Below, piece by piece: positions 1-64,000 of a stretch of 64,000 nt of DNA. A program made the position numbers and the translations under genes. Origin of the DNA: Variovorax paradoxus (GTDB lineage Bacteria > Pseudomonadota > Gammaproteobacteria > Burkholderiales > Burkholderiaceae_C); contig NZ_JAGGNV010000020.1 in the NCBI RefSeq assembly GCF_018614955.1, positions 1-64,000 on the forward strand, given 5' to 3'. Under the pieces are notes generated by a model. The model did no database searches. It was given only the letters and a program-made list of their open reading frames with translations, and was not told where the DNA came from. Numbering within the stretch: the first letter of the stretch is position 1; every line of letters begins with the position of its first letter.

Positions 1-15
1 TTGACCCAGGATGTC

Positions 16-1593
16 TCATTGAATAACCCGGCTTCCTTCGCCCGCGCGCAATGGCACAGAGAACATGAACGTGGAGCCCTTGCCCAGCTCGCTCTCGACC
101 CAGATGCGGCCGCCCAGCCGTTCCACGAACTTCTTCGAGATGCTGAGGCCGAGGCCCGTGCCGCCGTATTCGCGCGTGATGGTCGTGTCGATCTGGCGGA
201 ACTCGGTGAAGATGTGATCGAGCTCCTGCTGCGCAATGCCGATGCCGGTGTCGGTGACGCGGTAGATGAGCTCGCCGTCCACCAGCTCGACGGCGATGTC
301 GACCCGGCCTTGCCGCGTGAATTTCAATGCATTGCCGGCCAGGTTGGTCAGGCACTGGGCAAGCCGGCCGCTGTCGCCGTAGGCCACCGGCAGATCCTCT
401 GGAACATGGGCGGTGAATTCAAGGCCCTTCTCGGCAGCGATCGAGCGCAGGGATGTGCGCACGGTGTGGACGACATCGCTGACGGAATACTCGCCGAGCG
501 CCAGCTCCATGCGCCCGGCCTCGATCTTGGACAGATCGAGCACGTCGTTGATCAGGCGAAGCAGGTTGCGGCCGTTGACCTGGATGTCCGCCAGCGGCTC
601 CTTCAACTCGGCCGGTACGTCGCCGTAGATCCCGTCGATCATCATCTCGCTGAACCCGAGAATCGCGTTCATGGGGGTGCGCAGTTCGTGGCTCATGTTG
701 GCCAGGAACTCGGACTTGGCCTTGCTCGCGCGCGCCAGCTGCTCGTTGAGGTCCACGAGCTCGGCGGCGGCCTGCCGCTGCGATTCGTCAAGACGATGAA
801 GTTGCTGGCTCATGTGGTTCATCCGGTCGGCGAGCGCCCCGAATTCGTCCCGGTTGGGCACCGAGATTTTGCGCCCGAAGTTTCCTGCCGCGACATCGCC
901 CAGGAAAGTTTCCGCCTCGCGCACCGGCAGGATGAAGGACCACGAGATCACGAATCCGCAAAGCCAGGCGAGCAGCACGGCGCTGACGGCGAAAGCCGAT
1001 GTCAGGATCAGCGATCGGCGGTTGGCGGCCTCCACGTTGTCGCGCAGCTGGGCCATGCGGTTCTGCTCTGCATCCACGAGCTGGCCCATGCGCGAGGCGA
1101 TCTCGGCATCCAGGCGCTCCTCGCGCCTGAGCAGCTCGCCCGTGATGTCGTCGAGCTTGTCATCGCGGATCGCATTGGCGATGTCGGCGATCACGCTCAT
1201 GGCGTCGTCCTGAAAGGAGCGGATCTGGCCGATCAAGCCCTTCTCGCCCGCGGGGCCGGCGATGTCCAGCTTGGCCAGCGTCTCATTGAAGCGGTTGTTC
1301 TCGCGCAGGATCCGCCTGATGGCGGCCTCGTCCTTCGAAAGCAGCGCCAGCGCCGTGAAGTGCATCTGCCTGGCCAGGGCGTGCTGGCTCTGCTGCGACC
1401 AGCCGACCCGCTCGTGGGCCTGATCGAGCATGCGGCTTTGCTCGGTGGTGTTGACGAGGATCAACAGGCTCGCGATTGCCATCGCGATGAACAGCAGGGT
1501 GATGATCAGGAAGGCGAGCAGGAGCTTGGTGTGGACCGAGGCGTGAACACGCGCCACCCAGCCCACCAGCCGACCGATGGGTGACCGATTCAA
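16..1593 (-). CDS. Membrane sensor histidine kinase (HAMP, HisKA, HATPase)
   Basis: A 525-residue inner-membrane sensor kinase. A hydrophobic segment near residues 23-50 and a second near 195-218 bracket a roughly 145-residue sensor region rich in helical, charged sequence. A HAMP and short coiled coil follow, then a HisKA domain with the phospho-acceptor in SHELRTP (H302) and a HATPase domain with NALKF, DTGIGI and GTGLGL boxes. It ends just after the ATPase fold, so it has no receiver of its own. The leftmost start is TTG at 1593 without a clear ribosome site; GTG codons a few residues downstream are alternatives. It is divergent from the receiver-cyclase gene at 1738, its likely phosphotransfer partner (inference). 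The ligand cannot be told. Confidence 0.9.
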   Translation of the reverse strand: MNRSPIGRLVGWVARVHASVHTKLLLAFLIITLLFIAMAIASLLILVNTTEQSRMLDQAHERVGWSQQSQHALARQMHFTALALLSKDEAAIRRILRENNRFNETLAKLDIAGPAGEKGLIGQIRSFQDDAMSVIADIANAIRDDKLDDITGELLRREERLDAEIASRMGQLVDAEQNRMAQLRDNVEAANRRSLILTSAFAVSAVLLAWLCGFVISWSFILPVREAETFLGDVAAGNFGRKISVPNRDEFGALADRMNHMSQQLHRLDESQRQAAAELVDLNEQLARASKAKSEFLANMSHELRTPMNAILGFSEMMIDGIYGDVPAELKEPLADIQVNGRNLLRLINDVLDLSKIEAGRMELALGEYSVSDVVHTVRTSLRSIAAEKGLEFTAHVPEDLPVAYGDSGRLAQCLTNLAGNALKFTRQGRVDIAVELVDGELIYRVTDTGIGIAQQELDHIFTEFRQIDTTITREYGGTGLGLSISKKFVERLGGRIWVESELGKGSTFMFSVPLRAGEGSRVIQ

Positions 1594-1737
1594 GACCCGC
1601 GTGACAAGCCGCTCGAGTTTGATTTGGCAGGGCTCCGACAGTACAAAAAGAAGCGTTTCGAATCGCTCCTAACGCACCTCACCGCCTTGTAGAACCACTG
1701 TGAAGCCAGTACAGTTTTTGGATCGGGAGAATTGACG

Positions 1738-2862
1738 GTGAGAACCCCCCCGCGCATCCTCATCGTCGACGACAACGCGACCAACGTCAAGATTCTGCAG
1801 GCCCGCCTGGGCAGCGAGGGCTACGAGGTGGTCTCGGCGGCCGACGGCGAAGAAGGTCTGTCCGCTGCACGGCAGTTCCTGCCGGACCTGATCTTGCTCG
1901 ACCTGATGATGCCCAAGCTCGGCGGCATCGAGGTTTGCCGGCGCCTTCGGGCCGACCCTGATTTCCCCTTCACGCCCATCATCATGGTGACCGCGATGGC
2001 CGACCTGAAGGACGTCATCGCGGGCCTGGAGGCCGGCGGCGACGAGTACCTCACCAAACCCGTGGACCACGCCGCGCTCGCTGCGCGCGTGCGCTCGATG
2101 CTGCGGATCAAGCGCCTGCACGACCAGGTGGAAGCGCTGGCCGCGCAAATGAAGGAATGGAACGCGTCGCTCGAGCAGCGCGTCGCCACCCAGGTCGCCG
2201 AACTCGAGCGCATCGGCCGGCTGCGGCGCTTCTTCTCGCCGCAGCTCGCGGAGCTGATCGTCAGCGGCGGCGCCGAAGACCCGCTGCAGAGCCATCGGCG
2301 CGAGATCACCGTGGTCTTTCTCGACCTGCGCGGCTTCACCGCCTTCGCCGAGATTGCCGAGCCCGAGGAAGTGATGGGCGTGCTGCGCCAGTACCACGCG
2401 GCCACCGGTGAGCTGATCCTCGCGCACGAGGGAACCCTCGAGCACTTCACCGGGGACGGCATGATGATCTTCTTCAACGATCCGGTGCCGGTCGCCGACG
2501 CGGCCGAGCGCGCGGTGCGGATGTCGATCGCGATCCGCGAACGTGTCGGGTCGATCGCCGAGGCGTGGCGCCGGCGCGGCTATTCGCTCGGCCTGGGCAT
2601 CGGCATCGCGCAGGGTTTCGCCACGATCGGGGCCATCGGATTCGAAGGGCGCTGGGACTATGGCGCGATCGGCACCGTGACCAACCTGGCGGCGCGGCTG
2701 TGCGGCGAGGCTGCGGGCGACCAGATCCTCATCTCCCGGCCCGTCTACGCGCAGCTGGAACCCTTGCTCGACGTGGAGCCGCCGCAGGCGCTCAGCCTCA
2801 AGGGATTCCAGCGCCCCGTCGACTGCTTCAGCGTTCGCGGCATCAAGGCATCACCGGCGTAA
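1738..2862 (+). CDS. Response regulator fused to class III adenylate/guanylate cyclase
   Basis: A 374-residue protein with an N-terminal receiver (phospho-acceptor D55 in LLDLMMP, K in TKPVD), a coiled-coil linker around residues 115-170 and a C-terminal CHD cyclase domain (about 180-370). The metal-binding aspartates are visible in VVFLDLRGFT and FTGDGMMIFF. The positions that normally carry the substrate-specifying Lys and Asp/Thr read as H (LEHFTGD) and T (GAIGTVTNLA), so substrate and even activity are uncertain. GTG at 1738 is chosen over TTG at 1732 because GGGAG at 1725-1729 sits 8 bases before it. The divergent histidine kinase at 16-1593 is the likely input. Confidence 0.88.
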   Translation: MRTPPRILIVDDNATNVKILQARLGSEGYEVVSAADGEEGLSAARQFLPDLILLDLMMPKLGGIEVCRRLRADPDFPFTPIIMVTAMADLKDVIAGLEAGGDEYLTKPVDHAALAARVRSMLRIKRLHDQVEALAAQMKEWNASLEQRVATQVAELERIGRLRRFFSPQLAELIVSGGAEDPLQSHRREITVVFLDLRGFTAFAEIAEPEEVMGVLRQYHAATGELILAHEGTLEHFTGDGMMIFFNDPVPVADAAERAVRMSIAIRERVGSIAEAWRRRGYSLGLGIGIAQGFATIGAIGFEGRWDYGAIGTVTNLAARLCGEAAGDQILISRPVYAQLEPLLDVEPPQALSLKGFQRPVDCFSVRGIKASPA

Positions 2863-2874
2863 AGCCGGCGCTCC

Positions 2875-3528
2875 TCAGGCCGCACAGGCGCGCGCCGCGT
2901 CGAGGATCACCTCTTCGGACGGGAGCTTGCCGATGCCGGCCATGCCCTCAGCGGCGCACTCGATGTCCATCCAGCGCACGATGCCGTCGCGATCGATCAT
3001 GAACATCGCCTTCAGCTGCGGCCATTGCCGATCGATATCGGCCAGGTCGGCCGGCGTGTAGGTGTAGCCGTCCATCTCCTGCAGCACCTTGGCGGCTTCG
3101 GGGATCGGCAGCGGCTCAGGCAGTTCGCCGGTGGGATTGACTCGGGTGGTTTCCATCTCCCGAATCATCTCCGGCGTCGGCTCGGGTTTGGGCACCCTGA
3201 ATGCGCGGTGCGTCGTCAGCTCGGGGTCGGACGCCATCCGCAGCCGCGTCGGCCTGAACTTGAAGTACAGCCGCGCGTTCTCCGGCTCTGTCGCCACCAC
3301 GGCCAGGCTCTCGACGCCCAGCGCCTTGAGCTTGCCCTCGAGGGTGCCGAGCTGGACCAGCGCTCGCCGGCAGAAGGGGCACCACAGGCCGAGCATCAGC
3401 GAAAGGAACAAGGGGCTGCGCCCGCGGTAGTCGGCGAGCGAAACGGTTTCGGGCCCGGCCACGGCCGGCAGCGCGAAATCGGGGGCGGGTTCGCCCGGCA
3501 TCACGGGTTGACTCGTCGCGAATGTCAT
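2875..3528 (-). CDS. Peroxiredoxin-like (AhpC/TSA family) protein
   Basis: A 217-residue cytosolic protein with a thioredoxin fold. The N-terminal PDFALP segment and the WCPFCRR motif place the peroxidatic or redox cysteine pair (CxxC) after the first strand, as in AhpC/TSA or redoxin-domain proteins that reduce peroxides or disulfides. An insertion of about 60 residues between the central helix and the last strands makes it longer than a classic peroxiredoxin. The start is supported by AAGGAG upstream of ATG 3528. It lies 22 bases downstream of the large cyclase/AAA regulator on the same strand, so the two may be co-transcribed. The physiological reductant cannot be inferred. Confidence 0.8.
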   Translation of the reverse strand: MTFATSQPVMPGEPAPDFALPAVAGPETVSLADYRGRSPLFLSLMLGLWCPFCRRALVQLGTLEGKLKALGVESLAVVATEPENARLYFKFRPTRLRMASDPELTTHRAFRVPKPEPTPEMIREMETTRVNPTGELPEPLPIPEAAKVLQEMDGYTYTPADLADIDRQWPQLKAMFMIDRDGIVRWMDIECAAEGMAGIGKLPSEEVILDAARACAA

Positions 3529-3550
3529 ATCGAGGCTCCTTCCGGCAAGT

Positions 3551-6500
3551 TCAGCAGAGGAACGGAAGCACCATCAGGGCGTCGGGCTCGAGACCAGCGC
3601 GTTCGCAAACCGCCTGCGCCATCGCGAGATAGGTCTCGGCCTCAGCCGGGCGCCCGGTGTCGAGATACAGCGTTGCCAAACCATCGTAGCAGGGAAAGAG
3701 CAGTTGAGGCTCATCAACCTGCTCGGCCAATTGCAACGCCTCCCGATACCACGCGAAGGCGCGCGCATGATCGCCGTGGCACTGGTGGATCTGGGCCAGC
3801 ACGATCAGCGGCACCGCGAGGTGATCGAGCAGCCCGAGCCGGCGGTCCAGGTTCGCGGCAGCATGCGCCGCGGCGATGCCCTCGGCCTCGCATCGATTGG
3901 TCAGCGCGCAGTACGCCACCGCCAGGTTGGCATACAGCCGCGACTGGAAGCCGAGGTCGCCGACCTTCTTGGCGGTTTCGAGTCCGCGCAGGCAGGTCTC
4001 GATGCTGCGCTGCGGATCGAGCGACGCGTACAGCACGCCCAGGTTGGTGTAGCCGCGGCAGGCGGCCTGCAGCAGGTTGCTGGCTTCGGCCTGCGCGACG
4101 CTGCTTTCGATCTGCGCCACCGCCTCGGACGGCCGGCCCAGGCGCGCCAGCGCGATGCCGAGCGTGTTGAAGGCCTCGGCGCGCACGACGGTGGCCTCGC
4201 GGGTGCGCCCGGCGGCATCGGCGGGCACCTCGGCCAGCGCGCGCTGCGCCAGCGCCAGGGCGGTGGCGTTGTCGCCGGCACGAAAGGCGAGCCGGCCCAT
4301 CTCCTGGAACAGGTGGGCGCGTTCGATCGCATCGCCGCCTTCGCCCAGGCGAGCCAGGCCGGCGTTGAAGCAGGCGCCCGCGCGCTCGCGCTCGCCGGCC
4401 TCCCAGTGCAGGCCGCCGATCTTGCGCAGCAGGCGCGCGGCCCGCACCGAATCGCGCTGCCCTTCGACCGCCCGCTGCACGAGCTCGTAGTGCGCCAGCG
4501 CCTCGGCGCGCCGGCCCTGGAGGCCGAACAGGTCGGCGAGCCGCTCGCGCGCGTCGAGCTCTGCGGCCTCGACCTCGGCCGCTGCGGCAGCGCTGTCCAG
4601 CGGGGCCTCGACCAAGGTGCGCAGCGCACGCTCGTAGTGGCGGATCGCGTCGTCATTGGCATAGACGGCGCGCGCCCAGTCGCCGGCGGCCAGCAGGTAG
4701 TGTGCCCCGCGCGCCTTGTCCGGCGACAGGCTCCAGTGGTGGCCCAGCGCCTCCAGCTCGGCCAGGCGGCGCGGGCTTCGGCCTTGGCCATCGATCGGGG
4801 CCGCCGCATCCGCCCCGAGCTCGGCTTCCAGGGCGCGGCCCGCACGCAGGTGCAGTTCGGTGCGGCGTGCCAGCAGCAGGTTCTGATAGGCCACCTCGTG
4901 CAGCAACGCGTGCATGAAGCGCCAGCGTTGTGCGCCTGTGTCGTCGGCGCGGATCAGGTCGGCCCCGGCCAGCCGTTGGAGCGCCGCCTCGGTCGAGCTC
5001 GGCTCGCTCGCGATGCGCTGCAACAACGCGCGGTCGAACTCGGCGCCCAGCACCGCCGCTTCCTGCAGCGCCCGGCGGTCCTCGGCGGCCAGCCGGTCGA
5101 TGCGCGACAGCAGCAGGCCATACAGCGTGGGCGGAACATCCGGTGCGTCGCGATCTGCCGCGCACACCCAGCGTCCTTGCTTGCGCACCAGCAGGCCACG
5201 GCTGGCCAGGCTGCGCACGACTTCCTCGACGAACAACGGGTTGCCGCCGGCGCGCGCCGCGACGAAATCGCGCATCGGGTCGAGGCCGTCGTCGGCCGCA
5301 GGAGCGCCCAGCAGGTGGCTCACCAGCGAGCGCGCGTCCTCGTCGCCGAGCGGACCCAGCTCGATCGTCGAGTGCTCGGCGCACAGGGTGCGCAGCACGC
5401 GCGCGTCGGGGCGTTGCGACACCAGCAGCATCAGGGACCGGTCCGCCAGCTGGTCGACGACCTCGCGCAGCAGGTCGACCGAGGCCGCATCGGCCCATTG
5501 CAGGTCGTCGACGACGACCATGACCGGCTGCCGCGCCAGCCGCCGCTCGAGCAGCGCGCGCGCCGCCAGCGTAATCTGGCGCTGCAGCTGCTCGGGTTCG
5601 ATGTCGCGGGGCCGGGCCTCCTGGATCCCGAGCAGGTAGTTCAGCACCTGCGCCACGGCATCGGCTTCGTCCGCATCGGCGCCCAGGGCCTGCAGACCCT
5701 GCTGCAGCTTGCGCCGGGCCGCTTCCAGCGTGTCGGCTTCCTCGACGCGGTAGGCCTCGCGGAACAGCGCGCCGAAGGTGCCGTAGGTCGGCTCGCCGAG
5801 CGACGAGCAGGTGGTGCTGCGCACGACCGTCGCAGCGAACCGGCCGTCGCTTTCGAGCCGTGCGAACAACTCGGCGAGAAGACGCGACTTGCCCGCGCCT
5901 GCCTCCCCGATCACGCTGACAAGCTGGGCTTGGCCGCGCTGCATGCGGTCGAACGCGGCCAGCAGGCACTCGATCGCCGCGTCGCGCCCGATCAGCGGCG
6001 CTGCCAGCCCGAGTTCGGCGAGGCCGCGCGCGGAAGCCAGATCCGTGCGCACGCCGGCCAGGCAATGAACCCGCATCGGCTGCACCTTGCCGCGCAGCGC
6101 CAGCTCGACGGCGGGCTCGAAGGCAAAGCGGTGCCGCACCATCGCCTGCGTCGCCTCCGACACCAGCACCGTGCCCGGCTCGGCGGCCGCGAGCAACCGC
6201 GAGGCCGTGTTCACGGTATCGCCGGTGACCGCGTAGGCGCTGCCTGCGCCCTGCCCCAGGCTGCCGGCCACCACCGCGCCGGTGTGGACGCCGATGTGCA
6301 GCGTCACCGGGCGTCCGAGGCGCCCCGCCCACTGCCGGCTCAGGCGGTCGACGCGCTGCATCATTTCCTGCGCGGCCTCGACGGCGCGCAGCGGGTCGTC
6401 CTCGTGCGCACGCGGCGCGCCGAACACGGCCATCACCGCGTCGCCGACGAACTTCTCGACGAAGCCGTCGTAGTGCGCGACGGCCTGGGCCATGGTCGCG

Positions 6501-6721
6501 AACAACGCGTTCTGGAAGCTGCGCAGCGTTTCGGGATCGAGCCCTTCGGCCAGCGAGGTGAAGCCCGTCAGATCGGCGAACAGCACGGTGACCTGGCGCC
6601 GGTCGCCCTCTTGCTCAGAGTTGTTCTGCGCCGGATGGCGCGCCGCGCCGCAGCGCGGACAGAAGGCGAAATCCGAGTCGCTGACGCAACCGCATGCCGG
6701 GCAAAGACAGGTCGTGGCCAT
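3551..6721 (-). CDS. Zinc-ribbon, adenylate cyclase, AAA-16 ATPase and TPR regulator
   Basis: A 1056-residue multidomain signalling protein. A short zinc ribbon opens it (CPAC then CPRC within the first 25 residues). A class III cyclase domain follows (about residues 40-220) with canonical metal Asp (LFADLTGFT), Lys (VEKFVGDAV) and Asp (VTGDTVNTASRL), so this copy looks catalytically competent. Next come an AAA/ATPase region with Walker A GEAGAGKS near residue 272 and Walker B VVVDDLQWAD, and about 450 residues of TPR-like helical repeats to the C-terminus. ATG 6721 is preferred because it begins right at the zinc ribbon; a TTG at 6766 is the longer alternative. This architecture is widespread in proteobacteria and actinobacteria but usually has no assigned input. 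Confidence 0.9.
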   Translation of the reverse strand: MATTCLCPACGCVSDSDFAFCPRCGAARHPAQNNSEQEGDRRQVTVLFADLTGFTSLAEGLDPETLRSFQNALFATMAQAVAHYDGFVEKFVGDAVMAVFGAPRAHEDDPLRAVEAAQEMMQRVDRLSRQWAGRLGRPVTLHIGVHTGAVVAGSLGQGAGSAYAVTGDTVNTASRLLAAAEPGTVLVSEATQAMVRHRFAFEPAVELALRGKVQPMRVHCLAGVRTDLASARGLAELGLAAPLIGRDAAIECLLAAFDRMQRGQAQLVSVIGEAGAGKSRLLAELFARLESDGRFAATVVRSTTCSSLGEPTYGTFGALFREAYRVEEADTLEAARRKLQQGLQALGADADEADAVAQVLNYLLGIQEARPRDIEPEQLQRQITLAARALLERRLARQPVMVVVDDLQWADAASVDLLREVVDQLADRSLMLLVSQRPDARVLRTLCAEHSTIELGPLGDEDARSLVSHLLGAPAADDGLDPMRDFVAARAGGNPLFVEEVVRSLASRGLLVRKQGRWVCAADRDAPDVPPTLYGLLLSRIDRLAAEDRRALQEAAVLGAEFDRALLQRIASEPSSTEAALQRLAGADLIRADDTGAQRWRFMHALLHEVAYQNLLLARRTELHLRAGRALEAELGADAAAPIDGQGRSPRRLAELEALGHHWSLSPDKARGAHYLLAAGDWARAVYANDDAIRHYERALRTLVEAPLDSAAAAAEVEAAELDARERLADLFGLQGRRAEALAHYELVQRAVEGQRDSVRAARLLRKIGGLHWEAGERERAGACFNAGLARLGEGGDAIERAHLFQEMGRLAFRAGDNATALALAQRALAEVPADAAGRTREATVVRAEAFNTLGIALARLGRPSEAVAQIESSVAQAEASNLLQAACRGYTNLGVLYASLDPQRSIETCLRGLETAKKVGDLGFQSRLYANLAVAYCALTNRCEAEGIAAAHAAANLDRRLGLLDHLAVPLIVLAQIHQCHGDHARAFAWYREALQLAEQVDEPQLLFPCYDGLATLYLDTGRPAEAETYLAMAQAVCERAGLEPDALMVLPFLC

Positions 6722-6791
6722 TGGAGCCCGATGCTGCGCCACTTCGGGCCCTTGCGCCACTGTCAAGCATGCTTGCTGCTAACCTCGACGC

Positions 6792-7226
6792 ATGTTCAAT
6801 CCCTCCCAAGAGGAAGTGCGTCGTTTCTTCTGCGACGTCTTCGCCAAGAGCCGCCAGGGCCTGCCGATGGAGGCGCTGGAAATCATCGCCAGCCGCTGGA
6901 TCGACGAACACCCCGAGTACCACGCCGACCTGGCCGATGCCGACGCCGCGGTGGCGCGGGTCTACGACGGCAAGGACGGGCGCGAGAACCCCTTCCTGCA
7001 TCTCTCGATGCACCTGTCGATCAGCGAGCAGTGCTCGATCGACCAGCCGCGCGGCATCCGCCAGGCGGTCGAGCTGCTGGCCGCGCGCCGCGACTCGCTG
7101 CTCGATGCGCACCACGAGGCGATGGAATGCCTGGGCCAGATGATGTGGGAGAGCCAGCGCGCCGGCCGGCCGCCCGACGGCGAGGCCTACGTCGCCTGCG
7201 TTCAGCGGCGCGCCACGCGCGACTGA
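6792..7226 (+). CDS. DUF1841 family protein
   Basis: A 144-residue soluble protein matching the DUF1841 family of beta- and gammaproteobacteria, recognised by the opening MFNPSQEEVRRFF and the segment NPFLHLSMHLSISEQ. No catalytic motif is evident and the function is unknown. It is transcribed divergently from the cyclase/AAA gene with about 70 bases between starts. Its last 25 bases overlap the 3' end of the convergent pcaQ gene, so both reading frames use the same DNA in opposite directions. No strong ribosome site is seen before ATG 6792. Confidence 0.85.
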   Translation: MFNPSQEEVRRFFCDVFAKSRQGLPMEALEIIASRWIDEHPEYHADLADADAAVARVYDGKDGRENPFLHLSMHLSISEQCSIDQPRGIRQAVELLAARRDSLLDAHHEAMECLGQMMWESQRAGRPPDGEAYVACVQRRATRD

Positions 7227-8176
7227 GTCGACTGCGTCTTGCCGCTCTCGCGCAGCAGGGCGATCAGCAGTTGCCGCGCGGCCGAGGGCTCGGCATCGCT
7301 GCGCAGCAGCAGCCCGACCGGTTCTTCGGTACCGGCGGTATCGATCGGCAACTGCACGAGCTGCCCGCTTGCCATGTCGTCGCGCGCGGCGCCGATGGGC
7401 GTGAACCAGACGGCGTCGGAACGGATCAGCAGCGCGCGCGCCACCGAGAGATCCAGCGTCTGCGTCACATGCGCGGGCAGGCGCAGGCCCAGGCCCAGGC
7501 CGGAGAGAAAGCTCTCGGTGTGGTGGCGCGGGATGGTGCCCTCGTCGTAGATCACGAGCGGATGGCGCAGCACCTCCTGCACCGAGGGCGCGCCGCTCGC
7601 CAGCGGATGGCCGGCGCGCGCCACCAGCGCCAGCGGCTCGGTGTAGAGCAGCTCGAAAGTGAGCCCTGCCATCAGCTGCGGGTCGCTCATGCGGCCGGCC
7701 ACCAGATCCAGCTCGCCCGCGCGCAGGGCATCGAGCAGCGGGCCGTTGGCGCCGGTCTGCACCTGCACCTGCAGCGTGGGCAGCCGCTCGCGCAGCGCCG
7801 CCAGCGCGGCAGGCAGCAACGAGGGGGCGACGCTCGGCAGCGCGCCGATGCGCAGGCGCTGCGGGCGCGTGCCCGACGCCGGCATCACGGCCTCGGCGCT
7901 GGCATCGAGCGCTTCCAGCACGCGCAACGCATGTGCCAGCAATTGCTCCCCGGCCACGGTGAAGCCCTGGATGCCGCGCCGGCCGGCGCTGCCGCGTTCG
8001 ACCAGCCGGGCGCCGGCCAGGGTTTCGAGCTCGGCCAGGGTCTTCGATACCGCCGGCTGGCTCAGCGCCAGGCGCTCGGCCGCCCGCGCCAGATGGCGCT
8101 CCTGCGCGACCGCCACCAGGCAGCGCAGGTGCCGCAGCTGGACGCCACGGACGAACGCTTCGGAGGTGGCCGCCAT
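7202..8176 (-). CDS. pcaQ: LysR-type regulator, PcaQ-like
   Basis: A 324-residue LysR-type transcription factor: a winged helix-turn-helix at about residues 10-70 (RHLRCLVAVAQERHLARAA, LSQPAVSKTLAELE) and a substrate-binding domain to the C-terminus. It is divergent from pcaH with about 100 bases between starts, which fits PcaQ, the activator of protocatechuate degradation that responds to beta-carboxymuconate (family knowledge). ATG 8176 is chosen because residues upstream of it (MTSWRFSITNSNS) do not belong to the fold. An ATAACC half-site, reading on the minus strand at 8189-8194, resembles half of the published PcaQ box, but the second half is weak. The gene overlaps the end of the DUF1841 gene. 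Confidence 0.85.
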   Translation of the reverse strand: MAATSEAFVRGVQLRHLRCLVAVAQERHLARAAERLALSQPAVSKTLAELETLAGARLVERGSAGRRGIQGFTVAGEQLLAHALRVLEALDASAEAVMPASGTRPQRLRIGALPSVAPSLLPAALAALRERLPTLQVQVQTGANGPLLDALRAGELDLVAGRMSDPQLMAGLTFELLYTEPLALVARAGHPLASGAPSVQEVLRHPLVIYDEGTIPRHHTESFLSGLGLGLRLPAHVTQTLDLSVARALLIRSDAVWFTPIGAARDDMASGQLVQLPIDTAGTEEPVGLLLRSDAEPSAARQLLIALLRESGKTQSTQSRVARR

Positions 8177-8278
8177 CGAATTACTGTTGGTTATGGAAAA
8201 TCGCCAAGACGTCAATTTACATCAGCATTGCGCATGAATACAGTTCAGTTCATTCCCCACGATCCCGGAGACGAATCC

Positions 8279-8980
8279 ATGAGCTCAATCACACCGCGCG
8301 ACTGGCCCAGCCATCCCTCCTACGTCTATTCCGGCTACAGGTCGACCGCGAAGCGCGGGCCGCTGCAGCCGGTGATTCCGCTGAAAGCCTCGCTCGGCGA
8401 ACTGCGGCAGCCGGTCTACGGCCACAGCAGCATCGGCGAACTCGACCACGACCTGACGCGCAACGCACGCAAGAACGGCGAGCCGCTGGGCGAACGCATG
8501 ATCCTCACCGGGCAGGTGCTCGACGAGCGCCGCCGCCCGGTGCGCAACACGCTGGTCGAGCTGTGGCAGGCCAACGCGGCCGGTCGCTACGTGCACAAGG
8601 TCGACCAGCACGACGCGCCGCTGGACCCCAACTTCCTCGGCGCCGGCCGCTGCCTGACCGACAACGAGGGCCGATACCGCTTCCTCACCATCAAGCCGGG
8701 CGCCTACCCCTGGGGCAACCATCCCAACGCGTGGCGGCCGCAACACATCCACCTGTCGTTGTTCGGCGAGCACTTCGCGAGCCGCCTCGTGACGCAGATG
8801 TACTTCCCCGGCGATCCGCTGCTGCAGTACGACCCGATGATCACCGGCACGCCGGAGAAGGTGCGCGACCGGCTGATCTCGGACTTCAGCCTCGACGTCA
8901 CGGAAGACGGCTACGCGCTCGGCTACGTGTTCGACATCGTGCTGCGCGGCGCCGACGAAACGCCCTTCGAAAACCGCTGA
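8279..8980 (+). CDS. pcaH: Protocatechuate 3,4-dioxygenase beta subunit
   Basis: A 233-residue intradiol ring-cleavage dioxygenase subunit that carries the non-heme Fe(III). With PcaG it converts protocatechuate to 3-carboxy-cis,cis-muconate in the beta-ketoadipate pathway. The iron ligands are visible: Y104 (RYVHK), Y143 (GAYPW), H156 and H158 (PQHIHLS). ATG 8279 is chosen over ATG 8234 because GGAG lies 8 bases upstream of it and the N-terminus then matches known PcaH. pcaG follows after 17 bases. The other pca genes (pcaB, C, D, I, J) are not in this window. Confidence 0.95.
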   Translation: MSSITPRDWPSHPSYVYSGYRSTAKRGPLQPVIPLKASLGELRQPVYGHSSIGELDHDLTRNARKNGEPLGERMILTGQVLDERRRPVRNTLVELWQANAAGRYVHKVDQHDAPLDPNFLGAGRCLTDNEGRYRFLTIKPGAYPWGNHPNAWRPQHIHLSLFGEHFASRLVTQMYFPGDPLLQYDPMITGTPEKVRDRLISDFSLDVTEDGYALGYVFDIVLRGADETPFENR

Positions 8981-8997
8981 GCCAGGAGACACGCACC

Positions 8998-9603
8998 ATG
9001 ATGAGCGCACTCGAAACCAATTTCGGCCAGACCCCGTCGCAGACGGTCGGCCCCTACTTCGCCTACGGCCTCACGGCCACCCAGTACGGTTACGACTTCG
9101 ACCAGCCCTTCGACGCGGTGCTCGCGCTCGATGGCGCGCGCGGCGAACGCATCCGGATCGAAGGCCGCGTGATCGACGGCGACGGCAAGCCCATCAACGA
9201 CGCGCTGGTCGAGATCAGCCAGGTCGATGGCACCGGCGCCTATCCAAAGTCTGTGGAGGACGCGCAGGCCATCGGCTTCCGTGCCTTCGGCCGCACCGGC
9301 ACGGGCACCGATGCTCAGAACCGCTTCGTCTTCCACAGCGTCAAGCCCGGCGCGGAAACGGCGGGCGAAGCGCCGCACATCAACGTGATCGTGCTGATGC
9401 GCGGCATGCTGCTGCATGCGTTCACGCGCATCTATTTCAGCGATGAGGCGAAGGCCAATACCGAGGACAAGGTGCTTGCGAGCGTGCCGGCCGAGCGGCG
9501 GAAGACGCTGGTCGCCGAGCGCAGCGAAATCGGCGGCGCGGTCACCTACCGGTTCGACATCCACATGCAAGGCCCGCGAGAGACCGTCTTCTTCGACGTA
9601 TAG
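8998..9603 (+). CDS. pcaG: Protocatechuate 3,4-dioxygenase alpha subunit
   Basis: A 201-residue partner of PcaH with the same intradiol dioxygenase fold but without a full set of iron ligands, as expected for the alpha chain. The segments SQTVGPYF near the N-terminus and HINVIVLMRGML are typical. The ribosome site CAGGAGA precedes tandem ATG codons at 8998 and 9001. The gene is followed within about 35 bases by a strong hairpin terminator shared with the convergent cytochrome gene, so the operon is only pcaHG. Confidence 0.95.
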   Translation: MMSALETNFGQTPSQTVGPYFAYGLTATQYGYDFDQPFDAVLALDGARGERIRIEGRVIDGDGKPINDALVEISQVDGTGAYPKSVEDAQAIGFRAFGRTGTGTDAQNRFVFHSVKPGAETAGEAPHINVIVLMRGMLLHAFTRIYFSDEAKANTEDKVLASVPAERRKTLVAERSEIGGAVTYRFDIHMQGPRETVFFDV

Positions 9604-9637
9604 ATAGACAAAAACAAAGCCCGAGAGACTGGACAAA

Positions 9638-9664
9638 ACAAAGCCCGCTTTCAGCGGGCTTTGT
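9638..9664. terminator. Bidirectional hairpin terminator between pcaG and cytochrome c
   Basis: A perfect 11-bp stem (arms 9638-9648 and 9654-9664) with loop TTTCA, GC-rich in its inner half (AAAGCCCGC / GCGGGCTTT). A-rich sequence lies on its left, giving a U-rich tail for transcripts of the minus-strand cytochrome gene; the right side is less U-rich. It sits exactly between two convergent genes. A shorter copy of the arm (ACAAAGCCCG) also occurs at 9614-9623. Confidence 0.75.
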
Positions 9665-9690
9665 ACTTGTGAGGCTTCGCCTTTCGCCAG

Positions 9691-10374
9691 TTACTTGGCG
9701 CGGTGGATGCGCGACTCCGGGACCGTCTTCAATTCGCCGGGCAGCGAGCTGATGTAGCTGGCCAGTTCCTTGAGTTCGGCATTGCTGAACTTCTTGGCCT
9801 GGCCGCTCATCACGCCGTTGGAGCGGCCGATCTGCTGGTTCTTGTCGGTCTTGTACGACTTGAGCGCCACGTAGAGATAGTCGGCATGCTGGCCCGCGAG
9901 CTTGGCGACAGTGCCGTCGTTCGGCGTATTGAAGTTGACGCCGTGGCATTTGGTGCAGGCGTTGTCCTTGTCGCGCGAGATCAGGGCCTGCACGCGCTCG
10001 CTCGGCTGCTTGGCGGCGGCGGCCGGCGGCGCGTCGCCTTCCTGCACGCCAAGCTGGCTGTAGTAGGCGGAGAGGTCGGCAATGTCCTGCTCGCTCAGCG
10101 TGTCGGCGATGGCGCGCATGGTCGGGTGCTTGCGGTCGCCGCCCTTGTACGCGGTGAGGGCCGATGCGATGTAGGTGGCGCTCTGGCCCGCGATCATCGG
10201 GACCTTGTGGATCTCAGGAAAGCTGGCCTGGTAGCCGATGATGCCGTGGCAGCCCACGCACATCGCCACCTTCTTCGAGCCGTTTTCGGCATTGCCGGTG
10301 ATCTTCTGGGCCTGGGCCGAGACCGTCACGCAAGCGACAGCAAGGGCAAACATCGTGGTCAACAACTTGTTCAT
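9691..10374 (-). CDS. Diheme cytochrome c (cytochrome c4-like)
   Basis: A 227-residue periplasmic electron carrier. A Sec signal peptide (cleavage near AQA at about residue 22) is followed by two cytochrome c domains with heme-binding CVGCH (C39, C42, H43) and CTKCH (C140, C143, H144). The two-domain plan and length match cytochrome c4, which passes electrons to terminal oxidases. A TATAAT hexamer on the minus strand at 10427-10422, 48 bases before the ATG, looks like its -10 box. It is divergent from the MoxR gene. Confidence 0.92.
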   Translation of the reverse strand: MNKLLTTMFALAVACVTVSAQAQKITGNAENGSKKVAMCVGCHGIIGYQASFPEIHKVPMIAGQSATYIASALTAYKGGDRKHPTMRAIADTLSEQDIADLSAYYSQLGVQEGDAPPAAAAKQPSERVQALISRDKDNACTKCHGVNFNTPNDGTVAKLAGQHADYLYVALKSYKTDKNQQIGRSNGVMSGQAKKFSNAELKELASYISSLPGELKTVPESRIHRAK

Positions 10375-10421
10375 TTTGCGCGCACAATCTCGTGGAGATA
10401 CAGATTTCAGATCAACTTTTG

Positions 10422-10427
10422 ATTATA
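10422..10427 (-). promoter_or_regulatory. Probable -10 box of the cytochrome c gene
   Basis: On the minus strand these bases read TATAAT, a perfect sigma-70 -10 hexamer, 48 bases upstream of the cytochrome start codon at 10374. No convincing -35 box is found at 16-18 bases, so an activator or extended -10 recognition may contribute. Confidence 0.45.
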
Positions 10428-10522
10428 TGCGGGGGGCTTCGCGGTCCTGAGCGTGAAGCCTCGGGCGCTGCGCAACGCAGATGAATGATGTGTCCTTTCA
10501 TCCACCCTGCTCCACGCCACTC

Positions 10523-11365
10523 ATGAAATTCAAGGGTTCCGACAACTACGTCGCCACACAGGATCTGATGCTCGCGGTCAACGCCGCCATCACGCTCAAG
10601 CGCCCGCTGCTCGTCAAGGGCGAACCCGGCACCGGCAAAACGATGCTCGCGGAAGAAGTGGCGCAGGCGCTCGACCTGCCGCTGCTCCAGTGGCACATCA
10701 AGTCGACCACCAAGGCCCAGCAGGGCCTCTACGAATACGACGCGGTGAGCCGGCTGCGCGATTCGCAGCTGGGCGACGCACGCGTGAAGGACATCCACAA
10801 CTACATCGTCAAGGGCGTGCTGTGGCAGGCCTTCACCTCCGACGAGCCGGTGGCGCTGCTGATCGACGAGATCGACAAGGCCGACATCGAATTCCCGAAC
10901 GATCTGCTGCGCGAGATCGACCGCATGGAGTTCTACTGCTACGAGACGCGCGAGCTGGTCCGCGCCAAGCACCGGCCGGTGGTCTTCATCACCTCCAACA
11001 ACGAGAAGGAGCTGCCCGACGCCTTCCTGCGCCGCTGCTTCTTCCACTACATCAAGTTCCCCGATGCGGACACGATGAAGAGCATCGTCGCGGTGCACTT
11101 TCCCGAGCTCAAGCAGCAACTGCTGGCCTCGGCCATGAAGACCTTCTACGACGTGCGCAACCTGCCGGGCCTGAAGAAGAAGCCTTCGACCTCCGAACTG
11201 CTCGACTGGCTCAAGCTGCTGGTGGCCGAGGACATTCCGCTCGAGGCGCTGCAGAGCAAGGACGACAAGGTCGCGGTGCCGCCGCTGGTGGGCGCGCTGC
11301 TCAAGAACGAGCAGGACGTGACCCTGTTCGAGAAGCTCGTCTTCATGCAGCGCCACAACCGATGA
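10523..11365 (+). CDS. MoxR-type AAA+ ATPase
   Basis: A 280-residue cytosolic AAA+ ATPase of the MoxR family. Walker A GEPGTGKT lies near residues 33-40, Walker B LLIDEIDKAD near 111-120, and sensor 1 in FITSNNEKELPDAFLRRC. MoxR proteins act as chaperones that use ATP to mature or insert cofactors in partner complexes, usually together with a vWA protein. Such a partner is encoded three genes downstream (12228-13415). ATG 10523 (MKFKGSDNYVAT) is the usual family start; an in-frame ATG at 10481 is less likely. Its stop overlaps the next start (ATGA). Confidence 0.9.
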   Translation: MKFKGSDNYVATQDLMLAVNAAITLKRPLLVKGEPGTGKTMLAEEVAQALDLPLLQWHIKSTTKAQQGLYEYDAVSRLRDSQLGDARVKDIHNYIVKGVLWQAFTSDEPVALLIDEIDKADIEFPNDLLREIDRMEFYCYETRELVRAKHRPVVFITSNNEKELPDAFLRRCFFHYIKFPDADTMKSIVAVHFPELKQQLLASAMKTFYDVRNLPGLKKKPSTSELLDWLKLLVAEDIPLEALQSKDDKVAVPPLVGALLKNEQDVTLFEKLVFMQRHNR

Positions 11366-11610
11366 GCGAAGGCGGCCGGCATCCCACTCGCCAATTGCTG
11401 CTGCTTGGTCTGGCACAGGCGGTCATGTTCATCGCCGGCGCGCTGCTGGGCCGCTGGCTCGGCCTCGTGCTGGGCTTCGACGCCTTCGGTGCCGGCGGCT
11501 ACAGCAACAGCGTGATCTTCGGCATCCTGTTGATCGGCCTCGGCGGCGGTGGCGGCGTGCAGCTCGCGCGCGCCTGGTACACCCGCAAGTACGGCCCCAC
11601 GAGGCACTGA
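11362..11610 (+). CDS. Small two-helix membrane protein, function unknown
   Basis: An 82-residue hydrophobic protein with two predicted membrane spans, about residues 12-38 and 49-68 (the second rich in glycine, GILLIGLGGGGG), and a basic C-terminal tail. It is translationally coupled to moxR through a 4-base ATGA overlap and lies 2 bases before the acetyltransferase gene, so it is a real operon member. No family is recognised. It may anchor the MoxR/vWA machinery at the membrane, but that is only a guess from position. Confidence 0.7.
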   Translation: MSEGGRHPTRQLLLLGLAQAVMFIAGALLGRWLGLVLGFDAFGAGGYSNSVIFGILLIGLGGGGGVQLARAWYTRKYGPTRH

Positions 11611-11612
11611 CC

Positions 11613-12221
11613 ATGGCTTTTGTAGAGCCCGTCACGCTCAGGTCGCGCGGCATCGCGCTGGTGCCGCTCGCGCTGGAACACGAAGAAGGCCTGCGTGCAG
11701 CCGCGGCCGACGGCGAGCTGTGGCAGATTCGCGTGACTTCGGTGCCCGAGCCGCAGAACACGCGCAGCTACATCGAAGCCGCGCTGCAGATGCGCGAGGC
11801 CGGCAACCGCTTCGCCTTCGCGGTGACAGACGAAGCGAGCGGCACGGTGCTCGGCTCCACCAGCTTTCACGACATCCTGCCCGCGGTGAAGCGCGTCGAG
11901 ATCGGCTACACCTGGTACGCCGGGCGCTGCCAGCGCACGCACGTCAACACCACCTGCAAGCTGCTGATGATGACGCACGCCTTCGATACCCTCGGCTGCC
12001 ACGTGGTCGGCTGGCGCACGGACAATTTCAATCACGCGTCGCAGCGCGCCATCGAACGCCTCGGCGCCAGCAAGGACGGCGTGATCCGCGGCCATGCCCT
12101 ACGCCGCGACGGCACGATCCGCGATACGGTGATGTACAGCCTGCGGTCGGGCGAGTGGCCCGAGGTGCGGGCCCAGTTGCTCTATCTGCTGGACAAGCCG
12201 CGTCCCGAACCCAAGGAGTGA
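11613..12221 (+). CDS. GNAT family N-acetyltransferase (RimJ/RimL type)
   Basis: A 202-residue acetyltransferase of the RimJ/RimL subgroup, which transfers acetyl from acetyl-CoA to an amine, often a protein N-terminus or a small metabolite. The fold is visible from LRSRGIALVPLALEHEEGL, the central strand RVEIGYTWY (beta 4 preceding the CoA-binding loop) and FNHASQRAIERLGA near the end. The substrate cannot be inferred. It is encoded inside the moxR/vWA operon, 2 bases after the small membrane protein and 6 bases before the vWA gene. Confidence 0.82.
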   Translation: MAFVEPVTLRSRGIALVPLALEHEEGLRAAAADGELWQIRVTSVPEPQNTRSYIEAALQMREAGNRFAFAVTDEASGTVLGSTSFHDILPAVKRVEIGYTWYAGRCQRTHVNTTCKLLMMTHAFDTLGCHVVGWRTDNFNHASQRAIERLGASKDGVIRGHALRRDGTIRDTVMYSLRSGEWPEVRAQLLYLLDKPRPEPKE

Positions 12222-12227
12222 TGCGCC

Positions 12228-13415
12228 ATGCTGATCGACTTCTTCTACACCCTGCGCTCGGCGAAGCTGCCGGTCTCGGTCAAGGAGTACCTGACGCTGC
12301 TCGAAGCGCTGCAGGCCGACGTGGTCGGCCCGAACTCCGACGACGCCTTCGGCCTCGATGACTTCTACTATCTCTCGCGCACCGCGCTGGTGAAGGACGA
12401 GAAGCACTACGACAAGTTCGACCGCGCCTTCGCCGCCTACTTCAAGGGCGTCGACCTGGTGACCGACTTCACCAAGGAAGTGCCGCTCGACTGGCTGCGC
12501 AAGACGCTGGAGCGCGAGTTCACGGCCGAGGAGAAAGCCAAGATCGAGAAGATGGGCTGGGACGAGCTCATGGAAACGCTCAAGAAGCGCTTCGAGGAGC
12601 AGAAGGAGCGCCACGAAGGCGGCAGCAAGTGGATCGGCACCGGCGGCACCTCGCCCTTCGGCCACGGCGGCTACAACCCGCAGGGCATCCGCATCGGCGG
12701 CGCGGGCAAGAACAGGAGCGCGGTCAAGGTGTGGGACCAGCGCGCCTACAAGGACTACGACGACAGCCAGGAACTCGGCACGCGCAACATCAAGATCGCG
12801 CTCAGGCGGCTGCGCAAGTTCGCGCGCGAGGGCCATGAGGACGAACTGGATCTCGACGACACGATCCGCTCGACGGCGGCCAACGCCGGCTATCTCGACA
12901 TCAAGATGCGGCCCGAGCGCCACAACAACGTCAAGGTGCTGCTGCTGATGGACGTCGGCGGCACGATGGACGAGCACATCCAGCGCGTCGAGGAGCTGTT
13001 CTCGGCCGTCAAGACGGAGTTCAAGCACCTCGAGTTCTACTACTTCCACAACTGCGTCTACGACTTCATGTGGAAGAACAACCGGCGCCGCTTCTCCGAG
13101 AAGTTCGCGACCTGGGACATCATTCGCAAGTACAACAAGGACTACAAGCTGGTCTTCGTCGGCGACGCGACCATGAGCCCCTACGAGATCCTGCAGCCGG
13201 GCGGCAGCGTCGAATACAACAACGAGGAAGCCGGCGCCGAATGGATCCAGCGCCTGACCCACGCCTTTCCCAAGTTCGCATGGATCAACCCGGAGCCGCA
13301 GGGCGTGTGGCAGTACCGGCAAAGTATTGCCGTGATGCAACAACTCGTATCGCATCGCATGTATCCGCTTACTCTCAAGGGCCTCGAAGAGGCCATGCGG
13401 CTGCTCTCCAAGTAG
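12228..13415 (+). CDS. vWA domain protein (CoxE-like)
   Basis: A 395-residue protein with a C-terminal von Willebrand A domain. The metal site normally reads DxSxS; here it is D242-V-G-G-T246, so the first serine is glycine and metal binding may be weaker. The N-terminal half carries a charged helical region and a glycine-rich linker (about residues 125-160). Such CoxE-like proteins work with MoxR ATPases, as in maturation of the CO dehydrogenase active site (family knowledge). Here the ATPase is three genes upstream in the same operon. The actual client is unknown. Confidence 0.82.
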   Translation: MLIDFFYTLRSAKLPVSVKEYLTLLEALQADVVGPNSDDAFGLDDFYYLSRTALVKDEKHYDKFDRAFAAYFKGVDLVTDFTKEVPLDWLRKTLEREFTAEEKAKIEKMGWDELMETLKKRFEEQKERHEGGSKWIGTGGTSPFGHGGYNPQGIRIGGAGKNRSAVKVWDQRAYKDYDDSQELGTRNIKIALRRLRKFAREGHEDELDLDDTIRSTAANAGYLDIKMRPERHNNVKVLLLMDVGGTMDEHIQRVEELFSAVKTEFKHLEFYYFHNCVYDFMWKNNRRRFSEKFATWDIIRKYNKDYKLVFVGDATMSPYEILQPGGSVEYNNEEAGAEWIQRLTHAFPKFAWINPEPQGVWQYRQSIAVMQQLVSHRMYPLTLKGLEEAMRLLSK

Positions 13416-13479
13416 CCTCAGCCCGCAGCAAATACGCGGTGGGATAGGCCATCCGCAGGGCCGCAAACGCGTAAAAAAG

Positions 13480-13509
13480 TTGTCACAGCGCTGAGACCTG
13501 AGGTTACAT
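13480..13509 (+). promoter_or_regulatory. Candidate sigma-70 promoter for the 2OG oxygenase gene
   Basis: TTGTCA at 13480-13485 and TTACAT at 13504-13509 are separated by 18 bases, in an AT-rich stretch within otherwise GC-rich DNA. The start codon at 13570 follows after about 60 bases with a strong AGGAGG site at 13558-13563. No operator is evident. Confidence 0.5.
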
Positions 13510-13569
13510 TTAACACCTAAGGATTCAAATAAGGCGTTTTGTTGACGCTGCGTCCGCAGGAGGTGTGCC

Positions 13570-14490
13570 ATGTCTGCCGTGCTTTCTTTTCCGCTGGACT
13601 CCCCGGTACTCGAGCAGCCTTTGGCCGGCGCATTGCTGGAAGCGCGATTCCAGCCACCGACCGATTTCATCAGCATCCGCGGCGTGCGCCTGCCGCGTGC
13701 CGAGCTCGTCGACCGCTCGCTCTTCGCGCCCGAGCAGCGCGAACGCCTGCACCAGAAGTTGCTGGCCGCCTCGCCGTTCCCGCACCTGGTTCTCGAGAAC
13801 ATCTTCCACCCGACCCTGCTGGAGCTCGTGGCCGAAGAGTTCGACATGCTTCCCGACGGCGGCTGGGCCGACATCAAGACCGAGTACGAATCGACGCGCC
13901 GCTCGGTGCTCGGCGTGGCGCTGGGCCCGGCCTCGCAGCTGTACTTCGACATCATCCATTCCGGCTGGTTCATCGACTGGCTGTCGTCGCTCAGCGGCGT
14001 CGACTACCTGCTGCCCGATCCCAAGCTGTTCGGCGGCGGCCTGCACGAAAGCAGGACCGGCGCGACCTTTGCCGTGCACCGCGACTTCAACCGCCACCGG
14101 CATCTGGGGCTGAAGAACGAGATGGTCTTCATCACCTATCTCAACAAGGGATGGGACCCGGCCTGGGGCTCGGGGCTCGAACTCTGGGACAAGAAGCAGG
14201 ACCGCTGCGTGACCACCGTGCAGCCCGAGTTCGGCCGCACCATCCTGCTGCCGCACGGCCCCGCGAGCTACCACGGCCACACCAGGCCGCTGCAGGCGCC
14301 TGACGGCCGGCCGCGCCGCTCGGTCGCCGCCTACTACTACACCAGCCCGCTCGCCGGCAAGCAGCACGGGGACGAATCGGCCTCGGTCTTCATGAAGACC
14401 CACCGCGTCGACCGCGTCAAGGCGGTGGCCCGCATGCTGACGCCGCCTGTGGTCTGGCTGCTGGCGCGAAAGGTCAGCGGGCGCGCCTGA
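13570..14490 (+). CDS. 2OG-Fe(II) dioxygenase family protein
   Basis: A 306-residue enzyme with the double-stranded beta-helix of 2-oxoglutarate/Fe(II) dioxygenases, related to prolyl 4-hydroxylase-like proteins. The iron triad can be assigned as H170 and D172 (HRDFN) and H235 or H237 (SYHGHT). The arginine-rich segment RPRRSVAAYYYT probably binds 2-oxoglutarate. The start is set by a strong AGGAGG six bases ahead. Relatives include hydroxylases of amino acid residues and small molecules; the substrate cannot be told. It stands alone between the vWA operon and tamA. Confidence 0.85.
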   Translation: MSAVLSFPLDSPVLEQPLAGALLEARFQPPTDFISIRGVRLPRAELVDRSLFAPEQRERLHQKLLAASPFPHLVLENIFHPTLLELVAEEFDMLPDGGWADIKTEYESTRRSVLGVALGPASQLYFDIIHSGWFIDWLSSLSGVDYLLPDPKLFGGGLHESRTGATFAVHRDFNRHRHLGLKNEMVFITYLNKGWDPAWGSGLELWDKKQDRCVTTVQPEFGRTILLPHGPASYHGHTRPLQAPDGRPRRSVAAYYYTSPLAGKQHGDESASVFMKTHRVDRVKAVARMLTPPVVWLLARKVSGRA

Positions 14491-14510
14491 AAAAGGAGCC
14501 CCGCGCTCCC

Positions 14511-14527
14511 CCGCCCGTCGAGGGCGG
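14511..14527. terminator. GC hairpin after the 2OG oxygenase gene
   Basis: CCGCCC and GGGCGG (14511-14516 and 14522-14527) form a 6-bp all-GC stem around loop GTCGA in the short gap before tamA. No U-run follows, so it may only attenuate transcription. Confidence 0.3.
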
Positions 14528-14554
14528 CGCTGCGCATGCTGTCAAAATGGCCGC

Positions 14555-16447
14555 ATGCTCAGGGTGGTTCGCTCTCTCGCGCCGGCGTGGATGCCGGCGT
14601 TCTTTTGTGCAGGCACCCTTCTGTTGCAAGGGTGCAGCCTGCTGCCGAAGAGCGGGCCGGACGAAACGGAGACTGCCGCGCGCCCGGTAACGAGCAGCGA
14701 CAGGCCGGCATCGCAGCGCGATGCGTTCACGGTGGAGGTGAAGGCGCCCGACACGGTGCGCGACTACCTCGTGCGCCATCTCGAAATCCAGCGCTACCGC
14801 CAGCTCGACGACCTCGGCGCGGCCGAGCTGTCGCGCCTGATGGTGGCCGCCGAAGGAAACGCGCGCGAGCTGCTCGGCACCCTCGGCTACTTCACGCCCA
14901 CGCTCACGCTGGAACTGCGCGAGACGCCTGAAGCCCGCGCGCCGCGCGAGGTGACGATTACGGTCGAGCCCGGCGAACTCACGCGCGTCGCCAACGTGCA
15001 GATCGGCTTCAGCGGGCCGATCGAGAGCGACGCCACGGCCGAGGCCCAGCGCGACACGATCCGCACCGACTGGCCGCTGCGCGCCGGGCAGCCCTTCACC
15101 CAGCAGGCCTGGGACAACGCCAAGGCCGCCACGCTGCGCAGCCTGACGGCCAAGCGCTTCTCCACCGGCAGCATCAGCGCGAGCCGCGCCGAAATCGACG
15201 CCGACCGCAGCGAGGCCAAGCTCAGCGTCAGCTACCAGTCCGGCCCGGCCTACCGTTTCGGCCCGCTCGAGGTGCGCGGCAACGAGCGCTACGACCCCGA
15301 CGGCACGCGCCGGATCGCGCGCGTGCCCACCGGCACCGATTACGACCAGCAGAAGCTGCTCGATGCACAGCAGCGCCTCGCGAGCAGCGGCTACTTCGAC
15401 TCCGTCTTCCTCACCCTCGACACCAACGGCACCAACCCGCTGTGGGCGCCGGTCATCGCTCAGGTGCGCGAGGCGCCGCTGCAGAAGGTGGTGCTGGGCG
15501 CGGGCTTCACCACCGACAGCGGGCCGCGGCTGTCGGTCGACCACATCCACAACCGCATGCCGCTGCTCGGCTGGCGCGCCGTCTCCAAGCTCTCGGTGGA
15601 CCGCGAAACCAAGTCGCTGGGCACCGAGTGGAACGCGATTCCCGACGACAAGGGCTGGCGCTTGTTCGGCTCGGGTCTGCTGAAGAACGAAACCTCCGGC
15701 AGCTACAAGGTCGACAGCGGCCGGTTGCGCGGCGGACGCAGCAAGGCCGGCGACCACATCGATTTCAACTACTTCCTGCAATACGACTATACGCAGAACC
15801 GCGGCTTCAACGCACCGCCGTCGGCCTCGGCGCTGAGCGTCAACTGGGGCTGGACCGGCCGCTACTTCGACGACGCGGGTGCACCGACGCGCGGCCACGG
15901 CCTGGCGCTGGAGCTCGGCCTCGGCTACACGCTGACCGGCGAGCACCTGCCCTTCACGCGCGTCTACGGACGCTGGCTAGGCATCGTGCCGCTCGGCACC
16001 GTGAAGAGCGACGACGGCACGCAAGCGCGCAGCGGCCGCATCCAGCTGCGCGCCGAGGCCGGCGCCGTGGTGGCCCAGGATCGCGCGCAGATCCCCTCCA
16101 CGCTGATGTACCTGACCGGCGGCGACACCACCGTGCGCGGCTACAGCTACCGCCAGATCGGCACCGTCCGCAGCGACGGCCAGATCGTCGCCGGCCGCTA
16201 CCTCGGCGTGGCCAGCGTCGAATGGCAGCGCCCTTTCGTCTACCGCGGAAAGATGACCGAATGGGAGAGCACGGTGTTCGTCGATGCCGGTGCGGTGGCC
16301 GACAAGCCCGGCGAACTCAAGGCCAAGGTCGGCGTCGGCGTGGGCGCGCGCTGGCGCAGCCCGGTGGGGCCGGTGCAGGCCGACCTGGCCTACGGCGTGG
16401 ACACCAAGAGATTCAGGCTGCATCTGCGGCTCGGCTTCACGTTCTGA
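14555..16447 (+). CDS. tamA: Translocation and assembly module TamA (Omp85 family)
   Basis: A 630-residue outer-membrane protein of the Omp85/BamA superfamily. POTRA-like repeats occupy about residues 45-320, followed by a C-terminal 16-strand barrel that ends in a terminal Phe (LHLRLGFTF). The barrel-lid motif VRGYSYR is present. TamA works with TamB to insert certain outer-membrane proteins and move phospholipids across the periplasm. The N-terminus carries a signal peptide ending LLLQGC, which looks like a lipobox with Cys27, unusual for TamA. tamB starts 2 bases after its stop codon. Confidence 0.92.
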   Translation: MLRVVRSLAPAWMPAFFCAGTLLLQGCSLLPKSGPDETETAARPVTSSDRPASQRDAFTVEVKAPDTVRDYLVRHLEIQRYRQLDDLGAAELSRLMVAAEGNARELLGTLGYFTPTLTLELRETPEARAPREVTITVEPGELTRVANVQIGFSGPIESDATAEAQRDTIRTDWPLRAGQPFTQQAWDNAKAATLRSLTAKRFSTGSISASRAEIDADRSEAKLSVSYQSGPAYRFGPLEVRGNERYDPDGTRRIARVPTGTDYDQQKLLDAQQRLASSGYFDSVFLTLDTNGTNPLWAPVIAQVREAPLQKVVLGAGFTTDSGPRLSVDHIHNRMPLLGWRAVSKLSVDRETKSLGTEWNAIPDDKGWRLFGSGLLKNETSGSYKVDSGRLRGGRSKAGDHIDFNYFLQYDYTQNRGFNAPPSASALSVNWGWTGRYFDDAGAPTRGHGLALELGLGYTLTGEHLPFTRVYGRWLGIVPLGTVKSDDGTQARSGRIQLRAEAGAVVAQDRAQIPSTLMYLTGGDTTVRGYSYRQIGTVRSDGQIVAGRYLGVASVEWQRPFVYRGKMTEWESTVFVDAGAVADKPGELKAKVGVGVGARWRSPVGPVQADLAYGVDTKRFRLHLRLGFTF

Positions 16448-16448
16448 C

Positions 16449-19400
16449 ATGCAGCAGCAGTCGCAGTCCTCCCACCCGCTGCCGAAGCGCTCGCTCGGCC
16501 GCCGCGCGCTGCGCTCGCTGGCCTGGAGTCTCCTCGGCCTGGTCCTGCTGGTGGGCGTGCTCACGGCCGGCGCGTGGTGGTGGCTGGGCTCGAACGAATC
16601 GCTGGCCTTCGCGCTCGCGCGCGCCGCGCGCTACCTGCCCGCCGGCCAGACGCTGGAAAGCCGCGACGTCACGGGTTCGCTGCGCGCGGGCGGACGCATC
16701 GGCTGGCTGCGCTGGCAGAGTGAGAGCCTCGCGGTGGAAGTGCACGACGCGAAGATCGGCTGGCAGCTGGCGCCGCTCTTGAAGCGCAAGGTGCAGCTCG
16801 GCGAGGTGCATGCGGCGCAGCTGCTCGTCGAGCGCCGCGGCCCGGTCGAGGACAAGCCGCTCGAACCCCTGGAGCAGATCGTGTTGCCAGTCGAGGTCGA
16901 GCTGCCCTTCCGCATCGACGAACTGCGCTGGGCCGGCCCGCCCGCGCTGCGGGCCGCTCAGCTGGCCGGCAGCTACCGCTACGCCGGCGCCGAGCATCAG
17001 CTCGAGGTGACGGGCTTGGACATCGCCGACGGCCACTACAGCGCACGCGTCAAGCTTCAAGGCCCGGCGCCGATGGCCATCGATGCCGCGCTCGACGGCC
17101 GGGTGCGCGCCCCGCTGGCCGAGGACCGCGGCATCGACGTGCTGGCGCAGGCGACCGTGAAAGGCACGCTCGCCGGCGCCGAGGCGCGGCTGGCGGTCGC
17201 AGCGCAATTGAAGCCGGCCGAGGACAGCGCGGCGGCCCCGATGCAGGCGCAGCTCGACGCCCACATCGCGCCCTGGCTGCCGCAGGCGGTGATCGACGCC
17301 AAAGCCGATCTGCAGAACGTCGACCTGGCCCGCCTGTGGCCCGAGGCGCCCACCACGCTGCTGAGCGGCCAGGTCGAGGCCGGCCCCGACGCGGGCAGCG
17401 CGGGCGCCGACACGGTCTGGCAGGCCAGCGCCGACATCCGCAACGCGCAGCCCGGCCCCTGGGACACCGGCAAGCTGCCCGTCGAACGGATCGAGGCGCG
17501 CGCCAGCTTCGACGGCACGACCTGGACGCTGCCCCAGGCGACCGTACGCGCCGGCGGCGGCCGCATCGAGGCCGAGGGCCGCTGGAGCCCCGCGCCCGCG
17601 CCATGGCAGGCACGCACCAGGGTGCGCAGCGTGCGTCCCGGCGCGCTGCACACCGAGCTTGCCGGCGCACCGGTGAGCGGCAGCGTCAATGCCGAGCAGC
17701 GCGGCGAAGCGCTGATATTCGACGTGGCGCTGCAAGCCGAGGGCGGCGCCGGCAGTAAGGCGATGGAAGGCCTGCGCCTGGACCGCGCGCTGGCGCGCGG
17801 CCAATGGCAGGCGCAGGCGCAGGTGCTGGAGCTGCGCACGCTGCGCATCGAGGCATCGAATGCCAACGTCGAAGGCAAGTTGCAGGTGCGCGTCGCCGAG
17901 CAGGCCGCGAGCGGCGACCTGAAGCTCGCGATGCCGGGCGGCGGCGCCCAGGTGCAGGGCCGCATCGCGCCGGCCAGCGGCGGCGGGGAGATCAAGGCCC
18001 AGGTCGACGATGCGGCCGCGCTGCAGGCCTGGGTCGAGCACCTGCCCGGGCTCTCGACCGTGTTCGCAGGCATGACGGCGCAGGGCAGCGCGCGGCTCGA
18101 TGCCAGCTGGCAAGGCGGCTGGCAGGCCGTGCAGCGGCGCCTGCAGAACGCCAGCGAGCCGGCGCCGCGCGGCTCGGCCGAGCCCACGCTGAAAGCCAGC
18201 CTGTCCGTGCCGCGCCTGGACCTGCGTCTGGCGCCGCCCGCCAACGGGCCCGCGACGACCGTGCAGCTGCGCGAGCTGCGAGCCGAGCTCACCGGCAGCC
18301 TGGCCCAGGCCACGCTGGACCTGAAGGGCGAGGCCCGCAGCGGCACGCAGAAGTTCACGCTCGACACGCGCGCCAGCGGCGGCCTGGAGCGGGCGAAACA
18401 GTGGCGCGTCGCGGTCGCCAGCTTGCGCGCGCAGATGCAGGACAGCGCCGCCGCCAGCACCGGCCCCTGGACCGTGGAGCTGAGCCGCGCCGTCAGCGCC
18501 ACCCTGCGCAGCGGCACGGCCGACCGCCTCGACGTCGAGGCCTCCGCCGCGGCCGCCACGCTGCGCGGGCCGGCGCCCGGCACCGTGCGCATCGAGTGGG
18601 AACCCCTGCGCTACAGCCACAGCGGCGGCGCCTCCAATCGCGCCTTCCGCCTTCAATCGAAGGGCCGCCTGCAGGGCCTGCCGATGGCCTGGGCCGAGGC
18701 GCTGGGCGGTGGCGCCGCGCTGGCCGAAGTCGGCATCAGCGGCGACCTGCTCTTCAATGGCGAATGGGACATCGACGCCGTCGACGCGCTGCGCGCCCGC
18801 GTCCGGCTCACGCGCGAAAGCGGCGACATCCGCGTGCAGGCCGGCGAGGCCGCGCTGGTCACGCGCATCACGAGCCGCGGCACCGGCAGCGCGAGCGAAC
18901 GCAGCATGAACGCGGCCGGCGATGGCCCGAGCACGCCGGCAGGGCTGCGCCAGGCCGAGCTGCGGCTCGATGCCGAGGGCGACACCGTGCGCGCCGGCCT
19001 GGCCTGGGACAGCGAACGCGCCGGCCAGATCAATGCCGAAGCCAGCACGCGCGTACTGCAACGCGCGGGCGGCTGGCAATGGGCGGCCGATGCGCCGCTG
19101 GCCGGCCGCGTGACGGCGCGCCTGCCCAATCTGGGCGTCTGGTCGATTCTGGCGCCGCCGGGCTGGCGCGTGGCCGGTACGCTGGAGGCCGACGCGGCGC
19201 TCTCGGGCAACCGCGCGGCGCCGCGCTGGAACGGCACGCTCGGCGCCGACAAGCTCGCGCTGCGCGCGCTGGTCGAGGGGCTGGACCTGCGCGACGGGCG
19301 CCTGCGCGCGACGCTCACGGGCGAGCGCATCGAGATCACCGAGTTCACGCTCAAGGGCGGCACCGGCAGCACCGCGCGCATCCCGGGCCAGAGCGGCAAC

Positions 19401-20504
19401 CTCAGCACCGCGGCCAGCGCGGCCGCGAGCGACGGCGGCACGCTCTCGGCGCGCGGCGAACTCAGCTGGGGCGCGGCGCCGGCCGCCGGCACCGGCATCC
19501 GCATGGCCGTGCAGGCCCAGCTGCGCGGGCTGCGCATGCTGGTGCGCAGCGACCGCCAGGTCACGCTCTCAGGCGATCTGCAGACGACGCTCGACAACAG
19601 CCAGTTCAGCGTGCGCGGCAACCTCAAGACCGATCGCGCCGTCGTCATCCTGCCCGACGAGACCGCGCCCGGCCTGGGCAGCGACGTGGTGGTGCGCTCG
19701 GCCGCCAAGGACCGCGAGGCGGCCGAAGCCGCCCAGCGCCAGTTGGGCCGCGACGAGGCGCGGGTGGCCAAGGCACAGACCGCCAAGCCCCCCGACATCG
19801 CGGTCAACTTCGATCTCGGCAACGACTTCGCCGTGCAGGGGCGCGGCCTCACCACGCGGCTGGAGGGCAAGCTCGACATCCGCAGCACCGCGTTGAACGC
19901 GCCGCCGCGCATCACGGGCGAGGTCAGGACCGTCAAGGGCCAGTACCGCGCCTACGGCCAGCGGCTGGACGTGGAAACCGGCGTGGCGCGCTTCAACGGC
20001 CCCTTCGACAACCCGGCGCTCGACATCCTCGCGATCCGGCCCAACATCTCGCAGCGCGCCGGCGTCCAGATCAGCGGCACCGCGCAGGCGCCGCGCGTGC
20101 GCCTGTATTCCGAGCCGACGCTGTCGGACGCGGAGACGCTGTCGTGGGTGGTGCTGGGCCGCGCCTCGGCCACCAGCGGCGGCGAATCGGTGCTGCTGCA
20201 GCAGGCCGCGCTGGCCTTGCTGGGCGGGCTCGGCAAGGGCGGCACCGGCGGCGGGCTCGCGAGTCGCTTCGGCCTCGACGAAATCGGCTTCAAGGGCCCG
20301 GGCAGCGGCGGCGACCTGCGCGAATCTGCCGTCACCGTGGGCAAGCGCATCTCCCAGGATTTCTACCTCACCTACGAACGCAGCCTCTCGGGCACCCTCG
20401 GCTCGCTGTTCATCTTCTACGACCTGACCCGCCGCCTGACCCTGCGCGGCCAGGCCGGCCAGCAGAGTGGCATCGACCTGATCTACACGGTGAAGTACGA
20501 CTGA
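16449..20504 (+). CDS. tamB: Translocation and assembly module TamB (DUF490, AsmA-like)
   Basis: A 1351-residue periplasm-spanning protein. A single N-terminal membrane anchor (about residues 22-45) is followed by a very long beta-rich, AsmA-like groove and a conserved C-terminal TamB/DUF490 domain that ends in IDLIYTVKYD and contains the NPALDI and LSWVVLGR segments. It bridges the inner membrane and TamA in the outer membrane. ATG 16449 follows the tamA stop by 1 base, giving tight coupling. Length matches the family (about 1250-1400). The tRNA-Arg begins 25 bases downstream. Confidence 0.93.
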   Translation: MQQQSQSSHPLPKRSLGRRALRSLAWSLLGLVLLVGVLTAGAWWWLGSNESLAFALARAARYLPAGQTLESRDVTGSLRAGGRIGWLRWQSESLAVEVHDAKIGWQLAPLLKRKVQLGEVHAAQLLVERRGPVEDKPLEPLEQIVLPVEVELPFRIDELRWAGPPALRAAQLAGSYRYAGAEHQLEVTGLDIADGHYSARVKLQGPAPMAIDAALDGRVRAPLAEDRGIDVLAQATVKGTLAGAEARLAVAAQLKPAEDSAAAPMQAQLDAHIAPWLPQAVIDAKADLQNVDLARLWPEAPTTLLSGQVEAGPDAGSAGADTVWQASADIRNAQPGPWDTGKLPVERIEARASFDGTTWTLPQATVRAGGGRIEAEGRWSPAPAPWQARTRVRSVRPGALHTELAGAPVSGSVNAEQRGEALIFDVALQAEGGAGSKAMEGLRLDRALARGQWQAQAQVLELRTLRIEASNANVEGKLQVRVAEQAASGDLKLAMPGGGAQVQGRIAPASGGGEIKAQVDDAAALQAWVEHLPGLSTVFAGMTAQGSARLDASWQGGWQAVQRRLQNASEPAPRGSAEPTLKASLSVPRLDLRLAPPANGPATTVQLRELRAELTGSLAQATLDLKGEARSGTQKFTLDTRASGGLERAKQWRVAVASLRAQMQDSAAASTGPWTVELSRAVSATLRSGTADRLDVEASAAAATLRGPAPGTVRIEWEPLRYSHSGGASNRAFRLQSKGRLQGLPMAWAEALGGGAALAEVGISGDLLFNGEWDIDAVDALRARVRLTRESGDIRVQAGEAALVTRITSRGTGSASERSMNAAGDGPSTPAGLRQAELRLDAEGDTVRAGLAWDSERAGQINAEASTRVLQRAGGWQWAADAPLAGRVTARLPNLGVWSILAPPGWRVAGTLEADAALSGNRAAPRWNGTLGADKLALRALVEGLDLRDGRLRATLTGERIEITEFTLKGGTGSTARIPGQSGNLSTAASAAASDGGTLSARGELSWGAAPAAGTGIRMAVQAQLRGLRMLVRSDRQVTLSGDLQTTLDNSQFSVRGNLKTDRAVVILPDETAPGLGSDVVVRSAAKDREAAEAAQRQLGRDEARVAKAQTAKPPDIAVNFDLGNDFAVQGRGLTTRLEGKLDIRSTALNAPPRITGEVRTVKGQYRAYGQRLDVETGVARFNGPFDNPALDILAIRPNISQRAGVQISGTAQAPRVRLYSEPTLSDAETLSWVVLGRASATSGGESVLLQQAALALLGGLGKGGTGGGLASRFGLDEIGFKGPGSGGDLRESAVTVGKRISQDFYLTYERSLSGTLGSLFIFYDLTRRLTLRGQAGQQSGIDLIYTVKYD

Positions 20505-20528
20505 ACTGGTAAAGTCGCCACCGCCTTC

Positions 20529-20603
20529 GTCCTCGTAGTTCAATGGATAGAACGGGGTCCTCCTAAGACTCAGATACAGGTTCGATTCCTGTCGAGGGCA
20601 CCA
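20529..20603 (+). tRNA. tRNA-Arg (anticodon CCT)
   Basis: A complete 75-base cloverleaf with encoded CCA. The acceptor stem pairs GTCCTCG with CGAGGGC (one G:U). The D-arm is GTTC...GAAC, and the anticodon stem GGGTC/GACTC bears loop CTCCTAA, anticodon CCT, which reads the AGG codon. The T-arm is ACAGG-TTCGATT-CCTGT. It sits in a gene end common for site-specific integration, and its 3' part recurs in degenerate form at 29774-29808. Confidence 0.95.
20577..20603 (+). repeat. Putative attL: 3' end of tRNA-Arg
   Basis: The last 27 bases of the tRNA (T-arm, acceptor strand, CCA) recur at 29783-29808 with one substitution (C to T in the T-loop) and one missing G. This is the usual position and size of an attachment site for tyrosine-recombinase elements. 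Confidence 0.5.
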
Positions 20604-20712
20604 TTTTGATACGTATCCGGGCACCAAAAGAGCAGGCGAATCAGGCCGCCATGGCGACCCTTGATGGTGCCGCCGGCTGCTCCGCCCAAGACGTCAGCAG
20701 ACTGCCCCCCGG

Positions 20713-21462
20713 CTAGCGCGTGCGCGCGCACCGGCCCGGGAGGCCGGGCTTCGCACCCCTGTCTCGGTTGGTCGCGGTGTGCTCATCGCCGCAGACCCGG
20801 TACAGGCGCCATTCGTCGCACAACCCCTTGAGCGCGTGACACTCGCCGCCGGAGAAGCGCAGGCCCGATCCCATGACCAGATCCCGCACCGTTCCAGAGA
20901 CCACGATCTCGCCGGTGGCCGCGCAGGCCGCGATCCGCGCAGCCACATGGACGGCAAGCCCGGCGACCTTGTCGCCCAGGCGTTCGCATTCGCCCGTGTG
21001 CAGTCCGATGCGGATGCCGATGCCGATCGCCTGCAGCGCGTTTCGGATGGCCAACGCGCAGCGCACCGCGCGCGCGGGCATGTCGAAGCTCGCGAAGAAG
21101 CCGTCGCCGGCCGTGTCGATCTCGCGGCCGCGGCAGGCCGCGAGCTGTGTGCGCACGATCGCGTGATGGCGCTCCAGCAGGCGCGACCAGGCCTCGTCGC
21201 CCAGTCGCTGCGCATGCCCGGACGAATCCACGATGTCGGTGAACATGAGCGTCAGCAGGGCGCGGTCGTCCTCGGCCGTTTCGCTGCTCGGCTGCCGCAC
21301 GGAAAACAGCAGGGCCTCGACTTCCTCCAGCAGGTGCGCGAAACGTTGCGGAGAAAGGCCGCCGGGCACGGGTCCGCCATCGACCAGCGGCCAGGGCGCG
21401 AGCACCCGCTGCGGGATCGCTGCCCGCGGCCATGCGGCGGGCGCTTCGACGGTGATGTTCAT
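20713..21462 (-). CDS. Small class III nucleotide cyclase domain protein
   Basis: A 249-residue soluble protein with a CHD cyclase domain at about residues 65-235. The first metal aspartate is in LMFTDIVDSS and the second in TAGDGFFASFD. The usual Lys ahead of the GD is missing (REIDTAGD) and the second specificity position lies in the divergent GLAVHVAARI, so substrate and activity are uncertain. ATG 21462 is chosen because AAGGAG precedes it by 8 bases; a longer frame from 21570 lacks this. It is divergent from the two-component genes, with about 220 bases between starts, so may report on the same signal. Confidence 0.85.
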   Translation of the reverse strand: MNITVEAPAAWPRAAIPQRVLAPWPLVDGGPVPGGLSPQRFAHLLEEVEALLFSVRQPSSETAEDDRALLTLMFTDIVDSSGHAQRLGDEAWSRLLERHHAIVRTQLAACRGREIDTAGDGFFASFDMPARAVRCALAIRNALQAIGIGIRIGLHTGECERLGDKVAGLAVHVAARIAACAATGEIVVSGTVRDLVMGSGLRFSGGECHALKGLCDEWRLYRVCGDEHTATNRDRGAKPGLPGRCARTR

Positions 21463-21683
21463 GCTCGGCTCCTTCTTGTTGGAGTGGCGGCGCGGGGATC
21501 CAGCGGTGCAATCCAGTGTGTGCCGGCGGGGCGGCGCCTTCAATTGCACGCTCCGGCTAGTCGCCGGCAAATCCGCTACACGCTTTGACTAGGCCGTTTG
21601 TTTAGGCGCCGATCGGAGGGCTTTGGGATACGCTTCGAGCCGGAATCGGAGATCGCGTTCCAGCGTCGCAAGAAGAGGTGCCT

Positions 21684-22367
21684 ATGCGTGTTCTGCTTGT
21701 CGATGACCATGAGATCGTTTGGAGCGGTACGCGCCGCCTGCTGGAGCAGGTCGCCGCCGAAATCGAGCCGGGCCAGCCCTTCGCGTTCGATGCCGCACGC
21801 GATGTCGAGACCGCATGCCAGCGCCATGCAGCCGACTTCGACCTGGTGCTGCTCGACTATCACCTGCCCACGCTGTCGGGCCTGGCCGCCCTGCGTGCGG
21901 TCAAGGCGCATTTCGAGGCCACGCCGGTGTGCATGCAGTCGGCCGAGAGCTCGCCCCAGCGTGTGCGCGAGGTGATCGAGGCGGGCGCGGCCGGCTTCAT
22001 TCCGAAGTCCTACCGGTTGGACGACATGGAGGCCGCGCTGCGGGTCGTGCTGCGCCATCGCATCTACCTGCCCGCCGAGTTCGTGCTGACCGACGACGTG
22101 ACCCGCGCGCGCGAACCCGACGAGCTGCCGCGCGAAGACCTCGCGCGCTTCCTGCGCACCGAGCTTTCGCCGCGCCAGCGCCAGGTCCTGGCACTGGCCA
22201 TTCGCGGCACGCCGGTGAAGCTGATCGCGCGCCAACTGGCGATCGCCGAAGGGACCGTGAAGGTGCACCTTTCCATGGTCTATCGGGCGCTCGGTGCGCG
22301 CAATCGCACGGACGCGCTGTGCCGGGTCTTCGACGCACAGGCCGCGTCAGCGCTGGACCTCCAATGA
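21684..22367 (+). CDS. LuxR-family (NarL/FixJ) response regulator
   Basis: A 227-residue response regulator. The receiver (residues 1-120) has the acidic pair VDDHE and phospho-acceptor D58 in LLDYHLP. A C-terminal LuxR-type helix-turn-helix at about 158-215 reads LSPRQRQVLALAIRG and AEGTVKVHLSMVY. ATG 21684 is preferred over GTG 21678 because of AGAAGAGG just upstream. Its stop overlaps the start of the hybrid kinase (ATGA), and the fusion-enzyme gene follows, so it very probably controls this operon (inference from position). Confidence 0.9.
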   Translation: MRVLLVDDHEIVWSGTRRLLEQVAAEIEPGQPFAFDAARDVETACQRHAADFDLVLLDYHLPTLSGLAALRAVKAHFEATPVCMQSAESSPQRVREVIEAGAAGFIPKSYRLDDMEAALRVVLRHRIYLPAEFVLTDDVTRAREPDELPREDLARFLRTELSPRQRQVLALAIRGTPVKLIARQLAIAEGTVKVHLSMVYRALGARNRTDALCRVFDAQAASALDLQ

Positions 22368-24127
22368 ACGCGTCTGCTGCTGCCGCTGTCTTGCCGGAAG
22401 TCGCATCGGTCGAACTCGACGAGCGCCGGCTGCAGGTCGTGGCCGAACAGGCGGTGGGCCTGCGCTGGCAGATTCTTTTGACCGCGACCATCGTGGCAGC
22501 GATCGTCTGGCAGTCGGTGCCGGCCGCCGTGGTGCTGGGCTGGTTCGCGGCCGTGATCGGCAGCCGCGAGCTGCGCGCGGCCGCGCTTGCGCACATGGCG
22601 GCCGACCGGCAGCGGCCCATTGCCGCGCGTCTGCGCGCGACCGTGCGCTGGAACGTGCTGATCGGCGCTTGCAACGGTTCCGCCGCGCTCTTCATGGCCT
22701 GGCTCGATCCCTCGCTCGACGCCGTGCTGACCATGATCCTGGTGTCCTGGGGCGCCGGCGCGGTCTCCACCAGTGCGACCGTGATGCCCGCCTTCCTCGC
22801 TTACGCCAGCCTCCTGTTCGTGCCCACCGCGCTCATGTGGGCGCTGTCCGGCAGCTGGCTGGGCCTGGGCGTCGCGGCCCTGGTGCTGATGTTCTTCGGC
22901 GTGCAATTTCGCTTCGCCAGGCGCAACCTCCAAACCTTCGAGGAGTCCTTCCGCATCCGGCTCGAGAACGAAGCGCTGGCCACCAGCCTGGAGTTCGAGC
23001 GGGCGCAGTTGGCGGTGGCGCGCGATGCGGCGGTCAAGGCAAACCAGGACAAGAGCCGCTTTCTCGCCGCTGCGAGTCACGACCTGCGCCAGCCCCTGCA
23101 GGCCATGGCTTTGAACGTCGGCGCCCTGCGCCACCTGCCGATGGGGCAGGAGGCCAAACAGGTCTCGGAGGTGGTCGACGCCAGCCTGGAGCAGCTGTGT
23201 TCGATGCTCGATGCGCTGCTCGACGTCTCGAAGCTGGACGCCGGCGTGGTGGTCGCCCAGCCGCGGCGCGTGCAACTCGACCGCCTGGTCGCGGCCGTGA
23301 TGGGAAGCTTCGGCGCGGCGGCGGCCAGCCGCCAGTTGAAGCTGGATTGGCGCTGCCCGGCGGCGCTCGCCGTCCATTCCGATCCGGACCTGCTGCGCCG
23401 CATGCTCGCCAACCTGGTCGACAACGCCATCAAGTTCACGCCCGGCGGCGGCCGGGTCGAGCTGCAGGTCGTGTCGCACGAAGGCGACGTGGAGATCCTG
23501 GTACGCGACACCGGGCCTGGCATCGCACCCGAGCACCATCGGTTGATCTTCGAGGACCTGGTCCGGCTCGACGCTGGCGGGCCAGCGCCCGTGGGCGGCC
23601 ACGGCCTCGGCTTGGGGATCGTGCGTCGCATGGCCGAACTGCTGAAGATGCCCATCACCTTGGAGTCCGCCCCCGGGGCCGGGGCCGCCTTCCGGCTGCG
23701 CTTGCCGCTGGCCGATACGGCGCAGGCGGCGGCCGACGCATCGGGGCCGGCCTGGAGCCTGGCCGGCCGGCGCGTGCTGGTCCTGGACGATGACTCGATG
23801 GTGCGCGGCGCCTATGTCAACGCCCTTGCAGCCATGGGCTGCCACGCCCTGGCCGCCGCCACGCTGGATGACGCCGTGGCCCAGCTTTCAGCAGCCAACT
23901 GCGACGCCGCAGTGGTCGACTTTCACCTGGGCGGTGGCGTCGATGGCCTGGAGGCCATCGAGCGACTGCGCGCGCTCAAGCCTTCGCTGCCCATGGTGAT
24001 GGTAAGCGCCGACAAGGACGACGCCGTGGTCGGCGCCGCGCGTCGGCATACGCTGGCCTTGCTGCGTAAGCCGGTCGATGCGCCCACGTTGGGCCGAACG
24101 ATCAGCGCGGCCATCGCCGAGCGGTAA
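22364..24127 (+). CDS. Hybrid sensor histidine kinase with C-terminal receiver
   Basis: A 587-residue inner-membrane kinase. Several hydrophobic helices fill residues 28-175 and form a membrane-embedded sensor rather than a periplasmic loop. A HisKA domain with H239 (ASHDLRQP) and a HATPase domain with NLVDNAIKF, DTGPG and GHGLGLG follow. A receiver from about residue 465 has phospho-acceptor D519 (VVDFHLGG). The start overlaps the response regulator stop by 4 bases. The pair with the upstream regulator is a self-contained two-component system. No ligand can be inferred. Confidence 0.9.
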   Translation: MNASAAAAVLPEVASVELDERRLQVVAEQAVGLRWQILLTATIVAAIVWQSVPAAVVLGWFAAVIGSRELRAAALAHMAADRQRPIAARLRATVRWNVLIGACNGSAALFMAWLDPSLDAVLTMILVSWGAGAVSTSATVMPAFLAYASLLFVPTALMWALSGSWLGLGVAALVLMFFGVQFRFARRNLQTFEESFRIRLENEALATSLEFERAQLAVARDAAVKANQDKSRFLAAASHDLRQPLQAMALNVGALRHLPMGQEAKQVSEVVDASLEQLCSMLDALLDVSKLDAGVVVAQPRRVQLDRLVAAVMGSFGAAAASRQLKLDWRCPAALAVHSDPDLLRRMLANLVDNAIKFTPGGGRVELQVVSHEGDVEILVRDTGPGIAPEHHRLIFEDLVRLDAGGPAPVGGHGLGLGIVRRMAELLKMPITLESAPGAGAAFRLRLPLADTAQAAADASGPAWSLAGRRVLVLDDDSMVRGAYVNALAAMGCHALAAATLDDAVAQLSAANCDAAVVDFHLGGGVDGLEAIERLRALKPSLPMVMVSADKDDAVVGAARRHTLALLRKPVDAPTLGRTISAAIAER

Positions 24128-24167
24128 GGCAAGAAGAAGCGGCGGCCGCCCCGCCGAGGAGGTTGCG

Positions 24168-27100
24168 ATGAGCGAGCAAGCCAACGACCGCTGGTTGTCC
24201 ACCGGCGCGGAGGTCCTGATCGACGAGGTCGAGCGCGATCCCGACGCCTGGCATTGCGAGGTGCTGATCGTCGGCAGTGGCTACGGGGGCGCGGTCGCAG
24301 CGGCACACCTGGCTGGCGCCACGCCGGTGGCGGGTGGGGATCCGGTCAAGGTCTACGTGATCGAACGCGGCAACGAGTACCTGCCCGGCGAGTTTCCTGC
24401 CACCTTCGCCGAGATCCCCGGACACGTGCGCTTCAGCAAGCAGGATGGGAAGCCGTCGCGCGGGCGCCTCACGGGCCTGTTCGATCTGCGCCTGGGCAAG
24501 GTGAGCGTGGTGCTGGGCAACGGCCTGGGCGGCGGATCGCTCATCAACGCGGCAGTGATGGAGGAGGCGTCGGAGGATGCCTTCATGGACGCACGTTGGC
24601 CCAAGGATCTGCGTCGGCCTGACGCCCTGAAGGCGCACTACGACGCTGCGCGGTCTATGCTGAAGCCCGAGCAGATGCCGGGTAGCGTCCCCAAGCTTGA
24701 TTCGCTGATGGAGGCGGGCGAAGCGATGGGCGCGTACGGCGAGCGTAAGGCCTGGCTGGCCGTGGCCTTCCACGATGGCACGAGCCCTGCCGGCGTCGCC
24801 ACGCGTGCCTGCATCAAGTGCGGCGACTGCGTGAGCGGATGCAACTATCGCGCGAAGAAATCGCTGGACGCGAACTATTTGGCGATGGCCAAGGCCAACG
24901 ACGCCGAGCTCTTCTGTGGCGCCACGGTGCACCGGCTGCGCGCCGTGGACGAGGGCTACGCGGTCGACTTCTTCCTGACCGACCCGGACGAGGCCCGCGC
25001 CGATCGCGAGCGTTGCTACACGCTGAAGGCGCGGCGCGTCATTCTGGCGGCCGGCTCGCTCGGGTCGACCGAGATCCTGCTGCGCTCGCAGGGCGAGCAC
25101 CTGCCGATCGGCGGCAGCGGCCTGGGCCAGTGCTTCTCCACCAATGGCGACCTGATCGCGGTCGCCCATCGCCAGAAGCCCGTGGCGCATGCCTGCGCGA
25201 AGGAAGGCGATGCGCCGGACCGGCGCAACGTCGGCCCGACCATCACCGGCTTGCTGCGCAAGAAGAACCGCAAGGACCCGCGGCCCCTCGTGATCGAGGA
25301 ATTCGGCATTCCGGCGCCGCTGCGCCGTGCCTTTGCCGAAGTAGTCACCACCAGCGCGGCTCTGCACGACTTGCCGCATGCCGACTCGCGCTTCCACAAA
25401 GAGAACGAAGTCATGGACGATCCGCTGGCGGTGAGCGATCAAGCGCTCGAACACAGCGCCGTGTACGGGATGATGGGCGACGATGGCGCCAACGGGGTGA
25501 TCGAGTTCAAGACCGCCGCCGACGTGCCGATGTGCGACGCACAGGTGTGCATTTCGTGGGACGGTGTCGGCGACCTGCCGGTGTTCAATCGGCAGATGGA
25601 CGCGCTGCGCAAGGCACATGGTGAGTTCTTCGGCCTGGGCGGCAGGGTACTCCCCAATCCGTTGTGGCAGCCGCTGCCCGATCTCGGCCCGCTGGGTGCC
25701 AAGATCGGTGCCACCACCGTCCATCCCCTGGGTGGTTGCCCAATGGCCGACAGCGCCAGTGGCGGGGTGGTCGATCAGTACGGGCGGGTCTTCGCCAAGG
25801 CGGGGGCCAAGACCCCGGAAATGCCCGGCCTGGCGGTGCTGGATGGCTCCATCGTCCCGGTCGCGCTGGGCATCAACCCGGCACTGACCATCGCAGCGCT
25901 GGCGGAGCGCGCCATTCCCGTCCTGGCGAAGGATTGGAAGCTGGTCCCGCGGGGCAGCTCCAAGCCGCAGACCGTGCCGCGGCCGGTGCGACGCGACCGG
26001 AATCATCCGACCGCGCCCCTGCCCACCCGCGTGGCCATTGGGGAGCGCCTGCGCGGCGACGACATCCGCATCGACGGAAAGTCTTTCGCGCTGGAAGCTG
26101 TGGCTGAGTTCGCCCCCGTCGCCGTGCCGGACCTGCGCCGCCTGCCGCGTACGGTGTCGCAACCGCGGGTGATGCTGCGTTTCATCGACGCGGCCGGCAA
26201 GGTTTCGGCGGCCATCTGCCGTGGGCAAGTCAAGCTGCTGGTGCGCGAATCCTCCGATCGCGAGGATCGCATGCTGCGTGTCCTCGGCCTGGTGCGGCGC
26301 AAGCTGGCGGCGCTGGGCATCGGCACCAGTCCGGCTACCGAATACATCCTGGGAAACCTGTGCACGCATTTCGGCGAGGCGCGGCTGATTCGTTACGAGT
26401 GGACCGTCATTGACACCCAAGGCGCCCCGCTTGTGAGCAAGGGCCAGACGATGCATTTCACCAAGCGGCTGGCGCTGACCGAGGGCGCCAATCCATGGCG
26501 ACAGCTCAGTGAGGGCGACCTCGACATGGGCTCGCACAACGGCGGCCGGCTGCGCCTGGACCTGAACTACTTCGTGGAGCAGATGACGCCGCTGCTGAAG
26601 ATCTCGGCGCAGCAGGACGAGCCCAATGCGCTGGGCGATCTGGCCGAACTGGGGCTATGGGTGCTGCGCGTGGCTCTGAACATTCACCTCGTCAGCTTCC
26701 TGCCCCCGACCGACGGTCTGAAGAACAACGGGAAGCATCGGCTGCCGGGAAACGTCGATGGCGTGGATCCTGTCGGCAACGAGGTGCCGCATCCCGAGTC
26801 CCGGACTTTCAAGCCCGGCGAGACACCGCCAGTGCGAAAGCTGTCGCGCTACATCCCCAAGGCCGGTGCCTCAGGCGCACGGCCCGTGCTGCTCATCCAT
26901 GGCTATGGCGCCAGCGGGTCGACCTTCGCGCATGCGTGCATCCCCAACAACCTGGTGAGCACACTCATGAAAGCCGGGCGAGATGTCTGGGTGCTGGACC
27001 TGCGCACCAGCATCGGCCTTTGCCAGCGCGACTACTGGTCCTTCGACGAGGTGGCGCGAGCGGACATTCCGGACGCAGTCAAGCACGTGCTGGAGCAATC

Positions 27101-29690
27101 GGGTGCGCAACAGCTCGACGTGGTGGCCCACTGCATCGGGGCGGCGATGTTCTGCGTGGAAATGCTGCGCAATGAAGACAAGCTGTACGAATCCATCGGC
27201 GCCGTCGTGCTCTCGCAGGTCGGGCCGCTGCTGCGCGCCAGCCCGATGAACCGCTTTCGCGCCTACCTGGCCAGCTATCTGCAGCAGTACATCGGCGTTG
27301 AGCAGTTCGACGTGCTTCCGAACGAACAGACGGCGGCGGTGCTGCTCGCCGACGCGGTGCTGGCGACCTTTCCCTATCCCGACGGCGACGGTGAAGCCAA
27401 GCGCCTTCTGACGGTGCCCGGCTTCGCGGCGGTCCGCCATCGGGCGGACGGCATCTTCGGCCAGACGATGCGCCTCGACAACATCGGCGATCCGATGCTG
27501 CTCTCGCTCGCCGACATCTACGGTTGGGTCATGGTGAAGGGGCTCGCGCAGGTCAGCCACTACGCACGAGAGCAGCTTCTGACCGATGCGCAGGGAATGA
27601 ACCGGGTGGTAACGCACAAGCACCTGGCCGAGCGCTTCGCCTTTCCCGTGATGCTCCTGCATGGTCGCCAGAACGCGGTCTTCGACTGGCGCGGCAGCTG
27701 GGATAGCTACGCGCTGCTGCGTGCCGTCTTCGGCAACAAGAAGAAGCAGTGGCGCGAGGCGCCGCCGAACGATCGCGGCGACATGGTGTTCGGCGAGGGC
27801 ACGCGGCGCCGGCTCGTGGTGCTGGACGCCTACGGGCACCAGGATTGCCTGATCGGCGAGCATGCGGGCAAGGAGGTGTTCCCGCGCCTGGTCAACTTCC
27901 TTGACGAGTTCAGGAACTTACAGCCCGGGGCACCCAATGCGGAGGAGCCGGAGCTGCGCGCCGAATTGCCCTGGAAGGGGCCGGTGCTGGGCCGCGTCGG
28001 TCCGGCCGATGGCGGCAACCTGTTGCGCTGCCGGCTGGCCGTGCTGCCGCCGCCGGCGCGCGCCACGACCCTAGCGGTGGTCTATGTTCCGCTGCGACGC
28101 ACCGAAGCCGGCCTGTGCTTTTGCTTCGACGAGATGGTGGGCCATGAAAGCTCGAACGACGAGTTGCGCTGCGATGCCCTGGAGGTGATCCTGGTCGCGA
28201 GCAAGCTGCCCGACTACGTGGGCTTCGCGGTGGTCACGGTGCACAACGACCTGCCGCTGCTGCGGAAGATCGATGTTTCGATCTGGTCGGAAGTGGACTT
28301 CCTGTTTCGATTCCCCAACCGGGCGCCGTCCGGGGAGACTCGAAGAAAGGTCATCGACCTGTTGCAGCCCGCGTGCACCGACCATCTGGCTTGCGACATC
28401 GACGCCTCGGTCGTGCGCCTCGACTCGGCATGGATCGCGGCCGCCATGAAGACCTCTGGTGCGCCAAGCGCACTGAGCTTCGCGCTCGCGAGTTGCCAGT
28501 ATCCACAGGGCCTCTTCGATGCCGCGCCGGCACAGCGCTCCTGCGAACGCCTGGTACAGCACTTGGACAGCGCCCCGGCCGGCGAGCGGGCGCAACTGTT
28601 GCTGTTGGTGGGGGACCAGGTGTACGTGGACGAGACCGCGGGCCTGTTCCAGCCGAGCAGCGTGAACGCGGTCGAGCACGCATACTTCCACGGCTTCCGG
28701 CTCGAGGCTTGGCGCGCCGCGACGCGCCGGCTGCCGACCTACCCCATGCTCGACGATCGCGAGCTGGGCAACAACTGGGAGCCGGGTTCCCTGCCCTCCG
28801 CGCTCGAGAACGCCGGTCTGTGCGCCTACCGCCGCCACCAGCACAAGTGGGCGGAAGACCCCTCGGTGATCGAGCTCAACTACAGCATCAAGGCCGCGGG
28901 TCGGCTCTTCAATGTGCTGGACACGCGCAGCCGGCGACAGCAGCGTGTGCTGCGCCCCACGGCCGGCGCGAAGTTGCTTGGCGACGCGCTCATCCACGAC
29001 GCGCTCGACGCCACCCGGACGGCGCAGTTGCTGAAGGACCTGCCTGCGGATTCGCCCGCCTTCATCGTGTCCTCGGTGGCGCTGCTGCCGCTGCCGCGCC
29101 GGGCGCTGTTCGCCCAACCATCTGAACGCCTGGGGCTGGACGACTGGAGCGGCTATCCGAGATCGCAGTTCGATCTGCTCGAGATCCTGCGCGACGGCCC
29201 GGCGCGGCAGGTGATCCTGCTGGCGGGCGACCGCCACATGTCCAGCGTGTCGAGCCTGTGGATGAAGGGGGCGGGCGGCACGGTGGAGGTGATCTCCATC
29301 GTCTCCTCGGGCCTGTATGCCCCCTGGCCGTTCGCCAACTCACGGCCCGAGGAATTCTGGCTGGACGGGCCGGTCTCGATGAGCTTCGAAGGCCGCCGCA
29401 TCGAGGGGCAGGCGGTCACGGCCGCCGCCGGCACCAGCGACGGCTATGCGCTGGTCCGTGTCGAGCCGGAAAAGAGCGGCGGCTGGACGCTGCACGTAAC
29501 GCTCGACCTGGCCGAAGGCCGCATTGTCTGCCGGCGTCCGCTGGGTGGTGTCGATCCCCATGCCGTCTGGACCATCGACGGCTTCGAGGGGGGCCCGCGA
29601 ACGAAGACGTTCGACATACGGACGCTGCCGGCCGCGAGCTCTGCCCACGCTGCAGCAAGCGCTGCGCCCGAGTCGTCGTCGGGCGGCTGA
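24168..29690 (+). CDS. Giant fusion: GMC oxidoreductase, alpha/beta hydrolase, PhoD-like phosphatase
   Basis: An 1840-residue protein with three enzymatic regions. Residues 1-590 form a cholesterol oxidase-like GMC flavoprotein: FAD site GSGYGG at 36-41, a cysteine cluster C215, C218, C221, C225, and the catalytic HPLGG at H519. A linker of about 300 residues follows. An alpha/beta hydrolase occupies about 890-1255: oxyanion HGYG at 911, nucleophile elbow AHCIG with Cys989 in place of Ser, acid in the segment before GHQD, and catalytic His there. A PhoD/metallophosphatase-like region (about 1435-1765) has GDQVY, MLDDRE and LLAGDRHMS. The start is set by GAGGAGG 5 bases upstream of ATG 24168. 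No signal peptide is seen, so it is probably cytosolic or peripheral. The substrate is likely sterol- or lipid-like (inference from the GMC subfamily). It follows the hybrid kinase by 40 bases. Confidence 0.85.
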   Translation: MSEQANDRWLSTGAEVLIDEVERDPDAWHCEVLIVGSGYGGAVAAAHLAGATPVAGGDPVKVYVIERGNEYLPGEFPATFAEIPGHVRFSKQDGKPSRGRLTGLFDLRLGKVSVVLGNGLGGGSLINAAVMEEASEDAFMDARWPKDLRRPDALKAHYDAARSMLKPEQMPGSVPKLDSLMEAGEAMGAYGERKAWLAVAFHDGTSPAGVATRACIKCGDCVSGCNYRAKKSLDANYLAMAKANDAELFCGATVHRLRAVDEGYAVDFFLTDPDEARADRERCYTLKARRVILAAGSLGSTEILLRSQGEHLPIGGSGLGQCFSTNGDLIAVAHRQKPVAHACAKEGDAPDRRNVGPTITGLLRKKNRKDPRPLVIEEFGIPAPLRRAFAEVVTTSAALHDLPHADSRFHKENEVMDDPLAVSDQALEHSAVYGMMGDDGANGVIEFKTAADVPMCDAQVCISWDGVGDLPVFNRQMDALRKAHGEFFGLGGRVLPNPLWQPLPDLGPLGAKIGATTVHPLGGCPMADSASGGVVDQYGRVFAKAGAKTPEMPGLAVLDGSIVPVALGINPALTIAALAERAIPVLAKDWKLVPRGSSKPQTVPRPVRRDRNHPTAPLPTRVAIGERLRGDDIRIDGKSFALEAVAEFAPVAVPDLRRLPRTVSQPRVMLRFIDAAGKVSAAICRGQVKLLVRESSDREDRMLRVLGLVRRKLAALGIGTSPATEYILGNLCTHFGEARLIRYEWTVIDTQGAPLVSKGQTMHFTKRLALTEGANPWRQLSEGDLDMGSHNGGRLRLDLNYFVEQMTPLLKISAQQDEPNALGDLAELGLWVLRVALNIHLVSFLPPTDGLKNNGKHRLPGNVDGVDPVGNEVPHPESRTFKPGETPPVRKLSRYIPKAGASGARPVLLIHGYGASGSTFAHACIPNNLVSTLMKAGRDVWVLDLRTSIGLCQRDYWSFDEVARADIPDAVKHVLEQSGAQQLDVVAHCIGAAMFCVEMLRNEDKLYESIGAVVLSQVGPLLRASPMNRFRAYLASYLQQYIGVEQFDVLPNEQTAAVLLADAVLATFPYPDGDGEAKRLLTVPGFAAVRHRADGIFGQTMRLDNIGDPMLLSLADIYGWVMVKGLAQVSHYAREQLLTDAQGMNRVVTHKHLAERFAFPVMLLHGRQNAVFDWRGSWDSYALLRAVFGNKKKQWREAPPNDRGDMVFGEGTRRRLVVLDAYGHQDCLIGEHAGKEVFPRLVNFLDEFRNLQPGAPNAEEPELRAELPWKGPVLGRVGPADGGNLLRCRLAVLPPPARATTLAVVYVPLRRTEAGLCFCFDEMVGHESSNDELRCDALEVILVASKLPDYVGFAVVTVHNDLPLLRKIDVSIWSEVDFLFRFPNRAPSGETRRKVIDLLQPACTDHLACDIDASVVRLDSAWIAAAMKTSGAPSALSFALASCQYPQGLFDAAPAQRSCERLVQHLDSAPAGERAQLLLLVGDQVYVDETAGLFQPSSVNAVEHAYFHGFRLEAWRAATRRLPTYPMLDDRELGNNWEPGSLPSALENAGLCAYRRHQHKWAEDPSVIELNYSIKAAGRLFNVLDTRSRRQQRVLRPTAGAKLLGDALIHDALDATRTAQLLKDLPADSPAFIVSSVALLPLPRRALFAQPSERLGLDDWSGYPRSQFDLLEILRDGPARQVILLAGDRHMSSVSSLWMKGAGGTVEVISIVSSGLYAPWPFANSRPEEFWLDGPVSMSFEGRRIEGQAVTAAAGTSDGYALVRVEPEKSGGWTLHVTLDLAEGRIVCRRPLGGVDPHAVWTIDGFEGGPRTKTFDIRTLPAASSAHAAASAAPESSSGG

Positions 29691-29773
29691 GGGCAAGCTC
29701 TTTCAACGTCTTTGGCCCACAGCCCCGGGGCTGAGTTGCAAACCAGTACCGGCCGTAGAGGTCTGCCGATCTG

Positions 29774-29808
29774 CCTAAGATCCAGGTTTGATTCCTGTCG
29801 AGGCACCA
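29774..29808 (+). pseudogene. Degenerate 3' fragment of tRNA-Arg (putative attR)
   Basis: CCTAAGA of the anticodon loop and a T-arm/acceptor run of 26 bases ending ACCA repeat the 3' half of the tRNA at 20529-20603, with 7 bases missing between them, a C-to-T change in the T-loop and one lost G. The 5' half (acceptor strand and D-arm) is absent, so it cannot make a functional tRNA. It lies 7 bases before the end of the GFA gene. Confidence 0.6.
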
Positions 29809-29815
29809 GCGCCGA

Positions 29816-30232
29816 CTAGCCGGACGGCATCCGCTCGAATGCCTGCAACGACGGATCGATGGCGTCCCACGCCAACCCGCGGACGCTGTAGGTGAGGACC
29901 TGCGGCTCGAAGCGGTCCGGGTCGTCCAGGCTGCCCGCGTGGACCGCGATCAGGTCCGGCGTCAAGACGAAGCTCAGGTAGACCGGCGTTCCGCAGACCG
30001 GGCAGAAGGCGTGGACCTTCACGTTGCCGTTGTCGCATGCGACCTGCCAGTGCGTCGCCTCGCCGGTGATCGTCATCTCGGCGCGCGCGGGAAAGGTCAG
30101 GTAGGAGCCGTGCCCGGTGCCGCTCCGTCGCTGGCAGTCGCGGCACTGGCAGTGGTTCTGGAAGACGGGCGCGTGCTTCGTTGCGTAGCGGATCGCGCCG
30201 CACGCGCATCCGCCGGTGTAGGGCTGGGTCAT
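29816..30232 (-). CDS. GFA family zinc protein (glutathione-dependent formaldehyde-activating type)
   Basis: A 138-residue protein of the GFA/CENP-V family. The zinc ligands are in GGCACGAIRY, CQCRDCQ and CPVCGTP. The founding member was proposed to form S-hydroxymethylglutathione, but most family members are uncharacterised. ATG 30232 is chosen because the zinc core starts seven residues in. It is the last gene of the ArsR-SRPBCC-GFA operon, 14 bases after the SRPBCC stop. Its 3' end abuts the degenerate tRNA fragment. Confidence 0.85.
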   Translation of the reverse strand: MTQPYTGGCACGAIRYATKHAPVFQNHCQCRDCQRRSGTGHGSYLTFPARAEMTITGEATHWQVACDNGNVKVHAFCPVCGTPVYLSFVLTPDLIAVHAGSLDDPDRFEPQVLTYSVRGLAWDAIDPSLQAFERMPSG

Positions 30233-30246
30233 GAACAACTCCCGAT

Positions 30247-30711
30247 TCAGGCCGCCTTCGGCTTGGCGAAGACATCGATGCCCTGCCCCGTTTCCAGCAG
30301 GGACTTCAGGCTGGAAAGAACGATCGGCCAGCCCTGCTGGATGCCCTTGGCCATCCCGCTGCCGGCTTCGAGTTCGTCGTGGGTGACGGTCAGCCGCACC
30401 ATCTCCTCGTACGCCGCGACGTCGAAGCTCACGCGGCTGTAGCTGGCCGGATCGGCGGCCTGCGAGGCGTTCGCCCACGTGATGACCAGGCGCGTCGGCG
30501 GCGCGACCTCGACTACCTTGCCGACCAGTTCGACCGTGCGCTGCTCGTTGGCGCGCACGTGCTCCCAGGTCGATCCGGGCTTCCAGTCGGAGACGTTCTC
30601 GTGGCCCCAGTAGCGCCGCGCGATTTCCGGTTTCGTGATGGCCTCGAACACCTTTTCCGGCGTCGAGCGGATGTAGGTCACATAAACGAAGCTGGTCTTC
30701 TCTTTGCTCAC
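30247..30711 (-). CDS. SRPBCC (AHSA1/START-like) family protein
   Basis: A 154-residue protein with the helix-grip fold of the SRPBCC superfamily, AHSA1 type (VYVTYIRSTPEKVFEAITKPEIARRYW near the N-terminus). These proteins bind hydrophobic ligands in a central cavity and very often sit directly downstream of an ArsR regulator, as here. The GTG at 30711 is chosen because AAGGAG precedes it by 7 bases; it starts 2 bases after the ArsR stop. The ligand is unknown. Confidence 0.85.
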   Translation of the reverse strand: MSKEKTSFVYVTYIRSTPEKVFEAITKPEIARRYWGHENVSDWKPGSTWEHVRANEQRTVELVGKVVEVAPPTRLVITWANASQAADPASYSRVSFDVAAYEEMVRLTVTHDELEAGSGMAKGIQQGWPIVLSSLKSLLETGQGIDVFAKPKAA

Positions 30712-30713
30712 CG

Positions 30714-31028
30714 TCAATCTCCTTCGAGTTCCTTCTTCATGTCGTGCAGCAGGCTGAGCCGCTGGCGTTCGAATTTCCGCACCCACCGCTCGTAGACCTC
30801 GTGCAGCGGCACCGGGTTGATGAAATGCCGCTTCTCCCGGCCACGCCAGACCGTGCTCACCAGATTGGCCGCCTCGAGGATCCCGATGTGCTGGGTGGCC
30901 GATTGCCGCGCCATGTCCAGGTGCTCGCAGAGCTCGCCCAGCGTCTGCCCGTTCCTCTCGTACAGCAGGTCGAGCAGCTTTCTGCGTGTCGGGTCGCCCA
31001 GCGCCTTGAAAACCTTATCAGCGTCCAT
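30714..31028 (-). CDS. ArsR-family transcriptional regulator
   Basis: A 104-residue winged-helix regulator (MDADKVFKALGDPTRRKLLD, recognition helix MARQSATQHIGILEAA). It has no CxC metal-binding motif (the sole Cys, in ELCEHL, is isolated), so it belongs to the non-metal ArsR branch paired with SRPBCC proteins. It heads the operon with the SRPBCC and GFA genes. A perfect palindrome inside its own promoter (31059-31074) points to autorepression. ATG 31028 is chosen because the fold begins there. Confidence 0.9.
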   Translation of the reverse strand: MDADKVFKALGDPTRRKLLDLLYERNGQTLGELCEHLDMARQSATQHIGILEAANLVSTVWRGREKRHFINPVPLHEVYERWVRKFERQRLSLLHDMKKELEGD

Positions 31029-31051
31029 CCGTTGTGTTTGTGCGTGAGGGG

Positions 31052-31081
31052 ATGATACGCAGGTAAATACCTGCATGTCAA
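31052..31081 (-). promoter_or_regulatory. Sigma-70 promoter of the arsR operon
   Basis: On the minus strand TTGACA (31081-31076), an 18-base spacer and TATCAT (31057-31052) form a near-consensus promoter. Transcription would start around 31045, leaving a short leader before the ArsR ATG at 31028. Confidence 0.75.
31059..31074. promoter_or_regulatory. Palindromic operator in the arsR promoter spacer
   Basis: GCAGGTA-AA-TACCTGC is a perfect 7+2+7 inverted repeat that occupies almost the whole spacer between the -35 and -10 boxes. Binding of the dimeric ArsR protein here would block RNA polymerase, giving negative autoregulation (inference from position and family). Confidence 0.7.
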
Positions 31082-31222
31082 GCAGCGCATCGGCCTACGT
31101 GCCGCGCGATTGCTCGCTTGAAGCTATACCGCGCTATCGCCACGCGCTACGACAAGACCGTCGCGGCCTTCCTGGGCGTTGTGCACTTGGCGGCAATCGT
31201 TTGGCTCAATTGATGACAGGCC

Positions 31223-31513
31223 CTAGGCAGAGCGATGGTGGCGAACGTCCAGCCAATCCAGCAGCGTCGTGATGGCCAGGCCCGCGAATGACGCAACCTC
31301 CACGACCAGCGCCACGACGACAGCCAGCAGCTGCGGGTCGGGCAGATCGAATTCGAGGAGATCCAGGAGTGAACGCTCTGGCGGAGGGGATATGGGCGGA
31401 GGTGGAAAGACAATCTCGACTCCGACCAAGCTGGACAGCGAGATCGTCGCAAGCAGGAACATCCAAACGAACAACCGTTGAAGTCTCTTGCGCATCTCTG
31501 CTGGTGACCCCAT
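31223..31513 (-). CDS. Small two-helix membrane protein, unknown
   Basis: A 96-residue hypothetical protein with two hydrophobic helices (about residues 14-36 and 60-84) separated by a proline-rich loop (PPPPISPPPE). ATG 31513 is preceded by GGAAAGGA at a suitable distance. No family is recognised. It stands alone, so the call rests on its membrane-protein pattern and ribosome site only. Confidence 0.5.
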   Translation of the reverse strand: MGSPAEMRKRLQRLFVWMFLLATISLSSLVGVEIVFPPPPISPPPERSLLDLLEFDLPDPQLLAVVVALVVEVASFAGLAITTLLDWLDVRHHRSA

Positions 31514-31697
31514 GTCGCTTTGTCCTTTCCAACCCCAGTTCGGCCGTACCGCCTCATCAAACAAGGGCGCGGTGGCTATTGCATCTGAGAGTACGCCTTA
31601 AGTATTCATTGCTCTATAGGCGCTTTGTCATGACGCACATGGCTGCAATGCACCGGGGCACCGCGGAGGCGACAGCAGCGGCTGCCAGAATTCGCTT

Positions 31698-32780
31698 ATG
31701 ACCGCCCAACCCGCAGCACACGATCTCGCCGTCCTCATCGGCCGCTTCCAGCCTTTTCACAACGCCCACCAGGCCCTGCTGAAGAAGGCGCTCGATGCGG
31801 CGCCGCGCGTGGCGGTGGTGATCGGCTCCGCCTTCCAGGCGCGCTCGCCGAAGAACCCCTTCAGCTGGCAGGAACGCGCGGAGATGATCCGCCTTGCACT
31901 GCAGGAGACCGACCGGCAGCGCGTGCTCTTCGTGCCGATGCGCGACCACTTCGACGACGAGCGCTGGTTCGCCGAGGTGCGGCAGGAGATCGATGCGGCG
32001 CTCGCCGCGCAAGGCGCCGCTCCTTCCTCCTCGTCGACCGTGCTGATCGGCCACGTCAAGGACGCCACGCGCGACTACCTCCATGGCTTCGAAGGCTGGA
32101 CGCTGCAAACGGTGGAGCGCGTTCACACCGCGAGCGCGAACGCGGTGCGCGCCGCGATCTTCGGCAGGGCAAAGGACGCACCGCAGGCGCTGGCCCGCGC
32201 CGTGCCGGCAAGCACCCTCGCCTTCCTGCGCGCCTGGACGGCCGGACCGCTGTTCGGCCAGCTTGAGCAGGAGTGGGAGATCCTCCGGCAGCACGACGCG
32301 TCATGGGCCGCATCGCCCTACCCGGTGGTGCTGGTCACCGTCGACTGCGTCGTGAAATGCCGCGACCGCGCGCTGCTGATTCGCCGCGGCCATGCGCCGG
32401 GCAAGGGCCTGACGGCGGTGCCGGGCGGCTTTCTCGAACCGCGCGAGACCACGCTGCAGTCCGCGCTGCGCGAACTCGAGGAAGAAACGCACCTCGATCT
32501 CCCGGCCGCCACGCTGCTCGCCTGCCTGGCCAGCACCGAGGTATTCGACCGGCCCGACCGCAGCCAGCGCGGCCGCACCATCACGCACGGGCATTTCTTC
32601 GATCTGGGCGATCGGGCGCTGCCGGCGGTGCGTGCGGACGACGACGCCGAGGCCGTCGAGTGGGTGCCGATCGGCGAGCTGTGTGCGCGTGAAGAGCAGT
32701 TCCTGGACGACCACTTCCAGATGCTCGACCACTTCCTCGGGCTGCTGCCCCGGCCGGCCGCGCTGGCGTCGCCACGGTGA
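31698..32780 (+). CDS. Bifunctional NMN adenylyltransferase / Nudix hydrolase
   Basis: A 360-residue fusion. The N-terminal half (residues 10-185) is a nucleotidyltransferase with the ATP-binding GRFQPFHNAH signature, close to NadM-type NMN adenylyltransferases that make NAD. The C-terminal half (about 205-345) is a Nudix domain with the full box GGFLEPRETTLQSALRELEEET, similar to ADP-ribose pyrophosphatases. Together they make NAD and clear its breakdown product ADP-ribose, as described for the cyanobacterial and Francisella homologues. It is transcribed alone and followed by the candidate small RNA and terminator. Confidence 0.92.
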   Translation: MTAQPAAHDLAVLIGRFQPFHNAHQALLKKALDAAPRVAVVIGSAFQARSPKNPFSWQERAEMIRLALQETDRQRVLFVPMRDHFDDERWFAEVRQEIDAALAAQGAAPSSSSTVLIGHVKDATRDYLHGFEGWTLQTVERVHTASANAVRAAIFGRAKDAPQALARAVPASTLAFLRAWTAGPLFGQLEQEWEILRQHDASWAASPYPVVLVTVDCVVKCRDRALLIRRGHAPGKGLTAVPGGFLEPRETTLQSALRELEEETHLDLPAATLLACLASTEVFDRPDRSQRGRTITHGHFFDLGDRALPAVRADDDAEAVEWVPIGELCAREEQFLDDHFQMLDHFLGLLPRPAALASPR

Positions 32781-32864
32781 TCTAGCCCCCTGTAGGCCAA
32801 CGCCCACGTGCGCGCATTGCCTTCTCCGGCAGGGCGGGAGGGGGGCGACGGCTAATCTGCTTGC

Positions 32865-32930
32865 ACATTCAGTTCCTCCTCCCGGCGCTACGGCGCCGTT
32901 GCACAGCGCCCAACGGGGCGCTGTTTTTTT
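32865..32930 (+). ncRNA. Candidate small RNA with anti-Shine-Dalgarno motif
   Basis: A 66-base unit in the gap after the NMN adenylyltransferase gene. An unpaired leader carries CCTCCTCCC at 32875-32883, complementary to GGAGG ribosome sites. Then comes a hairpin GGCGC-TACG-GCGCC (32884-32897, UNCG-type loop) and a 9-bp Rho-independent terminator with a seven-T run. A TAATCT box at 32853-32858 could be the -10 of its own promoter, but no -35 is clear; processing from the upstream mRNA is an alternative. No known family could be assigned. Confidence 0.45.
32903..32930 (+). terminator. Rho-independent terminator
   Basis: ACAGCGCCC and GGGCGCTGT (32903-32911, 32916-32924) pair around AACG, and seven T follow. 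It ends the NMN adenylyltransferase transcript and the candidate small RNA. It lies 10 bases before the convergent plsC end. Confidence 0.9.
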
Positions 32931-32940
32931 GCCTGCCTGC

Positions 32941-33684
32941 TCAGTGCGTCTGGCGGCGCAGCGCCTGCACCTCGGCATGCAGCGACAGCGCCCAGGCGCG
33001 GCGATCGCGGCCCCAGGAGGGCTGTGGCTCGCCGAAGCGCACGATCGCGAGCAGCGGCGGCGCCTTCAGCACCTGCCACAGCGAGCTGGCCAGGTTGTCG
33101 TCGTCGATGTAGCGCGGCGCCTGGCTGGTTTCGCCGGTGGCCGCGTCCGCAAAACGCAGCGCGATGGGCTGCACCGGCGCGCCCGAGGAGATGGCGGCCT
33201 GCAGCAGGTTGGCGTGGAAGGGCAGCACGCCGCTGCCGTCGCTGGTGGTGCCCTCGGGGAACACCGCGATCAGGTCGCCGTTGCTCAGCGCCTCGGTCAT
33301 GTGGTGCACCACCCGCAGCGCATCGCGGCGGCGTTCGCGTTCGATGTAGAGCGAGCCGGCACCGTTCGACAGCGTGCCGATCAGCGGCCAATACTGCACG
33401 TTCGCCTTGGAGACGAAGCGCACGTGGCGCGCCGCATGGATGGTGAGGATGTCCAGCCACGAGAGGTGGTTGCTCACCATCAGCACCGGCCCGCGGGCCG
33501 GCGGCGTTCCCTGCACCACGAGGCGGATGCCCATCAGGGTCAGCATGCGCTCGGCCCACTGCTGGACGCGCTGCTCGCGCTCCGCGGGCGAGAGCTTGTG
33601 AAACTGGGTGCGAATGGTCCACCAGCCGGCGTGCGCGTGTGCCAGCGCGCGCACCAGCTTCAGGAAGGCGGACAGAGCCTGCAT
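32941..33684 (-). CDS. Lysophospholipid acyltransferase (PlsC family)
   Basis: A 247-residue membrane-associated 1-acyl-sn-glycerol-3-phosphate acyltransferase-like enzyme. The catalytic NHxxxxD motif reads NHLSWLD and the substrate-binding block FPEGTTSDGSG follows. It would add the second acyl chain during phospholipid synthesis, or remodel lysophospholipids. ATG 33684 is chosen because a GGGGGA site precedes it and it begins the hydrophobic N-terminus. It lies 19 bases after the pyrC' stop and may be co-transcribed with the pyr genes. Confidence 0.88.
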   Translation of the reverse strand: MQALSAFLKLVRALAHAHAGWWTIRTQFHKLSPAEREQRVQQWAERMLTLMGIRLVVQGTPPARGPVLMVSNHLSWLDILTIHAARHVRFVSKANVQYWPLIGTLSNGAGSLYIERERRRDALRVVHHMTEALSNGDLIAVFPEGTTSDGSGVLPFHANLLQAAISSGAPVQPIALRFADAATGETSQAPRYIDDDNLASSLWQVLKAPPLLAIVRFGEPQPSWGRDRRAWALSLHAEVQALRRQTH

Positions 33685-33703
33685 CGCGCGGTGTTCCCCC
33701 GGT

Positions 33704-34975
33704 TCAGCCGTAGACCAGCCGTCCGCCCACCAGCGTGTAGCGCGCTCGCCCGCGCAGCGCGTACCCACCGAAGGGCGTGTGCTTGCCCTGGCTGCGCAGC
33801 GCCTCGGGCCGCACCTGCCATTCGAGCGCGGGATCGACGACGCAGAGGTCGGCGGCCAGGCCCGGCGACAGCCGGCCCGCTTCCTCGACGCCGATCAGCT
33901 CTGCCGGCGCCGCGCTCACGACCTCGATCGCGCGCGCCAGTCCGGCGCCGCTCTGCTCGCCCCACTGCAAGGCCAGCGGCAGCAGCAGCTCGAGCCCGGT
34001 CGCGCCCGGCTCGCTCTCGGCGAAAGGCAGGGTCTTAGCATCGGCCTCCACCGGCGTGTGGTCGGACACCAGCGCGTCGATCGTGCCGTCGGCGAGCGCG
34101 GCGGAAAGCGCATCGCGGTCGCGCTGCTGGCGCAGCGGCGGGTTGAGCCGCGCGCGGCTGTCGAAGTAGCCGATGTCGGTGTCGGCCAGGTGCAGCGAGT
34201 TGATGCTGACGTCGCAGCTGAGCGGCAGCCCTTCGGCCTTGGCAGCGCGCACCAGGGCGACGCCGTCCGCGCTCGACAGGCGGCACAGGTGCACGCGCGC
34301 GCCGGTACCGCGCATGAGTTCGACGATGGTGAAGATCGCGATCGTTTCGGCCGCGACCGGCACGCCGGCCAGGCCCAGTCGGGTGGCGAGCGGGCCGCTG
34401 GCGGCCACGCCCTTGCCCAGGTCGCGGTCCTGCGGGCGCAGCCACACGGTATAGCCGAAGGTGCTGGCGTAGAGCAGCGCGCGCTGCAGCACCTGCGTGT
34501 TGCCCAGCGGGATGTCGGCCTGGCCGAAGCCGATGCAGCCGGCCTCGGTGAGCTCGGCCATCTCGGTGAGCACTTCACCGGCGAGGCCGCGCGTGAGCGC
34601 GCCGAGCGGGAACAGGCGCGCGCTCTGCATCTTCTCGGCGCGGAACTTGAGCATCTCGACCAGGCCGGGCTCGTCGAGCACGGGGTCGGTGTCGGGCGGG
34701 CAGACCAGGCTGGTGACGCCGCCGGCGACCGCCGCGGCCATCTCGCTCTCCAGCATGCCTTCGTGTTCGTAGCCGGGCTCGCGCAGCCGCGCGGCCAGGT
34801 CCACCAGGCCGGGCACGACGAGGCAGCCCTGGGCATCGAGCGTGCGGTCGGCACGGAAGTCGGCGGGCGTGCTGCCGATGGCGAGCACCTTGCCGTCAGC
34901 GAGTGCGACATCGGCCTGGCGGTCGATGCCCGACGCGGGATCGATGACGCGCCCATTGGTGATCAGGATTTTCAT
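33704..34975 (-). CDS. Non-catalytic dihydroorotase homologue (PyrC')
   Basis: A 423-residue amidohydrolase-fold protein related to dihydroorotase. In true dihydroorotase the zinc site begins DxHxHxREPG; here it reads D59-L-A61-A-R63-L-R-E-P-G, so both histidines are lost, and the region that usually supplies the carboxylated lysine is altered. This matches the pseudo-dihydroorotase PyrC' that serves as a structural partner for aspartate transcarbamoylase in beta- and gammaproteobacteria. It starts 4 bases inside pyrB (ATGA). A catalytic PyrC must be elsewhere. Confidence 0.9.
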
Positions 34976-35934
34976 GCTTCGTTTCCGGCGACGATGCTCA
35001 TCACGGCCATGCGGACCGCGATGCCGAATGTGACCTGCGGCAGGATCACGCTCTGCTGCCCGTCGACCACGGCCGAGTCGATCTCGACGCCGCGGTTGAT
35101 CGGCCCCGGATGCATCACGATCGCATCGGGCTTGGCGAGCTGCAGCTTCTCGGGCGTGAGGCCGTAGGTCTTGAAGAATTCCTGCGACGAAGGCAGCAGC
35201 GCGCCGCTCATGCGCTCGTTCTGCAGCCGCAGCATGATGATCACGTCGCAGTCCTTGATGCCTTCCTCGAGCGAGTGGCACACGCGCACGCCCATCTGCG
35301 CCATGTCGCCCGGCACCAGCGTCTTGGGGCCGACCACGCGCACCTCGGCGCAGCCCAGCGTGGTGAGGCCGTGGATGTCGGAGCGCGCCACGCGCGAGTG
35401 CAGCACGTCGCCGACGATCGCCACCGTGAGGTTGGAGAAATCCTTCTTGTAGTGGCGGATCGTGTACATGTCGAGCAGCCCCTGCGTCGGATGTGCGTGG
35501 CGGCCGTCGCCGGCATTCACCACGTGCACGTGCGGTGCGACATGCTGCGCGATCAGGTAGGGCGCGCCCGATTCGCTGTGCCGCACCACGAACAGGTCGG
35601 CCGCCATCGCGCTCAGGTTGGCGATGGTGTCGAGCAGCGATTCGCCCTTGGTCGCCGACGAGCGCGCGATGTCGAGGTTGATGACGTCGGCCGACAGCCG
35701 CTTGGCCGCGATCTCGAAGGTGGTGCGGGTGCGGGTGGAGTTCTCGAAGAAGAGGTTGAACACGCTCTTGCCGCGCAGCAGCGGTACCTTCTTCACCTCG
35801 CGGTCGCTCACGCTGGTGAAGTTGGCGGCGGTGTCGAGGATGTGGGTGACGATGTCCTTCGGCAGGCCCTCGATCGAGAGCAGGTGGATCAGCTCGCCGT
35901 TCTTGTTGAGTTGGGGGTTGCGTTTGTAGAGCAT
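34972..35934 (-). CDS. pyrB: Aspartate carbamoyltransferase catalytic subunit
   Basis: A 320-residue enzyme that condenses carbamoyl phosphate and aspartate to carbamoyl aspartate, the first committed step of pyrimidine synthesis. The carbamoyl phosphate loop [11 protein letters not shown] (S66-R70), [13 protein letters not shown] and HPGPINRG are all present. No PyrI regulatory chain is nearby; in this arrangement the active enzyme is a PyrB-PyrC' complex (family knowledge). It overlaps pyrR by 1 base and pyrC' by 4 bases. Confidence 0.95.
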
Positions 35935-36431
35935 CAGCTGCTTTCCTCGACTTGGAGGCTGAACACGCCATTGCCGTCGCGCGCGAGAGCAAGCGACTTC
36001 GAGGCCGGCAGTTCGACGCGCGTGGCCGCGAAGTCGGCCGCTACCGGCAATTCGCGCCCGCCCCTGTCCACCAGCACCGCGAGCCGCACGCAGGCCGGCC
36101 GGCCGAAGTCGAACAGTTCGTTGAGCACCGCGCGCAGGGTGCGGCCGGTGTAGAGCACGTCGTCGAGCAGGAGCACGTCGGCGCCGTTGACATCGAAGGG
36201 CAGATGGGTCTGCGCGCTCGCGGCCAGGCCGCGGCGCGCGAAGTCGTCGCGGTGCATGGCCGAGGAAATGGTGCCGGGGGCGCCGGCCAGACCCAGGTCT
36301 TTCTGCAGCCGCTCGACCAGCCAGGCGCCTCCGGAGGTGATGCCGACCAGGCGCGTGTCCTGGCGCAGGAGGGATTTCACGCCGCGCAGCAGCTCGATGT
36401 AGAGCGCTTCTGCGTCAGGTATCGAATTCAC
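35934..36431 (-). CDS. pyrR: PyrR: uracil phosphoribosyltransferase / pyr regulator
   Basis: A 165-residue type I phosphoribosyltransferase with the PRPP motif [16 protein letters not shown]. PyrR makes UMP from uracil and, in Gram-positive bacteria, regulates pyr mRNA by attenuation; no such leader is seen here. It starts at GTG 36431, with GAGGAG 7 bases ahead and a 4-base overlap with ruvX. It is translationally coupled to pyrB. Confidence 0.92.
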
Positions 36432-36865
36432 GGAAGGCTCCTCAGGAACTGTTCAAGAATGATGCAGGCCGATGCCGCATCGGCATCGCGCGCGCCCGAG
36501 GCCAGCGCCTCGGTCGTGCTGTAGCGCTCGTCGACCTCGTAGACGGGCAGCCCGAAGCGGCCCTTCAACTGCCGCGCGAAGCGCTGGGCGGCCCGGGTGT
36601 TGTCGTGCGGTGCGCCGTCGGGATGGTAGGGAACGCCGACCACCAGCGCGTCGGGCTGCCATTCGCGGATGCGGGCTTCGACCTGCGCAAAGCGTGCGTC
36701 GCCCTCGGCCTTGATGGTGGCTTGCGGCGTGGCGCTCTTCAACAGCCGGTTGCCGCTCGCGACACCGGTTCGCTTCTGCCCGAAGTCGAAGGCCAGGAAG
36801 CTTTGGAAATGGGAGGGAACGGAAGCAGGTGGGGCAGCGCTGTCAGGCATCGCCGAAACCCTCAC
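36428..36865 (-). CDS. ruvX: Putative pre-16S rRNA nuclease / Holliday junction resolvase (RuvX/YqgF)
   Basis: A 145-residue RNase H-fold nuclease. The catalytic acidic residues are in FLAFDFGQKRTGVA, VVGVPY and the C-terminal DADAASACIILEQF, as in YqgF. Homologues process the 5' end of 16S rRNA. It starts at GTG 36865 overlapping the yqgE stop (GTGA); ATG 36850 is an alternative. The yqgE-ruvX-pyrR order is conserved in betaproteobacteria. Confidence 0.92.
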   Translation of the reverse strand: MRVSAMPDSAAPPASVPSHFQSFLAFDFGQKRTGVASGNRLLKSATPQATIKAEGDARFAQVEARIREWQPDALVVGVPYHPDGAPHDNTRAAQRFARQLKGRFGLPVYEVDERYSTTEALASGARDADAASACIILEQFLRSLP

Positions 36866-37461
36866 GCATGCCCCGCGTCGGGCGACAGCGTCCAGGCCTC
36901 GAGGCCCAGCAGCGACAGCGCCCTGTCGTAGCGCTGCTCGATCGGCGTGTCGAAGATCACCGCCGGGTCGGCAACCACCGTGAGCCAGCTGTTCTCGGCC
37001 AGTTCGGATTCGAGCTGGCCCTCGCCCCAGGCCGCGTAGCCGAGCGACACCAGCACCTTGCGCGGGCCGGCGCCGGTGGCCAGGGCCTCCAGCACGTCCT
37101 TGGAAGTGGTCATCTCCAGCCCGCCGGGAATGGTCATGGTCGAGGCGTAGACGGATTCGTTAGGCCTCTCGGCATCGGAGAACACCGGCTCGTGCAGCAC
37201 GAAGCCGCGCTCGGTCTGCACCGGCCCGCCCTGGAACACGGGTGCGCTGCCGAGCTCGGGGCGCGAGAGGTGAAGCTCGATCTTCTCGAACAGCACCTTG
37301 AGATTGATGTCGCTGGGCTTGTTGATCACCAGGCCGAGCGCGCCACGCTCGCTGTGCTCGCAGAGGTAGACCACGCTGCGGCTGAAGGACTTGTCTGCCA
37401 GCCCCGGCATCGCGATCAGGAAGTGATGCGTGAGGTTCATCGGGGCAGAATCGAAGGCCAT
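36862..37461 (-). CDS. yqgE: UPF0301/AlgH family protein (YqgE)
   Basis: A 199-residue conserved protein of the YqgE/AlgH family (MNLTHHFLIAMPGL, INKPSDI, FQGGPV, GYAAWGEGQLE). The function is unknown; AlgH was once linked to alginate regulation in Pseudomonas. It heads the coupled yqgE-ruvX-pyrR-pyrB-pyrC' run. The start may be ATG 37461 or the conserved ATG 37440; the first touches the divergent photolyase ATG. Confidence 0.88.
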   Translation of the reverse strand: MAFDSAPMNLTHHFLIAMPGLADKSFSRSVVYLCEHSERGALGLVINKPSDINLKVLFEKIELHLSRPELGSAPVFQGGPVQTERGFVLHEPVFSDAERPNESVYASTMTIPGGLEMTTSKDVLEALATGAGPRKVLVSLGYAAWGEGQLESELAENSWLTVVADPAVIFDTPIEQRYDRALSLLGLEAWTLSPDAGHA

Positions 37462-38971
37462 GCCGCCGATTTTACTGGCCGTCGACAAAAGCTATCCCAA
37501 GGGCTTGATGTGGTTCCGCCGCGACCTCCGGGTGGAGGACAACGCGGCGCTCTACCACGCGCTGCGCAACTGCCGGCAGGTGCTCTGCGTTTTCGTCTTC
37601 GACCGCGCGATCCTCGATGCGCTGCCGCGCGTGGACCGGCGCGTGGAATTCATCCGCGAATCGCTGGTCGAGCTCGATGCCGAGCTGCGCGCGCTGGGCG
37701 GCGGCCTGATCGTGCGCCACGCGGTGGCCGCGGACGAAATCGCGCCGCTGGCGCGCGCGCTGGATGTGCAAGCCGTGTTCGCGAACCGCGACGACGAGCC
37801 CGACGCTCTCGCGCGCGACGCCAAGGTCTTCGGCGCGCTCGCCAACGCCGGCATCGCCTTCCACACCCACAAGGACCAGGCCGTCTTCGAACGCGACGAG
37901 CTGCTGACCCAAACCGGCCAGCCTTACACGGTGTTCACGCCCTACAGGCGCGCCTGGCTGGCCAAGGTCGATGCCTTCTATCTGAAGCCCTATCCCGTGC
38001 GCGGCTACGCCGATGCGCTTGCCCCCGCGCCCGAGAAATTCGGCGCGCCGGTGCCGGCGCTGGCCGAGATCGGCTTCGAAAAGAGCAACCTGGCCGAGCT
38101 CGACATCCCGACCGGCAGCCAGGGCGCCGCCGCACTGCTCAACGACTTCTTCCAGCGCATAGACCGCTACGACACGGCGCGCGACTATCCCGCGGTGCGC
38201 GGCCCCAGCTACCTGGGCGTCCACCTGCGCTTCGGCACGGTCTCGATCCGACAGCTCGCGGGCATGGCGCACCAGGTCTCGCTGCAAGGCGATGCGGGCG
38301 CCGCGACCTGGCTCGGCGAGCTGATCTGGCGCGACTTCTATTTCCAGATCCAGGCTCACCATCCGCATGTGGCGGAGGGCGGCGAGTCGCGCAGCTTCAG
38401 ACCGGAGTACGACAAGATCCAGTGGCACCACGGCAAGCACGCCGACCTGCTGTTCGAGGCCTGGTGCAAAGGCCAGACCGGCTACCCGCTGGTCGACGCC
38501 GCGATGGCGCAGATCAACCAGAGCGGCTACATGCACAACCGGCTGCGCATGGTGGTGGCCAGCTTTCTCTGCAAGGACCTGGGGCTGGACTGGCGGCGCG
38601 GCGAGCGCTACTTCGCGCTGCACCTCAACGACTTCGAGCTGTCGTCGAACAACGGCGGCTGGCAGTGGGCGAGCTCCAGCGGCTGCGATGCGCAGCCCTA
38701 CTTCCGGATCTTCAATCCCGTGACGCAGAGCGAGCGCTTCGACCCCGAAGGCAAGTTCATCCGCCGCTACCTGCCGCAGCTCGCGAAGCTGCCCAACGCG
38801 GCGATCCACGCACCGTGGACCGCCAAGCCGCTGGAGCTGGAAGCGGCCGGGGTGAAGCTGGGCGAGAACTACCCGAAGCCGATCGTCGACCACGCCGAGG
38901 CGCGCGAGCGGACGCTGCAACGCTACGGGGTGGTGCGCAATGCGCTCGACAAGAAGAAAGGCAGCGCCTGA
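37460..38971 (+). CDS. phrB: Deoxyribodipyrimidine photolyase (class I)
   Basis: A 503-residue flavoprotein that repairs cyclobutane pyrimidine dimers with blue light. The N-terminal cofactor domain opens with LMWFRRDLRVEDNAALYHAL. The FAD domain contains LGELIWRDFYFQ, WCKGQTGYPLVDAAM, GYMHNRLRM and NDFELSSNNGGWQW. The longest plausible start is ATG 37460, whose bases overlap the divergent yqgE ATG; ATG 37508 (MWFRR, AAGGG upstream) is an attractive alternative. It ends 18 bases before the convergent chpA stop. Confidence 0.93.
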   Translation: MPPILLAVDKSYPKGLMWFRRDLRVEDNAALYHALRNCRQVLCVFVFDRAILDALPRVDRRVEFIRESLVELDAELRALGGGLIVRHAVAADEIAPLARALDVQAVFANRDDEPDALARDAKVFGALANAGIAFHTHKDQAVFERDELLTQTGQPYTVFTPYRRAWLAKVDAFYLKPYPVRGYADALAPAPEKFGAPVPALAEIGFEKSNLAELDIPTGSQGAAALLNDFFQRIDRYDTARDYPAVRGPSYLGVHLRFGTVSIRQLAGMAHQVSLQGDAGAATWLGELIWRDFYFQIQAHHPHVAEGGESRSFRPEYDKIQWHHGKHADLLFEAWCKGQTGYPLVDAAMAQINQSGYMHNRLRMVVASFLCKDLGLDWRRGERYFALHLNDFELSSNNGGWQWASSSGCDAQPYFRIFNPVTQSERFDPEGKFIRRYLPQLAKLPNAAIHAPWTAKPLELEAAGVKLGENYPKPIVDHAEARERTLQRYGVVRNALDKKKGSA

Positions 38972-38995
38972 GGGCGCTGCCTCGCCCGCTCAGGC
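38966..38995. terminator. Hairpin across both stop codons of phrB and chpA
   Basis: GCCTGA / TCAGGC outer arms (38966-38971, 38990-38995) and GGGCG / CGCCC inner arms (38972-38976, 38983-38987) form a strong stem with a 2-base bulge, spanning both convergent stop codons. No U-run is present, so it may act as a roadblock or stabiliser. Confidence 0.4.
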
Positions 38996-41900
38996 CGCCA
39001 TCGCCACCGGCACCTCGGCGCTGGTGTAGCTGCGCACCAGCCGCAGCAGCTCTTCTTCGGAATAGGGCTTGCCGAGGTAGTGGTTGACGCCCAGCGTGCG
39101 CGCGTGGTCGCGGTGCTTCTCGGCGATGCGAGAGGTGATCATGATGATCGGCAGGCCGGCCAGCGACTCGTCGGCGCGGATGTTGCGCGCGAGGTCGAAG
39201 CCGTCCATGCGCGGCATCTCGATGTCGGACAGCACCACGGCCGGCCGTTCCTGCTGCAACCGCTCCAGCGCCTGCAGGCCGTCGGCCGCCAGCGACACGC
39301 GGTAGCCTTCGCGCTGCAGCAGGCGCTGCGTGACGCGCCGCACCGTGATCGAGTCGTCGACCACCAGCACCAGCGGAATCTGCGGCGCCGGCTGGGGCAG
39401 CGAAGGTTCTACGCTGCGCGCACCCTGCGACGACGCCGACGCAGCTGCGGCCCTGGCCTGGAGCTGGCGTGCCTTCTCGCCATGCACCGCGGCCAGCGCG
39501 ACAGGGTTGTAGATCATCGCCACCGCACCGGACGCCAGCACCGAGATGCCGGCCATGCCCGGCAGCCGCGAGAGCTGCGGCCCGAGGTTCTTGACCACGA
39601 CTTCCTGGTTGCCCAGCACTTCGTCCACGTGCAGCGCCACGCGCTGCTGCGCGCTTCGGACCATGACGATGGTGTTGGTCTTGCCGATTGCGCGGTCGCT
39701 GCGCGCCGATGACTGCAGCAAAGCGCCGGCCCAGAAGAAAGGCACCTGCTCGCCGGCGAAGGCATAGCGCTGGTTGAGGTACGCGGTTTCGAGCTCGGAG
39801 CCGCTGGCGCGCTGCACCAGCTCCACCAGGTTGGACGGCACGCCGATCGAGGTGGCGCCGGTGCGCAGCATGACCACGTGGGTCACGGCGGTGGTCAGGG
39901 GCAGCACGAGCTTGAAGCTGGTGCCCTCGCCCGGCTTGCTCTGGGTTTCGATGCGGCCGCCGAGCGCCGCGACCTGCGCGCGCACCACGTCCATGCCGAT
40001 GCCGCGGCCGGCCAGTTCCGAGACCTGCTCCGCGGTCGAGAAGCCGGGCTGGAAGATCAGTTCGGCGGCCTCGTCTTCGCTGAGCTTCTGGCCTTGGGCG
40101 ATCAGGCCCAGGGACTGCGCGCGCTCAAGGATGCGCTTGTGGTTGAGGCCCGCGCCGTCGTCGCGGAAGCTCACCGAGACGTCATTGCCTTCGTGGTGCA
40201 GCTCGATGACGATCAGGCCGCTGGCTTCCTTGCCGGCCTTCTCGCGCGCCGCCACGTCCTCGATGCCGTGCGCGACGCAGTTGCGCAGCAGGTGCTCGAA
40301 GGCGGGCGTCATGCGGTCCAGCACGCCGCGGTCCATCTCGATCGAGCCGCCAACGATGTCGAGGCGCACCTGCTTGCCGGTGTCCTTGGAGGCCTGCCGC
40401 ACCACGCGGTAGAGGCGCTCGGAAATGCCTTCGAACTCCACCATGCGCGTGCGCAGCAGCCCGCGCTGGAGTTCGCGCGTCTGGCGCGCCTGCGCGCTGA
40501 GGTCGTCTTCGGTCGCCTGCACGGTCTTCTGGAGCGTGCGCTGCACGGTGGCCACGTCGTTGACCGACTCGGCCATCATGCGCGTGAGCTCCTGCACACG
40601 CGTGAAGCGGTCGAACTCGAGCGGGTCGAAGCCCTGCTGCGAGTCCTTGGCCTGGGCCAGGCGCGATTGCATCTGGCTTTCGGCCTGGACCTCGATGTCG
40701 CGCAGCTGCTGGCGCAGCCGGTCGAGGTTGCCGGTGAGGTCGCCGAGCGAGCTGCGCAGCTGGCCCAGTTCGGCCTCGAGCCGCGAGCGCGTGATGATGA
40801 CCTCGCCGGCCTGCGCCACCAGGCGGTCGAGCAGATGGGTGCGAATGCGCACCGCCTGGCTCGAGATAGTGCGCAGCGGCGTCAATGCGGACGGCGAAGG
40901 CAGCACGACCGCGCGGCGAGCCGCATCGGCCTCTCCAACGGGCACCGGCTCCGCCGTACCCATCTCCGGCTCGGCAGCGTCGGCTGCCGCTTCTGCAGTG
41001 GCCGATACGGCGGGAGCCGCCGGAGCGGCAGCGACCACCCGCTGCACCAGCTCGGTCTGGATCGCGTCGTCGGCGGCGCGCAGCCCGTCGAAGGTGGCTT
41101 GCAGTGTGTCGAAGCGGGTGAGCAGGTGCTCGATCGCCTGGCGGTCGGCGCCCTCGGCGCTGATCGCCTCGATCTCGGATTCCATGCGGTGGGCACGTTC
41201 GCCCAGTCGCATGGCACCGGCCAGCCGGGCACTGCCCTTGAGCGTGTGCAAGGTGCGCAGCGTGGAGGCACGGGGCGCCGGGTCGTCGGGATGCTGCGAC
41301 CACTCGCGCAACGCGGTGCCGAGCTGAGGCAGCAGTTCGGCCGCCTCTTCCTCGAAGATCGGGAACAGGTCGACGTCGATCACGTCGGTGACGTCGATCG
41401 CGTCCTCGGAGTCGTCGAGCGCCACGTCAGGGACGGCAAAGCGCAACGAAGCCACGGATCCGATCGCGGCTTCGCCCATGTCGATCGGCATCGGCGAGGC
41501 TGCCACATCGCGCAGCGCGCGCATGGTTTCTTCGGCGGGCTCGTGCAGAAAGCCGGCGGCGAACTGGTGCAGCAGGCGCCGCAACTCTTCGGCTGCCGCC
41601 AGCAGCACGGCACCCTGCGCCGGCGTGCCGCGGCCCTGCATGTGCAGATGCTGCAGTGCCGCCTCGATCGAGCGCGCCATGTCCGACAGGCCCTGGAAGC
41701 CCACGGTCGCGGAACTGCCGGCGAGCGAATGGGCGAGCCCGATGGTCGAATCCGACACGCGTTCGTGCGTTTCGAGCGCCCACTCGCCGACCTCGGTGGC
41801 CAGCTGGCGCGACCATTCGTCGGCTTCGTTGAGATAGACGTTGTAGAGCGCGATGCCGATGCGCAGCGGGCCGATCACCTTCACCTGGTCGTCGGCGCTC

Positions 41901-44900
41901 GGGACCGGACGCTCCGGCTCGGCTTCGGGTTCTGCGCTTGCGGCAATCGCTTCGGACTCGGGTTCCTGCAGCGCCTGCGGCAGTTCTTCGACTGCCTGCT
42001 CGGCGACCGCCGGGGCCTCGGGCTCCGGTGGGGCTTCAGGCTCGAAGTGCAGCGCCCATGCAGGTTCCGGCGTTGGCTCGGGTTCTGCAACAGGCGCCGG
42101 AATCGGAGCAGGCGCCTCGAGGACGGGCTCGGCCGGCAGCGCCAGCGCGGGCTCGATCGAGACATGCGCGGTTTCGAGGAAGTCGATTTCTTCGAGCTCG
42201 GCCGGCGGCACGGGCTCTTCCGGCGGCGGGGTCGGCTTGGCTTCGAAATCGAGGAAATCGGTCGAGGCGAATTCGTCGGCGTCGACGCTGGCGGAGTGAG
42301 ACACCGGCTCCGGTGCGGCCTCGCTCGGCGTCTCGACCGCGATCGGCCCCAGATCGAATTCGATCTCGGGCAGTTCCGGCAAGGGAAGCGGCTCGGGCTG
42401 CGCGTCGGGCGCAGCCTTGGCCTCGGCCATGGTTTCTTCGGCCGCGATATGGCGCGCTGCGGCCACCAGGGCTTCGGCGTCGGCTACGCGCGCCGGCGCC
42501 AGCGGTTCGCCGGTACGCAGCGCTTCGGCCATGCTGCGGAAGGGTGCGGACTGCCAACCGTGCGGCTCGCTGGCGGCGATGGCTTCGACCCACTTCGCGA
42601 AATCCGTCAGTGCGCGCTTGGTGCCGGCAAGCAGTTCGGGCGTGGCCGGACGCTGGTCGGCCAGCCAGGTGTTGAGCACCTGCTCGAAGGACCAGGCGGC
42701 CTCGCCGAAATCCATCAGCCCGACCATGCGCGAGCTGCCCTTGAGGGTGTGGAAGGCGCGCCGCAGCACGGTCAGCTCGCCGTTGTCGTCCGGCTGCGCG
42801 CCGAGCGCCGACACGGCGGCCAGGCCGTTGTGCAGCACCTCGCGGGCCTCGTCGAGGAAGATGTTCTGGAGATCGTCTTCCTCGAGCTCCGTCACTTCGG
42901 TGTCGGGCAGGCCTTCCAGCGGCGCCGGGCCGGTGATCTTGGCGGTCCAGCTCGCGGTGGCGCGGCTGAATTCCTCGATCGGCGAAGGCGCCTTGCGTGT
43001 CGGGACAGCCAGCGCGGCAAGCTTGGCTGCAATCTGGGCGTCGACTTCTTCGACGCTCAGCACGGTGTCGGTGACCGCGACAGGTCCGGACGCGGAGGCA
43101 AAGGAAACCGGGGCCGTCGCTTCGGGCACGTCGGTGTCGTTGGCCTGGCGGCCCATCAACGGCTTGAGCTCGCCGGCTTCGCTGTCGAACACGAACAGGC
43201 GCTTGGCCAGCGCCGGCTGGTAGCCGAGCATGTCGATCAGGAAGCCCAGCGCGCCGAGGTTGTTGCCGAGCGCGTCGAAATCGCTGGCTTCGGTGGAAGC
43301 GGCTTCCTCGGCCAGCAGATGGTCGACGTTGTCGCGCATGCGCTGCACGGTCTGCGCGGCCTGGTCGAGGCCGAGCACCGAGAACACGCCGCGCATCTGC
43401 AGCAGCTGGGTCGGTACCGTGCGCAGCACGCTCTTGTCGGCCGGTCGGCGGAAGAACTGGTCGAGCGATTTTTCGAGTTCGCTCAGGTGGGCGCGCAGCT
43501 CGCCGACCACGGTGCCCATGGTCTGGCGGTCGCTCACGCGGCGGTAGAGCTCTTCCATCCACGGCTCGAGCGGCTCCGAACGGCCGCCTTCGCGCACGCG
43601 TTCGATGCGGCCGGCCAGTTGCACCGTGCGCGCCGTCAATTGCCGGTCGTGCGGATCGAGGTCCTCGAAGGCGGCTTCGAGATAGAGGACCGAGGTCGCA
43701 ACTTCCATCGCCAGCTCGGTGGCCGGCGGCTTGGCCGAACGCAGCGAAGCGTCGACCGCGTTGTTCAGGGCCTGCACCATCGGCAGGCTCGGCGGATGCA
43801 GCTTCTGCAGCGACTCGCCGAGCTGGGCGAAGGTGTCGGCCACCTGCCGCGTGCGCGAGACGTCGCCGCCCGAGAGCGCCGACCACATTTCCTTGGCGGC
43901 CTCGATGCGCTTGCGCGCCTGCGCGAGCACCAGCGGGTCGAAGCGGCCGAACTGTTCGATCGCGTAGTCGACCTTCTGCTCGTTGGCCACGCCCCAGGCG
44001 ACACGCACCGCGCGCAGTGTGGCGGCTTCGTCGCGCGGGCCGGGCACGGCTTGCGCGCAGAAGAACAGCAGGTCCTGGCCCAGGCGGTCCGACACCGTGT
44101 TGTCGCCGCGCGCCAGGGTGGCGTACTGCAGCAGCACGCGCGAAGCGGCGCGCTTCACGTGGGAATCGGTCGGAATCAGCGACAGCGCCAGGGCCTCGAA
44201 GAAGCCGGCCGCGAGGGTCCAGAAACTCGCGACGCGCGGCACCGAGGCGCCGCGTCCCAAGCCCAGGCACAAGGCCTGAAGGCGCCGCGCGGCATGGTCG
44301 TCGCCGCTCTTGACGATCTTGAGCACTTCGCGATCGAGCTTGGAGCGGACCGCCGGGTCGTACACCAGCGCGGTCTGCGTCGGCGCCGGCTTGATCTCGA
44401 CCCAGCGCCAGCTCATGCTCCACAGGTCGGCCGGGTGGACGCGCTCGTTGCCGACCAGTTCCAGCACGTCGCGGTACTGGGGGAACAGCGCGACCGAGGA
44501 CACGGTCTTGCCCGCCAGCAGCGCATTGAGGAAATCGGTGGCGGCGAAGCCCGCGCGGTCGATCTTGTGGACGGCGGCTTCGGTGCAGCGCGCCGGCTCC
44601 GTGATGAAGCTCTGGACCGCGAACTCCATCGCGCCCAGCACCAGCGCCGGCGCCGAATGGCCCACCATCTGCAGCGCACCGACGGCCTGGTGCAGCTGCT
44701 GCCGCGCCATGCGCAGCGGCGTGGTGTCGTTCTCCGGAGCGCTGCCGGCCTCGCGGGCGAAGCGCCGCAGCGTCTTGCTGGCGTTGTCGAGCGACTTCTG
44801 GATTTCTCCGAGCACCCAGGCCAGCGGCCCGAGATCTTCGGTGGCTGGCGCGTTGCCAGCTACTGGGGCGGTGGCAGGGCTTTGGATCGACACGTTCTGC

Positions 44901-44917
44901 GCTCGGCGTTCAGACAA
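38990..44917 (-). CDS. chpA: Hybrid CheA-type kinase ChpA/PilL of the type IV pilus Chp system
   Basis: A 1975-residue hybrid chemotaxis kinase. Visible phosphotransfer (Hpt) histidines are H723 (FHTLKGSS), H1063 (AHSLAGSS) and H1224 (LHTLKGSA). Between the first and second Hpt lies a proline/alanine/glutamate-rich linker (roughly residues 830-1010). Then come the dimerisation helices, the ATPase ([24 protein letters not shown]), a CheW-like domain and a C-terminal receiver with D1898. It controls type IV pilus motor behaviour and, in Pseudomonas, cAMP level. The frame opens with TTG 44917, which overlaps the pilJ stop by 8 bases; GTG 44893 is the alternative. Confidence 0.93.
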
Positions 44918-47243
44918 TCTTGAAACGTGACACCGACTGGCGCAGTTCCTCGGCCATGTGCGAGAGCTCGCGGACCTGCTGTGCGGTGGTGCGCGTGCCT
45001 TCGCCGGTCTGCTCGGTCACGGCGAAAATGTGCTGGATGTTGGCGGCCACGACGTTGGCCGAGTCGGCCTCGCGGGAAGCGGATTGCGAGATCTGCTCGA
45101 TCAGCTCGGCAAGGCGGCGCGACACGCGGTCAATCTCGGACAGCGCGGTACCGGCGTTGTCGGAGAGCTTGGCCCCTTCCACCACCCCCTGCGTGGAGCG
45201 CTCCATGGCGCCGACCGCATCCTGCGTGTCGGTCTGAATCGCCTTCACCAGCGCCGAGATCTGGCGCGTGGCGTCTGCCGAACGTTCGGCCAGTCGCTGC
45301 ACTTCTTCCGCCACCACCGAGAAGCCGCGGCCGGCCTCGCCGGCCGACGCGGCCTGGATGGCGGCGTTGAGCGCCAGCACGTTGGTCTGTTCGGTAATGT
45401 CCGAGATCAGCTCGGTGATTTCGCCGATCTCCTGCGAGGATTCGCCGAGGCGCTTGATGCGCTTGGAGGTTTCCTGGATCTGGTCGCGGATCGAGTTCAT
45501 GCCGCCGATCGCGTTCTGCACGGCCTGCAGGCCGGAGGAAGCGGCTTCCAGCGACTGGCGCGCCACCGTGGCCGATTCTTGCGCCTGCGAGGACACGCCG
45601 TTGATTCGCTCGGCCATCGTGAGCACCGACTGGCCGGTTTCGCGGATCTCGCGCAGCTGCTCGGTCGAGGCGGCCAGCAGTTCGGTCGAGGTGCTTTCCA
45701 CCTGCGAGGTGGTCTGCGCCACGCGCGTGGCCGTGTTCTGCACGTTGCCCACCAGCAGGCGAAGTTCTTCCACCGTGTAGTTCACCGAGTCGGCGATGGC
45801 GCCCGTGATGTCTTCGGTCACCGTCGCTTCCTGCGTCAGATCGCCTTCGGCGACGGTCTGCAGTTCGTTCATCAGCCGCAAGATCGCCGCCTGGTTGGCG
45901 GCATTGACGCGGCCCGCGTCTTCGCTCGCGCGCTCGGCGGCGAGACGCTCGCGTTCGGCGGCCAGCGCGCGTTCGCGGCCTTCGCGCACCTGCACGAAAC
46001 CGATGGCGCCGGCCAGCGCCAGCGCGGCCAGCGACAGCACGAACAGCATCACCACCGTGCCGGCGCCGAGGCCGGTGCGGGCGGAGAGCTTGTCCTGCAA
46101 GTCGCCGAGCGAGGTGCGCAGCGGTTCGCTGTCGGCCAGGATGGCGGCCTGCGCTTCGCGCGCGGCGACCAGGCCCTGGAGATTGCCCAGAATGGCTCCG
46201 GCTTGCGTGCGCGTCTGTTCGTAGGTCTTGAGAATGGCTTCGAGCTGCTGGCGCGTCTGCGGATCGCGCGAGCCGGGCAGGCGCTGCTGGGCATTGCCCT
46301 CGAGCAGGCCGCGCGTGACTTCCTGGAAGGTGTTCAGGTCCTTGCCGAGCAGGAACACCGCGTCGGGGCTCACGCCTTCGACTGTAAGGAATTCGTTGGC
46401 CGACTTGCCGATGCGCTGGGTCAGCATCACCAGCTGGCCGGCGGCCGAGATCTCGGGCAGGGTGGCGTTCTGCTGCATCTTGAGCGAGGCCACGGTCTCT
46501 GTCATTTCGAGCAGATCGGAGGATTGGCGATTGATGTCGCGCAGCGCGGTACCGACCTGCGTCAGGATCTGCTGCTGGGCCAGCACGGCCTTGGCGCTCT
46601 TGTCGGCGCGCTCGACCAGCGGCGTGATCTTGCCGAGTTCGGCGTCGTACTGGCCGCCCACACGCTCCAGCTTGAGCGAATCGTCGCCGTTTGCCAGGCC
46701 CTGCACGCGACGCGTGAGGTCGTCCGAGCTGTCCTTGACTTCCGCGAAAGCGGGAACATTGCCCACCAGCGCCTGCGAGACCGACTTGGCGAGACGCTGC
46801 GACTGCATCAGCGACTGGCCGGTGGCCGCGACCTGTTGCGCCAGCCGTTCGGCGCGCAGGATGGCGGAGCCGGCGACGAGCAGCAGCAACAGCACCACGG
46901 TCGCGAGCACGATCGCGAGCACGCGCTGCTGGCGCGCCGGGTTCGAGCGCAGCGAGCGCACCGCGCCCGCGGGCCCTGGAGGAACCGCGCCCTGGGATTC
47001 GGCCTGCGCCGGTTCATCGAGGCTGCCGGCCGGCGCCTGATCGTTGGCGGCGTCCATGGCGAGAACCGGCTCGGGCGTCGACTCGGGCACCGCGTCGCGC
47101 CGGATGCGCACCGTTTTCTCTTCGGGCGGCTGCACGGTTTCCATGCTGTCGAGCGACAGGGTCGAGCCGCTGTCGACACGCATGTTGACGTTGTCGCCAC
47201 CGGCGGGCAGGAATTTCTTGAACTTGTCGGCGATCGAGCTCAC
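44910..47243 (-). CDS. pilJ: Methyl-accepting chemotaxis protein PilJ
   Basis: A 777-residue transducer. The first membrane helix is at about residues 108-130, followed by a long periplasmic helical domain with a PilJ-type repeat arrangement. The second helix is at about 402-424, then HAMP-like helices and the signalling hairpin with tip [20 protein letters not shown] and [15 protein letters not shown]. It feeds ChpA through PilI. GTG 47243 is supported by AAGGA 7 bases upstream. The N-terminal 100 residues are cytosolic and rich in charged and Pro residues. Confidence 0.95.
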
Positions 47244-47283
47244 GGTCGGTCCTTCAGGTAGTGGTCGGTGCCAAGCGTTCCGC

Positions 47284-47817
47284 TCAGGCGCCGATGCTCA
47301 AAAATTGGGGTTGCTGGGATAGCGCCTGCAGGTTGATTTCCTGCCAGCGCCCGCCGGCGGCGTCGGTGTACGAATGTCCCAGCCAGGCCGGGGCGTCGCC
47401 ATCCGGGGCCTGCGATTCGGTGAAGGCTTCGACGCCGCGCAGACCGACCAGCCGGTCGATCAGCAAAGCGCAATTGACTTCGAGCATCTCGTTGAGTGCG
47501 ACGAGACGAGATTGGGCGCGCGCCGCTTCGCTCTGCACGGGTGCAGCGGCCGAACCCGAGGCGAAAGTGGAAAGCTGCACGATGCCGTACAGCCCGCCGC
47601 GCAGGTTGGCGACGCCCAGGAACCACGGCTCCGTGTACGGCACGGCCTGCGGGGGCGTCCACGGAAAGATCTCGCCGGCGTGCCCGAGCGGGAACAGGTA
47701 CTTCGACTCGCCCGCTTCCACGGCGAGCCACGAAGCGGAAACGCCCGAGGTGCGCGCCGCCTGCAGGCGGCTGGCAAGCCGGGACTGGAATGCGCGGAGA
47801 GCGTCGCGGTTGGCCAT
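47284..47817 (-). CDS. pilI: CheW-like coupling protein PilI
   Basis: A 177-residue CheW-domain protein ([30 protein letters not shown]) that couples the receptor PilJ to the kinase ChpA at the cell pole. It lies 18 bases downstream of pilH and 40 bases ahead of pilJ. Length and position match PilI of Pseudomonas. Confidence 0.92.
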
Positions 47818-47835
47818 GTACGAAAATTGTCGGAT

Positions 47836-48201
47836 TCAGGCGAGCGCGCTGATCTTTGCCATCAGCTCGGCTGCATTGACCGGCTTCACGATGTAGTCGC
47901 GGGCACCCTGGCGCATGCCCCACAGGCGATCGGTTTCCTGGTTCTTGCTCGTGCACATGATGATCGGCACCGATTCGTACTTCGGATTGCGGGCGATCGC
48001 GCGCGTGAGCTGGAAGCCGTTCTGGCCCGGCATCACAATGTCCATGAGGATCAGGTCGGGCTGCTCTTCCTCGAGCCGGCGCATCGCGTCCTCGGCATTC
48101 TCGGCGGTTTTCACCGAAAAGCCGTTCTTTTGAAGAAGTTCGGTGAGAAAGATCAATTCCGTCTTGGAATCGTCGACCACGAGTACCTTGCGAATAGCCA
48201 T
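47836..48201 (-). CDS. pilH: Response regulator PilH
   Basis: A 121-residue stand-alone receiver. The acidic pair is in LVVDDSKTE, the phospho-acceptor is D54 (LILMDIVMPG), and the conserved Lys sits in DYIVKPVNAAEL. With PilG it takes phosphate from ChpA to set the pilus retraction and extension machinery. Its start overlaps the pilG stop by one base (TAATG). Confidence 0.92.
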   Translation of the reverse strand: MAIRKVLVVDDSKTELIFLTELLQKNGFSVKTAENAEDAMRRLEEEQPDLILMDIVMPGQNGFQLTRAIARNPKYESVPIIMCTSKNQETDRLWGMRQGARDYIVKPVNAAELMAKISALA

Positions 48202-48599
48202 TACTGCACTTCCTGCGAAACGATGCCGAACTGCTGCACAGCCTGGAGCAGTTGGTCTTTGGTGAAGGGTTTGGTGAGATAGTCCTGCGAGCCGACCATG
48301 CGGCCGCGCGCCTTGTCGAACACGCCGTCCTTGGAGGAGAGCATCACGACCGGGACGTTGGAAAAATGGGCGTTGCGCTTGATGATGGCGCAGGTCTGAT
48401 AACCGTCGAGGCGCGGCATGAGGATGTCGCAGAAGATGAGGTGCGGCTTGTGATCATTGACTTTCGACAATGCGTCGAACCCGTCTTCGGCCAGCAGGAC
48501 CTCGTGGCCCCCCTGCTTGAGGAAGATCTCGGCGCTGCGCCGAATGGTGTTGCTGTCGTCGATGACGAGCACCTTGTAACCCGATCCATTCGCGCTCAT
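48201..48599 (-). CDS. pilG: Response regulator PilG
   Basis: A 132-residue receiver protein with D58 in LIFCDILMPRLDGYQ and the Lys in QDYLTKPFTKDQLL. PilG works in the PilB-dependent extension branch of pilus control. ATG 48599 has GAGGAG 9 bases upstream and is preferred to a GTG two codons earlier. It heads the pilGHIJ-chpA operon, 80 bases after the rubredoxin gene. Confidence 0.92.
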   Translation of the reverse strand: MSANGSGYKVLVIDDSNTIRRSAEIFLKQGGHEVLLAEDGFDALSKVNDHKPHLIFCDILMPRLDGYQTCAIIKRNAHFSNVPVVMLSSKDGVFDKARGRMVGSQDYLTKPFTKDQLLQAVQQFGIVSQEVQ

Positions 48600-48679
48600 T
48601 CGCACGCTCCTCTATTAATACCTCGATGACCGCAACGCCCTCGACGAGGGACGCAAAGAAGCACGCCCTATGCGATGCT

Positions 48680-48850
48680 TCAGATTTCAACCATTTCGAA
48701 GTCTTCCTTGCGCGCCCCGCATTCGGGACAGGTCCAGTTCATCGGAACATCTGCCCATGCCGTGCCGGGCGCAATACCATCTTCTGGCACTCCCACCGCT
48801 TCGTCGTAGATCCACCCGCAAATCAGGCACATCCAGGTTTTCGTATTCAT
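48680..48850 (-). CDS. Rubredoxin
   Basis: A 56-residue iron protein: [20 protein letters not shown] opens it, followed by [18 protein letters not shown] near the end. The two CxxC pairs (C8, C11 and C41, C44) bind a single Fe. Such rubredoxins pass electrons to alkane hydroxylases or oxidase reductases; the real partner is unknown. A rubredoxin at this spot, just ahead of pilG and divergent from thiD-like/hemL, is a conserved betaproteobacterial arrangement. Confidence 0.92.
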
Positions 48851-48959
48851 CGCAGCTTAAAGTCCCTGTTCATAGAATGCAACGATCGTATCCAAACGTA
48901 TCAACAAAACCCGTGACAAGCGTCTCAGATATGCCACCATCTGGTGAGCCCTGTGGCGT

Positions 48960-49919
48960 ATGACAACTTTCCTACTACCACCAGAGCACGACCGCAAAGT
49001 GAGCGATCTTACCGACCCCCCGAGCGATGAAAACGCCGAAAGCGAGTTGAATCCGCCGTGCGTGCTGGTCTTCAACGCGAGCGATCCGAGCGGAGCCGGA
49101 GGCTTGGGCAGCGACGCCCTGGCCATGGCCTCGGTCGGCGCCCACATGCTGCCGGTCGTGACCGGTGCCTACGCGCGCGATACCGCCGAAATTTTCGATC
49201 ACTTCACCTTTGACGAGGAGGCTGTCGCCGAGCAGGCACGCGCCATTCTCGAAGACGTGGAAGTGCAGCTCATCAAGGTGGGCTTCGTCGGCTCGCCCGA
49301 AAACCTCAGCACCGTGGCCGAGACCGCGACCGATTATCCCGAAGTGCCGGTAGTCGCCTACATGCCCAACCTCTCGTGGTGGGAAGACACGCAGATCGAG
49401 GCCTATCTCGATGCGTTTCGCGAGCTCGTGCTGCCGCAGACCACCGTGCTGGTCGGCAACCACAGCACGCTGTGGCGATGGCTCCTGCCGGACTGGGCCG
49501 GCGAGCGTCCACCCACCGCGCGCGACATCGCCAAGGCGGCCGGCGAGTTCGGCGTGCCCTATACGCTGGTGACCGGGCTGGTGCTGCCCGACCAGTTCAT
49601 CGACAACGTACTGGCGTCGCCGCAGTCGGTGCTCGCGAGCGAGAAGTACGAGCGCCTCGATGCCGTGTTCGCCGGCGCGGGCGACACTCTCTCGGCCGCG
49701 CTGGCCGCGCTGCTCGCCAGCGGCACCGACCTGGTCGCGGCCACCACCGAAGCGCTGAGCTACATGGACCGCTGTCTCGATGCCGGCTTCCGCCCCGGCA
49801 TGGGCCACGTGCTGCCCGATCGCCTGTTCTGGGCCCAGCCCGAGGACGACGAAGACAACGACGACGATCCCGCCTCTCCCACTGACTTTGCCCTGCCACC
49901 TCACGACACGCGCCACTGA
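48960..49919 (+). CDS. ThiD-like hydroxymethylpyrimidine phosphate kinase (divergent)
   Basis: A 319-residue protein with the ribokinase-like fold of ThiD ([20 protein letters not shown]; later [19 protein letters not shown] with the catalytic GAGDT Asp). The N-terminal loop differs from the usual ThiD signature (GSDSGGGAGIQAD) and the acidic tail (EDDEDNDDD) is odd. ThiD phosphorylates HMP-P for thiamine synthesis, but this divergent branch, usually beside hemL, may do something else. Its stop overlaps the hemL start (TGATG). Confidence 0.7.
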
Positions 49920-51214
49920 TGCCACACGCCACCGACAAGAACGACATCCTCTTCGAGCGCGCCCGCGCCGTGATTCCCGGCGGGGTCAACTCGCCGGTGC
50001 GCGCCTTCAGGGCCGTCGGCGGCACGCCGCGTTTCGTCAAGCGCGCGCAGGGCGCCTACTTCTGGGATGCAGCGGACCAGCGCTACATCGACTACATCGG
50101 CTCCTGGGGGCCGATGATCCTGGGCCACGGCCATCCCGCGGTGGTCGATGCGGTGCAGCGCGCCGTGACAGAGGGCTTCTCCTTCGGCGCACCGACCGAG
50201 CGCGAGATCGAACTCGCCGAAGCCATCCTGGCACTCGTGCCGTCGATGGAGATGGTGCGCCTCGTGAGCTCCGGCACCGAAGCCGCGATGAGCGCGCTGC
50301 GCCTGGCACGCGGCGCGACCGGGCGCAAGTACATCATCAAGTTCGAAGGCTGCTACCACGGTCACGCCGATGCGTTGCTGGTCAAGGCCGGCTCGGGCCT
50401 CGCGACCTTCGGCCACCCGACCTCGGCCGGCGTGCCGCCCGAGGTGGTGCAGCACACGCTGGTCCTCGAATACAACAACCTCGCGCAGCTCGAGGAAGCC
50501 TTCACGCTGCATGGCCACGAGATCGCCTGCCTGATGATCGAAGCCATCGCCGGCAACATGAACTTCGTGCGCGCGAGCGCCGCCTTTGCGCAGCGCTGCC
50601 GCGAGCTCTGCACCAAGCACGGCGCGCTGCTGGTGTTCGACGAGGTCATGACCGGCTTCCGCGTCGGCCTGCAGGGCGCACAGGGCGTGCTGGGCATCAC
50701 GCCCGATCTCACGGTACTGGGCAAGGTGATCGGCGGCGGCATGCCGCTCGCGGCCTTCGGCGGACCGCGCGCGATCATGGAACAGCTCGCGCCGCTCGGA
50801 CCGGTGTATCAGGCCGGTACGCTCTCGGGCAACCCGGTGGCCACGGCCTGCGGCCTCGCGACATTGAAGGAAGTGGCCAGGCCCGGCTTCTTCGACGCGC
50901 TGTCACACAAGACCCGTACGCTGGTCGACGGGCTGAAGTCGGTCGCCGCGGCGGAAGGCATCGCCTTCAGCGCAGACAGCGAAGGCGGCATGTTCGGCTT
51001 CTTTTTGCTCGATGCGCTGCCGCAGAACTACAGCACGGTCATGACCACCGACAACGCCAAATTCAATGCCCTGTTCCACGGCCTGCTCGAGCGCGGCATC
51101 TACATCGCGCCGGCGCTGTACGAAGCCGGCTTCGTGAGCGCAGCCCACAGCGACGAAGACATTGCCGCGACCATCGAAGCGGCACGCCAGATCTTCAAGA
51201 CGCTGCGCGCATGA
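49919..51214 (+). CDS. hemL: Glutamate-1-semialdehyde 2,1-aminomutase
   Basis: A 431-residue PLP enzyme that turns glutamate-1-semialdehyde into 5-aminolevulinate in heme synthesis. The PLP Lys is in [17 protein letters not shown] and the upstream motifs [18 protein letters not shown] and GCYHGHAD are typical. The start overlaps the ThiD-like stop by one base. The stop overlaps the next gene's ATG by four bases. Confidence 0.95.
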
Positions 51215-51672
51215 AGCTCCGCAGCTGGTTGGCCTGGCTGGCCTTTGCGCCCGGCCTCGCCTTCGCGCAGGCCGATATCGGCAAGGCCTGGTTCGACGCC
51301 GGCTTCTACTCCTACCACTTCGACCGCGACAAGGGGCTGGCAGACGGCAACCCCGGCCTCGGGATCGAATGGCCGCTCGACGAAACCTACTCGCTCACCG
51401 CCGGCCTGTTCCGCAACAGCGACCGCGAGCGCTCGCACTACGTCGGTCTGTACGTGATGCCCTTCGAATTCCACGGCGTGAAGTTCGGCGCCGTGGTCGG
51501 CGCCTTCGACGGCTATCCGCGGTCCAACAACGGCGGCTGGTTTCCGGCGCTGATCCCGACCGCGGCCATCGAAGGCAAGAACTGGGGGCTCAACATCGCC
51601 ATCGTTCCCACCATCAGGAACCGCCTCTATGGCGCGGTGAGTTTTCAGCTCAAGTACCGCTTCGGCGGCTAG
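51211..51672 (+). CDS. Small secreted beta-barrel-like protein (unknown)
   Basis: A 153-residue exported protein. A signal peptide (cleavage after AFA, about residue 19) is followed by alternating hydrophobic/polar strands such as [24 protein letters not shown] and [11 protein letters not shown], a pattern of small outer-membrane barrels. It recalls PagP-type palmitoyltransferases in strand style, but the key motif cannot be confirmed. It is coupled to hemL (ATGA), and its TAG stop overlaps the purH TAG stop from the opposite strand (CTAG). Confidence 0.75.
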
Positions 51673-53252
51673 TGCCGAAAGTGGCGCACGCCTGAGAGGA
51701 CCATGACCACGCCGCGCTCGTCCGCCGCATCGATCACCTCCTGATCGCGCATCGAACCGCCGGGCTGGATCACACAGCTCGCGCCGGCATCGACCACCAC
51801 GTCGAGCCCGTCGCGGAACGGGAAGAAAGCATCGCTCGCGACCGCCGTGCCTTGCAGCGACAGGCCCGCATGCTGCGCCTTGATGCTCGCGATGCGCGCC
51901 GAATCGAGCCGGCTCATCTGGCCGGCGCCGACACCCATGGTCATGCCGTCGGCGCAGAACACGATCGCGTTGCTCTTGACGAACTTCGCGACCTTCCATG
52001 CGAACAGAAGATCCTGCAATTGCTGCGGCGTGGGCTGTTTCCTGCTCACCACCTTGAGCTCGTCGATTGAGAGCTCGCGGTTGTCGGCGGTCTGCATCAG
52101 AAGGCCCGAACCGATGCGCTTCACGTCCACTGCGTTGCGGCCGTTGTCCCAGTCGCTGGTGCCGCCCGGCGGCAGCGCGATCTCGAGGATGCGCACGTTG
52201 ACCTTGCTCTTGAACACTTCGAGCGCCTCCGGCGCATAGCCCGGCGCCATCAGCACTTCGACGAACTGCTTGCTCACAGCTTCGGCCGCGGCGCGGTCCA
52301 CCGTCCGGTTGAAGGCGATGATGCCGCCGAAGGCCGAGGTCGGATCGGTCTTGAAGGCCTTGGCGTAGGCCTCGTGCGCATCCTTGCCCACCGCGACGCC
52401 GCAGGGGTTGGCATGCTTGACGATCACGCACGCGGGCCCATCTTTCAAAGGATGGAAGCTCTTCACGCACTCCCAGGCCGCATCGGCATCGGCGATGTTG
52501 TTGTAGCTGAGCTCCTTGCCCTGCAGCTGCTTCGCCGTGACCAGGGAACCGGGTGCCGGGTACAGGTCGCGATAGAACGCGGCCTGCTGGTGCGGGTTCT
52601 CGCCGTAGCGCAGGTCCTGCAGCTTGATGAAGCGGCCGTTGCCCTGCGCCGGGAAGAGCGCATGCGTGCCGTCGTCCTGGATGCCCGAGAGGTAGTCGCT
52701 GATCGCGCCGTCGTACTGGCTGATTCGGTTGAAGGCGGCGACGGAGAAGGCGAACTTGGTCTTGTCGCTCAGCTTGCCCTCGGCCCTGAGTTCGGCCAAC
52801 GCCTGCGGGTATTGCGCCGCGTCGGTCAGCACGCCGACGTCCTTCCAGTTCTTGGCCGCGCTGCGCACCATCGCCGGGCCGCCGATGTCGATGTTCTCGA
52901 TCGCGTCTTCCAGCGTGCACCCGGGCTTGGCAACGGTGGCTTCGAAGGGATAGAGGTTGACCACCAGCAGATCGATCGTGTCGATGCCGTGTTCCTTCAA
53001 GGCCGCCATGTGCGCCGGCACATCGCGCCGCGCCAGCAGGCCGCCATGCACCTTGGGATGCAGCGTCTTCACGCGTCCGTCGAGCATCTCGGGAAAGCCG
53101 GTGAGCTCGGCCACTTCGGTCACCGGAAGGCCGGCATCGGCCAGCAGCTTGGCAGTGCCGCCGGTCGAGAACAGGCGAATGTCCAGCGCGTGGAGCGCTT
53201 GCGCGAATTCGAGGATGCCGGTCTTGTCGGAAACGGAAATCAGTGCGTTCAT
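51669..53252 (-). CDS. purH: Bifunctional IMP cyclohydrolase / AICAR transformylase
   Basis: A 527-residue enzyme for the last two steps of IMP synthesis. An N-terminal MGS-like cyclohydrolase domain ([22 protein letters not shown]) and a C-terminal AICAR formyltransferase domain with the conserved KH ([11 protein letters not shown]) are present. Start ATG 53252; an in-frame TTG one codon earlier is unlikely. It follows fis by 6 bases, the last gene of dusB-fis-purH. Confidence 0.95.
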
Positions 53253-53258
53253 CAAGGG

Positions 53259-53495
53259 CTACTTCAGGAGTTTGTGTTCGACCAGCTTTTTTCGAAGCGT
53301 GTTGCGGTTCAGCCCCAGCCATTGCGCGGCCTTGGACTGGTTGCCTTCGGCTCGCGTCATCACGACGTCGAGCAAGGGTTTCTCCACCACGCGCACCAGC
53401 ATTTCGTACATGCCGTCGGGTTCGGTGCCGCGCAGGTCACGGAAATAACTGTCCAGACTGTTGCGCACGCAGTCTTCGATATGTTTCTTGCTCAT
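53259..53495 (-). CDS. fis: DNA-binding protein Fis
   Basis: A 78-residue nucleoid-associated protein with the Fis helix-turn-helix at the C-terminus (RAEGNQSKAAQWLGLNRNTL). It bends DNA and tunes rRNA, recombination and growth-phase genes. It is shorter than enterobacterial Fis (98) as usual in betaproteobacteria. The dusB-fis arrangement is conserved across proteobacteria; GAAGAGGG precedes ATG 53495. Confidence 0.95.
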   Translation of the reverse strand: MSKKHIEDCVRNSLDSYFRDLRGTEPDGMYEMLVRVVEKPLLDVVMTRAEGNQSKAAQWLGLNRNTLRKKLVEHKLLK

Positions 53496-53524
53496 GGCCC
53501 TCTTCTCTTCTTCTGTTCTTCAAT

Positions 53525-54580
53525 TCATGCAGACACTTCGGCTGCCTGCTCATCCCTTTGCGCTTGCGCGTCATCAGCGACCGGAATGCGGTCCATCCGT
53601 GCGGCCAGCGTGTCGAAAAAATCGGCCACTGCGGCGAGTTGCGCGTCGCAGTCCTCGATGGTGTTCATTCGGCCTCTGAATTCCTCGCCGCCGGGCAGCG
53701 CGCGGACGTACCAGCCGATGTGTTTGCGCGCGGTGCGGACACCGCTGTAGTCGCCATAGAGCGCGTAGTGCTGCTGCAGATGGTCGAGCATGAGGCGGCG
53801 CACCTCGGCCACGAGCGGCGGCGCGAGCTGCGTGCCGGTCGCCAGGAAATGCGCGATCTCGCGAAAGATCCACGGCCGTCCCTGTGCGGCGCGGCCCACC
53901 ATCACGGCGTCGACGCCAGTGAGCGCGAACACCTCGCGCGCTTTCTCGGGCGAGTCGACATCGCCGTTGGCAACCACCGGCACGCGCACGGCCGCCTTGA
54001 CGGCCGCAATGGTGTCGTACTCGGCCAGGCCCTTGTAACCCTGCTCGCGCGTGCGGCCGTGCACCGTGAGCATCTGCACGCCGGCCGCTTCGAAGCGGCG
54101 CGCCAGCGTCACCGCGTTGCGATGGTCTTCGCTCCAGCCGGTGCGCATCTTGAGCGTGACCGGAACCTTGTGCGGCATCGCAGCACGGACCACCGCCTCG
54201 ACGATCTCGAGCGCCAGAGGCTCGTCGCGCATCAGCGCCGACCCGGCCCACTTGTTGCAGACCTTCTTGGCCGGGCAGCCCATGTTGATGTCGATGATCT
54301 GCGCGCCGCGCTCGATGTTGTATTGCGCCGCCTCGGCCATCATCGCCGCATCGGTGCCGGCGATCTGCACCGCAATGGGGCCCGGTTCGCCATCGTGATT
54401 CGCGCGGCGCGAAGTCTTGAGCGAGCCCCACAGCTCCTTGCGCGATGTGACCATCTCGCTCACCGCGTAGCCCGCACCGAGTTCGCGGCACAGCATGCGG
54501 AAGGGCCGGTCGGTGACGCCCGCCATGGGCGCAACGAACAGCCGGTTTTCCAGCGCGATGTTGCCGATCTGCAAGGTCAT
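53525..54580 (-). CDS. dusB: tRNA-dihydrouridine synthase B
   Basis: A 351-residue FMN enzyme that reduces uridine to dihydrouridine in the D-loop of tRNA. The TIM-barrel begins with LENRLFVAPMAGVTDRPFR; the catalytic Cys is in MGCPAKKVCNKWAG. Further motifs are VTLKMRTGW and HGRTREQGYKG. ATG 54580 matches the family start; upstream in-frame codons lack support. It is followed by fis and purH in the same direction. Confidence 0.95.
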   Translation of the reverse strand: MTLQIGNIALENRLFVAPMAGVTDRPFRMLCRELGAGYAVSEMVTSRKELWGSLKTSRRANHDGEPGPIAVQIAGTDAAMMAEAAQYNIERGAQIIDINMGCPAKKVCNKWAGSALMRDEPLALEIVEAVVRAAMPHKVPVTLKMRTGWSEDHRNAVTLARRFEAAGVQMLTVHGRTREQGYKGLAEYDTIAAVKAAVRVPVVANGDVDSPEKAREVFALTGVDAVMVGRAAQGRPWIFREIAHFLATGTQLAPPLVAEVRRLMLDHLQQHYALYGDYSGVRTARKHIGWYVRALPGGEEFRGRMNTIEDCDAQLAAVADFFDTLAARMDRIPVADDAQAQRDEQAAEVSA

Positions 54581-54747
54581 GGAGGGAAAGGTGGCGCGCG
54601 CCGAGCTGCTGAAAAATGAGGCACGATTGTAGCGGCGCGAAGCGAGAGCGGCTGAAACCATTTGCGATTTTCAGAGTTTCATCGCGCAGGCGGACAGCGT
54701 ATACGCCGACGCTGCATAAGGCCGGGTCTTTCTATACTCCGGCGCAC

Positions 54748-55218
54748 ATGCAAGCCTGGCTCGACTCACTCCTTGCGCTTCTTGCGCTGCCGCAATTCGG
54801 GCTCAGCACCCTCTTCGTTGCCGCCTTCGTGTCGGCGACCTTGCTGCCGGTCGGCTCCGAGCCGGTGCTGTTCGGACTGCTCAAGCTCAATCCCGAAATG
54901 TTCTGGTCCGCGGTCGGCGTCGCGACGCTCGGCAATACCTTGGGCGGCATCGTGGACTGGTGGATCGGCTACGGCGCACACAAGGTGGCCGACAAGTATT
55001 CGCACTCCAAGCACCACCTGCGCGTGCTCGGCTGGCTGGAGCGCCTGGGCCCCAAGGCTTGTCTGCTGGCCTGGCTGCCGATCGTCGGCGATCCGCTTTG
55101 CGCCGTCGCGGGATGGCTGCGGCTCTCGTTCTGGCCTTGCGTGATCTACATGGCGATCGGCAAGTTCGCGCGCTACGTCACGATGACGATCGCGCTTCTC
55201 TATATATGGCCGAACTGA
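54748..55218 (+). CDS. YqaA/DedA-like membrane protein
   Basis: A 156-residue inner-membrane protein of the YqaA/SNARE-associated (DedA-like) family, with helices around residues 18-45, 52-75, 100-118 and 125-150. FVSATLLPVGSEPVLFGLL and WLPIVGDPLCAVAGWLRL are typical. Related proteins help flip undecaprenyl phosphate or other lipids, but the small YqaA branch is uncharacterised. It is divergent from dusB. Confidence 0.85.
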   Translation: MQAWLDSLLALLALPQFGLSTLFVAAFVSATLLPVGSEPVLFGLLKLNPEMFWSAVGVATLGNTLGGIVDWWIGYGAHKVADKYSHSKHHLRVLGWLERLGPKACLLAWLPIVGDPLCAVAGWLRLSFWPCVIYMAIGKFARYVTMTIALLYIWPN

Positions 55219-55231
55219 GCCGGCAGCGCGA

Positions 55232-55906
55232 TCAGGTCAGGAGCCCGTAGGGCCCGCCGCGCTCGAGTGCGCGCATGTACGCCGGCCGCGCGTGGATGCG
55301 CTCCAGATACGCCATGAGCTTGGGCCGCGACGCATCGAGCCCGCCGCGCGCCACCGCGGCCTCCACCGGAAAGCTCATCTGGATGTCGGCGCCCGAAAAC
55401 GCATTGCCGGCAAACCATTTGCTCTTGCCGAGTTCGCCTTCCATGAAGTCCAGATGGCTCTTGATGTTGGGCATGATGAAGGCGGCCTTGGCCTTGCCCG
55501 CGATCGCCTTTGCGATCGGCTTGGCGAAGAAGGGCATCTTCGCTTTCTCGATCTGGTCGAACATCAGCTTGAGCAGCAGAGGCGGCATCGCCGAGCCTTC
55601 GGCGTAGTGCAGCCAATAGCGGTAGCGCAGCGCCTCGGGCGTGCCCGCCGCAGGCGCGAGGCGGCCGTTGCCGTAGCGCTCGATCAGCGTCTCGACGACC
55701 GCACCCGACTCCGCGAGCGTGAGGCCTTCGTCGGTCGTCACCACCGGCGACCTGCCCAGCGGATGCACCGCGCGCAAGGTGGGCGGCGCGAGCATGGTCT
55801 TCGGATCGCGCTGGTAGTGAACGATCTCGTAAGGCAGCTCGAGTTCTTCGAGCAGCCAGAGCACGCGTTGCGAGCGGGAGTTGTTGAGGTGGTGGACGGT
55901 GATCAT
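55232..55906 (-). CDS. Glutathione S-transferase
   Basis: A 224-residue GST. The N-terminal thioredoxin-like domain (MITVHHLNNSRSQRVLWLLE) carries the likely activating Ser, and the C-terminal helical domain follows from about residue 90. It would conjugate or reduce hydrophobic electrophiles with glutathione; the substrate is unknown. ATG 55906 is chosen over ATG 55918 because the fold starts there. It is 22 bases downstream of ychF. Confidence 0.9.
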   Translation of the reverse strand: MITVHHLNNSRSQRVLWLLEELELPYEIVHYQRDPKTMLAPPTLRAVHPLGRSPVVTTDEGLTLAESGAVVETLIERYGNGRLAPAAGTPEALRYRYWLHYAEGSAMPPLLLKLMFDQIEKAKMPFFAKPIAKAIAGKAKAAFIMPNIKSHLDFMEGELGKSKWFAGNAFSGADIQMSFPVEAAVARGGLDASRPKLMAYLERIHARPAYMRALERGGPYGLLT

Positions 55907-55928
55907 GGATGGCTGCAATGCGAAGGGC

Positions 55929-57020
55929 TCAGGAGCTGAACAAGAAGTTCATCACATCCCCGTCCTTGACCACGTACTCCTTGCCTTCCGCCCGCATCTT
56001 GCCGGCATCCTTCGCCCCCTGCTCGCCCTTGAAGGCGATGAAGTCGTTGAAGGCGATGGTCTGGGCGCGGATGTAGCCCTTCTCGAAATCGGTGTGGATC
56101 ACGCCGGCCGCCTGCGGGCCGGTGTCGCCGACGTGGATGGTCCAGGCGCGCACTTCCTTCACGCCGGCGGTGAAGTAGGTCTGCAGGCCCAGCAGCGTGT
56201 AAGCCGCGCGGATCAGGCGGTTGAGGCCCGGCTCTTCCTGGCCGATCTCGGCCAGGAACATCTTCTTGTCTTCCTCGTCCATGTCGGCCAGCTCGGCTTC
56301 GATCTTGGCGCAGATGGCGACCACGGGTGCGTTCTGCGCCGCGGCGTATTCGCGCAGCCGGTCGAGGAAGGGGTTGTTCTCGAAGCCGTCCTCCGCCACG
56401 TTGCCGACGAACATCGCGGGCTTGGCGGTGATCAGCGAGAACTGCTTGATCAAGGGCTTGTCTTCCTTGCTGAACTCGAGCGCGCGCACGGGCTTGTTCT
56501 CGTTCAGCGCGGCCTGACATTTCTCCAGCAGCGCCACCAGCTTGATCGCTTCCTTGTCACCGGAGCGCGCGGTCTTGGTGTGGCGATGCAGCGCCTTCTC
56601 GACCGTCGCCAGGTCGGCCAGGCACAGCTCGGTCTGGATCACCTCGGTGTCGGAGATGGGATCGACCTTGCCTGCCACGTGGATCACGTTGTCGTCCTCG
56701 AAGCAGCGCACCACGTTGACGATGGCGTCCGTTTCGCGGATGTGCGCGAGGAACTGGTTGCCCAGGCCTTCGCCCTTGCTGGCGCCGGCCACCAGGCCCG
56801 CGATGTCGACGAACTCGACGATCGCCGGCACGATGCGCTCAGGCTTCACGATCTCGCTCAACTGGGCGAGCCGCGAATCGGGCACCTCGACCACGCCGAC
56901 GTTCGGCTCGATGGTGCAGAAGGGATAGTTCTCGGCCGCGATGCCTGCCTTGGTCAGCGCGTTGAAAAGGGTGGACTTGCCGACGTTGGGCAGGCCGACG
57001 ATGCCGCACTGGAGACTCAT
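55929..57020 (-). CDS. ychF: Ribosome-associated ATPase YchF/Ola1
   Basis: A 363-residue P-loop protein. P-loop [11 protein letters not shown], switch motif FVDIAGL, and NVAE replacing the NKxD guanine motif (which makes YchF bind ATP) are all visible. A TGS domain ends it ([19 protein letters not shown]). It associates with the ribosome and helps translational accuracy and stress responses. The start ATG 57020 places the P-loop at the normal position. Confidence 0.95.
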
Positions 57021-57076
57021 GGCGGGGCTTTCAGAATGCTTTGGGGAACCGGGGATTTTAGGCGCCCGGCCTCGCT

Positions 57077-57958
57077 TCAGTCGAAGCGCAGGTTTGCGAC
57101 TACCTTCTGGCCGCGCTTCAGCATGTGCTCGACGCCCTGCAGCACGATCGCATTCATGCCGAAGGTGATGGCGCCGTCGACCCGCGCATCGGCACGATAG
57201 GTCCGCAGCATGTCGCCCACTTCGGGGCTGCTTTCGGCGGTGGCCGGGTCGATGTCGGGAATCGGGCAACGCGAGCAGGGCTTGACCGGCCGCAGCTGTG
57301 CTTCGCCCTCGTCGGTCGTGATGTGCAGCGTATCGACGCGGTCTTCGTCGTGCGCCTCGATGCCGGCGAGCACGATGTTGGGGCGAAAGCGCTCGATCCC
57401 GACGGCACCGTGCCCGGCCGCGGCCAGCCTCGCGTTGAGTTCGGCCAGCGAACCCTCGCTGGCCACCAGCAGCGGATAGGCGTCGGCGAACTGGTTGGGG
57501 GCCTCGATGCCGCCGGTCCATTGGAGGCTCGACAGCCGCTGGTGCTCGGGATCGAAACGCACCAGGCGCAGCTTCTGCGGCTGGCCCGGCTGCGAGAGGA
57601 AGTCGCTGAGCCACTGGGCCGCGATGTCGCCCATGTCATAGGCCGGCACCTCGTCCTTCCACACCCGCACGCGCACCGGCTGCTCGACGCGGTCGAAGGC
57701 GATGTGAAGCGCCAGCATGCCGGGCGCGCGCAGCACCATCTCGGAATACTTCATCTGCGGCCGGATCAGCGCCATGCGCGGCAGCTGGCGCTGGGTGACG
57801 AACTCGCCCTTTGCATCCACCACCATCCAGGCGCGATCGAACTCCAGGCCGGTTTCGGTCAGCAGCGCCTCGGGCAGCTCGACGCCGGCGCAGGACTTGA
57901 TCGGGTAGACGAACAGGCGGGCGATGGTGGCGTGGAGGTCGAAGTCGGAGGCAGTCAC
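57077..57958 (-). CDS. MOSC domain protein with N-terminal beta-barrel domain
   Basis: A 293-residue protein with an MOSC N-terminal domain ([16 protein letters not shown]) and a C-terminal MOSC fold with [12 protein letters not shown]. Homologues such as mARC/YcbX use molybdenum cofactor to reduce N-hydroxylated compounds. No ferredoxin domain is fused here, unlike E. coli YcbX. GTG 57958 has AAGGACC upstream. It lies 57 bases before ychF. Confidence 0.85.
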
Positions 57959-58036
57959 GTGGAAGGTCCTTGGGCTGAAGCCGGTGATTGTCCCGCACGG
58001 CGCCCGTCGGCAAAGGCAGGCTCCTACAATGCCCCG

Positions 58037-59146
58037 ATGGCTCTTCCACCCGAGGTTTGCATTCGCGGCGCCGGCATCGTCGGCCGCACGCTCGCGCTGC
58101 TTTTGGCGCGCGAACGCGTGCGCGTGGCGCTGGTGGCGCCGGCCGCGGCCCCCGCGGGGCAGGACGTGCGCGCCTACGCGCTCAATGCGGCATCGAAGGG
58201 GCTGCTCGAATCGCTGCGCGGCTGGCCCGATGCGGCCCATGCCACGCCGGTGCGCGAGATGCTGGTCTATGGCGACGAAGGCGCCCGCGTGCAGTTCCAT
58301 GCCGCGCGACAGAAGGTCGAGGCGCTGGCCTGGATCGTCGATGTTCCCGCGCTCGAGCAGCAGCTGAGCGATGCGGTGCGCTTCCAGCCGCGCATCGAGA
58401 TCGTCGCCGAGCCCGTGCCGGCGCCGCTGACAGTGGTCTGCGAAGGCCGCATCAGCGCCACGCGCGAAACATTGGGCGTGCGCTACGAGGTCACGCGCTA
58501 TCCGCAGCACGCCATCGCGGCGCGGCTCCAGGCCGAGGAGCCGCATGACTGCGTGGCGCGCCAGTGGTTCAACGACAAGGGCGAAGTGTTCGCGCTGCTG
58601 CCGCTGGGCGACAGGCAGCTCGCGCTCGTGTGGTCGGTCGACCAATTGCGCGCACCGGCCCTGCTCGCGCAGACGGCGGACGAATTCAACACCGCGCTGC
58701 ACGATGCCAGCCATGGCGCGCTCGGTGCCCTCAGGCTCATCAGCGAACGCGCGGCCTGGCCATTGCAGCGCGCGATCGCCGACCGCTGGACCGGCCAGTT
58801 CGCCGACGGCGGCTCCTGGGCGCTCGCGGGCGACGCGGCGCACACGGTGCATCCGCTCGCAGGCCAGGGCTTGAACCTGGGCCTGGGCGATGCCGCGGCG
58901 CTGGCCAATGTGATCAAGGACCGCGACTACTGGCGCAGCGTGGGCGACGCCCGGCTGCTGCGCCGCTACGAGCGGGCCCGCCGCACCGACGTGCTCTCCA
59001 TGAGCCTGGCCACCGACGGCTTGCAGCAACTCTTCGCGCACAGCGCCGATCCGCTGCCGGCGCTTCGCAACTGGGGCATGCGCGGCTTCGACCGCACGCG
59101 GCTCGTCAAGAACTGGATCGCGAAGCAGGCCATGGGCCTGCAATGA
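58037..59146 (+). CDS. FAD-dependent hydroxylase of the UbiH/COQ6 family
   Basis: A 369-residue flavoprotein monooxygenase. FAD-binding RGAGIVGRTLALLLARE at the N-terminus and GDAAHTVHPLAGQGLNLGLGDAAAL near residue 275 are family signatures. Members hydroxylate the ring of ubiquinone precursors; which ring position is not clear. It is divergent from the MOSC gene. dsbC follows after 23 bases. Confidence 0.88.
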   Translation: MALPPEVCIRGAGIVGRTLALLLARERVRVALVAPAAAPAGQDVRAYALNAASKGLLESLRGWPDAAHATPVREMLVYGDEGARVQFHAARQKVEALAWIVDVPALEQQLSDAVRFQPRIEIVAEPVPAPLTVVCEGRISATRETLGVRYEVTRYPQHAIAARLQAEEPHDCVARQWFNDKGEVFALLPLGDRQLALVWSVDQLRAPALLAQTADEFNTALHDASHGALGALRLISERAAWPLQRAIADRWTGQFADGGSWALAGDAAHTVHPLAGQGLNLGLGDAAALANVIKDRDYWRSVGDARLLRRYERARRTDVLSMSLATDGLQQLFAHSADPLPALRNWGMRGFDRTRLVKNWIAKQAMGLQ

Positions 59147-59169
59147 ATTCCGCCGGAAGAAACAACATC

Positions 59170-59880
59170 ATGAAATTCGCCCCCGCCCTTTTTTCCGCGT
59201 TGACCCTCGGCTGCACCTTGAGCGCCGCCGCCGGCGAAGCCGAGATCCGCCAGAACCTGGCCGCACGCATTCCGCAGTTCGCGAAGATCGACGAAATCAC
59301 CAAGTCGCCGATGCCCGGCCTCTACGAGGTACGCATCAACGGCTTCGAGATCTACTACACCGACGAGCAGGGCAACTACCTGCTGCAGGGCAACCTGATC
59401 GACGTGAAGGCGCGCCGCAACCTCACCGAAGAACGGGTCGAGAAACTGAGCGAAGTCGCCTTCGACAAATTGCCCGTGAAAGATGCCTTCAAGATCGTGC
59501 GCGGCAACGGCAAGCGCAAGCTGGCGGTATTCGAGGATCCGAACTGCGGCTACTGCAAGCAGTTCGAGCGCGACCTGACCAAGGTCGACAACGTGACCAT
59601 CCATCTCTTCCTCTACCCGGTGCTGGGGCCGGACTCGGTCGTGAAGTCGCGCAACATCTGGTGCGCCAAGGACAAGGCCAAGGCGTGGACCGACTGGATG
59701 GTGCGCGGCGTCGCGCCCGAAGCCGCCGAGTGCGACACCAGCGCACTTACCCGCAATCGCGAGTTCGGCCAGAAGTACAACATCACCGGCACGCCGACGC
59801 TGATCTTCGGCAATGGCACGCGTGCGCCGGGCGCGATCCCGGCCGAGCAGGTCGAAAAGCAACTCGCCGCTGCCAACTGA
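59170..59880 (+). CDS. dsbC: Thiol:disulfide interchange protein DsbC
   Basis: A 236-residue periplasmic disulfide isomerase. A signal peptide (cleavage near AAAG, residues 18-22) is followed by the dimerisation domain and a thioredoxin fold with active site C126-G-Y-C129. It reshuffles wrong disulfides in exported proteins. ATG 59170 gives the cleanest signal peptide; ATG 59143 is possible. Its stop overlaps the next start by one base. Confidence 0.92.
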   Translation: MKFAPALFSALTLGCTLSAAAGEAEIRQNLAARIPQFAKIDEITKSPMPGLYEVRINGFEIYYTDEQGNYLLQGNLIDVKARRNLTEERVEKLSEVAFDKLPVKDAFKIVRGNGKRKLAVFEDPNCGYCKQFERDLTKVDNVTIHLFLYPVLGPDSVVKSRNIWCAKDKAKAWTDWMVRGVAPEAAECDTSALTRNREFGQKYNITGTPTLIFGNGTRAPGAIPAEQVEKQLAAAN

Positions 59881-61673
59881 TGGCCTCGCCGGCCATCCAC
59901 TACCGCGTCGAATGCGCGGACCGCAACGCACACCTGTTCGCCGTCACGCTGACCATCGAGCGGCCCGCCGCGCAACAGCGCGTGGCCTTGCCGATCTGGA
60001 TTCCGGGCAGCTACCTGGTGCGCGAGTTCGCGAAGAACCTGCAGAAGCTGCAGGCCGTGCAAGGCCGGCGCAAGCTGGCCGCGCAGCAGCTCGACAAGCA
60101 CAGCTGGCAGATCGACTGCGCGCCGGGCAAGCCCCTGGTGCTGCGCTACCAGGTCTGCGCCTACGACAACTCGGTGCGCACCGCGTGGCTCGATCGCGAC
60201 CGCGGCTTCTTCAACGGCACCAGCCTGTGCCTTCGCGTCGAGGGCCAGACCGACGGGCCGCACACACTCGAAGTGCTGGCGCCGCCGCTCCTGGCGCCCG
60301 GCGAACGCTGGTCGTGCGCGACGGCACTGAAACCCGCCAAGGTCGACCGCCAGGGTTTCGGCAGCTACCTCGCCGCCGACTATGACGAGCTGGCCGACAG
60401 CCCGGTCGAGATGGGCATGTTCTGGAGCGCCGAGTTCGAGGCCTGCGGCGTGCCGCATCGCTTCGTCGTCGCCGGCGCCCCCGCCTCCTTCGACGGCGAA
60501 CGGCTGATCGCCGACACGCGCGCCATCTGCGAGACGCAGATGCGCTTCTGGCACGGCGACAAGGTTGGCAAGCGCGGTGGACCCAAGCCGCCGCACGACC
60601 GCTACGTCTTCATGCTCAACGCGGTGGACGACGGCTACGGCGGGCTCGAGCACCAGCACTCGACCGCGCTGATCTGCACCCGCCGCGACCTGCCCCAGCT
60701 CGCCGCGAAGAAACAGCCCGAGGGCTACACCACGCTGCTCGGGCTGATCAGCCACGAGTACTTCCACACCTGGAACGTGAAGCGCCTGCGGCCCGCCGAG
60801 TTCGCGCGCTACGACTACGGGCAGGAGAACTACACCCGCCTGCTGTGGCTGTTCGAGGGCTTCACCAGCTACTACGATGACCTGCTGCTGCGCCGCGCCG
60901 GCCGCATCGACGACACCGGCTACCTGCGGCTGGTCAACAAGACCATCAACCAGGTGCTGCAGGCGCCGGGCCGGCTGGTGCAGTCGGTGGCCGACGCGAG
61001 CTTCGATGCCTGGGTCAAGTACTACCGGCAGGACGAGCAGACGCCCAACACCACGATCAGCTACTACACCAAGGGTGCGCTGGTCGCCCTGTGCTTCGAC
61101 CTCACGCTGCGCGCCGAAGGCAAGGGCTCGCTCGACGAGGTGATGCGGCTCCTGTGGAAGAAGAGCGGCGGCGGACCGATCGACGAGGCCGCATTCGCCG
61201 CCGCGCTCGAAGCGGTCGGCGGGCGCTCCTTTGCGGAAGAGATCGCGAGCTGGGTCCACTCGACCGACGAACTGCCCCTCGCCGATCTGCTGCGCAGCCA
61301 CGGCGTCGCGGCGCTCGAAGACCCGGCGCAGCGCGCACAGGAACTCGGCCTGCGCGTGGCCGAAGCGAACGGCAGCGTGCAGATCAAGATGGTGCTGCGC
61401 GGCGGCGCGGCCGAGCAGGCCGGCTTTTCGGCCAACGACGAATGGATCGGCATCGAGCTCGGCGCTTCAAAGGGCCACCAGGCCCAGGGCTGGCGGCTCG
61501 GCAAGCTGGACGACCTCGCGCTCTACCTCGGCCCGCTGAAGAAGATCACGGCACTCATCGCGCGCGACCGCCGGCTGCTGCGCCTGCCGCTCACGCTGCC
61601 CAGCGGCGTGACGACCTGGCGCCTCGCCGCGCAAGACCCGGCCAAATTGACGCGCTGGCTCGATCCGCAGTAA
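59880..61673 (+). CDS. M61 family metallopeptidase (glycyl aminopeptidase-like)
   Basis: A 597-residue peptidase. The zinc motif HEYFH lies at residues 292-296 and the third ligand region follows in [16 protein letters not shown]-like domain ends the protein (about 490-575). Family members act as glycyl aminopeptidases or tail-specific proteases. No signal peptide is visible, so it is likely cytosolic. It is coupled to dsbC (TGATG overlap). Confidence 0.88.
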
Positions 61674-61707
61674 GACCTTTCCCTCTGTTCCTTTCAAGGA
61701 GACATGC

Positions 61708-62487
61708 ATGAGCTACGAGAACATCGAAGTCCGCACCGAAGCCGGCAAGGTCGGCATCGTGACGCTGAACCGGCCCAAGGCGCTGAATGCGCTCAACGAT
61801 GCACTGATGACCGAGCTGGGCGATGCGCTCAAGGCCTTCGACGCCGACGAAGCGATCGGCTGCATCATCGTCACCGGCAGCGAGCGCGCCTTCGCCGCGG
61901 GCGCCGACATCGGCGCCATGGCCACTTACAGCTTCACCGACGTCTACAAGGGCGACTACATCACGCGCAACTGGGAAACCATCCGCAGCGTGCGCAAGCC
62001 GGTGATCGCGGCCGTGAGCGGCTTCGCGCTCGGCGGCGGCTGCGAGCTCGCGATGATGTGCGACTTCATCATCGCAGCCGACAACGCGAAGTTCGGCCAA
62101 CCCGAGATCAAGCTCGGCGTGATTCCGGGCGCCGGCGGCACGCAGCGCCTGCCGCGCGCGGTGGGCAAGGCCAAGGCGATGGACATGGCCCTGACCGGCC
62201 GCATGATGGACGCCGCCGAGGCCGAGCGCGCCGGCCTGGTGAGCCGCGTCGTGCCTTACGACAAACTGATGGACGAGGCGCTGGGCGCCGCGCTGATGAT
62301 CGCCGATTTCTCGCAGGTCGCCGTGATGGCGGCCAAGGAATCGGTCAATCGCGCCTTCGAGAGCGGCCTCGCGGACGGCGTGATGTTCGAGCGCCGCCTG
62401 TTCCACGCGCTCTTCGCCACTGCCGACCAGAAGGAAGGCATGGACGCCTTTGTCAACAAGCGCAAGGCCGCGTTCAAGCACCAGTGA
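61708..62487 (+). CDS. Enoyl-CoA hydratase
   Basis: A 259-residue crotonase-fold enzyme for beta-oxidation. The oxyanion-hole segment [11 protein letters not shown], the block [14 protein letters not shown], and [18 protein letters not shown] with the catalytic glutamates are present. It hydrates 2-trans-enoyl-CoA. AAGGAG precedes ATG 61708 by a few bases. It stands alone after the M61 gene and converges on the anti-sigma gene. Confidence 0.93.
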
Positions 62488-62494
62488 CGCGACC

Positions 62495-63625
62495 TTAGCG
62501 CGGCGCGGCCGGCGGTGGCCCGGCCTCCGGCGCCTGCACCGCATTGCGCAGCACCTCGTTCAAGGCAGCCAGCGCGGGCGCCGACGGCGCGCCGGTGGCC
62601 GGCGGCGCACGGCCTTCGCGCCAGCGCACCTGGCCGCGCGCGACTTCGAACACCGCCAGCACCTCGCCGTTGCGTTCGAGCGAGATGCGCCATTCGGGCG
62701 TGGACGCCAACGGCTGCCCGCCGACCGCCGTGATGGCGGCCGATCCCAGCAGCGCATTGAGATCGAGCGCTTCGGCGCGCGACAGGCTGCGGCTTGCGCC
62801 GCCGCGCTGTGCGATCGTGATGCGATTCCATTGCGAAAGCGCCGCGAAGGTGGGCGGCTCCGTCGCCTCGGTTCGCACGTTCGGAGACGCAGGGCGTACC
62901 GCGCGTGCGGCACCGGCCGCATCGCCCGGGGCGGCGGGCCCGGCGGGCGGGCTCGCCGGAGGCGCAACGCCTTGTTTGGCCGCGGCCTCTTCTTCGCGAC
63001 GGGCTCGGGCGGCGAGGGAATCCCGCGGCGCGGGACGTGCCGCCGCGTCGGCCGAAGGTTCGGCCGGCACGACGGGCGCGGCCGGGACAGGCGGTGCGGA
63101 CTGCGCAGCAGGCGCCTGGCGTGTTTCCTTCTTCCTGGATTCGGCTTCATCGGCCTGAGGGCGCGCCAATGCCGGCGGCGCCGCTGCTGCTGCCGGTGCC
63201 TCCAGCACAGGTGCAGCCGGTTCCGATGACGGAACAGGCGCCGATTCGGGCGGCGGCGCAGGCTCGGTCGGCGCCGGCGGAGCGGACACGGCAGGCGCCT
63301 GCGCGGCGACCCTGGCCTCGCCATCGGGCCGCGCGCCGGGCACCGGCTCGCGCTGCCAGAGCACCGTCACCAGCGTCGCAACCAGCACGGTGGCGAAGGC
63401 CGCGTTCCACGGCATGCGCGAGCCGCCGCCCAGGCCCGCGAGGCGTTGCCACCACGGCCGCGTCTCCGGCTCCTGCATGCGCGTGGCGGGAAACGGCGCC
63501 ACCGCATCGTGCGCACGCTCCAGGATCGCCTTGCGCAGGCGCCAGTGGGGCGCTGCCGTGTGGTCCGGCGCATGCGCCAGCGCGCGCCGCAGGGCGTCGT
63601 CCTGAAGGTCGTTGTCCGTGCTCAT
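62495..63625 (-). CDS. Putative anti-sigma/zinc-free regulatory membrane protein
   Basis: A 376-residue protein with one transmembrane helix (about residues 74-88), a short cytosolic N-terminal part, a proline/alanine-rich periplasmic linker (about 95-250) and a globular C-terminus. No zinc HxxxCxxC motif is evident. It lies 55 bases downstream of the sigma factor gene on the same strand, with GGAGG upstream of ATG 63625, so it is probably the membrane anti-sigma partner (inference). The C-terminal half shows no known domain. Confidence 0.6.
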   Translation of the reverse strand: MSTDNDLQDDALRRALAHAPDHTAAPHWRLRKAILERAHDAVAPFPATRMQEPETRPWWQRLAGLGGGSRMPWNAAFATVLVATLVTVLWQREPVPGARPDGEARVAAQAPAVSAPPAPTEPAPPPESAPVPSSEPAAPVLEAPAAAAAPPALARPQADEAESRKKETRQAPAAQSAPPVPAAPVVPAEPSADAAARPAPRDSLAARARREEEAAAKQGVAPPASPPAGPAAPGDAAGAARAVRPASPNVRTEATEPPTFAALSQWNRITIAQRGGASRSLSRAEALDLNALLGSAAITAVGGQPLASTPEWRISLERNGEVLAVFEVARGQVRWREGRAPPATGAPSAPALAALNEVLRNAVQAPEAGPPPAAPR

Positions 63626-63680
63626 CGAGTGACCTCCGCGCTGCGCGCTACGGTATTCGCGTTGGGAGCGGCCCGGCGGC

Positions 63681-64000
63681 TCATGAACGAAGCTCCAGCA
63701 CCGACAGGTAACGCTCCATGCAGCCGCGCAGCTTCTTCAAGCCGTAGCGCAGGCGGCTGCGAACGGTCTCGAAGCCGACGCCGAGCGTGTCGGCCAGGGC
63801 TTCCACCGTGAAGCCGTCTTCGTGGTGCAGCAGGAAGGCGGCGCGCTGTTCGTCCGGCAATTCGTCGAGGCAGGCCAGCAGGCGGCGGCCGGCGGCGCGC
63901 CAGAACGCGAGCTCCTCGGCCGAAGGATGCGCGGCATCGGAAGCCGTGCCGCCGTCGCTCAGCAGGCCGCGGCTGAACAGCTGCGCGGCCTCGAGCCCGT
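63681..64000 (-). CDS. ECF-type RNA polymerase sigma factor (5' end cut by window)
   Basis: The last 105 residues of a sigma-70 family ECF factor. Region 4 reads CLDELPDEQRAAFLLHHEDG and FTVEALADTLGVGFETVRSR, followed by LRYGLKKLRGCMERYL. The N-terminal region 2 lies beyond the window. With the membrane protein at 62495-63625 it forms a likely sigma/anti-sigma pair. Its target promoters cannot be inferred. Confidence 0.88.
   Translation of the reverse strand, partial: GLEAAQLFSRGLLSDGGTASDAAHPSAEELAFWRAAGRRLLACLDELPDEQRAAFLLHHEDGFTVEALADTLGVGFETVRSRLRYGLKKLRGCMERYLSVLELRS

Follow-up and report, generated by a model that had tools for sequence, protein, structure and literature searches.

A conserved GMC, alpha/beta-hydrolase and PhoD fusion protein in Variovorax and related bacteria

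The fusion gene and its surroundings

The window, a stretch of 64,000 nucleotides from Variovorax paradoxus, carries a long fusion gene together with regulatory genes and a tRNA site. Loci and genomes are cited below by L and G numbers. The features are as follows.

20529..20603, + strand: tRNA-Arg (CCT), left edge of a variable segment (tRNA search, comparison with relatives)
20716..21570, - strand: gene with a class III cyclase domain (PF00211), oriented divergently to the regulator gene, start uncertain (domain search)
21684..22367, + strand: response regulator with LuxR-type HTH (domain search, homology at other loci)
22364..24127, + strand: hybrid histidine kinase with HisKA, HATPase_c and receiver domains (Pfam, homology at other loci)
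24168..29690, + strand: fusion gene, 1840 aa, in the order GMC, linker, alpha/beta hydrolase, PhoD (open reading frame, Pfam, Shine-Dalgarno-like GAGGAGG)
24249..25943, + strand: GMC oxidoreductase domain, residues 28-592, cholesterol-oxidase-like (Pfam, structure comparison, alignment)
24810..24842, + strand: CxxCxxCxxxC motif, Cys215, 218, 221 and 225, possible Fe-S site (alignment)
25968..26828, + strand: linker domain, residues 601-887 (no Pfam family; model residues 1-287)
26829..27953, + strand: alpha/beta hydrolase domain, residues 888-1262, acid/gastric-lipase-like, with Cys989, Asn1169 and His1224 (Pfam, structure comparison, alignment)
27951..29591, + strand: PhoD domain, residues 1262-1808, with the beta domain at its N-terminus counted in (Pfam, model, structure/alignment comparison)
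29775..29808, + strand: possible right att site, an incomplete repeat of the 3' end of tRNA-Arg (89% across 35 positions; sequence comparison)

The open frame spans from its first ATG at 24078 to 29690; the ATG at 24168 is taken as the likelier start, since it has GAGGAGG a few bases upstream. An unbroken frame with three enzyme domains beside a two-component system had been proposed in the preliminary description of this DNA. The frame and the domains are borne out by the open reading frame and by Pfam, the system by the regulator and hybrid kinase just upstream, and the domain limits proposed then lie close to those found by Pfam. The two regulatory genes overlap by 4 bases, and the kinase gene ends 40 bases before the fusion gene. 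The NahK/ErcS-type kinase model NF041832 gave 267.5 bits with this kinase, below its cut-off of 400.

The homologue at L062 is 74.6% identical to the window protein over 1826 aligned residues. Simple NG86 counts between the two yielded dN/dS values of about 0.23 for the GMC domain, 0.32 for the linker, 0.26 for the hydrolase, 0.46 for residues 1263-1430 and 0.30 for PhoD; purifying selection thus acts on all domains of the fusion. A chance frame in GC-rich DNA was ruled out by the full-length alignment of relatives and this selection across domains, and an assembly artefact by the presence of the fusion in 19 other Variovorax genomes and on Ensifer plasmids. A phage origin was also considered and rejected: the whole chain matched no PHROG at E 0.001, and the PhoD part had no match in the phage collection. 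The fusion is a genuine, conserved three-enzyme protein. By eye its N-terminus is not signal-like, suggesting a cytoplasmic location.

It had further been supposed that the fusion is not an already named family. This holds for Pfam and NCBIfam, the latter offering no full-length model and, as its best match, a cholesterol oxidase model below cut-off; public records do hold the protein, as 'alpha/beta fold hydrolase'. In literature searches that left most subscription journals outside, nothing apparently related was found for the three-domain combination or for Variovorax with GMC, judged by titles and the opening of abstracts, and nothing at all for GMC with hydrolase and cholesterol oxidase.

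The fusion gene lies in a variable segment (20604-31677), bounded by the tRNA-Arg gene and an NMNAT/Nudix gene and 11 kb long in the window; the partial tRNA-Arg copy comes just after the fusion gene. The corresponding interval measures about 0.9 kb in G003 (L190) and about 15.7, 7.3 and 2.3 kb at L191, L192 and L193, these three having no nucleotide match to the window's segment. Positions 20529-31677 of the window are seen as a tRNA-Arg (CCT) hotspot whose content varies among Variovorax. Among 24 fused loci of the order, the fetched stretch contains tRNA genes only at L015 (Asp, His), so the tRNA site is particular to the window.

Domains and catalytic residues

All three domain assignments proposed earlier proved correct, with every Pfam match above its gathering score. 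In the GMC part, GMC_oxred_N (PF00732) matches residues 110-307 with 42.4 bits (gathering score 23) and GMC_oxred_C (PF05199) residues 515-579 with 44.6 bits (24.6). His519 and Asn570 are invariant in the 37 alignment rows, and the four-cysteine motif CxxCxxCxxxC is found in 37/37 rows plus all nine rows added later. Ferredoxin-type Fe-S sites typically show such spacing, and a bacterial GMC-family FAD glucose dehydrogenase is known to contain an Fe-S cluster. The four cysteines probably hold such a cluster, to judge from their spacing and conservation, or they could be structural instead. Together with the RoxA-like cytochrome c genes that neighbour two two-domain loci, the motif favours a dehydrogenase, and the word 'oxidase' used for this domain in the preliminary description is unsupported.

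The linker of the window had no match in Pfam. Over nine linkers, Pfam returned a single weak match, to DUF5730, at E 0.14 and below cut-off.

The middle domain matches Abhydrolase_1 (PF00561) over residues 906-1183 above the gathering score and has the alpha/beta-hydrolase fold. Its catalytic positions are Cys in 37/37, His in 37/37 and Asn in 36/37 rows; the Ser-His-Asp triad of the acid/gastric lipases is not present in the window's domain. A plain serine hydrolase finds no support, as Cys replaces Ser at the nucleophile position. It is probable that the lipase-like part has a cysteine active site. The pairing of Asn with the lipase Asp rests on an alignment stretch scoring only 8.4 bits. 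A lone hydrolase-domain relative (L208 6306-7475) has Gly at the nucleophile position and is possibly inactive.

In the PhoD part, PF09423 matches residues 1513-1697 with 36.3 bits (gathering score 27), and the domain has the PhoD fold. The preliminary description had staked its case on the C-terminal region being a PhoD-like metallophosphatase, and both Pfam and the fold uphold it. The Fe and Ca ligands of Bacillus subtilis PhoD are C180, D207, D265, D266, N271, N272 and D436 (PMC4223295). Alignment places D1483, D1529, D1530, N1535, N1536 and D1688 of the window opposite the ligands listed there, while C1443 is assigned as the Cys ligand by motif only, outside the aligned stretch. The window's domain reads DDRE (Arg1531) where the other PhoD-bearing rows have His (DDHE). 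The codon concerned, CGC at 28758-28760, reflects either a true change or a sequencing error.

Distribution and genomic company

With one genome counted per species, the PhoD part matches 27 of 101 Variovorax genomes. Twenty of these, the window included, have GMC, hydrolase and PhoD in one frame, a contig end cutting the GMC part in G022. In G106 and G087, PhoD is the next gene. One match is a PhoD remnant in G067 (L079 3508-3750), whose flanking genes are common to L076 and which has probably lost the fusion. Another, in G045, lies in a frame of 940 aa close to the start of a contig and was excluded from the fused count, and the last three are weak matches in frames of 614-658 aa (G097, G053, G102).

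Beyond the genus, the linker-hydrolase profile matches 21 of 399 sampled genomes of the order, seven of them as full fusions (the window, G442, G310, G132, G218, G155, G275) and one, G197, in split form, and 9 of 398 sampled genomes of the phylum. In seven plasmid records, all from Ensifer, a single place accounts for 80% or more of the query; the two inspected have all domains in one frame. Among the 80 named-genome loci listed, at least three are fused (L097, together with L090 and L091, which repeat G110 and G022) and at least two split (L092, L093), with no GMC or hydrolase match in the stretch fetched for the others. On a tree of 41 rows, built by a quick method and having long branches and two possibly false joins, eight PhoD-less rows fall on one side of a branch, and the fused label needs five changes. 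L021 was excluded from the alignments and the tree, its gene being broken across frames; the tree also omits L089, L090 and L091 (as duplicates), and L203-L213, which came later.

Kinase and regulator homologues adjoin 24 of the 26 fused loci with both flanks (L015, L062-L078, L082-L087), a raw count for two common kinds of gene from which the flankless L013 is left out; in this respect the two-component link noted earlier is conserved. Neither gene was found alongside the two Ensifer fusions, nor at L097 in its one flank, the downstream. Gene order and strand differ among families, so the link outlasted rearrangement. Of the 18 fused Variovorax loci showing a regulator, 15 have one that is 86-95% identical to the window's, the enzyme being 52-75% identical; in the remaining three the regulator identity is 37% (L015), 74% (L077) and 32% (L078). 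A cyclase-domain gene is also present at L062 and L065, and a far longer one in Ensifer. At L066 (11853-13001), a PLD-like (PLDc_2) gene is divergent from the regulator, as part of a cluster seen at 11 Variovorax loci.

In the same-strand split forms, GMC-hydrolase is followed by PhoD (L080, L081, L088, L196, L203, and also L092 from a Rhizobacter MAG and L093 from a Chromatiales MAG). In all seven fetched PhoD-less Variovorax loci (L014, L016-L021), the two-domain gene is immediately preceded, in the same orientation, by a relative of the L020 phosphoesterase gene. The L020 protein is a Metallophos (Pfam), calcineurin-type phosphoesterase. At L014, a second, two-domain copy in the window's own genome, this neighbour has no Pfam match, so it is labelled by its homology to L020 (E 1.1e-157). 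At L021 (3580-7429, G004), both the two-domain gene and its phosphoesterase neighbour are frame-broken, by decay or assembly error.

A Metallophos gene lies directly downstream of the two-domain gene at L022, and at L207 after the two-domain gene and a RoxA-like cytochrome c. Among the neighbours scanned at L023, L204, L205 and L206, there was no phosphatase. The RoxA-like cytochrome c genes, directly downstream at L204 (3567-5684) and L207 (9209-11137), may encode an electron acceptor. At L199-L202, GMC and hydrolase are separate genes with a large kinase alongside. In addition, a conjugative plasmid of Rhizobium leguminosarum (L212 1-9473) bears a two-domain GMC-hydrolase gene, with PhaE, an iron-containing alcohol dehydrogenase and a CoA-transferase in its vicinity.

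Possible joint function and comparison with known systems

The reading given most weight, with a probability of roughly 45%, is that the fusion is an enzyme under regulation that works in three steps on a lipid-like compound with alcohol, acyl and phosphate groups. Its GMC domain, with FAD and probably an Fe-S cluster, would oxidize the alcohol and hand the electrons on to an external acceptor, the acid-lipase-like domain would break or transfer the acyl bond via its cysteine, and the PhoD domain would remove or cleave the phosphate using Fe and Ca, possibly in that order. The adjoining kinase and regulator would control the gene. That the trio is kept together in related bacteria suggests that all three act on one substrate. 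The joint action supposed in the preliminary description is supported by the split genes in the same order and by a different metallophosphatase-type gene beside two-domain forms, which fall short of proof. Weighing against the three-step reading are the lack of a phosphatase among the scanned neighbours at L023, L204, L205 and L206, the separate GMC and hydrolase genes at L199-L202, the Ensifer fusions and the downstream flank of L097, which show neither kinase nor regulator, and the DDRE of the window's PhoD. A sterol ester or another lipid would be a candidate substrate by analogy with the nearest structural families, cholesterol oxidase and lysosomal acid/gastric lipase. As for the middle domain, it is tentatively pictured as a naturally occurring lipase or acyltransferase that uses cysteine, in a Cys-His-Asn triad like that of papain set in an acid-lipase fold. 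Joined to an Fe-S/FAD dehydrogenase and to an Fe/Ca phosphatase in a single chain, it would be part of a channelled lipid-processing machine.

Three other explanations were weighed. The middle domain may be an acyltransferase resembling PHA synthase, with an alcohol or thiol receiving the acyl group from a Cys thioester, in which case the fusion builds rather than degrades; this seems unlikely, though less so than the two that follow. The PhaC model TIGR01836 gave the protein 16.9 bits, below its cut-off of 365.3. Dismantling of a phospholipid is improbable. PhoD would have phospholipase D or phosphodiesterase activity, the lipase-like part would remove acyl chains, and GMC would oxidize the freed choline- or glycerol-like alcohol. 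C1443 places the domain in the Cys subfamily of PhoD, which includes the phospholipase D of S. chromofuscus (PMC4223295), and 11 Variovorax loci have a PLDc_2-type gene cluster running divergently from the regulator (Pfam was run on one member). These 11 loci, however, belong to one genus with shared synteny, and in the NCBIfam scan no choline dehydrogenase model matched the GMC part, for which cholesterol oxidase was the best model.

Equally improbable is the absence of a common substrate, with at least one domain structural, regulatory or degenerate and the fusion merely ensuring co-expression. Such a state would fit the PhoD part being variously fused, split, replaced or absent among relatives, R1531 in place of a near-invariant His, and the Gly of the lone relative L208. 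The catalytic and metal positions are nevertheless otherwise near invariant across the alignment of the three domains, purifying selection acts on each of them, and the same GMC-hydrolase pair is accompanied by two types of phosphatase. If the three-step reading is true, three activities found together across several Pseudomonadota lines constitute one unrecognized pathway behind the label 'alpha/beta fold hydrolase'.

Compared with known systems, the GMC part is nearest to cholesterol oxidase (1coy) among solved structures, and its best NCBIfam model, the cholesterol oxidase NF058674, gave 144.6 bits against a cut-off of 850. Cholesterol oxidases are not known to carry the CxxCxxCxxxC motif. 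The nearest structural family of the middle domain is lysosomal acid/gastric lipase (6v7n, 1k8q, 1hlg), whose members have Ser and Asp where the window has Cys and Asn; PHA synthase PhaC (9knj, 5xav) shares the alpha/beta-hydrolase fold and an equivalently placed Cys. Whether a lipase-fold enzyme can use cysteine with asparagine is a question that protein engineers have raised (PMC6642262), and the middle domain, if read correctly, is a natural test case. Unlike B. subtilis PhoD (2yeq), which has the DDHE motif, the window's PhoD has DDRE, is fused and, by eye, is without a signal peptide, and the secondary structure of its model lacks the C-terminal cap helix. The protein of Ensifer sp. PDNC004 (WP_205239617.1, 'alpha/beta fold hydrolase') is a single frame of 1908 residues that follows the order of the window protein from GMC through linker and hydrolase to PhoD. 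It is 33.5% identical to the window protein over aligned pieces and carries the same Cys, His and metal motifs; no kinase or regulator was found alongside, where there is instead a long cyclase-domain gene.
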